Part shown: piece after piece, positions 1-38,245 of the stretch
Layout of the letters: each line of letters starts with the position of its first letter
How positions within the stretch are numbered: the stretch's first letter is position 1
DNA from: a virus
Virus record (IMG/VR): IMGVR_UViG_3300037041_000752
Span: 1-38,245 of that record
Strand: one strand, 5' to 3'
Length of the DNA: 38,245 bases
The notes under the pieces: model-generated
Told to the model about the DNA's origin: nothing
Databases searched by the model: none
Seen by the model: the letters and a program-made list of their open reading frames with translations, nothing else
Made by a program: the position numbers and the translations under genes

Positions 1-121
1 AGAACTCTAATAATGTGTCCATTTGTTCGTCCTCTAATTCAACTGAACGTAATGGGGCTCCCAACAAATGTCTAACTTTTTTGTATAGGGAACTTCTTTC
101 TGGTTCTGGGATAACTGACAT
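1..121 (-). CDS. Probable virion structural protein, 5' end only
   Basis: This is the first 40 codons of a leftward gene that runs off the window, starting from ATG at 121-119. The visible protein begins MSVIPEPERSSLYKKVRHLL and continues with an acidic stretch rich in Glu and Asp (GAPLRSVELEDEQMDTLLEF). From memory, N termini of this kind (a basic helix followed by LEDEQ-type residues) occur in structural proteins of uncultured T4-like phages, but I cannot confirm a family. A TATTTAT element lies at 138-144 on the coding strand, about 16 nt upstream of the start, as for other structural genes here. There is no Shine-Dalgarno sequence. The frame is open to the window edge and the start is clear; the function is a guess. 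Confidence 0.6.
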   Translation of the reverse strand, partial: MSVIPEPERSSLYKKVRHLLGAPLRSVELEDEQMDTLLEF

Positions 122-137
122 ATATATTTTTTTATAT

Positions 138-144
138 ATAAATA
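138..144 (-). promoter_or_regulatory. TATTTAT element upstream of the leftward structural gene
   Basis: Read on the minus strand, this is GATATTTATATATAAA, 16 nt upstream of the ATG at 121. It is one of 13 coding-strand TATTTAT elements placed just upstream of genes in this window. Its role as a late promoter is inferred. Confidence 0.4.
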
Positions 145-160
145 TCTAGACGATACTCTT

Positions 161-1321
161 TTATCTACAAATTATTTTGTCGGTATCTTTTTTAGGGATG
201 TTTAAAATAATTTTTTTTAAAACATCAGATTCTCTGTCAAATACATAAGCGGGGATTGAGGTACCTCTAAGGTCAGGATTAATTCTAAATCTAATTGATA
301 ATCTTTTTTCATTACACCCTCTTTGACCTAAATTAGACCAATAGAATTGAATGTATTTTGACGGTATAATAGTATAATCATCATATATTAAACCGTCCAT
401 ATTACCTGACAAGTTATCAAGGAAAGTTTCAGCAATTGGTAACTTTTCAATCCACTTGAATATAGCGTCTATGGTGTGGTTATATATTCCTAAATGAGTT
501 GGTTTAAAAGATGATAAATCGCTTTGTTTAAAAATAGAAAAGAATTCGGACAAATAACTATCAATGTTAGTATCCATCATTTTTATCTCAAACTTTGACC
601 CCGCACTAAAAAGGATTTCTTCATTACCATTATCATCAATAACATATAAAGGTTTTTTAGAAACAACATCAATTTTAGTTGGGTTAGATGATTCTAAAGA
701 TTCAACTATACAAGATTTAATATCTTCTAGTAGTTCGGTGAATTCATTCTCATCGGAAGTTTGTTTAAGTTTATCTATAATATCAATAAATTTATCGGTA
801 CTTTCTTCACCACATTTATAATTTAAACTTAACCCAGTTCGTTTAGGGTCAAAATATTCACCAACAAAACTGTTTTCGTATTGGGTATATTCGGTCTGAC
901 GAACATTTTTAAGTATTTCCTCTAAATCATCAGGTATAATACCCTCTCTACTTATTTGTTTAAGTTTTCTTTTTAAAGGTACATTTTCCACTTCATTACC
1001 ATCTATAAATTTTGCAATGGTTTTTAGTGTGCTAATAGTTCTATCTTCATATTGTAATGATAACTCTAAAATCTTAGGTAGTAACCCAACATTTTTATGA
1101 CCAAAAAATTTGTGTATTGACCTTATAGAATCATTTAATGATTTTTTAAGTTTGTCGTCTAAAGTATCCCTCAATGATTTTAATCTACACGATGGACTGT
1201 TAATGTTTCTTGACGTTTTACATAGTTTAGATAAATAATCACGGGTGTCCGCATTTGTTACGACTTCACCATCAGATTCAAAAATACGGTTGTACTGACT
1301 TTCAGACATTATGAATTTCAT
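161..1321 (-). CDS. Unknown 386-aa protein with an N-terminal prohead-protease-like site
   Basis: I do not recognise a domain in this 386-aa protein. Its N terminus, MKFIMSESQYNRIF, resembles the short capsid-targeting tags of T4 internal proteins. A possible cleavage point follows M-S-E at Glu7, though P3 is Met rather than the Ile/Leu usual in T4. A similar tag (MKYIITEG) occurs inside the next gene upstream. The body is mixed charged helical sequence with a few Cys; the C-terminal third is aromatic and basic (around residues 325-360). No signal peptide or membrane segment is visible. The gene starts one base beyond the stop codon of the SOD fusion gene, so the two are probably co-transcribed. 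It may be a cargo protein packaged in the head and injected; this rests only on the tag and the neighbour. Confidence 0.75.
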   Translation of the reverse strand: MKFIMSESQYNRIFESDGEVVTNADTRDYLSKLCKTSRNINSPSCRLKSLRDTLDDKLKKSLNDSIRSIHKFFGHKNVGLLPKILELSLQYEDRTISTLKTIAKFIDGNEVENVPLKRKLKQISREGIIPDDLEEILKNVRQTEYTQYENSFVGEYFDPKRTGLSLNYKCGEESTDKFIDIIDKLKQTSDENEFTELLEDIKSCIVESLESSNPTKIDVVSKKPLYVIDDNGNEEILFSAGSKFEIKMMDTNIDSYLSEFFSIFKQSDLSSFKPTHLGIYNHTIDAIFKWIEKLPIAETFLDNLSGNMDGLIYDDYTIIPSKYIQFYWSNLGQRGCNEKRLSIRFRINPDLRGTSIPAYVFDRESDVLKKIILNIPKKDTDKIICR

Positions 1322-1322
1322 A

Positions 1323-2852
1323 TTAATAAATATCCTTTATTAAGTTATTGTCAGGTATAACATATTTACCATTAGTTATTTTGACATTTTTATTATCAAA
1401 AATCATAATTTTACCACTAGTACTTGCAAAAATTAACCAATCAGTTGTATATTGTTTTATTTGACCAGTATCATTCATTGTATATTCCCCATTTGATAGG
1501 TCAAATGTTTTATATGGTTTTACTTGTGCAGTGAAAATGTTATTATCAATTTTAACTCTACAATCAATTCCACCGACAGCATCTTCCAAACTACCAAGTT
1601 CTCCCACTTTTTCTACATTATCTTCACCATAGATTTCTTTAAGTTTGGTAACAACCATCTCTTCAGTGGCATCACCAATTTTGTTGGTACTACCTAATGT
1701 TGCCATTATGTTTTCAAATGTCGGAGATGAAATTGTAAAAATTCTAAATTTAAATTCATTAACAATCTCAATAAGTTTTTTAGCTTCGTCTATTTGTTGT
1801 TTAACTGACTTACCATCAAATGATATTGTTGGTCTGTTTAATTTTGTTAATACTTTGTTAATGTCATTTATTAAAACACAGAACACCTCGTAGTTTGTAT
1901 TAATTTTATTTAATACAGACCTACCAGGTTTTTCTAAATCATAGATACCATTCATTTGGTCAACACCATACTCATCTTTTTTATAGTAGTTGTCAGGAAA
2001 TACATCTGATAATATTTTTTCAATCCCATATCGGTAAATCTTTTTAACATACTTGTTGGTGTTAAATATGTCTTTGTATTTAACAACATCGGACCTCTTA
2101 CACCTATCGGAAACACCCTCAGTAATGATATATTTCATTTTAATATTCTCATTAATTTTAGTTTGAGTTTTCATCTTCAACAGTTCGTTAACAAATTTCC
2201 AATTCACACATTTCCAAAAGTTACGAATATATTCATCTCTTTTATTATGATATTTTAAATAATAAGCATGTTCCCATAAATCCAAACCTAATAGAGGGTA
2301 ACCACCATTCTTAATGATATTCATCAATGGATTATCTTGGTTTGGTGTTGAGATGATTTTTAATGTACCTCGTTTAGTTAGTACTAACCATATCCACCCT
2401 GAACCAAATCTGTTTTTAGCGACAGTTTCAAACTTAGATTTAAACTCTTTAAAACTTCCAAATGATTTAACAATTTTTTTAAGTATTGGTCCATCACATT
2501 GTTGTTCTTTTGGTGATAACATTTTCCAAAACAAAGCGTGATTAAATGCTCCACCAGCATTATTTCTAATTGTTTTGTTATACTTACTAATTTTCTTAAT
2601 GATATCCTCAAGTTCCACATCACCATATTCTTTTTTGGATAGTGCGTCATTTAATTTCTTAACATACCCTTTATAGTGTTTATTGTAATGAAAATCCATT
2701 GTTTCAGCATCAATGAAATTTTTTAAAGCTGAATAGGCATACGGTAATTTCTCAATCCCGATTTTTTTCGCTTCACTAATAAGTGTTCTTTTTGCGGATT
2801 GTTTTTTAATATCTTCAGTAAGCAATTTTGCTTTTTCTTCTAACGATTTCAT
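1323..2852 (-). CDS. Mn-type superoxide dismutase fused to a PD-(D/E)XK nuclease-like domain
   Basis: Residues about 34-226 form a complete Fe/Mn superoxide dismutase. The four metal ligands are visible as H59 (KHYKGYV), H105 (FNHALFW), D191 and H195 (DLWEHAYY). Gly100/Gly101 before the second ligand and Gln172 in NQDNPL match the Mn-type pattern. The enzyme would convert superoxide to hydrogen peroxide and oxygen. Before it lies a 33-residue extension containing L-T-E (Glu13) and L-I-S-E-A (Glu27), which resemble T4 prohead protease sites. After it comes a tag that looks like a gene start, MKYIITEG at 239-246, then about 260 residues ending in a nuclease-like core: E397/E398, D430 and Q443-V-K445, the D...QxK pattern of Mrr-like enzymes. 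SOD homology is certain; the nuclease call is tentative and cleavage is inferred. Bacterial SodA/SodB are about 200 aa, so this protein is a fusion. Confidence 0.9.
   Translation of the reverse strand: MKSLEEKAKLLTEDIKKQSAKRTLISEAKKIGIEKLPYAYSALKNFIDAETMDFHYNKHYKGYVKKLNDALSKKEYGDVELEDIIKKISKYNKTIRNNAGGAFNHALFWKMLSPKEQQCDGPILKKIVKSFGSFKEFKSKFETVAKNRFGSGWIWLVLTKRGTLKIISTPNQDNPLMNIIKNGGYPLLGLDLWEHAYYLKYHNKRDEYIRNFWKCVNWKFVNELLKMKTQTKINENIKMKYIITEGVSDRCKRSDVVKYKDIFNTNKYVKKIYRYGIEKILSDVFPDNYYKKDEYGVDQMNGIYDLEKPGRSVLNKINTNYEVFCVLINDINKVLTKLNRPTISFDGKSVKQQIDEAKKLIEIVNEFKFRIFTISSPTFENIMATLGSTNKIGDATEEMVVTKLKEIYGEDNVEKVGELGSLEDAVGGIDCRVKIDNNIFTAQVKPYKTFDLSNGEYTMNDTGQIKQYTTDWLIFASTSGKIMIFDNKNVKITNGKYVIPDNNLIKDIY
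1326..1332 (-). promoter_or_regulatory. TATTTAT element 4 nt before the 386-aa gene
   Basis: The coding strand reads GGATATTTATTAATATG. The element overlaps the last codons of the SOD fusion gene (Asp-Ile-Tyr-stop), so its sequence could simply be coding. Its position just before a start codon matches the elements at 4703 and 36054. Confidence 0.25.
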
Positions 2853-2869
2853 ATTCTTAATATATTACT

Positions 2870-2876
2870 ATAAATA
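2870..2876 (-). promoter_or_regulatory. TATTTAT element upstream of the SOD-nuclease gene
   Basis: The coding strand reads TCGGCTTATTTATAGTAATA, 17 nt upstream of the ATG at 2852. The 14-base string TCGGCTTATTTATA recurs exactly upstream of the HAD-like gene at 9931-9944. Late-promoter function is inferred. Confidence 0.45.
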
Positions 2877-2894
2877 AGCCGAAACCTCAAAATA

Positions 2895-4664
2895 TCACTT
2901 AGAATGTATACGATTCATTATTTCTTGTACAACATCACTCTTATCAATATTATCTCCCATTACGGTATCAATCACATTTTTCTTATTTGATAAAATATCA
3001 TATATTGCTCCCTCAATAGAGTTTTCAAATATAGGATAATAAATTGACACACTATTCTTTTGACCGAATCTATAAGCTCGGTCCTCTGCTTGTTGGTGGT
3101 CTGATGGAACAAATGATAAGTCATTCATAATACATGCCTCACCAGCGGTGAGAGTAATTCCGACACCCGCGGCTTTAAGGTTCCCAACAAATACTTTGAT
3201 TTTATCGTTCTCTTGGAATTGGTCAACGGCATTTTGGCGATGAGGTTTACTACATGACCCATCTAAATAAACCGCTTGTTTACCAAAGTGTTGATAAATT
3301 TTTTGTAGTGTGTCTGTAAAGTTTGTAAATATGATGACCTTTTTATCTTGGTCAATAATACTTTGAGCTAATTCTATTGTGGTATTTATTTTTTCTTCGG
3401 CAATTACTTGTCTAACCTTCATCAACTTACTAAATTGAATCGTTAATGATGAAGATTCTTCTTTTTTATTTTCATACCAATTATAATACTCACCCATTAA
3501 ACCTTCGTAGTTTTTTGATTTGAGTCTTAGATATACTGGTGTGATTATCTTGTCAGGTAAATCTAACACATCAGTTTTTAATCTCCTTAAAAATTGTCTT
3601 GATGTTCTATCCCTTAATTCCTCTAAGTTGGATGCTCCTGATGTATTCCATACTTTTCTTTTACCCGCATTAAATTGATACCCCTGACAATATCTAATTG
3701 CGTAAGCCATCCAATTCTGAGCAACGGGACTTTCAATTAAGTTTAATAAATTATAATAATTCATTGGTCGTGATGTCATTGGTGTTCCCGTTAACAACCA
3801 AAGATATTTTGTTTTTGATGCAAAATTATTTACAAGTTTGGTCCTTTGAGCCTGACCATTTTGAATGTAGTGAGCCTCATCAATGATGATTAGTTCAGGA
3901 TTAAATTGAGATATTAATGTTTCTTCTTTTGATTTTAATTCGTGGAAGTTCTTTAGTATGTCATAATTAATTATCAGGAAATCATGTTCTAATGAAAAGT
4001 TTTTACCTTCAGCAATATAAACACTTCTGTCAGTATAGTTTGCAATTTCTCTTTGCCAATTTATTTTTAACGATGCGGGACATATAATCAAAACTCTTTT
4101 TGCTCCTGTTTCTAAAGCGGCAATAATTGTTGATGTGGTCTTACCCAATCCCATATCGTCCGCCAAAATAAATCTTTTGGTTCCGACCAATTTCTCAACA
4201 GCCTCCACTTGATGACTAAGAAGTGGTCGGTGGGAATATTTAGAATAATCAATCTCAACCTTTTCTGTGGTATGAGTTTTTATAATAGCACTTTTAGGTA
4301 ACCAAAAATCGTGAAGTTGTTCAGATTCAAATACTTTACCCCAAATATGATAAGCCTTATCCTTCTCAACCAATAACTTCTCAACCCATATCTTTTCAGG
4401 TATAATCGTATATAATTTCTCATCAGCAATCTTTTTGGCGAAATAGGGGTCAAGGTCAACCCATTTCTTAGCAACTTTAGGATTAACACCTGAATAGTTT
4501 ATAATATAATCTGATTGTGAGCGTGTAGGAACAAAGTTCTTATTAGATAAAAACTTATTCTTTAAATTTATCAAAAAGTTATTTGACCCTTGATATTCTT
4601 CCAATATATTAAGGGCCTTTCTTTCAACAACTTCAAAATTACTTTTTATTTCGTTATTTTCCAA
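2895..4664 (-). CDS. SNF2-family DNA helicase/translocase (SMARCAL1-like)
   Basis: This 589-aa superfamily 2 ATPase shows helicase motifs in order. There is a Q-like LLSHQ element near residue 150 and a Walker A motif, DDMGLGKTT, at about 169-177. Motif Ia is IICPASLKINW, the DEAH box is at 262-265, and motif III is LLTGTP. The C-terminal RecA-like lobe has VIIFTNF, GVGITLTAG and the arginine-finger motif QAEDRAYRFGQ. Such proteins translocate on double-stranded DNA and can anneal or remodel forks. In T4-like phages this role resembles UvsW, but the sequence is closer to the SNF2/SMARCAL1 type than to UvsW. The start is TTG: an in-frame stop lies 12 nt upstream and no in-frame ATG occurs for a long way downstream. 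The gene diverges from the plus-strand structural cluster across a 49-bp spacer. Confidence 0.92.
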   Translation of the reverse strand: MENNEIKSNFEVVERKALNILEEYQGSNNFLINLKNKFLSNKNFVPTRSQSDYIINYSGVNPKVAKKWVDLDPYFAKKIADEKLYTIIPEKIWVEKLLVEKDKAYHIWGKVFESEQLHDFWLPKSAIIKTHTTEKVEIDYSKYSHRPLLSHQVEAVEKLVGTKRFILADDMGLGKTTSTIIAALETGAKRVLIICPASLKINWQREIANYTDRSVYIAEGKNFSLEHDFLIINYDILKNFHELKSKEETLISQFNPELIIIDEAHYIQNGQAQRTKLVNNFASKTKYLWLLTGTPMTSRPMNYYNLLNLIESPVAQNWMAYAIRYCQGYQFNAGKRKVWNTSGASNLEELRDRTSRQFLRRLKTDVLDLPDKIITPVYLRLKSKNYEGLMGEYYNWYENKKEESSSLTIQFSKLMKVRQVIAEEKINTTIELAQSIIDQDKKVIIFTNFTDTLQKIYQHFGKQAVYLDGSCSKPHRQNAVDQFQENDKIKVFVGNLKAAGVGITLTAGEACIMNDLSFVPSDHQQAEDRAYRFGQKNSVSIYYPIFENSIEGAIYDILSNKKNVIDTVMGDNIDKSDVVQEIMNRIHSK

Positions 4665-4679
4665 AACTAAAGTTTAATT

Positions 4680-4686
4680 ATAAATA
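4680..4686 (-). promoter_or_regulatory. TATTTAT element for the SNF2 helicase
   Basis: On the minus strand this reads TATTATTTATAATTAAA, 15 nt upstream of the TTG start at 4664. It lies back to back with the plus-strand copy at 4703-4709, each being nearer to its own gene. Read on the plus strand the site is TATAAATA (4679-4686), identical to the T4 late box, so an opposite assignment remains possible here. Confidence 0.4.
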
Positions 4687-4702
4687 ATAATCATAATTAA
4701 GA

Positions 4703-4709
4703 TATTTAT
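4703..4709 (+). promoter_or_regulatory. TATTTAT element for the first plus-strand structural gene
   Basis: GATATTTATCAATATG places the element only 4 nt before the ATG at 4714. If it acted as a -10 box, the transcript would be nearly leaderless. With 4680-4686 it forms a divergent pair in a 49-bp spacer. Confidence 0.35.
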
Positions 4710-4713
4710 CAAT

Positions 4714-5229
4714 ATGTCAGAAAATAAAGTTCCAATAACAAGATTAGGTAAATTCTTCGGTGCTGAAGATTTTAATTTGGATATCTCTATGGGTGAAGAA
4801 TGGTTACACGGAGATATGAATTTTACATTGGTATTATATAGAATTGACCGTAAAAAAACTGTTACAGATGATGTGTATGGTGAAACTGTTAGTGATGGTA
4901 TTAAATTTCTACCACCTATAGAATTTAAGGCGTTTGTTCAAGTTATGGCACCTGAAAACAAAAATGTGGGAAATTCTAAAATTGAACAGTTTGAACCTGG
5001 TAACATTAGAGTATCTGTTTACCAATCTCATTTGGATGAATTGGGTGTTGATATTGAGTATGGTGATTATATAGGATACTATGAAACAGAAACAAGAGTT
5101 AGATATTACACTGTAAATAATGATGGTCGTGTTGTTTCTGACAACAAGCACACATATGGTGGTTATAAACCATTTTATAAAACTATTATTGCGTCTCCTG
5201 TTGGACCAAATGAATTTAACGGATTATAA
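4714..5229 (+). CDS. Probable virion structural protein, 171 aa
   Basis: The 171-aa protein starts MSENKVPITRLGKFFGAEDF and contains EEWLHGDMNFTLVLYRIDR, FLPPIEFKAFVQV and GDYIGYYETETRVRYYTV. It looks like a compact beta-rich protein with no signal peptide or membrane segment. From memory, similar small proteins with a WL-GDMNFTV-LYRVDR stretch occur near the neck and tail genes of marine T4-like phages. I cannot name the T4 counterpart, and a head-tail connector or neck role is inferred from position. It opens the rightward structural cluster; the next gene starts 3 nt after its stop, so the two are co-transcribed. There is no Shine-Dalgarno sequence. Confidence 0.85.
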   Translation: MSENKVPITRLGKFFGAEDFNLDISMGEEWLHGDMNFTLVLYRIDRKKTVTDDVYGETVSDGIKFLPPIEFKAFVQVMAPENKNVGNSKIEQFEPGNIRVSVYQSHLDELGVDIEYGDYIGYYETETRVRYYTVNNDGRVVSDNKHTYGGYKPFYKTIIASPVGPNEFNGL

Positions 5230-5232
5230 TTT

Positions 5233-6270
5233 ATGGCTTTACCAAAAAAAATAAAAAAATACATACCATTAACCGAAGAAAAAACTCTTTACCCAAGAAG
5301 AGAAGAGTTACTAGAGAAAATTAATAGGGATGGGACTTATCTACCTAAATCAATTTTACATGCCGATTTAGATGGTGGTATGTTAGATTTTGTTAAGAAC
5401 GACTTGAAGACTACGGTTTCAGGTAAAGTTATCCCTATGATTGATATTCTAATAACCACACAAAATTGGGCTCAATTTGCTCAAACTTGGGACATACAAA
5501 ATTTAGACAAAAATTCTGAACCACCTTTTATTACTGTAGTTAGAGTTCCTGAAGTTAAATACGGAACAAATCCATCAACAGTTTATACGATACCTAATAG
5601 AAAACAATTTTTCTATGCTCAAGTCCCAACTTGGGATGGACAAAGAAATGGGTTAGATATATATAAAATCCCACAACCAGTTCCCGTTGATATAACATAT
5701 CAAGTAAAAATCGTATGTAATAGAATGAGGGAACTTAATAAATTTAATCAAATTGTTATTGAGAAATTTTCATCAAGACAAGCTTATACCCAAATAAAGG
5801 GACATTACATTCCAATAATCATGAACAATATTTCGGACGAGTCTGTTAGTGAGGTTGAAAAAAGGAAGTATTATGTACAAAGTTACGAATTCACAATGTT
5901 AGGTTTTTTAATAGACGAAGATGAGTTTCAAGTTTCTCCCGCAGTGTCAAGAGTATTACAAGTTTTAGAAGTTAGTACAAATAAAAGTAAAAAAGAAAAA
6001 AAACAAACATTAACACCTGATAGTTTAACTACAACAGCAGTGTTTGTTATTGGTAATGATACTGTCAATGAACTATTTAATTTTACAGTAGACATTAACA
6101 TTGGAGATACTGAAAATGTATCCACTTTTGATGTGTTCATTAATGAAGACTATTATGGTAGTGATTTAACTCTAATACAAATCAATACTAATGATATATT
6201 AAAAATTGTTGTTGTTAAAGAAGATGACACTAAAGAATCAACTATTGAGTTGTTTTACAAATTGATTTAA
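5233..6270 (+). CDS. Probable tail or neck structural protein with a C-terminal Ig-like region
   Basis: The 345-aa protein is coupled to the preceding gene. The N-terminal 255 residues contain conserved-looking stretches such as MIDILITTQNWAQFAQTWDI, FITVVRVPEV and PVPVDITYQVKIVCNRMREL, followed by FSSRQAYTQIKGHYIPI. This alpha/beta layout reminds me of tail completion or terminator proteins, but I cannot assign a T4 gene number. A Lys/Ser-rich linker (about residues 250-260) joins a C-terminal beta-rich stretch of some 80 residues with alternating hydrophobic strands and no Cys, compatible with an Ig-like decoration domain. Its position just before the sheath gene supports a tail or neck role. 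The stop codon overlaps the stop of the small minus-strand gene at 6267 (convergent). Confidence 0.8.
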   Translation: MALPKKIKKYIPLTEEKTLYPRREELLEKINRDGTYLPKSILHADLDGGMLDFVKNDLKTTVSGKVIPMIDILITTQNWAQFAQTWDIQNLDKNSEPPFITVVRVPEVKYGTNPSTVYTIPNRKQFFYAQVPTWDGQRNGLDIYKIPQPVPVDITYQVKIVCNRMRELNKFNQIVIEKFSSRQAYTQIKGHYIPIIMNNISDESVSEVEKRKYYVQSYEFTMLGFLIDEDEFQVSPAVSRVLQVLEVSTNKSKKEKKQTLTPDSLTTTAVFVIGNDTVNELFNFTVDINIGDTENVSTFDVFINEDYYGSDLTLIQINTNDILKIVVVKEDDTKESTIELFYKLI

Positions 6271-6431
6271 TCCTCTCCGTAAATATCTTTTGATTCTTTA
6301 CATTTTTCCATTATAAGCTTTTCTAAGAACCTATAAATTTTAATACCTCTCTTATCACAATACTTTTTTAGTATATCGTGAGCCTCTTTAGAAATCTTTA
6401 AATTCTTTATTTCTTTACCTCCATTTTCCAT
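6267..6431 (-). CDS. Small basic protein, ribbon-helix-helix-like, 54 aa
   Basis: A 54-codon reading frame from ATG 6431-6429 to TAA 6269-6267 lies opposite to its neighbours. The protein has a short strand-like segment (EIKNLKISKEAHDILKKYCD) followed by a helix with KIYRFLEKLIMEKC. The pattern of one strand ('LKISKEAHDILKK') then two helices is that of ribbon-helix-helix repressors of the CopG/Arc type, which bind DNA as dimers. The fold call is by eye only. It fills most of the 287-nt gap between two plus-strand structural genes, and its 3' end overlaps the stop of the gene to the left by 3 nt. An imperfect inverted repeat (6442-6461) lies 10 nt upstream of its start and could be an autoregulatory operator. 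Its reading frame, typical coding composition and position support a real gene. Confidence 0.7.
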   Translation of the reverse strand: MENGGKEIKNLKISKEAHDILKKYCDKRGIKIYRFLEKLIMEKCKESKDIYGED

Positions 6432-6441
6432 AGCAGAAAAA

Positions 6442-6461
6442 AGGCAGAATTTATTCTACCT
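6442..6461. repeat. Imperfect inverted repeat upstream of the small minus-strand gene
   Basis: The arms aggcagaat and attctacct flank a 2-nt centre and pair at 8 of 9 positions. It could be an operator for the ribbon-helix-helix-like protein, or a hairpin in its leader. Nothing in the sequence decides between these. Confidence 0.4.
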
Positions 6462-6480
6462 AATTTATAAATACTTGCCA

Positions 6481-6505
6481 CAAAGTAAAGCACTTTGGTT
6501 TTTTT
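6481..6505 (+). terminator. Weak intrinsic terminator before the sheath gene
   Basis: A 6-bp stem (caaagt/actttg) with a 5-nt loop is followed by g and a seven-T run. It would end rightward transcripts arriving from the two preceding structural genes. The stem is short and AT-rich, so efficiency is doubtful. Confidence 0.35.
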
Positions 6506-6510
6506 CAGAA

Positions 6511-6517
6511 TATTTAT
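6511..6517 (+). promoter_or_regulatory. TATTTAT element upstream of the tail sheath gene
   Basis: GAATATTTATCAATAAA lies 40 nt upstream of the ATG at 6558, directly after the weak terminator. No TATAAATA occurs in this leader, so the T4-type late box cannot explain it. Late-promoter function is inferred. Confidence 0.5.
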
Positions 6518-6557
6518 CAATAAAATAAAAATAAATAAATAAAAAAACCAAAAAATA

Positions 6558-9500
6558 ATGGCGACAAATAGTAAAGTATTCGTATCACCAGGGGTCTACA
6601 CCTCAGAGGTTGATTTGAGTTTTGTGTCTCAGAGTGTTGGTGTTACTACATTAGGTATTGTTGGGGAAACATTAAAAGGTCCCGCATTTGAACCTATTTT
6701 TATAACCAACTATGATGAGTTCACATCTTATTTTGGAGGGACATTACCCGAAAAATTTGTAAACACACAAATTCCAAAATATGAAGCGTCTTACATTGCA
6801 AAATCTTATTTACAACAATCTAACCAATTGTTTGTTACAAGAATATTAGGATTATCGGGTTATGATGCAGGACCGTCTTGGTCAATATTAACTAAAGCAA
6901 ATGTTGATAAGTCAACAGTTGATTTCTATTGTGAAAGTGGGGTTACTGTAGATTGTGTATTTGAATGTGTTGATTATAAAACAATAGATTTTGCAGTTCC
7001 TTTTACGGGATGTAATAATGACTTAGGTGGTATTGTAATTGACACCGCATCATTAGAATCTCAAGCACCTGAACTATCAGTTAAACTTGACTTACCATAT
7101 GAAAATTTTGATAATTCAACTTCAACCCTATATGGTGATATAAGACAACAGATATTTAATATCTTAAATGAACCTAACCCATCAACAGTACTAAACTCAA
7201 TTAATTTTTACGGTACAATTCCTAATTCCGATTATATTGGTTTATCAGGATTAACAGGTTCAACAAATGTATTTAGTGTGAACAGTGTTGATTCGGCGGT
7301 TGCTGACTATACGGCACCTGAAAATGACGCTTGGTATTATGCGTTGTTTGATAATAATGGTGGTGGTTCATATTCAGGTTATTCGTTTTGGACTATAGTT
7401 AGTGGTTTAACTCTTACACCAGTAACTACTACAACAACAATCCCACCATCAACTACAACGACAACAACAAATCCTTGTGTTACACCTTTACCAACAACAA
7501 CTACAACAACTACCACAGCCGCACCTGTTAATTGTTACACAGGTACATTAATTGGTAGAATTTATATTTATTCGGGAACGGCTTACACTGATTATGATGA
7601 TTTAGTGGTTGCAACAATGCGTTCAAGAGGATTAGCAACATATGGTTCTAACGACAATGGTGCGGTTTATGAAGTTTCAGGTTTAACTGATGTTGAAATG
7701 GTTTGCACAAATGGTTATTCAGGTGTAACTAAAAACCCATTCTCAACATTTGGTCTTAATGTAACTAAGATTGATGGAGAAACATTGTTCTTTGAAACAT
7801 CTCTCTCAACATCTGATTCAAAATACTTAAGTAAAGTTTTTGGTAAATCTAACTTTGGTAAAGACAAAGATTCAGTTCCATTGTTTGTTGAGGAGGATTA
7901 CGCAACTTTACTACTTTATGCTTACAAGAAAGGTTATATTAGAGGTTTAAATTGTGAATTATCTACAGCACCTGAAGCAAGAAATAATGACTCAACTTCT
8001 TTAGGTTTCTATTTGGAAAAATATCAATCTCCTGAGTCTCCTTGGGTTGTTTCTGAATTAAGAGGTTCTAAAGTTTATGACTTGTTTAGAGTTATTACAA
8101 TTTCAGATGGAAATGATGCTAATACTGAAGTTAAAATATCTATTATAAATATATCGTTTAACAGTGGAACTTTTGATGTGTTGGTTAGAGATTTCTTTGA
8201 CACTGACAATAACCCAATTGTGATTGAAAAATTCACTAATTGTAATATGAATCCAAGCGATAATGGATTCATCGGTAAAAAAATAGGTACTTCTGATGGT
8301 GAATATCAATTGAATTCTAAATACATTATGTTGGAAATTAACGAGGACGCACCGATAGACGCATTACCTTGTGGATTCAAAGGATTTACAACTAGAAGTT
8401 ATAATGGGGCACGTTCACCATTCCCTATTATAAAATCAAAATACGATTTCCCTGGTGAAGTAGTGTTTGACCCACCATTTGGTCTATCAACAGGAGCTAA
8501 TGCTGTTACATTGAGCCCAGGTGATAATGTTAGAAGAACTTATTTGGGTATTTCGGACACAATTGGTGTTGATTCTGATTTCTACCAATATAAAGGTAAA
8601 CAAATGCCGACCAATGTTCAGTTTGCGGTTACAGGTCCAAATTGGGCTTATAGAACAAGAGGTTTCCATATGGATAAAAACGCTAGTGGTATTACTATCC
8701 CTAATACGTTTGTAACAAGTGGAACACCAGAATTCGTTTGTGGTAGTGGTGAATTCACTTCAGACCCTGATAATGAAAATAATCCATACTACAGATTATT
8801 CGCTAGAAAATTCACATTCTTAGTGAGTGGTGGATTTGATGGATGGGACATCTACAGAGAATATAGAACTAACCAAGATAGATTTGTTATTGGTAGGTCA
8901 GGTTATTTAAAAGGTGCGGCACCATCATTAAGATACCCAACGGCAACAGGATGGGGGGCATTTAAACCTATAACATTACCTGGACAAAGTAGTGAGATTT
9001 CAAATACCGACTACTACGCGTACTTATTGGGTATTCAAACATTCTCTAACCCTGAATCTGTTAACATCAATGTATTTGTAACACCAGGTATTGATTATGT
9101 AAATAACTCTGACTTAGTTGGAGCGGCAATTGAAATGATTGAATTTGATAGAGCCGATTCAATTTACATCACAACAACACCTGACTACAATATGTTCACA
9201 CCATCATTAGGTGACCCTACCGATTTAATTTACCCTCAAGAAGCGGTTGATAATTTGGAAACGGCTGGTTTAGATTCTAACTATACGGCAACTTACTATC
9301 CTTGGATTTTGGTAAGAGATACTGTTAATAATACACAGATTTATTTACCACCAACAGGTGAGGTTACCAAGAATTTAGCGTTGACTGATAATATCGCATT
9401 CCCTTGGTTCGCAGCGGCGGGATACACAAGAGGTATTGTTAGCTCAATTAAAGCTCGTAAGAAGTTAACTCAAGAAGATAGAGATACTCTTTACAAGGGT

Positions 9501-9896
9501 AGAATTAACCCAATCGCAACTTTCTCTGATGTAGGTACTGTGATATGGGGTAACAAAACTCTTCAAATTAAAGAATCAGCTCTTGATAGAATTAATGTTA
9601 GAAGATTGTTACTACAAGCTCGTAAGTTGATTTCAGCGGTATCTGTTAGATTGTTGTTTGAACAAAACGATGATAAAGTAAGACAAGATTTCCTAAATGC
9701 GGTGAATCCAATCTTAGACGGTATCAGAAGAGACAGAGGTCTATACGATTTCCGAGTAACTGTTTCATCAGACGCGGCTGATTTAGATAGAAACCAAATG
9801 ACAGGTAAAATCTACATCAAACCAACTAAGTCGTTAGAGTTTATAGATATCACATTCTATATCACACCGACAGGAGCTTCGTTTGATAACATTTAA
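6558..9896 (+). CDS. Contractile tail sheath protein (gp18-like) with a large insertion
   Basis: The sheath subunit polymerises around the tail tube and contracts to drive the tube through the host envelope. The N terminus (FVSPGVYTSEVDLSFVSQ, then GIVGETLKGPAFEPIFI) and the C-terminal third (ending DITFYITPTGASFDNI) are typical of T4 gp18. The C-terminal part includes WFAAAGYTRGIVSSIKARKK and RRLLLQARKLISAVSVRLLF. The protein is 1112 aa, against 659 for T4 gp18. The extra length sits in the first half. It includes a Thr-rich stretch (about 290-322) broken by Pro and Cys, followed by a domain-sized segment and a Cys-rich part (about 130-155). The insert is probably a surface domain of the sheath. 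A hairpin follows the stop at 9911. The start is the first ATG after the A-rich leader. Confidence 0.96.
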   Translation: MATNSKVFVSPGVYTSEVDLSFVSQSVGVTTLGIVGETLKGPAFEPIFITNYDEFTSYFGGTLPEKFVNTQIPKYEASYIAKSYLQQSNQLFVTRILGLSGYDAGPSWSILTKANVDKSTVDFYCESGVTVDCVFECVDYKTIDFAVPFTGCNNDLGGIVIDTASLESQAPELSVKLDLPYENFDNSTSTLYGDIRQQIFNILNEPNPSTVLNSINFYGTIPNSDYIGLSGLTGSTNVFSVNSVDSAVADYTAPENDAWYYALFDNNGGGSYSGYSFWTIVSGLTLTPVTTTTTIPPSTTTTTTNPCVTPLPTTTTTTTTAAPVNCYTGTLIGRIYIYSGTAYTDYDDLVVATMRSRGLATYGSNDNGAVYEVSGLTDVEMVCTNGYSGVTKNPFSTFGLNVTKIDGETLFFETSLSTSDSKYLSKVFGKSNFGKDKDSVPLFVEEDYATLLLYAYKKGYIRGLNCELSTAPEARNNDSTSLGFYLEKYQSPESPWVVSELRGSKVYDLFRVITISDGNDANTEVKISIINISFNSGTFDVLVRDFFDTDNNPIVIEKFTNCNMNPSDNGFIGKKIGTSDGEYQLNSKYIMLEINEDAPIDALPCGFKGFTTRSYNGARSPFPIIKSKYDFPGEVVFDPPFGLSTGANAVTLSPGDNVRRTYLGISDTIGVDSDFYQYKGKQMPTNVQFAVTGPNWAYRTRGFHMDKNASGITIPNTFVTSGTPEFVCGSGEFTSDPDNENNPYYRLFARKFTFLVSGGFDGWDIYREYRTNQDRFVIGRSGYLKGAAPSLRYPTATGWGAFKPITLPGQSSEISNTDYYAYLLGIQTFSNPESVNINVFVTPGIDYVNNSDLVGAAIEMIEFDRADSIYITTTPDYNMFTPSLGDPTDLIYPQEAVDNLETAGLDSNYTATYYPWILVRDTVNNTQIYLPPTGEVTKNLALTDNIAFPWFAAAGYTRGIVSSIKARKKLTQEDRDTLYKGRINPIATFSDVGTVIWGNKTLQIKESALDRINVRRLLLQARKLISAVSVRLLFEQNDDKVRQDFLNAVNPILDGIRRDRGLYDFRVTVSSDAADLDRNQMTGKIYIKPTKSLEFIDITFYITPTGASFDNI
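7419..7530 (+). repeat. Threonine-rich low-complexity tract in the sheath gene
   Basis: Runs of ACA/ACT/ACC codons give blocks of five to eight Thr separated by IPPS, NPCVTPLP and ending AAPVN. The same block type (PTTTTTTTAAP) recurs in the 1619-aa baseplate protein at 17306-17340, although the codons differ. Confidence 0.9.
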
Positions 9897-9910
9897 TAGA
9901 AGTTAAAGAT

Positions 9911-9937
9911 AAGCCGACATTTTTTAAGTGTCGGCTT
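9911..9937 (+). terminator. Hairpin after the sheath gene, probable terminator
   Basis: A 9-bp stem aagccgaca/tgtcggctt encloses a 9-nt T-rich loop, 14 nt after the sheath stop. The tail downstream (atttatat) is T-poor, so termination may be partial. The right arm runs straight into the next TATTTAT element. Confidence 0.6.
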
Positions 9938-9943
9938 ATTTAT
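9937..9943 (+). promoter_or_regulatory. TATTTAT element upstream of the HAD-like gene
   Basis: TCGGCTTATTTATATAAAAA lies 16 nt upstream of the ATG at 9960. The 14-base string at 9931-9944 is identical to the one upstream of the SOD-nuclease gene. Its location right after a hairpin suits a new transcription start. Confidence 0.45.
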
Positions 9944-9959
9944 ATAAAAAATATTGTAA

Positions 9960-10781
9960 ATGAAAAGAAGAAGAATACGTGAAGGTTTTGATGAGTCAGG
10001 TACTCCCGACATGAAGTACTACGCTTTTGACTGGGATGATAATATCTTAGAAATGCCAACTAAAATTATTTTAAGAGATGAGGAAGGTGATGAAGTACCC
10101 ATGAGTACCGAAGATTTTGCTCACTATAGAGGTAATTTGGATAAAAAAGAACCATTTGAATATAACGGACACACTATTGTTGGATTCGCTGAACGACCAT
10201 TTAGATATTTTACGGTGGAGGGTGATAAAAATTTTATAGTTGACGTTATGATGGCTAAACAAGGTCCTGCATGGTCTGATTTTGTTGAGGCGATTAATAA
10301 CGGGTCCATATTCGCTATCGTAACTGCTAGAGGTCACACACCTTCAGTTATTAAAGATGCGGTATATAACTTAATTGCGAGTAACCACGATGGTATTGAT
10401 TCAAATGAGTTAGTAAAAAATTTAGAAAAGTATAGAGATTTAGCAGGGGCGGAACCAATGTCTAAAAAAGAAATGATTGATGAATATCTTAATTTGTGTA
10501 AATTTTACCCTGTTACATACGGTAGTGGTTCAGCAACAAATCCTGAACAAGGTAAAATAGACGCTTTAACCGAATTTGTGAATTACATTAAACAAATGTC
10601 AAAATTTTTAAAGAAGAAGGCATTTCTAAAAAATGAAGTTAGTAACAATTTTGTACCACAAATCGGATTTTCAGATGATGACCTTAGAAATTTGGAAAAG
10701 GTTAAATCTCATTTTGAGACTGACCCAGAAAACATAATTAAAACAATTTCAACACACGGAGGAATAAAAAAACCTTATTAA
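9960..10781 (+). CDS. HAD-superfamily hydrolase-like protein
   Basis: This 273-aa protein has the haloacid dehalogenase layout: motif I FDWDDN with D24 and D26 (nucleophile and acid/base positions) and motif II AIVTARGHTP. A possible motif III Lys lies in EQGKIDAL, and motif IV is GFSDDDLRN. Enzymes of this superfamily mostly transfer or remove phosphate; the substrate here is unknown. The N terminus, MKRRRIREGFDE, contains I-R-E followed by Gly, which could be a prohead protease site. It sits between the sheath and tube genes, which are adjacent in T4, and has its own hairpin and TATTTAT element upstream. Its job may be in virion assembly or as an injected protein; neither is proven. No signal peptide is present. 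Confidence 0.8.
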   Translation: MKRRRIREGFDESGTPDMKYYAFDWDDNILEMPTKIILRDEEGDEVPMSTEDFAHYRGNLDKKEPFEYNGHTIVGFAERPFRYFTVEGDKNFIVDVMMAKQGPAWSDFVEAINNGSIFAIVTARGHTPSVIKDAVYNLIASNHDGIDSNELVKNLEKYRDLAGAEPMSKKEMIDEYLNLCKFYPVTYGSGSATNPEQGKIDALTEFVNYIKQMSKFLKKKAFLKNEVSNNFVPQIGFSDDDLRNLEKVKSHFETDPENIIKTISTHGGIKKPY

Positions 10782-10890
10782 TATATTTATTAATAAATAA
10801 ACAATAAAATAATAACTGGACTTAATTTTTATACTGGAATGTTAATTTAAAAAAAAATGAAAGTAAATAGAAAAATTTTTTCCTAGTGAT

Positions 10891-10897
10891 ATTTATA
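10891..10897 (+). promoter_or_regulatory. TATTTAT element upstream of the tail tube gene
   Basis: GTGATATTTATAATAAAAAA lies 34 nt upstream of the ATG at 10932, in a 150-nt spacer that otherwise holds only A/T-rich sequence. The same extended string GATATTTATAATAAA occurs at 26086-26100. Late-promoter function is inferred. Confidence 0.5.
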
Positions 10898-10931
10898 ATA
10901 AAAAAATAAACGAAAATTAAAACAAAACAAT

Positions 10932-11420
10932 ATGGCTGACTTATTAATGAAAATGCCAATACCTTATGAACCGAAAAGACAGAATAGGTTTATCTTGAGA
11001 TTTGACTCAACTTTAGGTATTAATGAATGGTTTGTTGAGTCCGCATCAAGACCAAAATTAACCATTAACCCTGTTGAAATCCAATTCTTAAATACTTCAA
11101 CATATGTTGCTGGTAGATTTACTTGGGGAACTATCTCTGTTAAATTTAGAGACCCTATCGGTCCTTCGGCGTCTCAAGCTCTTATGGAGTGGGTTCGTTT
11201 ATGTGCTGAATCTGTAACAGGTCGTATGGGTTATGCTGCTGGTTATAAGAAAAACGTTTATTTGGAAATGTTAGACCCAACGGGTGTTGTTGTTGAGAAA
11301 TGGTTATTACAAAACACATTCATTAGTGATGTTGATTTTGGTTCATTATCATATTCACAAGATGCGATTGCTGATATTTCGGCAACTCTTCGTCCTGATA
11401 GATGTGTATTAATTTACTAA
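10932..11420 (+). CDS. Tail tube protein (gp19-like)
   Basis: The tube protein forms the stacked hexameric rings of the inner tail tube through which DNA passes. The 162-aa product is close to T4 gp19 (163 aa). Recognisable parts are the N-terminal PYEPKRQNRFILRFDS, WFVESASRPKLTINPVEIQF, the loop TYVAGRFTWGTISVKFRDPI and the C-terminal DFGSLSYSQDAIADISATLR. The start ATG follows a long A-rich leader with no Shine-Dalgarno sequence. A strong hairpin follows at 11442, so the gene is probably expressed at a high level as its own transcript, as expected for a major tail protein. There is little doubt about identity. Confidence 0.96.
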   Translation: MADLLMKMPIPYEPKRQNRFILRFDSTLGINEWFVESASRPKLTINPVEIQFLNTSTYVAGRFTWGTISVKFRDPIGPSASQALMEWVRLCAESVTGRMGYAAGYKKNVYLEMLDPTGVVVEKWLLQNTFISDVDFGSLSYSQDAIADISATLRPDRCVLIY

Positions 11421-11441
11421 ATTAGTAAAAAATATTTTTAT

Positions 11442-11475
11442 AATCCACGTAATTTATTTTTACGTGGATTTTTTG
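11442..11475 (+). terminator. Intrinsic terminator after the tube gene
   Basis: A 10-bp stem aatccacgta/tacgtggatt with a 9-nt loop is followed by a T run (11469-11474). It lies 21 nt after the tube stop codon. Confidence 0.8.
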
Positions 11476-11525
11476 TGTTTATAAAAAAATGTTTGACTTT
11501 ATATTTAAAATAAAAAGTAAATATT

Positions 11526-12293
11526 ATGGAACATATTGACCAAAGTTTAATAGATGCGGGACAACAAAATTTTAGTTTACCACATGATGTGGTTGTTTTA
11601 CCTAGTGGTGGTGTTTTTTATAAATCAAAAAAGAAATCAGTTAAGGTGGGTTATCTAACGGCTAGTGATGAAAACTATTTATTAAACACAAATAGAAACG
11701 GTAAAGATAATGTTATCATTGGTTTATTACGAAATAAAGTTTACGAACCTGATTTAAGACCCGATGAACTTTTAGAAGGGGATGTTGAGGCAATTTTATT
11801 GTTTTTAAGAAATACATCATTTGGTCCTGAATATAATTTATCTTTATTAGACCCAACTACAGGAAAATACTTTAAGCACGTAGAATACTTGGATTCACTT
11901 AATATCAAACAAACAGAGTTTAAACCTGAATCTGATGGTACATTTACAACAAAACTACCAAAAACTGGTGTAACAGTAAAACTTAGACCATTAACTTATA
12001 GTGAATTAGCGGAATTAGACAGAATGGCGGAAGAATACCCAACTGGTCTTACGGTACCAAAAATAACTTGGAGGTTAAATAAAATGGTTGTATCAGTTGA
12101 TGGTCTTGAAGATAGAGGTCATATTGCTCAATTTATTGAGACTTTACCTATTATGGATTCTAAATATATAAGGAATTTTATTAAAGACAATCAACCTTCT
12201 TTAGATTTAAAAAGAAACGTAATAGCCCCGTCAGGAGAAAAGGTAACCTTTGAAGTTTCCTTTGGGGCTGAATTTTTTCGCCCTTTCTTCTGA
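11526..12293 (+). CDS. T4 gp26-like baseplate/tail assembly protein (PF12322 type), upstream part of a frameshift pair
   Basis: The 255-aa protein resembles the T4 gp26 family of baseplate hub assembly proteins. Features include SLPHDVVVLPSGGVFYKSKK, YLTASDENYLLN, EGDVEAILLFLRNTSFGPEY and VKLRPLTYSELAELDRMAEE. It lies directly before the tape measure gene, the position held by tail assembly chaperones in many phages. The frame ends at TGA 12291, but the +1 frame stays open for about 50 more codons (see next entry). At 12273-12281 the sequence is TTT TTT CGC, where tRNA-Phe could slip from TTT to TTC. A single missing base in the T6 run would also join the frames, so an assembly error must be kept in mind. 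The leader contains TATATTTAAAATAAA but no exact TATTTAT. Confidence 0.88.
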   Translation: MEHIDQSLIDAGQQNFSLPHDVVVLPSGGVFYKSKKKSVKVGYLTASDENYLLNTNRNGKDNVIIGLLRNKVYEPDLRPDELLEGDVEAILLFLRNTSFGPEYNLSLLDPTTGKYFKHVEYLDSLNIKQTEFKPESDGTFTTKLPKTGVTVKLRPLTYSELAELDRMAEEYPTGLTVPKITWRLNKMVVSVDGLEDRGHIAQFIETLPIMDSKYIRNFIKDNQPSLDLKRNVIAPSGEKVTFEVSFGAEFFRPFF

Positions 12294-12435
12294 GTACGCA
12301 AAATATCTTATAGACGAATTTTATGTCTTAGCTAGATTCCTAAGAATGTCGTATAGTGAGTATTTAAAAATTCCGACATATATCAGAAAATATTTAATAG
12401 ATAAAATAATTGAAGATAATACACCGAAAGATTAG
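12280..12435 (+). CDS. Probable +1 frameshift extension of the gp26-like protein (tail assembly chaperone extension)
   Basis: In the +1 frame relative to the gp26-like gene, codons run on as ALSSEYAKYLIDEFYVLARF, then LRMSYSEYLKIPTYIRKYLI and a charged end (KDKIIEDNTPKD-like). The composition is typical of coding sequence and the Y-SEYLKIPTYIR part resembles the C-terminal 'T' domains of tail assembly chaperones. The only upstream start in this frame is TTG at 12250, with AGGAG 12 nt before it; the first ATG is deep inside, near 12346. Both are poor starts, so fusion by a +1 slip at TTT-TTT-CGC (12273-12281) is favoured, giving a product of about 302 aa. Independent translation from TTG 12250 (61 aa) is the alternative. 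The reading frame itself is certain; the mechanism is inferred. Confidence 0.6.
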   Translation, partial: ALSSEYAKYLIDEFYVLARFLRMSYSEYLKIPTYIRKYLIDKIIEDNTPKD

Positions 12436-12456
12436 TAAAATAGTCTTCGGTGTATT
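12418..12456 (+). terminator. Hairpin at the end of the frameshift extension
   Basis: The arms aatacaccgaaaga (12418-12431) and tcttcggtgtatt (12444-12456) pair with one bulged base. The tail is tattatt rather than a pure T run, so termination may be partial. Confidence 0.55.
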
Positions 12457-12459
12457 TAT
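12453..12459 (+). promoter_or_regulatory. TATTTAT element upstream of the tape measure gene
   Basis: GTGTATTTATTATTATAAATA lies 20 nt upstream of the ATG at 12480. It overlaps the right arm of the preceding hairpin. A TATAAATA is also present at 12463-12470, only 9 nt before the start. Confidence 0.4.
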
Positions 12460-12479
12460 TATTATAAATAATAGAATAT

Positions 12480-14336
12480 ATGGCAGATAGTACTGGAACT
12501 GGTGGTGTTGATGATTCTTTGAAAGGTATTAAAGAAAGCACTACGGGTATATTAGATGATTTTGCAAATGCGTTAAATGAAAATTTAACAGGTATTAAAG
12601 ATACTATTTTTAAGGTAGATGAGGCAGCAACAAATATTGCTATCAAGTTTGGACAAAGTAATGAACAATTACAAAATATAAAAGTCAGTTTAGCGGACGC
12701 ATCCACATCAATATTCAAATTAGGAGGTTCGTTTGAGGAACTTGTATCTATTCAAGAACAAGCTGCAAATGTGTTAGGGAGAAATGTTGTATTAACATCT
12801 GATTCGTATGAAAAATTATTTGCCGCTCAAAAAGTTAGCGGGATACAGGTTGATGTTTATGCTAAATCAATGAAAGATGTGGGTATATCACTTTATCAAA
12901 GTGGTAAGGAAATGGAAACAGTTGTCAATAGAGCGAGAGAGATAGGTGTTAGTGCTCAAGCGGTTTCATCACAGGTAGTTGAAAATATGAGTATGATGAA
13001 TAAATATACCTTTAAAAATGGTGTTGATGGGTTGGCAAAAATGGCGGCACAGGCAGTTAATTTAAGAATCAATGTTAATGAAATGTCCGCAACATTGGAT
13101 AAGGCATTTAATCCTGAAGACGCTATTGAAATGGCGGCGTCATTACAACGTTTAGGTGCTACTCAATCGGATTTATTGGACCCACTTAGATTAATGGACT
13201 TAGCTCAGAACGACCCAGCTGAGTTACAAAATCAAATCGCTGAAATGTCAAAACAATTTGTAACTTTAAATGAAAAGGGTCAATTTGAAATCTTACCAGG
13301 AGCCAAACGACAAATGATTGAAATTGAGAAGGCGATGGGTATGAGTCAAGGTACTTTATCAAGAATGGCGTTAAGTAGTGCAGAACTTGGTGACAAAATG
13401 TCTAAGATTAGATTCCCCGATACTTTTACCGAAGAACAAAAAACAATGATTGCCAATATGGCTGAAATGGGTGAAGGTGGAACCTATAGGATGAAACTTG
13501 ATGGTGAGGACATGGGAATGGAAGACGCTATACAAGAAATAATGTCTATGAGTAAAGAAGACCAAGAGGCGTTTTTTAAGGCTCAAAAACCTGTTGACGT
13601 GAGTAAATTGGCTGAAGAACAACTAAGTGTTCAGAAAAGTCAAGAAGCTCTTCTTATGCAAATAAGAAACAGATTACCAATGGCCGCGGCAGGAGCTAAA
13701 GCGACTGGTCAATTTACTGAGGCACTTAAAAAAGATATGGGTGCGATAGGTGAGGTAATGAATAATGAAATGTTATCTGTTAGTAAAGTACGTGAAAAAT
13801 TAAATGAATTGACAGATGGTTTGGCTGGCTCATTCAAAAACGGAAAAGTTAATTTTGATGAATTATCAAAAGCATTTGGTGATTTTGGTAAATATATGGA
13901 TGAGACTTTTATCAAAACTATTGAGGAAGCTAATGATAAGTTTGGTGGTATTTTAAATGAAGGTAAAAAATCAAATGAGGGTAATAAAACTGAAGGTAAA
14001 ACCACTGAAACTAAAGTTGAAACTGTAAAAACAGAAGATTTCTTAAAAATACCTGGTAAGAAAATTGAGTTTTTACCTCAAGATACTATTATGGGGATGA
14101 CTAAAGGTCCTGAATTTTTAGAAAAATTAGGAATGTTAAACAACCCAATGAGTGGTGGTAAAAATGAAACTACCGAAACTAAAAGCACTAATAATATAAA
14201 TCTAACGATTGAAATTAAATCGGATAAAAACGTAACAAAAAGTGATATTATGGCGGTTTTAAATCAAACAGATACAATAAGAACTCTAAATAAGAATTTA
14301 GAAACTGTAATGAATAATAATGGTTTAACCGCTTAA
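12480..14336 (+). CDS. Tape measure protein (gp29-like)
   Basis: The 618-aa protein fits the tail length-determining protein in size (T4 gp29 is 590 aa), position and composition. It is long, mostly helical and poor in Pro and Cys, with heptad-like Ala/Leu patterns at 20-120 and 380-460. It lies between the gp26-like gene and the baseplate protein genes. The C terminus is a charged linker rich in Lys, Glu and Thr (about 490-520) followed by FLPQDTIMGMTKGPEFLEKL, an element often seen near the end of tape measure proteins. The protein would assemble on the hub and set the tube length before ejection through the tube. The identification rests on context and composition rather than on a catalytic motif. 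Confidence 0.82.
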   Translation: MADSTGTGGVDDSLKGIKESTTGILDDFANALNENLTGIKDTIFKVDEAATNIAIKFGQSNEQLQNIKVSLADASTSIFKLGGSFEELVSIQEQAANVLGRNVVLTSDSYEKLFAAQKVSGIQVDVYAKSMKDVGISLYQSGKEMETVVNRAREIGVSAQAVSSQVVENMSMMNKYTFKNGVDGLAKMAAQAVNLRINVNEMSATLDKAFNPEDAIEMAASLQRLGATQSDLLDPLRLMDLAQNDPAELQNQIAEMSKQFVTLNEKGQFEILPGAKRQMIEIEKAMGMSQGTLSRMALSSAELGDKMSKIRFPDTFTEEQKTMIANMAEMGEGGTYRMKLDGEDMGMEDAIQEIMSMSKEDQEAFFKAQKPVDVSKLAEEQLSVQKSQEALLMQIRNRLPMAAAGAKATGQFTEALKKDMGAIGEVMNNEMLSVSKVREKLNELTDGLAGSFKNGKVNFDELSKAFGDFGKYMDETFIKTIEEANDKFGGILNEGKKSNEGNKTEGKTTETKVETVKTEDFLKIPGKKIEFLPQDTIMGMTKGPEFLEKLGMLNNPMSGGKNETTETKSTNNINLTIEIKSDKNVTKSDIMAVLNQTDTIRTLNKNLETVMNNNGLTA

Positions 14337-14352
14337 AAATAACATAATAACC

Positions 14353-14359
14353 TATTTAT
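14353..14359 (+). promoter_or_regulatory. TATTTAT element upstream of the 1619-aa baseplate gene
   Basis: ACCTATTTATAGAAAAAG lies 15 nt upstream of the ATG at 14375, in a 38-nt spacer. No TATAAATA occurs here, which supports the TATTTAT orientation of the motif. Confidence 0.45.
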
Positions 14360-14374
14360 AGAAAAAGAATATAA

Positions 14375-17300
14375 ATGCCAACAAGTCCATTATCATTTGC
14401 GTCTACTAGTTCATTTAGAAATGCTCTTATGGCCAAAAATTTATCGGAGTATACCGTTGTTGGTGTTTATACACCACCAACAGGACCGATTAATTATGAA
14501 ACTGTCTTAGGGGATTCAAACGTGATAGATTCTCCAAATGATTTAAACATATTATCCCCAAATAATTTTTATACATTAAATGATTATGGACCATTAGGGG
14601 GGTATAGTGTAACCATAGATTTTAACGGTGCCCCCTATCCATCGACTCCAAATCAAGGACCATATCCCGATAGTTTTTTACCGTCATCATATTCACCATA
14701 CTCAATATTGTTATCAACAAATCCTAATGGAAGTAATGGTTCATTATCTCAGGATTCGTTTATTGCTAAATTAGGTGCCCAAACATTAAAAGGGTATCTT
14801 CAAGAAAGAATAAATCTAGAAATATATCAATCAACAGTTGGTGCGGTTAATTTAAGTTCATTACAAGACCCATTTGAAGCATCTTTATTGGCTACAGGTC
14901 AACAACCGTTAATATATAGAAATTGGAAAATTACAGTACCTGAAAATCCTTTAACTGCCGCGGTTGATTTTGCAACAAGATTGACAGGTTCATATTGGCC
15001 AGTGTCTTTTATACCTGGTGATTACTTTTTGGAAAATGAAAATAATTCATTACCAACATCTCAAACTTCAGCCGCTCTTGGAACTATTAATCAATTAACA
15101 GGGGGACTTCTTGGTCCCGTTTTAAATTTAAGACGTAACCCTTCACAAATATTTTTAGCGAATACAGGTAATGGACAAAAATCGGCTTTATTTGCCAACC
15201 TATATTACAACAAATATGGTCCTGAGTATAACTCAAGTTTTACAGGATTATTGGGTGTTGCTCAAGGACTTGTTAATTTAGTATCAAATATTGTTGACGC
15301 TAATGGTACTGTTAGGAGTAGTTATTATGTTGGTTCACCAAAATCTGAACCTGGTGATATAACATCACCCGCTAACCAAATACCTGTTGATGAAAGAGGT
15401 AGACAAATACCTACCGATGTATATGGACCTTCTGAGTTGGGTAAATTATATGAAGGTAATATAAATAACATACAATTTGGACTTGGTTCAGGTGCATCGT
15501 CAAACCCTGGAGGTATTGACGGACAGTTTGTTTGGGTATCACCTAAATACAAAAAAAATGCGGGATTTAAGGCAACTGTAGGTGGTGGTGCTGGTAGTAA
15601 AGATGATGAGTTTAATTTAATTAGTTCTAAGTATCAAAGTAATGAATCAACTAATCTAAAATTAAAAGAAGGTTCAATACTTGACGATACTCAAAAATTA
15701 GTTGATTCTGCGGATAATGTTCAGGGTCCGACTAGACTACAACACGTTGGTAATGCGATGAATCAAGTATCTAAAGTATTTCACGATGGATATAAAGAAA
15801 TTACAAAAGGTTCCCAAGTAGTATCATATAAAGACAATACTACAGGGGCTGAAGCGGGTATTGAATATTGTAGAGTTTTTACTAAAGACACACCATATTA
15901 TACGTTTGCTGATTTACAAAAAACAGATGGTATAACTACATCAGGTAGGAGATTTAATTACTCCATATTAGATAATACATATAATCTTAATATTGCCCCA
16001 ATGAAAAACCCTGGCTCAACTAACATAGTTGGGGGTAGTGGTTGGAATGATTCAGGTGGGTATGTTAAAAAATACATGTTCTCAATTGAAAATTTAGCAT
16101 GGAGGACATCAAGTAGACCTGGGTTTAGATATGAGGATTTACCTATATGCGAAAGAGGTCCAAATGGGGGACGTGTTATGTGGTTCCCTCCTTACGATGT
16201 TAAATTTAGTGACCAAAGTTCGGCTAATTGGAACCCTACGAACTTTATTGGTAGACCTGAACCTATATATACCTATAAAGATACAAGCAGAAGTGGTAGT
16301 TTAACTTGGAAGATTATTGTTGATAACCCATCGGTTATGAACATTTTGGTTGACAAACAATTAAAAGGTGCTGCTGATGGTAGGGTGGACTCAATACTTA
16401 ATTCATTTTTTGCGGGGTGTGTTAAATTTGACCTTTACACGTTGGCGGCTAAATACAATCAAATACCTATTAGTGAATTAGAACAAATACAAGAGGCTTT
16501 AAATAACCCAAGATTAACACCTGAAGAACTTGCTGGTCTTAAAAAGTCAGTACCTGCCGATAACAATGTTGTTGGAGGTGGTGGTGGGTCAACTGATGGT
16601 AATAGTGACCAAACAACGGAAGACCCTAGTTTAGCTGCTTTTAAAAGTAATTATAATGATTTTGCGTTTTATTTTGATAATGACATTCCAAAAACAAATA
16701 CATCAAATTTTGAATCATTATATAATACCTATGTTAGTGATTCTAATATAAAAAAATATAATGACACCTCATCGTCAATTTTTATTACAGGTGATAAACA
16801 GGCTAATACTAATCAAATGTTTGATATCATCAAAAGTAATTATAAAAAAATTGCTGATGACACAAGTGAATCAAATTTTATTTTAGATGCTTATAAATTA
16901 TTAAAAGAAAATAAAGTAGAGAGTATAACTATCACGATGGCTGGTTCGGCATCTGCCGTTGCTAGTATTGATTATAATAAGGCATTATCACAAAGAAGAA
17001 TTAATTCTGTACGAGAATTTTTGAAAACAAAAGAAATTGGGGGTGTAAGTTTAAAAGAATTTATGCAACCTGGTAAAGAAAAAATTCTTGTCAAAGAAAG
17101 TCCACAAGGGGAACAAACTAAGGTAACACCTAAAGGGGATGGTGGTGCAACATTTGATGAAGTGAATTGTACTGATAATGATGATATAAAAAATGCTCAA
17201 AAAGATAAAACAGGTAAAACAACTAAAGATTCTCAGGTGTATTCTTTAAATGCCATGGCTTGTAGACGAGTGAGTATAAATGATATAATTTTAATACCTA

Positions 17301-19234
17301 AAGCTCCCACTACAACCACAACTACAACTGCCGCACCTATTAATAACAATAATAATGGTACTATTAATGTATCACCGCCTAAACCACAACCTACTGTTGA
17401 TGTAAGTAAAAAATTAAAAGAAGGGTTAAGTAAAAAAGTTTTAAGAAGATTATTATCTGAATGTGATTATTTTGAAATGGTTAAAGAAAATGACCCTATG
17501 ATTTATAATACCTTCAAAGAGAAGATAAAGTTTTTTAATCCAGCATTTCACTCAATGACACCTGAAGGGCTAAACTCCCGATTAACATTCTTAAATCAAT
17601 GTGTTAGACCTGGTGAAACCATACCTGTTATTGATAATGATGGAAATCCTAAATATAATGATTCATTAAACACGTCTTTTGGTACTCCACCCGTATTAAT
17701 ATTAAGGATAGGGGATTTCTTTAATACTAAAATTATACCTAATAATGTTAGTTTTAGTTATGAAATGTTAGATTTAAATCCTGAAGGTATTGGGGTCCAA
17801 CCGATGATTGTTGAAGTACAAATGAGTTTTAATATAATTGGTGGTATGGGACTTAAAGAACCCGTTGACCAATTACAAAATGCGTTATCATTTAACTATT
17901 ACGCCAACACTGAAATTTATGATGAAAGGGCGACATATACTGATACGAGTTTTGAAGCGTTAGATAAACAAGTTTTTGATGCAATTGTTGCCAATTCAGG
18001 GACTAATAAACCTGTTCAAAATAGTAATCAACAAAAAAATAGCGGAGGTTCAACTATTGGTGAAATCACAAAAGAAACGCCAATAACTAATGGTGCCACG
18101 GGATATACTGTTTACCAAAAAGTGATGGATAAATTGGTTGATACATCAAAAACATATTTTGAAAATATTACTAATCAATTGGAAAAAATTGTAATACAGT
18201 ACAATTATGGGATATTACAATTAATGAATAATAAAAGAGAATATTACAAAGGTAAAGTTGGAGAAACAGATACCGAAATTTATGGTAAACCACAAATAAC
18301 CGATACCGATACTATATTTAAAGATGTTATAACAGGAATTGAAAGCGGTGCGAATTCAATCATAACAAAATTAACCGATGAAAACATTGGTAATAATGAA
18401 GTGACCATCGTTAAACAAAACATGGTGCAATATGTTAAAAATATGCAAAGTGATTTTAATAGTGGTTTAACATTAATTATTAATGACATTACTTCACAAG
18501 AAAATGACTTATTATTATTAGTAAGACAATTAAATTTAGTCTCTAATGATAAAACAGATGGTAAAATTGAGGACGGGTTAACACCTAAAATTTATAACCT
18601 TACAGGGTCAACAGAGTCTGGTGATGTTAGTGCTTTAAGTCAAACAATAACTCCCGTACCGACAAATACATATGATGAATTAAAATATGACTATAAAAAA
18701 GTTAATAAAGGGTTAGATGATTTTATTAAAGTTTTAAAAACTGATTTTAAGTATAAAGACCATACAATTATCAGTACGTTTGAACTTGGTTCTGGTGAAC
18801 AATTTAAACCATTCAAATTAAAGCAAGATGTTGACCAATCATTTTTTATGATTATGGCAAGAATTTTTACGGATACCAATAAATTTAATCAATTTAGAGA
18901 TTATGTAATCTCACCTCAAATAAAATCAAATAAAAAGTTAACTAAAAATTTTGATAAAGCTTGTGAAGAACTAATTAAAGACTATGGTAAAGAACTTGAA
19001 GAGGAGATAAAACTGTTTGACAAGTTCAAAAAAAGTGATACGTATAAAAAATATACAACAGGTATTGAAAAAATACTATATCCTAAAGGTAAAGTTAGGA
19101 GATTTTATTTTAGTACCGTAAAAGATGAATCAACACAAGCAACACAAGAACAAACATTAAAAAATATTTACGGTAATGTAGATTACGGTAACGTAAATGA
19201 CAAAGAAAAATTTGACGGTAAAATAAATTTATAA
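14375..19234 (+). CDS. Large baseplate protein with an OmpA-like peptidoglycan-binding domain
   Basis: The 1619-aa protein combines several regions. Residues about 1-560 are a phage-specific part with many Pro, Asn and Ser. Residues about 560-690 contain YMFSIENLAWRTSSRPGF, GGRVMWFPPYDVKF and IYTYKDTSRSGSLTWKIIVD, which I recall from baseplate proteins of uncultured T4-like phages. Residues about 762-970 form an OmpA-like domain: AFYFDND, ITITMAGS, DYNKALSQRRINSVREFL and NAMACRRVSI. Arg874 or Arg875 matches the diaminopimelate-contacting Arg of OmpA, but the usual Asp in 'GxTD' is replaced by Ser/Ala. A PTTTTTTTAAP linker (978-988) follows, then a region (about 1110-1200) with PPVLILRIGDFFNTKIIPNN, and a helical C terminus. 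It probably corresponds to T4 gp48/gp54-type tube-baseplate joining proteins. Its stop overlaps the gp53 start by 1 nt. Confidence 0.85.
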   Translation: MPTSPLSFASTSSFRNALMAKNLSEYTVVGVYTPPTGPINYETVLGDSNVIDSPNDLNILSPNNFYTLNDYGPLGGYSVTIDFNGAPYPSTPNQGPYPDSFLPSSYSPYSILLSTNPNGSNGSLSQDSFIAKLGAQTLKGYLQERINLEIYQSTVGAVNLSSLQDPFEASLLATGQQPLIYRNWKITVPENPLTAAVDFATRLTGSYWPVSFIPGDYFLENENNSLPTSQTSAALGTINQLTGGLLGPVLNLRRNPSQIFLANTGNGQKSALFANLYYNKYGPEYNSSFTGLLGVAQGLVNLVSNIVDANGTVRSSYYVGSPKSEPGDITSPANQIPVDERGRQIPTDVYGPSELGKLYEGNINNIQFGLGSGASSNPGGIDGQFVWVSPKYKKNAGFKATVGGGAGSKDDEFNLISSKYQSNESTNLKLKEGSILDDTQKLVDSADNVQGPTRLQHVGNAMNQVSKVFHDGYKEITKGSQVVSYKDNTTGAEAGIEYCRVFTKDTPYYTFADLQKTDGITTSGRRFNYSILDNTYNLNIAPMKNPGSTNIVGGSGWNDSGGYVKKYMFSIENLAWRTSSRPGFRYEDLPICERGPNGGRVMWFPPYDVKFSDQSSANWNPTNFIGRPEPIYTYKDTSRSGSLTWKIIVDNPSVMNILVDKQLKGAADGRVDSILNSFFAGCVKFDLYTLAAKYNQIPISELEQIQEALNNPRLTPEELAGLKKSVPADNNVVGGGGGSTDGNSDQTTEDPSLAAFKSNYNDFAFYFDNDIPKTNTSNFESLYNTYVSDSNIKKYNDTSSSIFITGDKQANTNQMFDIIKSNYKKIADDTSESNFILDAYKLLKENKVESITITMAGSASAVASIDYNKALSQRRINSVREFLKTKEIGGVSLKEFMQPGKEKILVKESPQGEQTKVTPKGDGGATFDEVNCTDNDDIKNAQKDKTGKTTKDSQVYSLNAMACRRVSINDIILIPKAPTTTTTTTAAPINNNNNGTINVSPPKPQPTVDVSKKLKEGLSKKVLRRLLSECDYFEMVKENDPMIYNTFKEKIKFFNPAFHSMTPEGLNSRLTFLNQCVRPGETIPVIDNDGNPKYNDSLNTSFGTPPVLILRIGDFFNTKIIPNNVSFSYEMLDLNPEGIGVQPMIVEVQMSFNIIGGMGLKEPVDQLQNALSFNYYANTEIYDERATYTDTSFEALDKQVFDAIVANSGTNKPVQNSNQQKNSGGSTIGEITKETPITNGATGYTVYQKVMDKLVDTSKTYFENITNQLEKIVIQYNYGILQLMNNKREYYKGKVGETDTEIYGKPQITDTDTIFKDVITGIESGANSIITKLTDENIGNNEVTIVKQNMVQYVKNMQSDFNSGLTLIINDITSQENDLLLLVRQLNLVSNDKTDGKIEDGLTPKIYNLTGSTESGDVSALSQTITPVPTNTYDELKYDYKKVNKGLDDFIKVLKTDFKYKDHTIISTFELGSGEQFKPFKLKQDVDQSFFMIMARIFTDTNKFNQFRDYVISPQIKSNKKLTKNFDKACEELIKDYGKELEEEIKLFDKFKKSDTYKKYTTGIEKILYPKGKVRRFYFSTVKDESTQATQEQTLKNIYGNVDYGNVNDKEKFDGKINL
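17303..17340 (+). repeat. Threonine-rich linker tract in the 1619-aa baseplate gene
   Basis: Codons 977-988 give APTTTTTTTAAP, followed by an Asn-rich run. The amino acid block matches that in the sheath gene at 7490-7525 and marks the C-terminal edge of the OmpA-like domain. Confidence 0.85.
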
Positions 19235-19557
19235 TGGCTAGACAATACTATAATAGATATAATAATTTTGTTTTAAATGGGCAACAAACTGTTGTCCCAT
19301 ATGTCACGTTACCAACAAAACCAAGCGATAAAAGATATATTTATAAGGTTGGTCAATCCAGACTTGATATACTTTCTCAGCAATATTATGGGGCCCCATA
19401 TTTTGGGTGGTTAATTTTAGTCGCAAATCCAATGTATGGAGGATTAGAATGGAATATTCCTGACGGTGCAATATTGACAATTCCATTTCCTTTAATAGCT
19501 TCATTACAAGATTATAAAAATGCGTTAGATAACCACTTCTTATATTATGGCAGATAA
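19234..19557 (+). CDS. Baseplate wedge protein gp53-like
   Basis: This 107-aa protein matches the N-terminal, LysM-like part of T4 gp53 (196 aa), which joins neighbouring wedges in the baseplate. The LysM-type core is visible as YIYKVGQSRLDILSQQYYGA, then FGWLILVANPMYGG and WNIPDGAILTIPFPL. The protein is about half the length of T4 gp53, as is common in distant T4-like phages. The start codon shares one base with the preceding stop (TAATG) and the 3' end overlaps the hub gene start by 11 nt, so translation of the three genes is likely coupled. No Shine-Dalgarno sequence precedes it. Confidence 0.88.
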   Translation: MARQYYNRYNNFVLNGQQTVVPYVTLPTKPSDKRYIYKVGQSRLDILSQQYYGAPYFGWLILVANPMYGGLEWNIPDGAILTIPFPLIASLQDYKNALDNHFLYYGR

Positions 19558-22500
19558 AATTGAAAATATCTTAGTTGAATTTGATTACAACAATATTACT
19601 ATGGTTGACCCAAATAAAGTGGTTGACTTGGACGGTAATGTAAAAGAGAGGTATGTAAAACAAGAAAACTTGGTTATGTACGCTAATTTGGAATGTAAAG
19701 TAATTCCAAGAACTAAGTTGGCGGTGGGCTCCGCTAACGACGATGCGATTCAAACGATATCATTAGCATCAATAAATTTTCTTAACCCTGGTAATAAACA
19801 ATTTTTAGATAATGCGTATACTAATGAAATTACGGGTCAAAATACTCTACAAGGTAAAGGTGTTAACCAAATTAAACAGACAGAGATACAAAACCCCAAA
19901 AATTCAAACGATAAGTATATAAGACAAACATTATTATCTAATGGAAATGTGGGTGCCACAGATAACGGATTATTGGGTATAACAAGTATTAATGTTAATC
20001 AAGATTTATCTTTTTTACCTCAAATTGATATTCAAATGGAGGATGTAAAAGGTAAAGCGTTATTTGAGGGTGGTGATAATTCACCGTATGCCGCCTTTTT
20101 TAATTTGCCTTACCCTATGTTTACACTAACATTAAAAGGGTTTTATGGTAAAGCGATTAAACTATCTTTAATGTTACAAAGTTTCACATCAAGATACGAT
20201 TCTAATGATGGAAATTTTAAAATTAGTTTAAAATTTTATACATACAAATATACTATTTTGAGTGAAATAAGTATGGGGTATCTTATGGCAACACCTCATA
20301 TGTATAAGTCAAGGTTGAAAGTACAAACACAACAAGGTGGTCCATCTTCATTTACTAATGTTGATAATCAAATAGTAGAAAAGGGTTACCAAAAAATAAA
20401 AGAGATGTACAATGAATATAAATCAAAAGGTTTAATTCCTGATGATTTTCCTGAATTAACTATTGTACAATTAAGAAACAATATTGAGAATTTTGTTAAA
20501 AATATTTTAGATGAGTTTACCAAAGAAAATTTAGACCCGATTACTAATATTGAATCATATCAGACTACTTTAAATGATTATGAAAAAGATGTGTTTTTAT
20601 ATAGGTCGGATGGTAAAGGTTCTTGGTTTGATAAAAATATGGATAACACCAATTTTTTGATTTTAAATGATGCTAATAAAACAAAGGTATACACATTTAA
20701 AAAAGAAATTGTTAATTCAGCCCCTAACGCTAAAACTGATTTAGAAAATATTATTACCAAGTATAATACCATTTTAAATAGTAATAAAACTTTAGGTACT
20801 GATGGTAGTTATACCATAAAGAATAAGACTAAATCAATATCCGTTACTAATAATATTACTTTAAATACATTTATCGCTACCGATGTTACAATCAAAAATG
20901 TATCAATAAAAGAAACATATAAACAAGTTAAAAAAGTCAATGTAGAACCAACCGCACAACAAGAAACGGAATTTTTAAATGAATTAGAAAAGTCAGGGGT
21001 TTTTAGGAAAACAACAAATACTGATATTTTAGGGTTTCAAGTACAACCTACCGAATGGTTTAAATTTGAAGGTGAGAGTACGTTTATGGATTTAACTGGT
21101 AAAATGTCAAAACAATCCAAAGTATTTAGGGAAGAAATTGAAACAGAATTAACTCAGGCTCTTTCTGATTTATTACAGAGTAAAAATAATGGTATTGGGT
21201 TTGTCCCTAATATCAGAAATGTTTTGGCGGTTATTTTCGCAAATGGTGAGGCATTTTTAAGGTTATTGGATGAGGTACATAGTAAGGCGTGGGATGTAAG
21301 AGACGAGAAAATTAGAAAAGACGCTATATTTGATAAGAGTATTGCAAATGCTAGTCCTGACACTAAAGACACGGGGTCAAATGAAAACATACCCGTATAT
21401 CCTTGGCCTCAGTACATTGTTGCGACTTCAGGTGAAGATGGGCATGAAAAGTATGAGATACAATATCCTGGAGATTCTAAATTTGTAAGTAATACTAAGG
21501 GATTTTTGTTTGATGTTTGGCCTGAGATTGAATTTATTGAAGAATTTATAAAAGGTTTTATTGAAAGAACAACACCTCCTGCGGACCCAACCGCAGGTAA
21601 TAATGAACAAACAGAATCTAATAAAATAAGTTTAAATGCGATAGAATATCCTATTAGTGATTCTGTTTTTGCTAATAAAGAAGAGGTTAAGTTTTTTTAT
21701 GAAATGTACGAAAGATTGTTCACATATACTTACTACACTAGATTTAGTAGGGTTTATGGAACTAGCGATACCGATTCAGTTGCAAAGGCAATTGCCGAAG
21801 CTGAAAGTAATAACATATTGAAATCGTTATCCAACGATAATCCATTTTTAATTCAAAAACTTAAAAATTATGGGTTAAATTCAGCTAACATAATACCTGT
21901 ATTAAAAAACATTTCAAATGGAGGTGTGGGGGAAAGTTGGCAAAATTATATCAGAGGTATTATTAATACGGTATACTTAAGAAATGAAATTAATGATTAT
22001 AGTTTTGAAATAATTAATAGCTCAAATCCAAAATCATTATTATCATCATTAAATAGTGAACCTGATTTGGTTAAATTTATAACAGAATCAACTAAAACCA
22101 ATACATTAACTTTAACTGATTTATATCCGTTTACCGATATTAATTGGGTAAGTGGTAAATTGGCTAACGGAGTTCAGATGACAAATGCGGATATGGCTTT
22201 TAACACTACTAAAGTTTTAAATTTTAATCCTACTAACAAAGTTATTACTAATTATCTTGATACTGACTCAAAAACAACTAAACAACCTATAACTAATTTT
22301 TTGAGTAATCAGAATGTTACTGGTGTTTTAAGTACAACTGAAAATTTAAAAACATTTTATCAAAATAGAGATTACGATAAGCAATTTTTTACTGAAGGTA
22401 ATTTAAAATATAAAGATTATTCGGGTAATATTATAAGTAGTCAGACCGTCTCAATGATGAATACGCCTTATTTTGTTAATGCGATTCAGAATGGTGTAAA

Positions 22501-25500
22501 TAGTTTTAGAAATTCTGATGAATACCCATACAAGCAAGCCGCTTATTTGTTTTTAAATAGTTTACCGCTAGCAACATTAAGAGAAAAATATAAAAATGAA
22601 GGAACATCGTCTAGTACGGTGGATTTAGATTACATTTTTGCCACAATGAAAAAATTTGGGGCGTTACATAAAGTACCATATGCTTGGATTTTAAAGTATG
22701 GGTCAATATGGCACAGGTATAAAACATTTGTTGATACTGGCGTAGATATAATTGATACCGCTTGGTCAGGATTTAGTTATGTTAATAACTTTGACCCTGA
22801 TACTAATGACCCAACAAAAGATTATGCGTTAACTATTAATTCGGCTAACATAGATATTATATTAGAAAAAAATACAACTTTTGGAACCGATAGTTCATCG
22901 TTAATTAATGTTGGATTTTACCCTAAAACAATAAATGACTTTAACGTCTTCTATCAAGGGTTTAATATTATTCCCCCATTTGGTGTAACAACAGGGACTT
23001 GTGCGATAAATAATACAACATTAATAGTTAGTACTATTGGAAGTAATACTTTACAAGTCGGTTCTATAATTGAGGGTAATAATATTTTACCTAACACAAC
23101 TATTGTATCACAATTAACAGGAGTACCTGGTGGTACTGGTACTTATGAAGTGAGTTTAAGTCAAAATACAACATCTAACTTAGATTTTAGTTTTGTTAAT
23201 GGGGTTAATGGATACACATCATCAAATATACAGAGTGCGATAAATTCTTCAGGATTGACATTAACATATGTCAATGAAGCGATATTAACACTTGAAAAAG
23301 GTAAACTGCCTAACCCAAACAGAGTATTAACAATGATACCTTGGTCAGTTCACGTAGAGACATTTGATGGACTAAGTTTTTTCTTAATGCCATCGGAAGG
23401 GTCAATCATTAACCAAACAAAAAATGAATGTGTTAATAACGGTTCAATGGATATTGAAATCTCTGGAAACACTGCGGTATATAATGGGTCAATTAGAACA
23501 TTTTGGGCGGCACCTAATTATGGGTATTTTGATATTAATAAAATTGTTAAACCATCACCATCTGAATATCTAAAAGAAATTTTTTCAGGTCAATCTAAAC
23601 AAGAGAATTTCTCCATAAATGGTGATAGTACCAAATATACCAAAATTAGTGAAATGTTTGGAGTGTTTGAAAAGAATGTATTGGATATATTTGAACAAGA
23701 ATTTTTAAACTATTCTAAATCAGTTTATGACTCATTGGTGCCTGATGACTCAAATAATTTCCAATCCATGATGAGGACGTTGGCTAAGATACCTAAGACA
23801 AGTGCTGAAAATAGTTATGATTTAATACTTAAAATACAAAACGCCCAACAACAAAATTTAACATCAACAATATCGGCATTTTTAGAATATAGTAAAATCA
23901 TAAAATATGGTAATCCTAGTAATTACAACAAAAAAATATTTTACACATTCTCAACATTGAGTATTGTTGACCAATATAAATATTCGGATTACTCTACCAC
24001 CACACCAAATGCTTTACCTAGTGGAGTACCTGGTAGTCCAACCTTGGCGGTGTCAAAAACTAATTACCCTAATGAATGGAAAGCGTTAGAAACCTATGTT
24101 GGGTTTTCAGAGATACCTCAGTTACAATATGATAATAATGGGTCATATATTACGGACTTCTTTATTGATAATAATGTTGCATTCACAATTAATGATATCC
24201 AAAATTTGGCACCAATTATAAAAATGTATGCAACTGCTAAATTAAAAGATAATACTTTAGATAGTAGTAAATTTATACAACTAATGACTCAATACTTATT
24301 AGGGAATGACTCCTTTCAAGATAAGATATTTGATAATATAATGACTACATTAAATAAAAATTTGCCAAATGTTAATAGTAGTCCTGAGAATCAAGTACCT
24401 TCAGATTTAGAAGGAGAACAAACTAAAGTTGAATTGTGGGAGGCTTTTAAGGCGATAAATGATAAATGGATATCAGGTAATGATTTTAAAGTGAAAACAT
24501 TATTTGAGGATGTGTTATTATTGGATAGGGCTAGTAGAAATATTGGTGATAAAATATTAATAGATATCTATAAATTTAAAGATAGATTAGAAGGGGCTAT
24601 TAAAACACCAAAACAATCTATGTTAAGTTTTGTTCAAACTATATTACAGGAAAACAATTTTGTTATCCACAATTTACCGTCATATGTTAATTTTTACAAT
24701 GTTCAAGACGTTGTTAAAAACCCAAAACCAAAACCTGAAGGAACTTTAGAGTTTGCTAATACTATGTTTGGTACGTTTTTAGATGTTGACTATAGACAAT
24801 CGTCCCCTAAATTGGTGTGTTATTATGCGGGCAAACCTAGTGAACAATTAGCGATAAATGAAAATGTTGATTATAGGTATAGGAATGATGCGTTTGATTT
24901 AAGACGTAATGATAATCCATTGGTTGAAAATCAATCAAATAAAAATGATTGGGCGTTATCTAATAAAGTGGTTGGATTTAATGTTGACATAGGCCCTCAA
25001 AATCAATCAATATTTTATGGGTTTATGGTGGACCAACAAAATGCTGGGTCAACCTTTGAATCGTTAGAAGTAACTAATCAGATGGCTAATTTATATGGTA
25101 ATAGAAGTGCTAGTAGTCAAAGCGTGTCATTGTATAATCTATATAAAAATAGGAGTTATACTTGTACAGTGTCCATGATGGGTAACGCACTGATACAACC
25201 AACAATGTACTTCAATCTTAGATATGTCCCCATGTTTAATGGACCTTATATGATACAGACTGTATCTCACACGATAACGCCTGGTTCATTTGAAACAATA
25301 ATAAAGGGTATAAGACAACCTACGGCATCTTTACCAAAAGTTGAAAATTACATTCAGACATTAAAAAATAATTTATTAAAGAGTATTATAGAAAATAATA
25401 AGAAAGATAAGGAAGCGAAAGCGAAACAAAATAAAGATGCGAGTAGTACTGATAAATCAAAACAAGAAAAAATTCAGGCGGTAACTGGAGGTGATAAATC

Positions 25501-26077
25501 ACTATCCCAACCACAGGAATGTAAACCATCAGTACCTTATGACACTTTTTATAATATTACACCAAACAAAAACAGTGAAACGTTTGTTACGGTAAAAGGT
25601 ACTTTAAAAGATGTATTGTCAGTTAATGGTGTTACTAACAATACATTAAAATATGTTGTATTCGCGGCATTATATGTGGAATCGGCAAATGGTGACCTTA
25701 ATATGACTTCATTTGAAAATAATTTTGCGGGAGTGACTTTAACAGGTCAGTGGGGTAGCTCAGATATATCATTTAAAGGTAACAAACAATTCTTTTGTCA
25801 AACATCAGAAAGTGATAAGACCACATTACCTTATGCGGTTTTTGATGACTTATATAACCATTTAAATTTTGTGGTTAATAGATGGAAATTAAAAATGACA
25901 ACTGATGTAACAGTTGATGCAAAATCAATTGCTAAATTTATTATTTTAAATAACTTAACCATTAACGGGCCTAATACCAAACCATTGTCTGTTTATACAT
26001 CATATGAGGCAACCAAATTAAAAAATTTAGAAGATAAAGTCCAAAAAGCAATTGATGTGTTTAATGCGACAAATTAA
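19547..26077 (+). CDS. Giant baseplate hub-like protein with a C-terminal peptidoglycan-hydrolase-like domain
   Basis: The 2176-aa protein starts as ATG-GCA-GAT inside the gp53 gene. The N-terminal part (about 150-260) contains FFNLPYPMFTLTLKGFYGKA and SRYDSNDGNFKISLKFYTYK, typical of phage baseplate hub proteins. Residues 1146-1216 form a small Gly/Thr-rich insert (GTCAINNTTLIVST ... GGTGTYEVSLSQNTTS), a mobile-looking domain seen in many phage tail proteins. Residues about 1865-1925 (MMGNALIQPTMYFNLRYV, GPYMIQTVSHTITPGSF) resemble gp27/gpD-type hub domains. After a Lys/Asn-rich linker (about 1940-1985), residues about 2000-2176 look like a glucosaminidase or lysozyme-type domain with VESANG (Glu2045) and NNFAGV (2058-2063). 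It would combine hub and cell-wall-cutting functions, as T4 gp27 plus gp5 do. Hub identity is good; the enzyme call is moderate. Confidence 0.85.
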   Translation: MADKIENILVEFDYNNITMVDPNKVVDLDGNVKERYVKQENLVMYANLECKVIPRTKLAVGSANDDAIQTISLASINFLNPGNKQFLDNAYTNEITGQNTLQGKGVNQIKQTEIQNPKNSNDKYIRQTLLSNGNVGATDNGLLGITSINVNQDLSFLPQIDIQMEDVKGKALFEGGDNSPYAAFFNLPYPMFTLTLKGFYGKAIKLSLMLQSFTSRYDSNDGNFKISLKFYTYKYTILSEISMGYLMATPHMYKSRLKVQTQQGGPSSFTNVDNQIVEKGYQKIKEMYNEYKSKGLIPDDFPELTIVQLRNNIENFVKNILDEFTKENLDPITNIESYQTTLNDYEKDVFLYRSDGKGSWFDKNMDNTNFLILNDANKTKVYTFKKEIVNSAPNAKTDLENIITKYNTILNSNKTLGTDGSYTIKNKTKSISVTNNITLNTFIATDVTIKNVSIKETYKQVKKVNVEPTAQQETEFLNELEKSGVFRKTTNTDILGFQVQPTEWFKFEGESTFMDLTGKMSKQSKVFREEIETELTQALSDLLQSKNNGIGFVPNIRNVLAVIFANGEAFLRLLDEVHSKAWDVRDEKIRKDAIFDKSIANASPDTKDTGSNENIPVYPWPQYIVATSGEDGHEKYEIQYPGDSKFVSNTKGFLFDVWPEIEFIEEFIKGFIERTTPPADPTAGNNEQTESNKISLNAIEYPISDSVFANKEEVKFFYEMYERLFTYTYYTRFSRVYGTSDTDSVAKAIAEAESNNILKSLSNDNPFLIQKLKNYGLNSANIIPVLKNISNGGVGESWQNYIRGIINTVYLRNEINDYSFEIINSSNPKSLLSSLNSEPDLVKFITESTKTNTLTLTDLYPFTDINWVSGKLANGVQMTNADMAFNTTKVLNFNPTNKVITNYLDTDSKTTKQPITNFLSNQNVTGVLSTTENLKTFYQNRDYDKQFFTEGNLKYKDYSGNIISSQTVSMMNTPYFVNAIQNGVNSFRNSDEYPYKQAAYLFLNSLPLATLREKYKNEGTSSSTVDLDYIFATMKKFGALHKVPYAWILKYGSIWHRYKTFVDTGVDIIDTAWSGFSYVNNFDPDTNDPTKDYALTINSANIDIILEKNTTFGTDSSSLINVGFYPKTINDFNVFYQGFNIIPPFGVTTGTCAINNTTLIVSTIGSNTLQVGSIIEGNNILPNTTIVSQLTGVPGGTGTYEVSLSQNTTSNLDFSFVNGVNGYTSSNIQSAINSSGLTLTYVNEAILTLEKGKLPNPNRVLTMIPWSVHVETFDGLSFFLMPSEGSIINQTKNECVNNGSMDIEISGNTAVYNGSIRTFWAAPNYGYFDINKIVKPSPSEYLKEIFSGQSKQENFSINGDSTKYTKISEMFGVFEKNVLDIFEQEFLNYSKSVYDSLVPDDSNNFQSMMRTLAKIPKTSAENSYDLILKIQNAQQQNLTSTISAFLEYSKIIKYGNPSNYNKKIFYTFSTLSIVDQYKYSDYSTTTPNALPSGVPGSPTLAVSKTNYPNEWKALETYVGFSEIPQLQYDNNGSYITDFFIDNNVAFTINDIQNLAPIIKMYATAKLKDNTLDSSKFIQLMTQYLLGNDSFQDKIFDNIMTTLNKNLPNVNSSPENQVPSDLEGEQTKVELWEAFKAINDKWISGNDFKVKTLFEDVLLLDRASRNIGDKILIDIYKFKDRLEGAIKTPKQSMLSFVQTILQENNFVIHNLPSYVNFYNVQDVVKNPKPKPEGTLEFANTMFGTFLDVDYRQSSPKLVCYYAGKPSEQLAINENVDYRYRNDAFDLRRNDNPLVENQSNKNDWALSNKVVGFNVDIGPQNQSIFYGFMVDQQNAGSTFESLEVTNQMANLYGNRSASSQSVSLYNLYKNRSYTCTVSMMGNALIQPTMYFNLRYVPMFNGPYMIQTVSHTITPGSFETIIKGIRQPTASLPKVENYIQTLKNNLLKSIIENNKKDKEAKAKQNKDASSTDKSKQEKIQAVTGGDKSLSQPQECKPSVPYDTFYNITPNKNSETFVTVKGTLKDVLSVNGVTNNTLKYVVFAALYVESANGDLNMTSFENNFAGVTLTGQWGSSDISFKGNKQFFCQTSESDKTTLPYAVFDDLYNHLNFVVNRWKLKMTTDVTVDAKSIAKFIILNNLTINGPNTKPLSVYTSYEATKLKNLEDKVQKAIDVFNATN

Positions 26078-26087
26078 AAAAAGGAGA

Positions 26088-26094
26088 TATTTAT
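26088..26094 (+). promoter_or_regulatory. TATTTAT element upstream of the 74-aa gene
   Basis: AGATATTTATAATAAAAAATAG lies 14 nt upstream of the ATG at 26109. The string GATATTTATAATAAA is identical to that before the tail tube gene (10889-10903). Confidence 0.5.
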
Positions 26095-26108
26095 AATAAA
26101 AAATAGAT

Positions 26109-26333
26109 ATGAATACTAAATTAATATTAGACAATTATTTGGGTAAGAATACCAAAGTGTCGGAGAAGGATATGGGTGACGGTACTAAACAAGTATGTGA
26201 TTTAGATACTGGAGATTGTTACACTATTAGAATGAGAGATGGATTAATTGAAAGAGTTGATAATACTATCAATAAGTCAAAAAAAATCCAAGTTGAAACT
26301 AACAATGGAGTTAAACAATTATTAAATGGATAA
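26109..26333 (+). CDS. Unknown small protein, 74 aa
   Basis: I do not recognise this 74-aa protein. It is hydrophilic, with a central VCDLDTGDCYTIRMRDGLIE in which two Cys are spaced by seven residues, probably a beta hairpin; such a pair could bind metal or form a disulfide, but nothing proves it. There is no signal peptide or membrane segment. It follows the hub gene by 31 nt with its own TATTTAT element and overlaps the start of the next gene by 8 nt, so it is likely expressed with late virion genes. A small virion or assembly protein is the best guess. Confidence 0.75.
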   Translation: MNTKLILDNYLGKNTKVSEKDMGDGTKQVCDLDTGDCYTIRMRDGLIERVDNTINKSKKIQVETNNGVKQLLNG

Positions 26334-27012
26334 TAATATGAAAATAGACATTAAAATTTTAAATGAGTTAAAAAGATATAACTCAATTAATAAGTATATT
26401 ATGGAACAAGATGCAGGTACCGAATTACCACCACCACCTGATGCTGGTGCGGTACCACCAGCCGACCCTGCGGCGGCACCACCTGATGCTGGAGCAATAC
26501 CGCCAGCACCTGATGCTGCGGCCCCCGAAGCTCCAACAACACCACCTGAACCTGTTGATGTTTCTAATGACCCTGACGTTGAAAAACTAAATAAAGAAGA
26601 AGGTAAAGAAGAACTTGAGATTACGGATTTGGTTAAATCTCAAAAAAATGTTGAAAAAAAACAGGAAGAATATTTTGAGCAACTGTTTAATCAATTAACT
26701 GGTTTAGAGGATAAATTAGGAGAAATGGATGGTATTGTTGATAAACTTAATAGTTTAGAGGCGAAAGTTGAGAAATATAGAACAAAATCACCTGAAGAAA
26801 AATTAGAATTAAGAAGTTTGGATTCAGGACCATTTAATCAAAAATTATCTCAATACTTTGAAGATAAAGAAGAAGATTTTGAGAAATTGGGGAGAGATGA
26901 ATATATTTTAACACAGGATGAGGTTGAAGATTATTCACCTAGTGATATTAAAAAATCATTTAGAAATTTTGAAGATAGTATTGAACCTGACAATTTTAAA
27001 AGAATACAGTAA
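26326..27012 (+). CDS. Pro/Ala-rich acidic protein, possible packaged or virion protein
   Basis: The 228-aa protein has a basic N terminus ending in YIMEQ (I-M-E at about 23-25), which resembles a prohead protease site. Next comes a Pro/Ala/Asp-rich repeat region (about 30-75) with units such as PPPDAGAVPPADPAAA, then an acidic helical part with a probable coiled coil (about 100-150: EEYFEQLFNQLTGLEDKLGE). ATG at 26326 overlaps the preceding gene by 8 nt; the ATG at 26338 (MKIDIKILNELKR) is an equally good start and leaves the tag closer to the end. The function is unknown; a scaffold-like, tail or injected protein are all possible. A strong terminator follows at 27015, closing the structural cluster. 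Confidence 0.8.
   Translation: MDNNMKIDIKILNELKRYNSINKYIMEQDAGTELPPPPDAGAVPPADPAAAPPDAGAIPPAPDAAAPEAPTTPPEPVDVSNDPDVEKLNKEEGKEELEITDLVKSQKNVEKKQEEYFEQLFNQLTGLEDKLGEMDGIVDKLNSLEAKVEKYRTKSPEEKLELRSLDSGPFNQKLSQYFEDKEEDFEKLGRDEYILTQDEVEDYSPSDIKKSFRNFEDSIEPDNFKRIQ
26430..26545 (+). repeat. GC-rich Pro/Ala-coding degenerate repeat
   Basis: Units built on 'ccacctgatgctgg' recur at about 26434, 26479 and 26507 and encode PPDAG or APDAA blocks. The stretch is clearly richer in G+C than its surroundings. Confidence 0.8.
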
Positions 27013-27014
27013 TT

Positions 27015-27040
27015 AAAAACGGGTTTCGGCCCGTTTTTTT
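27015..27040 (+). terminator. Strong intrinsic terminator between the structural and replication blocks
   Basis: The stem aaaaacggg/cccgttttt with loop tttcgg leads into a T7 run, immediately after the preceding stop codon. The T run and GC base make it a textbook rightward terminator. Confidence 0.92.
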
Positions 27041-27051
27041 AACTGACACAT

Positions 27052-27080
27052 TTGACTGACAAGAATTTTAGCATTATAAT
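27052..27080 (+). promoter_or_regulatory. Sigma70-like promoter for the gp32 gene
   Basis: TTGACT (27052-27057) and TATAAT (27075-27080) are separated by exactly 17 bp, just after the terminator and 25 nt before the ATG at 27106. Both boxes are at or near the sigma70 consensus. For a Bacteroidota host (consensus TTTG / TAnnTTTG) TTTG at 27051 and TAATTTAG at 27077 give a partial match as well. The gene has no TATTTAT element, so it may be in an early or middle class. Confidence 0.7.
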
Positions 27081-27105
27081 TTAGTAAACTTTTAATTTAA
27101 TATAT

Positions 27106-27963
27106 ATGGCGACAAACAGTTTAGACGCAGTACTTGCACAGTACGAGAAATCACAACAGTCGGGGAATTACACCCCAAAAATGTCTCAAGAAGACAGAAT
27201 GAAGAAATACTTCGCAGCTATCTTGGACAAGAATGAGAAACAAGGTCAAAAAAGACTTAGAATTCTCCCAACAACAGATGGTTCTTCACCATTTAAAGAA
27301 GCGTGGTTCCACGAAATCCAAGTGGACGGACAATACGTTAAGTTGTACGACCCTGAAAAGAACGACAACGAGCGTTCTCCTCTTTCTGAAGTTTATGAAG
27401 AGTTAACATCAACAGGAAAAGAAAGTGATAAAAAACTTGCCGCTGATTACAGAGCTCGTAAATTCTACATTGTTAAAGTTATTGACCGAGATAACGAACA
27501 AGACGGAATCAAATTCTGGCGTTTCAAACACAATTACAAGAATGAAGGTGTTTTGGATAAAATCATCCCAATTTGGAGGGCAAAAGGTGATATTACTGAC
27601 CCTGATAAAGGAAGAGACATTATCCTTGAGTTGACAAAGGCTAAGACACCTAAAGGAAAAGAGTACACTGTTATTCAAACAGTTATGTACGATGACCCAA
27701 CACCTGTACATGAAGATAAAGAAACCGCAGATACTTGGGTTAATGATGAATTAACTTGGAGAGATGTGTATTCTAAAAAACCTGTTGAGTATTTGGAAGC
27801 GATTGCTAATGGTCAAACACCTAAATGGGATACAGTATTAGGTAAATACACTTATGGTGATTCATCTGTTTCTGAAGAATCATTTGGGGGTTCTGCTAAA
27901 GTTGAGACGACTTATGTTGACCCACAAGCGGATGATGACGCTGACGAGGAATTACCATTCTAA
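27106..27963 (+). CDS. Single-stranded DNA-binding protein (gp32-like), without the zinc site
   Basis: The 285-aa protein coats single-stranded DNA in replication, recombination and repair. It has a basic N terminus (cooperativity region), a core OB-fold-like part with KRLRILPTTDGSSPFKEAWF and KFWRFKHNYKNEGVLDKIIP, and an acidic C terminus. The length is close to T4 gp32 (301 aa). Unlike T4 gp32, it has no Cys anywhere; the zinc-ligand region (His plus three Cys in T4) is replaced by DNERSPLSEVYEEL. The C terminus ends DDADEELPF, which looks like the bacterial SSB tip (DDDIPF) rather than T4's. It heads the replication block, with its own promoter and a terminator on both sides, so it is probably made in excess over the downstream genes. 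Confidence 0.9.
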   Translation: MATNSLDAVLAQYEKSQQSGNYTPKMSQEDRMKKYFAAILDKNEKQGQKRLRILPTTDGSSPFKEAWFHEIQVDGQYVKLYDPEKNDNERSPLSEVYEELTSTGKESDKKLAADYRARKFYIVKVIDRDNEQDGIKFWRFKHNYKNEGVLDKIIPIWRAKGDITDPDKGRDIILELTKAKTPKGKEYTVIQTVMYDDPTPVHEDKETADTWVNDELTWRDVYSKKPVEYLEAIANGQTPKWDTVLGKYTYGDSSVSEESFGGSAKVETTYVDPQADDDADEELPF

Positions 27964-27976
27964 TTAAATTTTTAAT

Positions 27977-28010
27977 AAGGCACCGATTTAGAATTGGTGC
28001 CTTTATTGTG
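27977..28010 (+). terminator. Intrinsic terminator after the gp32 gene
   Basis: A 12-bp stem aaggcaccgatt/aattggtgcctt (one G-T pair) with a 3-nt loop at 27989-27991 starts 13 nt after the stop; the tail is tattgtg, so efficiency is moderate. It would separate abundant gp32 mRNA from the genes that follow. Confidence 0.75.
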
Positions 28011-28014
28011 TTTT

Positions 28015-28704
28015 ATGATATCTGTTTTAACTTTAACTTACGGTAGAAAACAATTGTTAGAGGAAGTAATATTTTCCTTCTTATCCCAAAACCATGATAA
28101 CTCTGAAATGGTCATTATTAATGATGAACCAAATGTTGTCTACTCATATAATCATCCTAAAATTAAGATATACAATTTACCACAAAGGTTTGAAAATATA
28201 TCTAAAAAGTTAGAATGGGGATTTAAACAATGTGAATATGATTATATCTATCGTTTAGATGATGATGATTTATTCTCTATTGACGCTTTAAAAAATGTTG
28301 AAAAACAAATAAATGAAAATCCTAACTATGAAATTTATAGAAATGTTAGTCATTTTTATTTTGAGCATAACAAGTTTTTAGGTGTTAAAAATAGTATTAA
28401 TACAGGTAATGTTTACACTAAAAAATATTTAGAAAGGATTATTTTTCCTAATAAAAATTGGGGTGAAGATTTAGATATTACTTTTAATTTTAATGCTAAA
28501 ATCCACGATTCAAAAAATACGCCAACTATGATTTACAGGTGGGGAATGGAAACATTTCACATTTCAGGTATGGGGAATATTGAAATTAAAGAACAATATG
28601 ATTGGGCGGATAGATTAAAAGAAAAAAACGAAGGTATCATTGATTTATCTCCAAAATTCAACGATAATTATTATAAACAAATCCAATCTTATTATGGCTA
28701 TTAA
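28015..28704 (+). CDS. Family 2-type glycosyltransferase
   Basis: The 229-aa protein has a GT-A fold signature: the N-terminal strand ISVLTLTYGRKQLLEEVIFS, an acidic cluster RLDDDDLF (D82-D85) for metal and sugar-nucleotide binding, and GED (150-152) as a likely catalytic-base region. It would move a sugar from a nucleotide donor to an unknown acceptor. The start ATG (28015) is chosen over an in-frame TTG at 27994 because that lies inside the terminator hairpin. Its 3' end overlaps the UvsX start by 11 nt, so the two are translated together. A glycosyltransferase inside a replication block could modify phage DNA, as in T4, or be a transferred accessory gene; this cannot be settled here. Confidence 0.88.
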   Translation: MISVLTLTYGRKQLLEEVIFSFLSQNHDNSEMVIINDEPNVVYSYNHPKIKIYNLPQRFENISKKLEWGFKQCEYDYIYRLDDDDLFSIDALKNVEKQINENPNYEIYRNVSHFYFEHNKFLGVKNSINTGNVYTKKYLERIIFPNKNWGEDLDITFNFNAKIHDSKNTPTMIYRWGMETFHISGMGNIEIKEQYDWADRLKEKNEGIIDLSPKFNDNYYKQIQSYYGY

Positions 28705-29695
28705 GAAAAAAGAAATATCATTAGATTCTATCAAAGGTAAGTATTCTACCAAAACTAAATACAAAGACGAATCATATTATAATTGTGGTGAAGCGTTCTA
28801 TGAGGCGTGTGGATTGCCTGGACCTGTCATGGGAGGAATCAATATGTTTTTGGGTCACTCAAACTCATCTAAAACAACTGCGATGATTTTGGCGGCGGCA
28901 GATGCTCAAAAGAAAGGGCATTTACCTGTATTCATTATTACTGAAAAAAAATGGTCTTGGACACATGCGGTTGAATTGGGGTTAGAAGCGAATCAAACTG
29001 AAGAAGGTGATTGGGACGGAATGTTCATTTTCAATGACTCGTTTGATTATATTGAACAAGCAACTGACTTTATTAATGAAATTATTGACGCACAAGAGAA
29101 AGGTGATATTCCATATAATTTGTTATTTTTGTGGGACTCAGTTGGGTCAATTCCTTGTAAGATGACATTTGATGGTAAAGGCGGAAAACAACATAATGCA
29201 GCGGCTTTCGCCGACAAGATTGGTATGGGACTACACTCTCGCATTTCAAAGTCAAAGAAAGAAGATTATCCATATTACAATACGATGGTAGTTGTTAACC
29301 AACCTTGGGTAGAATTACCTGACAATCCATTTGGACAACCTGAAATTAAAGCCAAAGGTGGTGAAGCGTTGTGGTTGGCGTCGGCATTGGTATTCTTGTT
29401 TGGTAATCAGAAAAAAGCGGGAATCAATCACATTACCGCAACCAAAAATGGTAGAACGGTATCATACGCGATTAGAACAAAAGTTTCTATTTTGAAAAAC
29501 CATGTGAATGGTATTTCATTTAAAGATGGAAAGATTATTGCGGTCCCACAAGGTTATATCAAGGATGATAAAACTGCGTTGGATAAGTATAAGAAAGAAT
29601 ATTCCGATTATTGGAATAGAGTATTAGGTGGTGAGGGTGACATCAAGTTTAAAGACGAGTTAGTGTCAACAGCCGAAGAAGAATTTGAAGATTGA
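28694..29695 (+). CDS. uvsX: UvsX/RecA-like recombinase
   Basis: The 333-aa protein has the RecA core. Walker A is GHSNSSKTT (54-62), with Ser in place of the usual Gly before Lys60. The catalytic Glu is E84 in IITEKK and Walker B is LLFLWDS with D148. The L1/L2 area includes GGKQHNAAAFADKIGM and the conserved VVVNQPWV. It would form nucleoprotein filaments on gp32-coated single-stranded DNA for recombination-dependent replication. The ATG at 28694 is chosen because MAIKKKEISLDSIKG is a typical UvsX start; an upstream in-frame ATG at 28640 adds 18 residues lying inside the glycosyltransferase gene. The gene lies 25 nt before RNase H in an apparent operon. Confidence 0.92.
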   Translation: MAIKKKEISLDSIKGKYSTKTKYKDESYYNCGEAFYEACGLPGPVMGGINMFLGHSNSSKTTAMILAAADAQKKGHLPVFIITEKKWSWTHAVELGLEANQTEEGDWDGMFIFNDSFDYIEQATDFINEIIDAQEKGDIPYNLLFLWDSVGSIPCKMTFDGKGGKQHNAAAFADKIGMGLHSRISKSKKEDYPYYNTMVVVNQPWVELPDNPFGQPEIKAKGGEALWLASALVFLFGNQKKAGINHITATKNGRTVSYAIRTKVSILKNHVNGISFKDGKIIAVPQGYIKDDKTALDKYKKEYSDYWNRVLGGEGDIKFKDELVSTAEEEFED

Positions 29696-29720
29696 TTGTA
29701 GAACCATTTAATGGTAAAAA

Positions 29721-30719
29721 ATGACAAAAACCCTATTAATTGACGGGAATAATTTATTTAAAATAGGATTTCACGGTGTTAAAGAATTTTATCACGAAGG
29801 AAGACACGTTGGTGGAATCTGGCATTTTTTAAATACCGTCAGACGATTCATTGAAGAACAAAATTTTGATAAGGTTGTAGTGTTTTGGGATGGGGAGGAT
29901 AATTCCTCATCTCGGAAACTACTCTACCCCCAGTACAAAGAAAATCGTAGAGTTTATAAAAACTTTAATGAAGAATCTTATCACGAACAAAGACAAAGAA
30001 TCAAACAATATTTGGAAGAAACATTTGTTAGACAAATTGATATCCCAAACAACGAAGCCGATGATTTAATATCTTATTATTGTCAAATATCAGAAGATGA
30101 AACTAAAGTTATTTTTTCAGATGATAAGGACCTTACACAACTTATTTCAGACAAAGTAAGTATCTACTCCCCATCACAAAAGAAAGTCTATAAGAAGGGA
30201 GATAAAATCAAAATAGATAACATTGAGATACCTCATCAGAATGTGGTAACATATAAAATCTTGTCTGGTGATAAGTCAGATAACATTGATGGTATTTATT
30301 ACCTTGGTGAGAAAACTTTCGTTAAACTATTCCCTGAAATACTTGAAAATGAAGTTTCTGTTACCGATATTTTAACAAAGGCTGAAGGTCTTTTGAAGGA
30401 AGATAAAGATAATGCCGCATTAAAAAACTTGTTAAGTGGTAAAACTAAAAATGGAATCTTTGGGGATGAGTTTTTTGTAATTAATGAAAAGATTGTTGAT
30501 TTGTCAAACCCTTTAATAACAGATGATGGAAAAGAAATAGTGGAACTTTATCACACAGAAACCTTAGACCCTGAAGGTAGGGGGTATAAGAATCTGATGA
30601 AAATGATGATGGAAGATGGTTTATTTAAGTACCTACCAAAAAGAGATAATGAGTGGGTTAATTTCCTAAGACCTTACTTAAAATTAGCAAGAAAAGAAAA
30701 AAGAAATTTTAAAAATTAA
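29721..30719 (+). CDS. rnh: RNase H / 5'-3' exonuclease (FEN family, T4 Rnh-like)
   Basis: The 332-aa protein belongs to the FEN/5'-3' exonuclease family, which removes RNA primers and flaps from Okazaki fragments using two metal ions. Acidic residues in family order are visible: D8 (LLIDGNN), D57 (VVFWDGED), the E112/D114/D115 cluster (NEADDLISYY), D134/D135/D137 (FSDDKDL) and D184/D187 (SGDKSDNIDG). The basic patch SSSRKLLYPQYKENRR follows D57, as expected. T4 RNase H is 305 aa, so the length fits. A very short inverted repeat (ccatttaatgg) occurs just before the start. It is spaced 4 nt from the next gene, suggesting one transcript. Confidence 0.93.
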   Translation: MTKTLLIDGNNLFKIGFHGVKEFYHEGRHVGGIWHFLNTVRRFIEEQNFDKVVVFWDGEDNSSSRKLLYPQYKENRRVYKNFNEESYHEQRQRIKQYLEETFVRQIDIPNNEADDLISYYCQISEDETKVIFSDDKDLTQLISDKVSIYSPSQKKVYKKGDKIKIDNIEIPHQNVVTYKILSGDKSDNIDGIYYLGEKTFVKLFPEILENEVSVTDILTKAEGLLKEDKDNAALKNLLSGKTKNGIFGDEFFVINEKIVDLSNPLITDDGKEIVELYHTETLDPEGRGYKNLMKMMMEDGLFKYLPKRDNEWVNFLRPYLKLARKEKRNFKN

Positions 30720-30723
30720 AATT

Positions 30724-31176
30724 ATGAAAGAACAAACGACTACAAAATTGGAATTCCTAATGAAAGTGAATAATAATATCATTGTTCAAAGATTGTTTAA
30801 CATTAAAGATTATAACCCTAAAGCAAAGGGTTCTATTGAGTTGTACAATTTAATCAAAGATTTTAAAACCGATTTGGAAAGAGAATTGAAGATGAAAACG
30901 GCGACTTATATGTTGGACAACATGTATGAAATTATGAACAATCCTGCGATTTTAGATACGTCATATACTGACGGTCCTGAGTCTTTTAGTGTATATATTA
31001 AAGAAGGTGACAAGACAATTTGTCATAGAGAATTTGATGCTAAAATATACCCACCTAAGATAAGATATACCGTGGATGTACGCCCACACCTAAAAAACTT
31101 ACTTATGTCTTTGACTGACATTTTTTCATCTAAAAATTTAACTTACAAATATCTTGAAGTTAGTCTTGGGGCGTAA
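30724..31176 (+). CDS. Unknown 150-aa protein in the replication operon
   Basis: I do not recognise this protein. It is mixed alpha/beta with a helical N-terminal half (LYNLIKDFKTDLERELKMKT) and a beta-rich C-terminal half (FDAKIYPPKIRYTVDVRP), ending in a short helix. There are no membrane segments and only one Cys (in DKTICHREF). It starts 4 nt after the RNase H stop and ends 28 nt before the helicase gene, in the place where T4-like phages keep replisome accessory genes. A DNA-handling or helicase-loading function could be inferred from position, but no motif supports it. The single complete frame and coding composition make it a real gene. Confidence 0.8.
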   Translation: MKEQTTTKLEFLMKVNNNIIVQRLFNIKDYNPKAKGSIELYNLIKDFKTDLERELKMKTATYMLDNMYEIMNNPAILDTSYTDGPESFSVYIKEGDKTICHREFDAKIYPPKIRYTVDVRPHLKNLLMSLTDIFSSKNLTYKYLEVSLGA

Positions 31177-31183
31177 TATTTAT
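31177..31183 (+). promoter_or_regulatory. TATTTAT element upstream of the helicase gene
   Basis: GTAATATTTATGATATATTAAGG lies 21 nt upstream of the ATG at 31205, right after the preceding stop. It is the only copy found upstream of a gene in the replication block, so it may be chance or give added late expression. Confidence 0.3.
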
Positions 31184-31204
31184 GATATATTAAGGTAAAA
31201 TTAT

Positions 31205-32605
31205 ATGAGTTCTAAGAAAAATTTTGATTATTTAGGTAGCAGTTTTCAGCTACAATTATTAAACCAAATTATTGTTGATAAGGATTTTGCGAGGTCCATA
31301 ATTGATGTGATTGAGGTTAGTTATTTTGAGAACAAATACTTCAAATTAATTATGCAAATGATTAAGGAGTATTACTCAAAATACGAACATACACCAACAT
31401 ACGACACATTAGAACAGATTACAAAATCTGAATTACAACAAGAGTTGGCGTCTAAAATGGTTATTGATACCATTAAAAAAATTAAAGAGGTTCCCGTTGA
31501 AGGTGGGGACTTTGTACAAGACAAAGCAATGAAGTTTTGTAAACAACAAGAACTTCAAAAGGTAATGAACAAAGCTCAAAAAATCATTGATGGTGGTGAG
31601 TTTGAAAACTACGACAAAGTAGAACAATTAGTAAGAACCGCATTACAAGTTGGGGAGAGAGAAGATGGTATGCAAGATGTCTTCTCTGAGTTGGAAGAGG
31701 TGTTGAATGAAGATTACAGACACCCAGTCCCTATGGGAATTGCGGGTATTGACAGATTGTTAAAAGGTGGTTTGGCTAAAGGTGAAATTGGTGTCGTGTT
31801 GGCACCAACAGGTGTGGGTAAATCAACCTTACTTACAAAAATCTCAAACAATGCATTTAATTTGGGGTATAACGTCCTTCAAATATTTTTTGAGGACAAC
31901 CCAAAGATTATTCAAAGAAAACACATAACTTTGTGGACTAAAGTTCATCCTGATGAATTGTCGGTTAAAAAAGATGAGGTTATGACTAAAGTGAAAGAAA
32001 TTAAAGATAAGATGGAAAACAAACTTATCTTGAAAAAATTACCTTCGGACACTATGAGTATGTTACAAATCAAAAACCAAATCAGAAAAATGATTGCTGA
32101 CGGAACAAAGATTGATATGGTTCTTTTGGATTATATTGATTGTGTTCTACCTGACAGACAAAATGGTGATGAGTGGAAATCTGAGGGTTCGGTAATGAGG
32201 TCATTTGAAGCAATGTGTCACGAACTTGATTTGGTGGGTTGGACAGCAACACAAGGTAATAGAAGTTCAATTTCATCTGAGGTTGTAACTACAGACCAAA
32301 TGGGTGGGTCAATTAAGAAAGCACAAGTGGGTCACGTTATCATATCGGTAGCAAAAACACTACAACAAAAGGAGATGAAGTTGGCAACTATTGCCATCAC
32401 TAAATCTCGTATCGGTGATGATGGTGTTGTTTTTGAAAACTGTAAGTTTGACAACGGAATGTTAGAAATTGATACTGAAACATCCGTAACATTCTTGGGT
32501 CTTGAAGAACAACAAGAAGAAAGAAATAGACAGAGAATCAAAGATTTGATGGAAAGAAGAAAAGAAAAGAAAACTAACGAAAACAAAGAAGATAAATCAG
32601 AATAA
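31205..32605 (+). CDS. Replicative DNA helicase (gp41/DnaB-like)
   Basis: The 466-aa protein is a DnaB-family hexameric helicase that unwinds the fork in the 5'-3' direction. Walker A is [11 protein letters not shown] (200-210), the catalytic Glu is E230 in IFFEDN, and Walker B is near residue 300 ([12 protein letters not shown]). The C-terminal ATPase core continues with [12 protein letters not shown] and [15 protein letters not shown]. The first 170 residues are the helical N-terminal domain. The C terminus is a very basic, charged tail with many Glu, Lys and Arg. T4 gp41 is 475 aa, so the size agrees. The gene abuts NrdB (1-nt spacer). Confidence 0.95.
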
Positions 32606-32606
32606 A

Positions 32607-33554
32607 ATGGAAAAAATATTAAAAGAAAACCCTGGAAGATTTGTAATATTCCCGATTGAACATAACGATATTTGGGAATATTACAAACAACATCAAGCGG
32701 CATTTTGGACGGCTGAAGAAGTGGACCTTACGGACGACATTAGAGATTGGAATAAATTGTCTGAAAATGAACAATATTTTATTAAAAATGTGTTATCATT
32801 TTTTGCGGCATCTGACGGAATTGTTAATGAAAATTTGGCTGAGAACTTCTACAGAGAGGTTCAATATCCTGAAGCTAAATTCTTCTATGGGATGCAACTT
32901 GCTATGGAAAACATTCACTCCTTGATGTATTCACTTTTGATTGATACTTATATTAATAATCCGAAGGAAAAAGATGAATGTTTCAACGCAATTGATAGGT
33001 TACCTGCAGTTCAGAAGAAAGCTAAATGGGCTCTTGATTGGATTGAAAACGCATCGTTTCAAGAAAGATTGGTTGCCTTCGCAGCGGTTGAGGGAATATT
33101 CTTTTCAGGTTCTTTTTGTTCAATATTTTGGTTAAAGTCAAGAGGTGTTATGCCAGGTTTGTGTAACGCTAATGCTCTTATTTTTAAGGATGAAAATTTG
33201 CATTGTGATTTTGCAATTCATTTGTTAAACAATCATATTGAAGACAAACCAACTGAAAAAAGAATTAAAGAGATTTTGTTATCGGCTTTGGAAATTGAGA
33301 AAGAATTTATTACCGAATCATTACCTGTATCTTTGATTGGTATGAATTCTAACTTAATGAAGCAATATCTTGAGTTTGTGGTTGATGGACTACTTGTTAA
33401 ATTTGGTTGTAAAAAACAATTTAATGTAGAACAACCATTTAAATTTATGGAACAGATTGCTGTTGAAACAAAAGGTAATTTCTTTGAATCAAGAACTGTG
33501 GAATACCAAAAAGCAAAATTGAATGAAACGATTACTTTTACGGACGATTTTTAA
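32607..33554 (+). CDS. nrdB: Ribonucleotide reductase class Ia, small subunit
   Basis: The 315-aa R2 subunit holds the diiron-tyrosyl radical for deoxynucleotide synthesis. The ligands are visible as D70 ([13 protein letters not shown]), E101 and H104 (MENIHS), E162 ([10 protein letters not shown]), E196 and H199 (FKDENLHCD). The radical Tyr is Y108 in [16 protein letters not shown]. This signature is closer to the eukaryotic-type R2 than to the E. coli NrdB form, and the length is shorter than the 375 aa of E. coli NrdB. The protein ends TFTDDF, a probable docking tail for the large subunit. It starts 1 nt after the helicase stop and is followed by NrdA, so the enzyme is made from one transcript. 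Confidence 0.97.
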
Positions 33555-33572
33555 TAAAAAATTTATTTAATT

Positions 33573-35984
33573 ATGATGTCATTAAAAATTAAAAAAAGAG
33601 GTGGAGATGAGGTGTCATTTAACCCACAAAAAATTTATAATAGGGTTAAAAGAGCATCAAAAGGATTGAATGTCAATTCAGATGAGATTTTTATCAAAGT
33701 TATTACTTCGGTACCAACTGAAGGGACTATAACAACTAAAGAGTTAGATAAATTGGTCTATGAAATTGCTGCGGCATATACTGGTAGTCATCACGATTAC
33801 TCAAGATTGGCATCCTCTGTGGCAATTTCATCTTACCATAAAGAAACTGATGAAAGTTTTTCAAAAACAATGGAAATTCTTCATAAAGAAGGTGTAATTA
33901 ATACTGAATTGATAGAGAAAATCGTGTTGTATGGACCTGAAAATATTGATAAGTTGATTAATCACGAAAACGATTATCAATTTGATTATTTCGCTTGGAA
34001 AGCATTACAGGAAATGTATCTACTTAAATTACCCAATGGTAAGGTAATTGAAAGACCTCAACATATGTATATGAGAATTGCTTTGTGGGTTACTGATTCA
34101 TATGATGAGGCGATAGAATACTATAAGTCATTATCTGAACAAAGAATTTCAAAGGCAACTCCAATTATGATTAATTCAGGAACTTTGATTCCTCAATTAG
34201 CGTCGTGTGTTTTACATTACAACAATTCGGATTCAAGAAATGGGTTATTGGCGACTATGAACGACATTTCTACTTATTCATCTGATGCGGCAGGTATTGG
34301 TCTTTGTATGTCAAACCAAAGAAGTAAAGAAAGTCGTATTACAACATCAGGTGGATATGCTGGAGGGTTGTTAAAATATCTTAAAATTGTAAATGAATCA
34401 TTGAGATTCTTTAATCAACAAGGTAGAAGACCTGGTAGTGCGGCTATCTATATTGAACCTTGGCATAAAGATATTTTTGACCTATTGGATATCAAAAAGA
34501 ACACTGGTAAAGAGGAATTAAGAGCGAGAGATTTGTTTACGGCACTATGGATTCCTGACAATTTTATGAGGGCGGTTAAGAATAACGAGGATTGGTATTT
34601 GTTTTGTCCTAACGATATTCTTAAATCAGGTATTAAACCACTACAAGAATGTTATGGTGATGAATATGAGGAAAACTATCGTAAAGCGGTTGAATTAGGT
34701 TTAGGTAAAAAAGTTAAGGCTCAAGAAGTTTGGAATAAAATTATTGAATCTCAAGTAGAAACAGGTGTTCCTTATTTATGTTCTAAAGATAATGCAAATA
34801 AGAAAACAAACCATCAAAACATTGGAGTTATTAAACAATCAAACTTGTGTAATGAGATTTACCAATATACTGATGAGACAACAACGGCTATTTGCACCCT
34901 TTCATCTATGGTATTAAAGAATTTTATTATTGATGGAAAATTTGATTTTAAATTATTACATAATGAGGTTAGAAAAGTCGTTAGAACACTTAACAAAGTG
35001 ATTGACATTAACAGTTACTCAACTGAAAAAGGTCGTAAAGGTGGTTTAGAACAAAGAGCAATTGCGATTGGAACACAAGGTCTTGCAGATGTATTCTTTA
35101 TTATGGATTATATGTTCACATCTGAACAAGCAAGACAACTAAACAAAGATATCTTTGAAACGATTTACTTCGCGGCAATTACTGAAAGTATGGAGTTATG
35201 TAAATCAGGTAAATACCAACCTTACGATTTCTTTAATGGTTCACCAATGTCAAAAGGTATTTTCCAGTTTGATATGTGGGGATTAACTGAAAGTGATTTG
35301 TTTTGGGATTGGTCTCAACTTAAAGAAGATGTTAAAAAATATGGGGTTTGTAACTCACTATTCACGGCTCAAATGCCTGTGGCGTCTTCGGCTAAGATTA
35401 CAGGTTCATATGAAATGACTGAACCAGCACACTCGGCTATTTTTAACAGACGAGTTGTTGGTGGTGAAATTATGATTGTTAACAAATACTTAATTAATGA
35501 CTTTGAGAAGATTGGTATTTGGGGTGAGGACCTAAAGAATGAGATTATCTTTAATGAAGGGTCTATCCAAAATATTAATTTCAATAACTACCTTGACACT
35601 GAAGATAAAAACTACAATAAGAAAGTTAAACGAATTGAACATTTAATTAAAAAATACAAAACAATTTGGGAGATTTCACAAAGAGAATTGATTGATATGT
35701 GTGCGGACAGAGCACCATTCATTGACCAATCACAATCAATGAATATCTATATGTCAAACCCAACATTGTCAAAAATTACCTCATCTCACTTCCATTCGTG
35801 GGAGAAAGGGTTAAAAACTCTTTGTTACTATGTGAGAACAAAGGCGATATCAACGGGAGCCAAACATTTAGCGATAGATGTTTCCAAAATGGAAAGACCT
35901 AATAAAACAGAAAAACCAACTGTTGAGGTTTTACCACAAAAACCAACGGACTCTCAATTTGAATGTTTTGGATGTTCAGCTTAA
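33573..35984 (+). CDS. nrdA: Ribonucleotide reductase class Ia, large subunit
   Basis: The 803-aa R1 subunit reduces ribonucleotides. It has an N-terminal ATP-cone (about residues 3-95, KIKKRGGDEVSFNPQKIYNR), which would give overall activity control by dATP/ATP. Active-site residues are clear: C212 (QLASCVLHY) and C441 (AICTLSS) as the redox pair, C426 as the thiyl residue with N424 and E428 in SNLCNEIY. The C-terminal redox tail is FECFGCSA with C798 and C801. No intein or intron interrupts the gene. It starts 18 nt after NrdB with two adjacent ATGs (33573 and 33576). A strong terminator follows the stop at 35987, closing the replication block. Confidence 0.97.
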   Translation: MMSLKIKKRGGDEVSFNPQKIYNRVKRASKGLNVNSDEIFIKVITSVPTEGTITTKELDKLVYEIAAAYTGSHHDYSRLASSVAISSYHKETDESFSKTMEILHKEGVINTELIEKIVLYGPENIDKLINHENDYQFDYFAWKALQEMYLLKLPNGKVIERPQHMYMRIALWVTDSYDEAIEYYKSLSEQRISKATPIMINSGTLIPQLASCVLHYNNSDSRNGLLATMNDISTYSSDAAGIGLCMSNQRSKESRITTSGGYAGGLLKYLKIVNESLRFFNQQGRRPGSAAIYIEPWHKDIFDLLDIKKNTGKEELRARDLFTALWIPDNFMRAVKNNEDWYLFCPNDILKSGIKPLQECYGDEYEENYRKAVELGLGKKVKAQEVWNKIIESQVETGVPYLCSKDNANKKTNHQNIGVIKQSNLCNEIYQYTDETTTAICTLSSMVLKNFIIDGKFDFKLLHNEVRKVVRTLNKVIDINSYSTEKGRKGGLEQRAIAIGTQGLADVFFIMDYMFTSEQARQLNKDIFETIYFAAITESMELCKSGKYQPYDFFNGSPMSKGIFQFDMWGLTESDLFWDWSQLKEDVKKYGVCNSLFTAQMPVASSAKITGSYEMTEPAHSAIFNRRVVGGEIMIVNKYLINDFEKIGIWGEDLKNEIIFNEGSIQNINFNNYLDTEDKNYNKKVKRIEHLIKKYKTIWEISQRELIDMCADRAPFIDQSQSMNIYMSNPTLSKITSSHFHSWEKGLKTLCYYVRTKAISTGAKHLAIDVSKMERPNKTEKPTVEVLPQKPTDSQFECFGCSA

Positions 35985-35986
35985 AC

Positions 35987-36017
35987 AAAAAACTCTCGGC
36001 ACTGTCGGGAGTTTTTT
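35987..36017 (+). terminator. Strong intrinsic terminator after NrdA
   Basis: A 12-bp stem aaaaaactctcg/cgggagtttttt (one T-G pair) with a 7-nt loop ends in a T run. It lies two bases after the NrdA stop codon and ends the replication block. Confidence 0.88.
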
Positions 36018-36027
36018 ATTTCACATC

Positions 36028-36034
36028 TATTTAT
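36028..36034 (+). promoter_or_regulatory. First TATTTAT element upstream of gp25
   Basis: ATCTATTTATGTAAAA lies 31 nt before the gp25 start, just after the terminator. A second copy at 36054 lies closer to the gene. Confidence 0.35.
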
Positions 36035-36053
36035 GTAAAATATTACAACATTA

Positions 36054-36060
36054 TATTTAT
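36054..36060 (+). promoter_or_regulatory. Second TATTTAT element upstream of gp25
   Basis: TTATATTTATATAATATG places the element 5 nt before the ATG at 36066. As with 4703 and 1326, a -10 role here would leave almost no leader. Confidence 0.35.
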
Positions 36061-36065
36061 ATAAT

Positions 36066-36521
36066 ATGGCAGATGGAATTACATACGGTATAAATTTTCC
36101 CTTCAGAGATTCTTTTGATGGTAAATATTTGGATTTATCTATAACTAATGATGAGGAAGTAAGAACTAATTTAATTCATCTTTTACTAACAAGAAAAGGG
36201 ACTAGGTATTATTTACCTGATTTTGGAACTAGATTATATGAATATATTTTTGAACCGTTAGATGGTCCCACATTCTCAGATATAGATTCGGAGATTAGAG
36301 ATTCTGTTGAGGAATACTTGCCAGGTATAAAAATAACTAACATAAGTATCAAACCCGCTTCCGAAGGAGAAGAAGATAAAGGTACGTATGTTCAAGGTGA
36401 TGAAAGAGTATTTAGAGTACCAGGAATTGCCGAAAAAGAACACACCGCAAAAGTTAAAATTGATTATATCATAACTAATGATGCTTTTAATCAAAGTGAC
36501 TTTGTAATTATTAATATATAA
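36066..36521 (+). CDS. Baseplate wedge protein gp25-like
   Basis: The 151-aa protein belongs to the gp25/GPW lysozyme-like family, which caps the wedge next to gp6 and gp53. Conserved parts are the N-terminal YGINFPFRDS, LIHLLLTRKGTRYYLPDFGT, the RLYEYIFEPLDG segment and the beta C terminus (VKIDYIITNDAFN). T4 gp25 is 132 aa, so the size fits, with a short acidic insert (GEEDKGTYVQGDER). It follows the terminator and is 4 nt before the gp6-like gene, with which it is surely co-transcribed. These are baseplate genes separated from the main tail cluster by the replication block. Confidence 0.94.
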   Translation: MADGITYGINFPFRDSFDGKYLDLSITNDEEVRTNLIHLLLTRKGTRYYLPDFGTRLYEYIFEPLDGPTFSDIDSEIRDSVEEYLPGIKITNISIKPASEGEEDKGTYVQGDERVFRVPGIAEKEHTAKVKIDYIITNDAFNQSDFVIINI

Positions 36522-36525
36522 TATT

Positions 36526-38245
36526 ATGGCAAATAAAAAAATATCCTATACGACTAGAGATTTCCAATCCATTAGGACTGAACTTGTAAACTTTACTAAA
36601 ACATATTATCCTGATTTGGTTAGTAATTTTAACGACGCTTCAGTATTCTCAGTTTTACTTGATTTAAATGCGGCGGTAACCGACAACCTTCAATTTAATA
36701 TTGATAGAAGTATTCAAGAAACTGTATTACAATACGCTCAACAATCATCCTCTATTTTTAATATTGCGAGAACTTACGGTTTAAAAATACCTGGACAGAG
36801 ACCGTCAGTTGCATTAGTTGATTTTTCAATTACAGTACCAGCTTTTGGTGATAAAGAAGATTTGAGATATTGTGGTATACTTAGAAGAGGGTCTCAGGTA
36901 AATGGTGCGGGTCAATCATTTGAAACAGTATATGATATTGATTTCGCTTCACCGACAAATGCCGAAGGTTTCCCTAATAGATTAAAAATACCCAATTTTG
37001 ATTCAAATAATAAGTTAATTAACTATACAATTGTTAAACGAGAAACCGTTGTTAATGGAACCACAAAAGTATTTAAAAAAGTAATAACGGCAAACGATGT
37101 TAAACCTTTTTATGAATTATTTTTACCTGATAAAAATGTGTTAGGTGTTACTAGTGTTTTATTAAAAGATGGGACTCAGTATACTAATGTACCAACACCT
37201 CAAGAATTTTTAGGTTTAGATAATAGGTGGTATGAAGTAAGTGCGTTAGTTGAGGATAGAGTGTTTATTGAAGACCCGACTAAAGTGTCTGACAGGCCTG
37301 GAATTAAAGTGGGTAAATACATCCAAACAAGTACTAAGTTTATTACCGAATTCACACCTGAAGGGTTTTTAAAAATGACATTTGGTGGTGGTAGTCAATC
37401 CGCTGATGAACAGTTAAGAGAGTTTGCTAGAAATGGATTTAAGTTGGATTTGTACAAATACTCAAATAATTTAGCGTTAGGTAGCACACTTAAAGGTAAT
37501 ACTACATTGTTTGTTCAGTATAGAGTTGGTGGTGGTTTAGTTAGTAATTTAGGTGTTAATGTTATTAATCAAATTGGTACTGTTTCTTTCTTCGTAAACG
37601 GTCCATCACAATCAATAAATACCACTGTAGTTAATTCATTAAGTTGTAATAATGTTACCGCAGCGATTGGAGGGGCGAATTTCCCAACAATGGAGGAAGT
37701 TAGGAATTTAGTTTCATTTAACTTTTCGGCCCAAAAAAGAGCGGTTACTGTTAACGATTACGAATCGTTAATTAGAACAATGCCATCTCAATTTGGAGCA
37801 CCTGCAAAAGTTACAATTACTGAAGAAAATAATAAAATTAAAATACAAATGTTGGCTTTTGACGAAAGTGGTTCATTAACTGAGATACTATCAAATACAT
37901 TAAAAAGTAATGTTGCTAATTATCTATCTAATTACCGAATGATAAATGATTATATATCAATAGAATCGGCGAATGTTATTGATTTATCTTTTAACATAGA
38001 TGTTGTTTTAGATAATAGTCAAACACAAGGTGCGGTCATTAGTCAAATAGTTAATATCGTTTCTAGTTATTTTGACCCAATTAATAGACAAATGGGTGAG
38101 AATGTTAATATATCTGAAATTAGAAGACTAATCCAAAGTGAAAATGGGGTTATATCTGTTGCGGACATTCAAGTGTTTAATAAAGTTGGAGGACAATATT
38201 CATCATCACAAACATCCCAACAATATTTAGATGATACAACCAAAC
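36526..38245 (+). CDS. Baseplate wedge protein gp6-like, 3' end missing
   Basis: The frame is open from ATG 36526 to the window edge (573 codons). The protein begins MANKKISYTTRDFQSIRTEL and has a Pro/Asp-rich first helix (YYPDLVSNFNDASVFSVLLD). Typical gp6/gpJ elements follow, such as ALVDFSITVPAFGD, then AVTVNDYESLIRTMPSQFGA and FDPINRQMGENVNISEIRRL. Most T4-like gp6 proteins are 600-700 aa, so roughly 50-150 residues are cut off here. The protein forms the core of the wedge and contacts gp25 and gp53 when the baseplate changes shape. Its place right after gp25 matches the T4 arrangement of wedge genes. The start is fixed by the ATG 4 nt after the gp25 stop. Confidence 0.93.
   Translation, partial: MANKKISYTTRDFQSIRTELVNFTKTYYPDLVSNFNDASVFSVLLDLNAAVTDNLQFNIDRSIQETVLQYAQQSSSIFNIARTYGLKIPGQRPSVALVDFSITVPAFGDKEDLRYCGILRRGSQVNGAGQSFETVYDIDFASPTNAEGFPNRLKIPNFDSNNKLINYTIVKRETVVNGTTKVFKKVITANDVKPFYELFLPDKNVLGVTSVLLKDGTQYTNVPTPQEFLGLDNRWYEVSALVEDRVFIEDPTKVSDRPGIKVGKYIQTSTKFITEFTPEGFLKMTFGGGSQSADEQLREFARNGFKLDLYKYSNNLALGSTLKGNTTLFVQYRVGGGLVSNLGVNVINQIGTVSFFVNGPSQSINTTVVNSLSCNNVTAAIGGANFPTMEEVRNLVSFNFSAQKRAVTVNDYESLIRTMPSQFGAPAKVTITEENNKIKIQMLAFDESGSLTEILSNTLKSNVANYLSNYRMINDYISIESANVIDLSFNIDVVLDNSQTQGAVISQIVNIVSSYFDPINRQMGENVNISEIRRLIQSENGVISVADIQVFNKVGGQYSSSQTSQQYLDDTTK

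Follow-up and report, generated by a model that had tools for sequence, protein, structure and literature searches.

The window, a 38,245-nucleotide viral fragment (38 kb), carries T4-like tail and replication genes, some of whose names are our own reading. A sheath-like protein at 6558-9896 contains threonine-rich runs (TTTTTTNPCVTPLPTTTTTTTTAAP), which is unusual in a tail protein. A single open frame of 509 codons (1323-2852, minus strand) encodes a superoxide dismutase (SOD) joined to a nuclease-like domain, and the plus strand across the same interval is riddled with stops. A one-frame fusion of this kind had been proposed here in the initial annotation and is borne out, with the correction that it lies on the minus strand. 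The features of the gene and of its neighbour are as follows.

1323..2852, minus strand: whole ORF of 509 aa, reading leader, Mn-type SOD, linker and predicted PD-(D/E)XK-type nuclease domain
2772..2852, minus strand: leader, residues 1-27, a predicted helix and proposed capsid-targeting propeptide, common to all architectures including the SOD-less ones and resembling T4 IPII/IPIII
2814..2822, minus strand: LTE-13, a weak candidate cleavage site within the leader ((I/L)xE in 59/84)
2772..2780, minus strand: ISE-27, candidate cleavage site ahead of the SOD ((I/L)xE in 84/84)
2184..2753, minus strand: Fe/Mn SOD domain, residues 34-223 (Pfam and PDB matches; ligands H55, H105, D191, H195)
2148..2156, minus strand: INE-235, candidate cleavage site in the linker ((I/L)xE in 76/84, Glu in 84/84)
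2118..2126, minus strand: ITE-245, candidate cleavage site at the nuclease junction, MKYIITE/G ((I/L)xE in 83/84, kept in SOD-less forms)
1326..2117, minus strand: C-terminal domain, residues 246-509, with a predicted PD-(D/E)XK fold (AlphaFold and Foldseek)
1518..1664, minus strand: putative nuclease core, E397, D430 and Q443-x-K445-P446, invariant in alignments
161..1321, minus strand: neighbour gene of 386 aa starting MKFIMSES(QY), read as a free tagged type C cargo from its similarity to a SOD-fused cargo

The fusion is present at full length in the best 80 viral loci, and the homologue search found the same architecture in at least 80 viral contigs, so that an assembly or frameshift artefact can be ruled out as its source. 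The dN/dS ratios, 0.046 for the SOD and 0.077 for the nuclease (19 independent pairs), indicate at the codon level that both domains are under purifying selection. In the same 19 pairs the leader codons (2772-2852 of the window and their homologues) have a dS of only 0.15, versus 0.60-0.71 elsewhere, hinting at nucleotide-level constraint or exchange at the start of the gene.

Domains of the fusion protein

The SOD domain was recognised by Pfam Sod_Fe_N (1e-23, 84 bits, cut-off 27) and Sod_Fe_C (1.2e-39, 134.9 bits, cut-off 20.9), both above the curated thresholds, and its best PDB match scored 1.8e-60. Judged by sequence, residues 34-223 are clearly a Fe/Mn SOD of the Mn type; dismutase activity and an antioxidant role are inferred from the family. 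Alignment to Mn SODs places the metal ligands, three His and one Asp, at H55, H105, D191 and H195, all of them invariant. The last three had been named correctly before, but the first ligand is H55 and not H59. The latter is equivalent to the second-sphere His30 (E. coli numbering), and Q172 together with G100-G101 forms the Mn-type signature; in the family alignment these residues are as invariant as the ligands.

Comparison of the C-terminal half with PD-(D/E)XK folds, suggested as a check when the fusion was first described, gave the expected outcome. The AlphaFold model of this domain, built with 31 homologues, reached pLDDT 89 and pTM 0.79, and the best PDB match found by Foldseek was 2ost, the PD-(D/E)XK homing endonuclease I-Ssp6803I (E 3.3e-3, prob 1.0), followed by Archaeoglobus Hjc resolvases. 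The E-value is modest, and therefore the assignment holds at the level of fold only. Four residues of the core as originally outlined (E397, D430, Q443 and K445) are invariant, E398 is not, and P446 beside them is invariant too; the core thus deviates from (D/E)-x-K in having the variant Q-x-K. On the strength of the model, the C-terminal half is predicted to be a PD-(D/E)XK-fold nuclease of this variant type, and its nuclease activity is inferred.

No Pfam, PHROG or PDB-sequence match was found for the C-terminal domain, so that profiles place it in no named nuclease family, and Pfam, PHROGs and PADLOC gave no usable match for it or for the other cargos described below. A pattern scan of GTDB species genomes for a bacterial origin of the domain returned no relative. 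A 290-aa protein that stands alone in a 735-kb phage and a 1113-aa protein of an uncultured marine phage (A0A8D9CCA0), the latter known by structure match alone, were the other relatives encountered.

Domain boundaries, exchanged cargos and tags

Sites resembling T4 prohead protease targets had been pointed out at Glu13, Glu27 and Glu245. Conservation among 84 sequences upholds Glu27 and Glu245, lends only moderate support to Glu13, and adds the strongly conserved site at Glu235, which had been overlooked. In the wider set the Glu of the leader site is found in 98/98 proteins and I or L at P3 in 97/98. Across the entire protein, no more than four (I/L)xE motifs reach a conservation of 90% among the 84 sequences: residues 25-27, 233-235, 243-245 and the LWE of the SOD active site. 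The first three all lie at domain boundaries, and the linker around Glu235 and Glu245 is variable (mean conservation 0.40-0.57). The pLDDT of the full-length AlphaFold model drops below 50 over two stretches only, residues 18-40 and 229-249. As three of just four such motifs sit at boundaries within otherwise variable linkers, the boundary sites exceed chance, in stretches that are predicted to be disordered. The motif itself is loose, occurring once in 44% and twice in 7% of control 55-residue stretches, and the argument for cleavage sites rests on conservation and position, not on mere presence.

A gp21-type (S77) protease and a gp23-type capsid protein are encoded by two 322-kb relatives, G001 and G002; G009, whose fusion is 98% identical to that of the window, also has the gp23-type capsid protein. 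All three capsid proteins carry the sequence LINE/ATSDGSSGSFETVVFP, which we interpret as the point where a T4-type propeptide ends. A protease and a capsid protein with a matching motif are thus present in relatives; the window fragment lacks the protease gene. Among the phage records listed by tblastn with the fusion, immuto, an isolated Flavobacterium phage that is related through its capsid protein and was considered as a possible model, is missing.

The C-terminal slot was explored by a scan blind to it, in which a DNA pattern for the start of the SOD domain gave 80 loci; proteins from all scans were pooled into a non-redundant set of 98. The slot behind the SOD holds the nuclease cluster and four other sequence clusters, that is, at least five cargo families. 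An (I/L)xE motif lies within 55 residues after the SOD in all 90 proteins that have a C-terminal domain, 85 of which hold at least two, and in none of the eight that end after the SOD, a control limited by the shortness of their tails. Most of the 90 share the same nuclease family, and therefore it is the other clusters that offer independent support. One of them, type D, can be aligned to the nuclease of the window over the D...QVKP core, though hhalign gives this a probability of only 37% (E 0.00036). At the other end, 16 of the 98 proteins have an N-terminal domain with the pattern HExxH...NEDEANA that finishes in a hydrophobic-x-Glu stretch; this domain may be zincin-like, an assignment based on the motif and on weak Pfam matches. 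Three-part proteins of about 700-736 aa, in which the zincin-like domain and the SOD are followed by one of several cargos, were seen in L208, L212, L224, L238, L262, L270, L274, L277, L291, L312 and L313. The exchange of cargos at the sites is observed; it suggests that related giant T4-like phages have a modular polyprotein whose cleavage takes place within the capsid and whose parts reach the host, and this modularity, as far as comparison of sequences can tell, is the strongest new evidence.

Some relatives lack the SOD and keep the leader, the (I/L)xE site and the nuclease. They occupy two positions among SOD-bearing relatives in the tree, one of them (L136) within a supported SOD-bearing clade and the other group in an unresolved part. 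Probably, the SOD was lost twice, with the reservation that the root of the tree is not firmly placed. The helicase adjoining the SOD-less nuclease (L136:3483-5852) has the sequence MGLGK/CEPKNNKVFTPNGRKKIGDLKVGDNVIG, suggestive of an intein that interrupts the ATP-binding motif.

The same cargos are found both fused to the SOD and as free genes with an N-terminal tag. The neighbour gene at 161-1321 shares 39-40% identity along its length with the SOD-fused cargo of L212, L262, L274 and L313 (E 2e-77). Type D is free in L133 (MKYIFTESQ...) and fused in L224, L270 and L291, and in G001 a more distant relative of it, starting MKITISEG..., is flanked by the protease gene and a putative scaffold gene. 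For type E, three free tagged copies are present in the same contig as the fused form. Thus, where a cargo is fused, the junction site takes the place of the N-terminal tag that the free gene has. In G001 the motif [IL]TE at residues 2-10 is 11.7 times more frequent than background (P=1.4e-18); partial samples of G002 and G009 have a small excess, and no significant enrichment at these residues was detected in immuto. On these counts, a tag of the form MK...E looks general in G001, and its extent across the group has not been demonstrated.

Runs of small genes starting MK[YF]LITES, with varied bodies, occur at 31641-34179 of G001 (L104:11641-14179) and elsewhere in this genome, resembling hypervariable tagged cargo genes. 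The FDWDDN (HAD-like) protein at 9960-10781 of the window starts without a clear tag, while its relative in L006 (1962-2927) starts MKFILTESQ; to judge from these starts, it may be another gene in which the tag varies.

Possible packaging, cleavage and delivery

We propose that in T4-like jumbo phages the fusion serves as a modular polyprotein of virion cargo, which is cut in the capsid and delivers both enzymes, and we assign this reading a probability of roughly 0.72; no virion proteomics was available for the group. The leader, which is similar to a T4 capsid-targeting sequence, would bring the protein into the prohead core, where the gp21-type (S77) protease would cut after Glu27 and after Glu235 and/or Glu245, removing the leader and the linker. 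The Mn-type SOD and the PD-(D/E)XK nuclease would thereby be freed inside the capsid and would leave it together with the DNA. In the host, the SOD might clear superoxide early in infection, and the nuclease might cut host or competing DNA. Packaging, cleavage, ejection and both physiological roles are inferred, the roles from family and fold only. The position of the gene counts against this proposal: it adjoins a helicase and virion genes and lies outside the head cluster. So do the looseness of the (I/L)xE motif, the lack of the protease gene in the window fragment, and a tag enrichment that is weak in the partial G002 and G009 samples and insignificant in immuto.

Another explanation could be simply that the protein is an ordinary bifunctional enzyme that stays uncut in the infected cell, its SOD shielding replication from superoxide and its nuclease degrading host DNA, with the linkers as tethers. 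Phages commonly carry SOD and nuclease genes as metabolic genes, fusions usually have flexible linkers such as those of the model, and cleavage has never been observed. A plain tether, however, would not be expected to hold I/L-x-Glu at three boundaries amid variable residues, nor to keep the site ahead of unrelated C-terminal domains, and the junction site matches the starts of the free cargo versions; an uncut enzyme is therefore considered unlikely. The resemblance to gene starts raises the further question of whether translation beginning internally at Met239 yields the nuclease as a protein of its own. The stretch MKYIITEG is indeed present at residues 239-246, as first noted, and the part of that note comparing it with a gene start stands in so far as other genes of these phages begin with N-terminal tags of just this form. 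As an internal start it is not live: Met239 occurs in only 9 of 53 sequences, Leu being the commonest residue at the position, and separate translation from this ATG, to which hardly any weight can be given, is rejected.

Less easily separated from our proposal, since it shares the evidence for packaging and cleavage, is the possibility that the protein is packaged and cut and not injected, serving head assembly or the capsid, for example in protecting the virion from oxidation or in DNA trimming during packaging. The type D relative located between the protease and the putative scaffold gene would fit such a role. T4 proteins with leaders of this kind, on the other hand, are ejected into the host (PMC9391042), and interchangeable, dispensable cargos suit host-acting proteins better than parts of an assembly; this possibility is regarded as improbable, even more so than the uncut enzyme.

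The SOD-nuclease observation is thus confirmed with corrections, and its interpretation as a virion-cargo polyprotein is supported by computation. For the fusion through protease-site-like junctions, as it had been described, support is provided by family conservation, two AlphaFold models and the fold search, as well as by the gp21-type protease, the (I/L)xE propeptide of the capsid protein, cargo swapping exact to the junction and separate tagged cargos. A wider reading, to which we incline with somewhat less assurance, is a general plug-in polyprotein system, in which interchangeable enzymes follow a targeting leader, are separated by capsid-protease sites, and are packaged jointly and released within the capsid. 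It would include an optional zincin-like domain and the SOD, followed by one domain out of several that are nuclease-like or unknown, the same cargos also existing as single genes tagged MK...(I/L)xE.

Virion cargos that are single proteins with a targeting tag are already known from T4. If the proposal is true, polyproteins of different enzymes, cut by the capsid protease and with domains swapped where the cuts fall, would give phages a new means of delivering sets of enzymes as infection begins. From the pattern comes a sequence rule, (I/L)xE after a leader or an MK...E tag, by which injected proteins of many uncultured phages could be predicted, and a phage SOD linked to virion delivery would make a role of superoxide in phage infection testable.

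Comparison with known systems

A literature search, limited in scope and therefore weak as evidence, found no phage SOD-nuclease and no capsid-processed phage SOD. The deposited protein A0A6J5L953 of an uncultured Caudovirales phage has a similar length (501 aa), is annotated as superoxide dismutase and holds the same nuclease fold in its model (TMq 0.92); it differs in being annotated solely as SOD, the nuclease and the junction sites being absent from the annotation shown. A distant phage SOD, PA5oct gp223 (L092:3007-3555), is annotated as hypothetical, has the N-terminus ...ISIAE/A and is flagged ESI-MS/MS in its record, a flag that is suggestive for phage SODs generally. The Cu/Zn SOD A245R of chlorovirus PBCV-1 is likewise coded by a virus and carried in the virion, with a proposed role in reducing superoxide in infected cells (PMC7019647), but it belongs to an unrelated SOD family and a eukaryotic virus, with neither nuclease nor polyprotein.

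For the C-terminal domain, I-Ssp6803I and the Hjc resolvases are the best solved-structure matches and share the PD-(D/E)XK fold, whereas identity is only 9-18%, E only 3e-3, there is no sequence-level family match, and an extra helical N-terminal region is present.

The head ejection proteins of phiKZ and SPN3US, processed by S80 prohead proteases, are similar in that giant phages package many proteins, and their long propeptides with repeated x-Glu sites can be counted as a further likeness (PMC5694885, PMC10052503). They differ in protease family and motif (S/A-x-E) and in that cleavage removes propeptides; in the parts of these two papers that were available, release of several enzymes from one chain is not described.

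The closest parallels are with IPI-IPIII and Alt of T4, whose capsid-targeting sequences (CTS) are cut by gp21. These proteins have a short MK... leader with a hydrophobic-x-Glu end and variable cargos behind the conserved leader (PMC5694885, PMC9026906). The leader of IPII and IPIII reads MKTYQEFIAE/A, and Alt, according to PMC5694885, is cut at ITE-6 and LTE-619. A packaged nuclease is feasible, because an engineered T4 CTS-nuclease fusion was packaged, processed and active, the last only with Ca added (PMC9026906). The gp21-type protease and gp23-type capsid protein of the phage group add to the likeness. Unlike in T4, where the cargos are single proteins trimmed at their ends, two or three enzyme domains are present here per chain, with the candidate sites between them and the domains exchanged.
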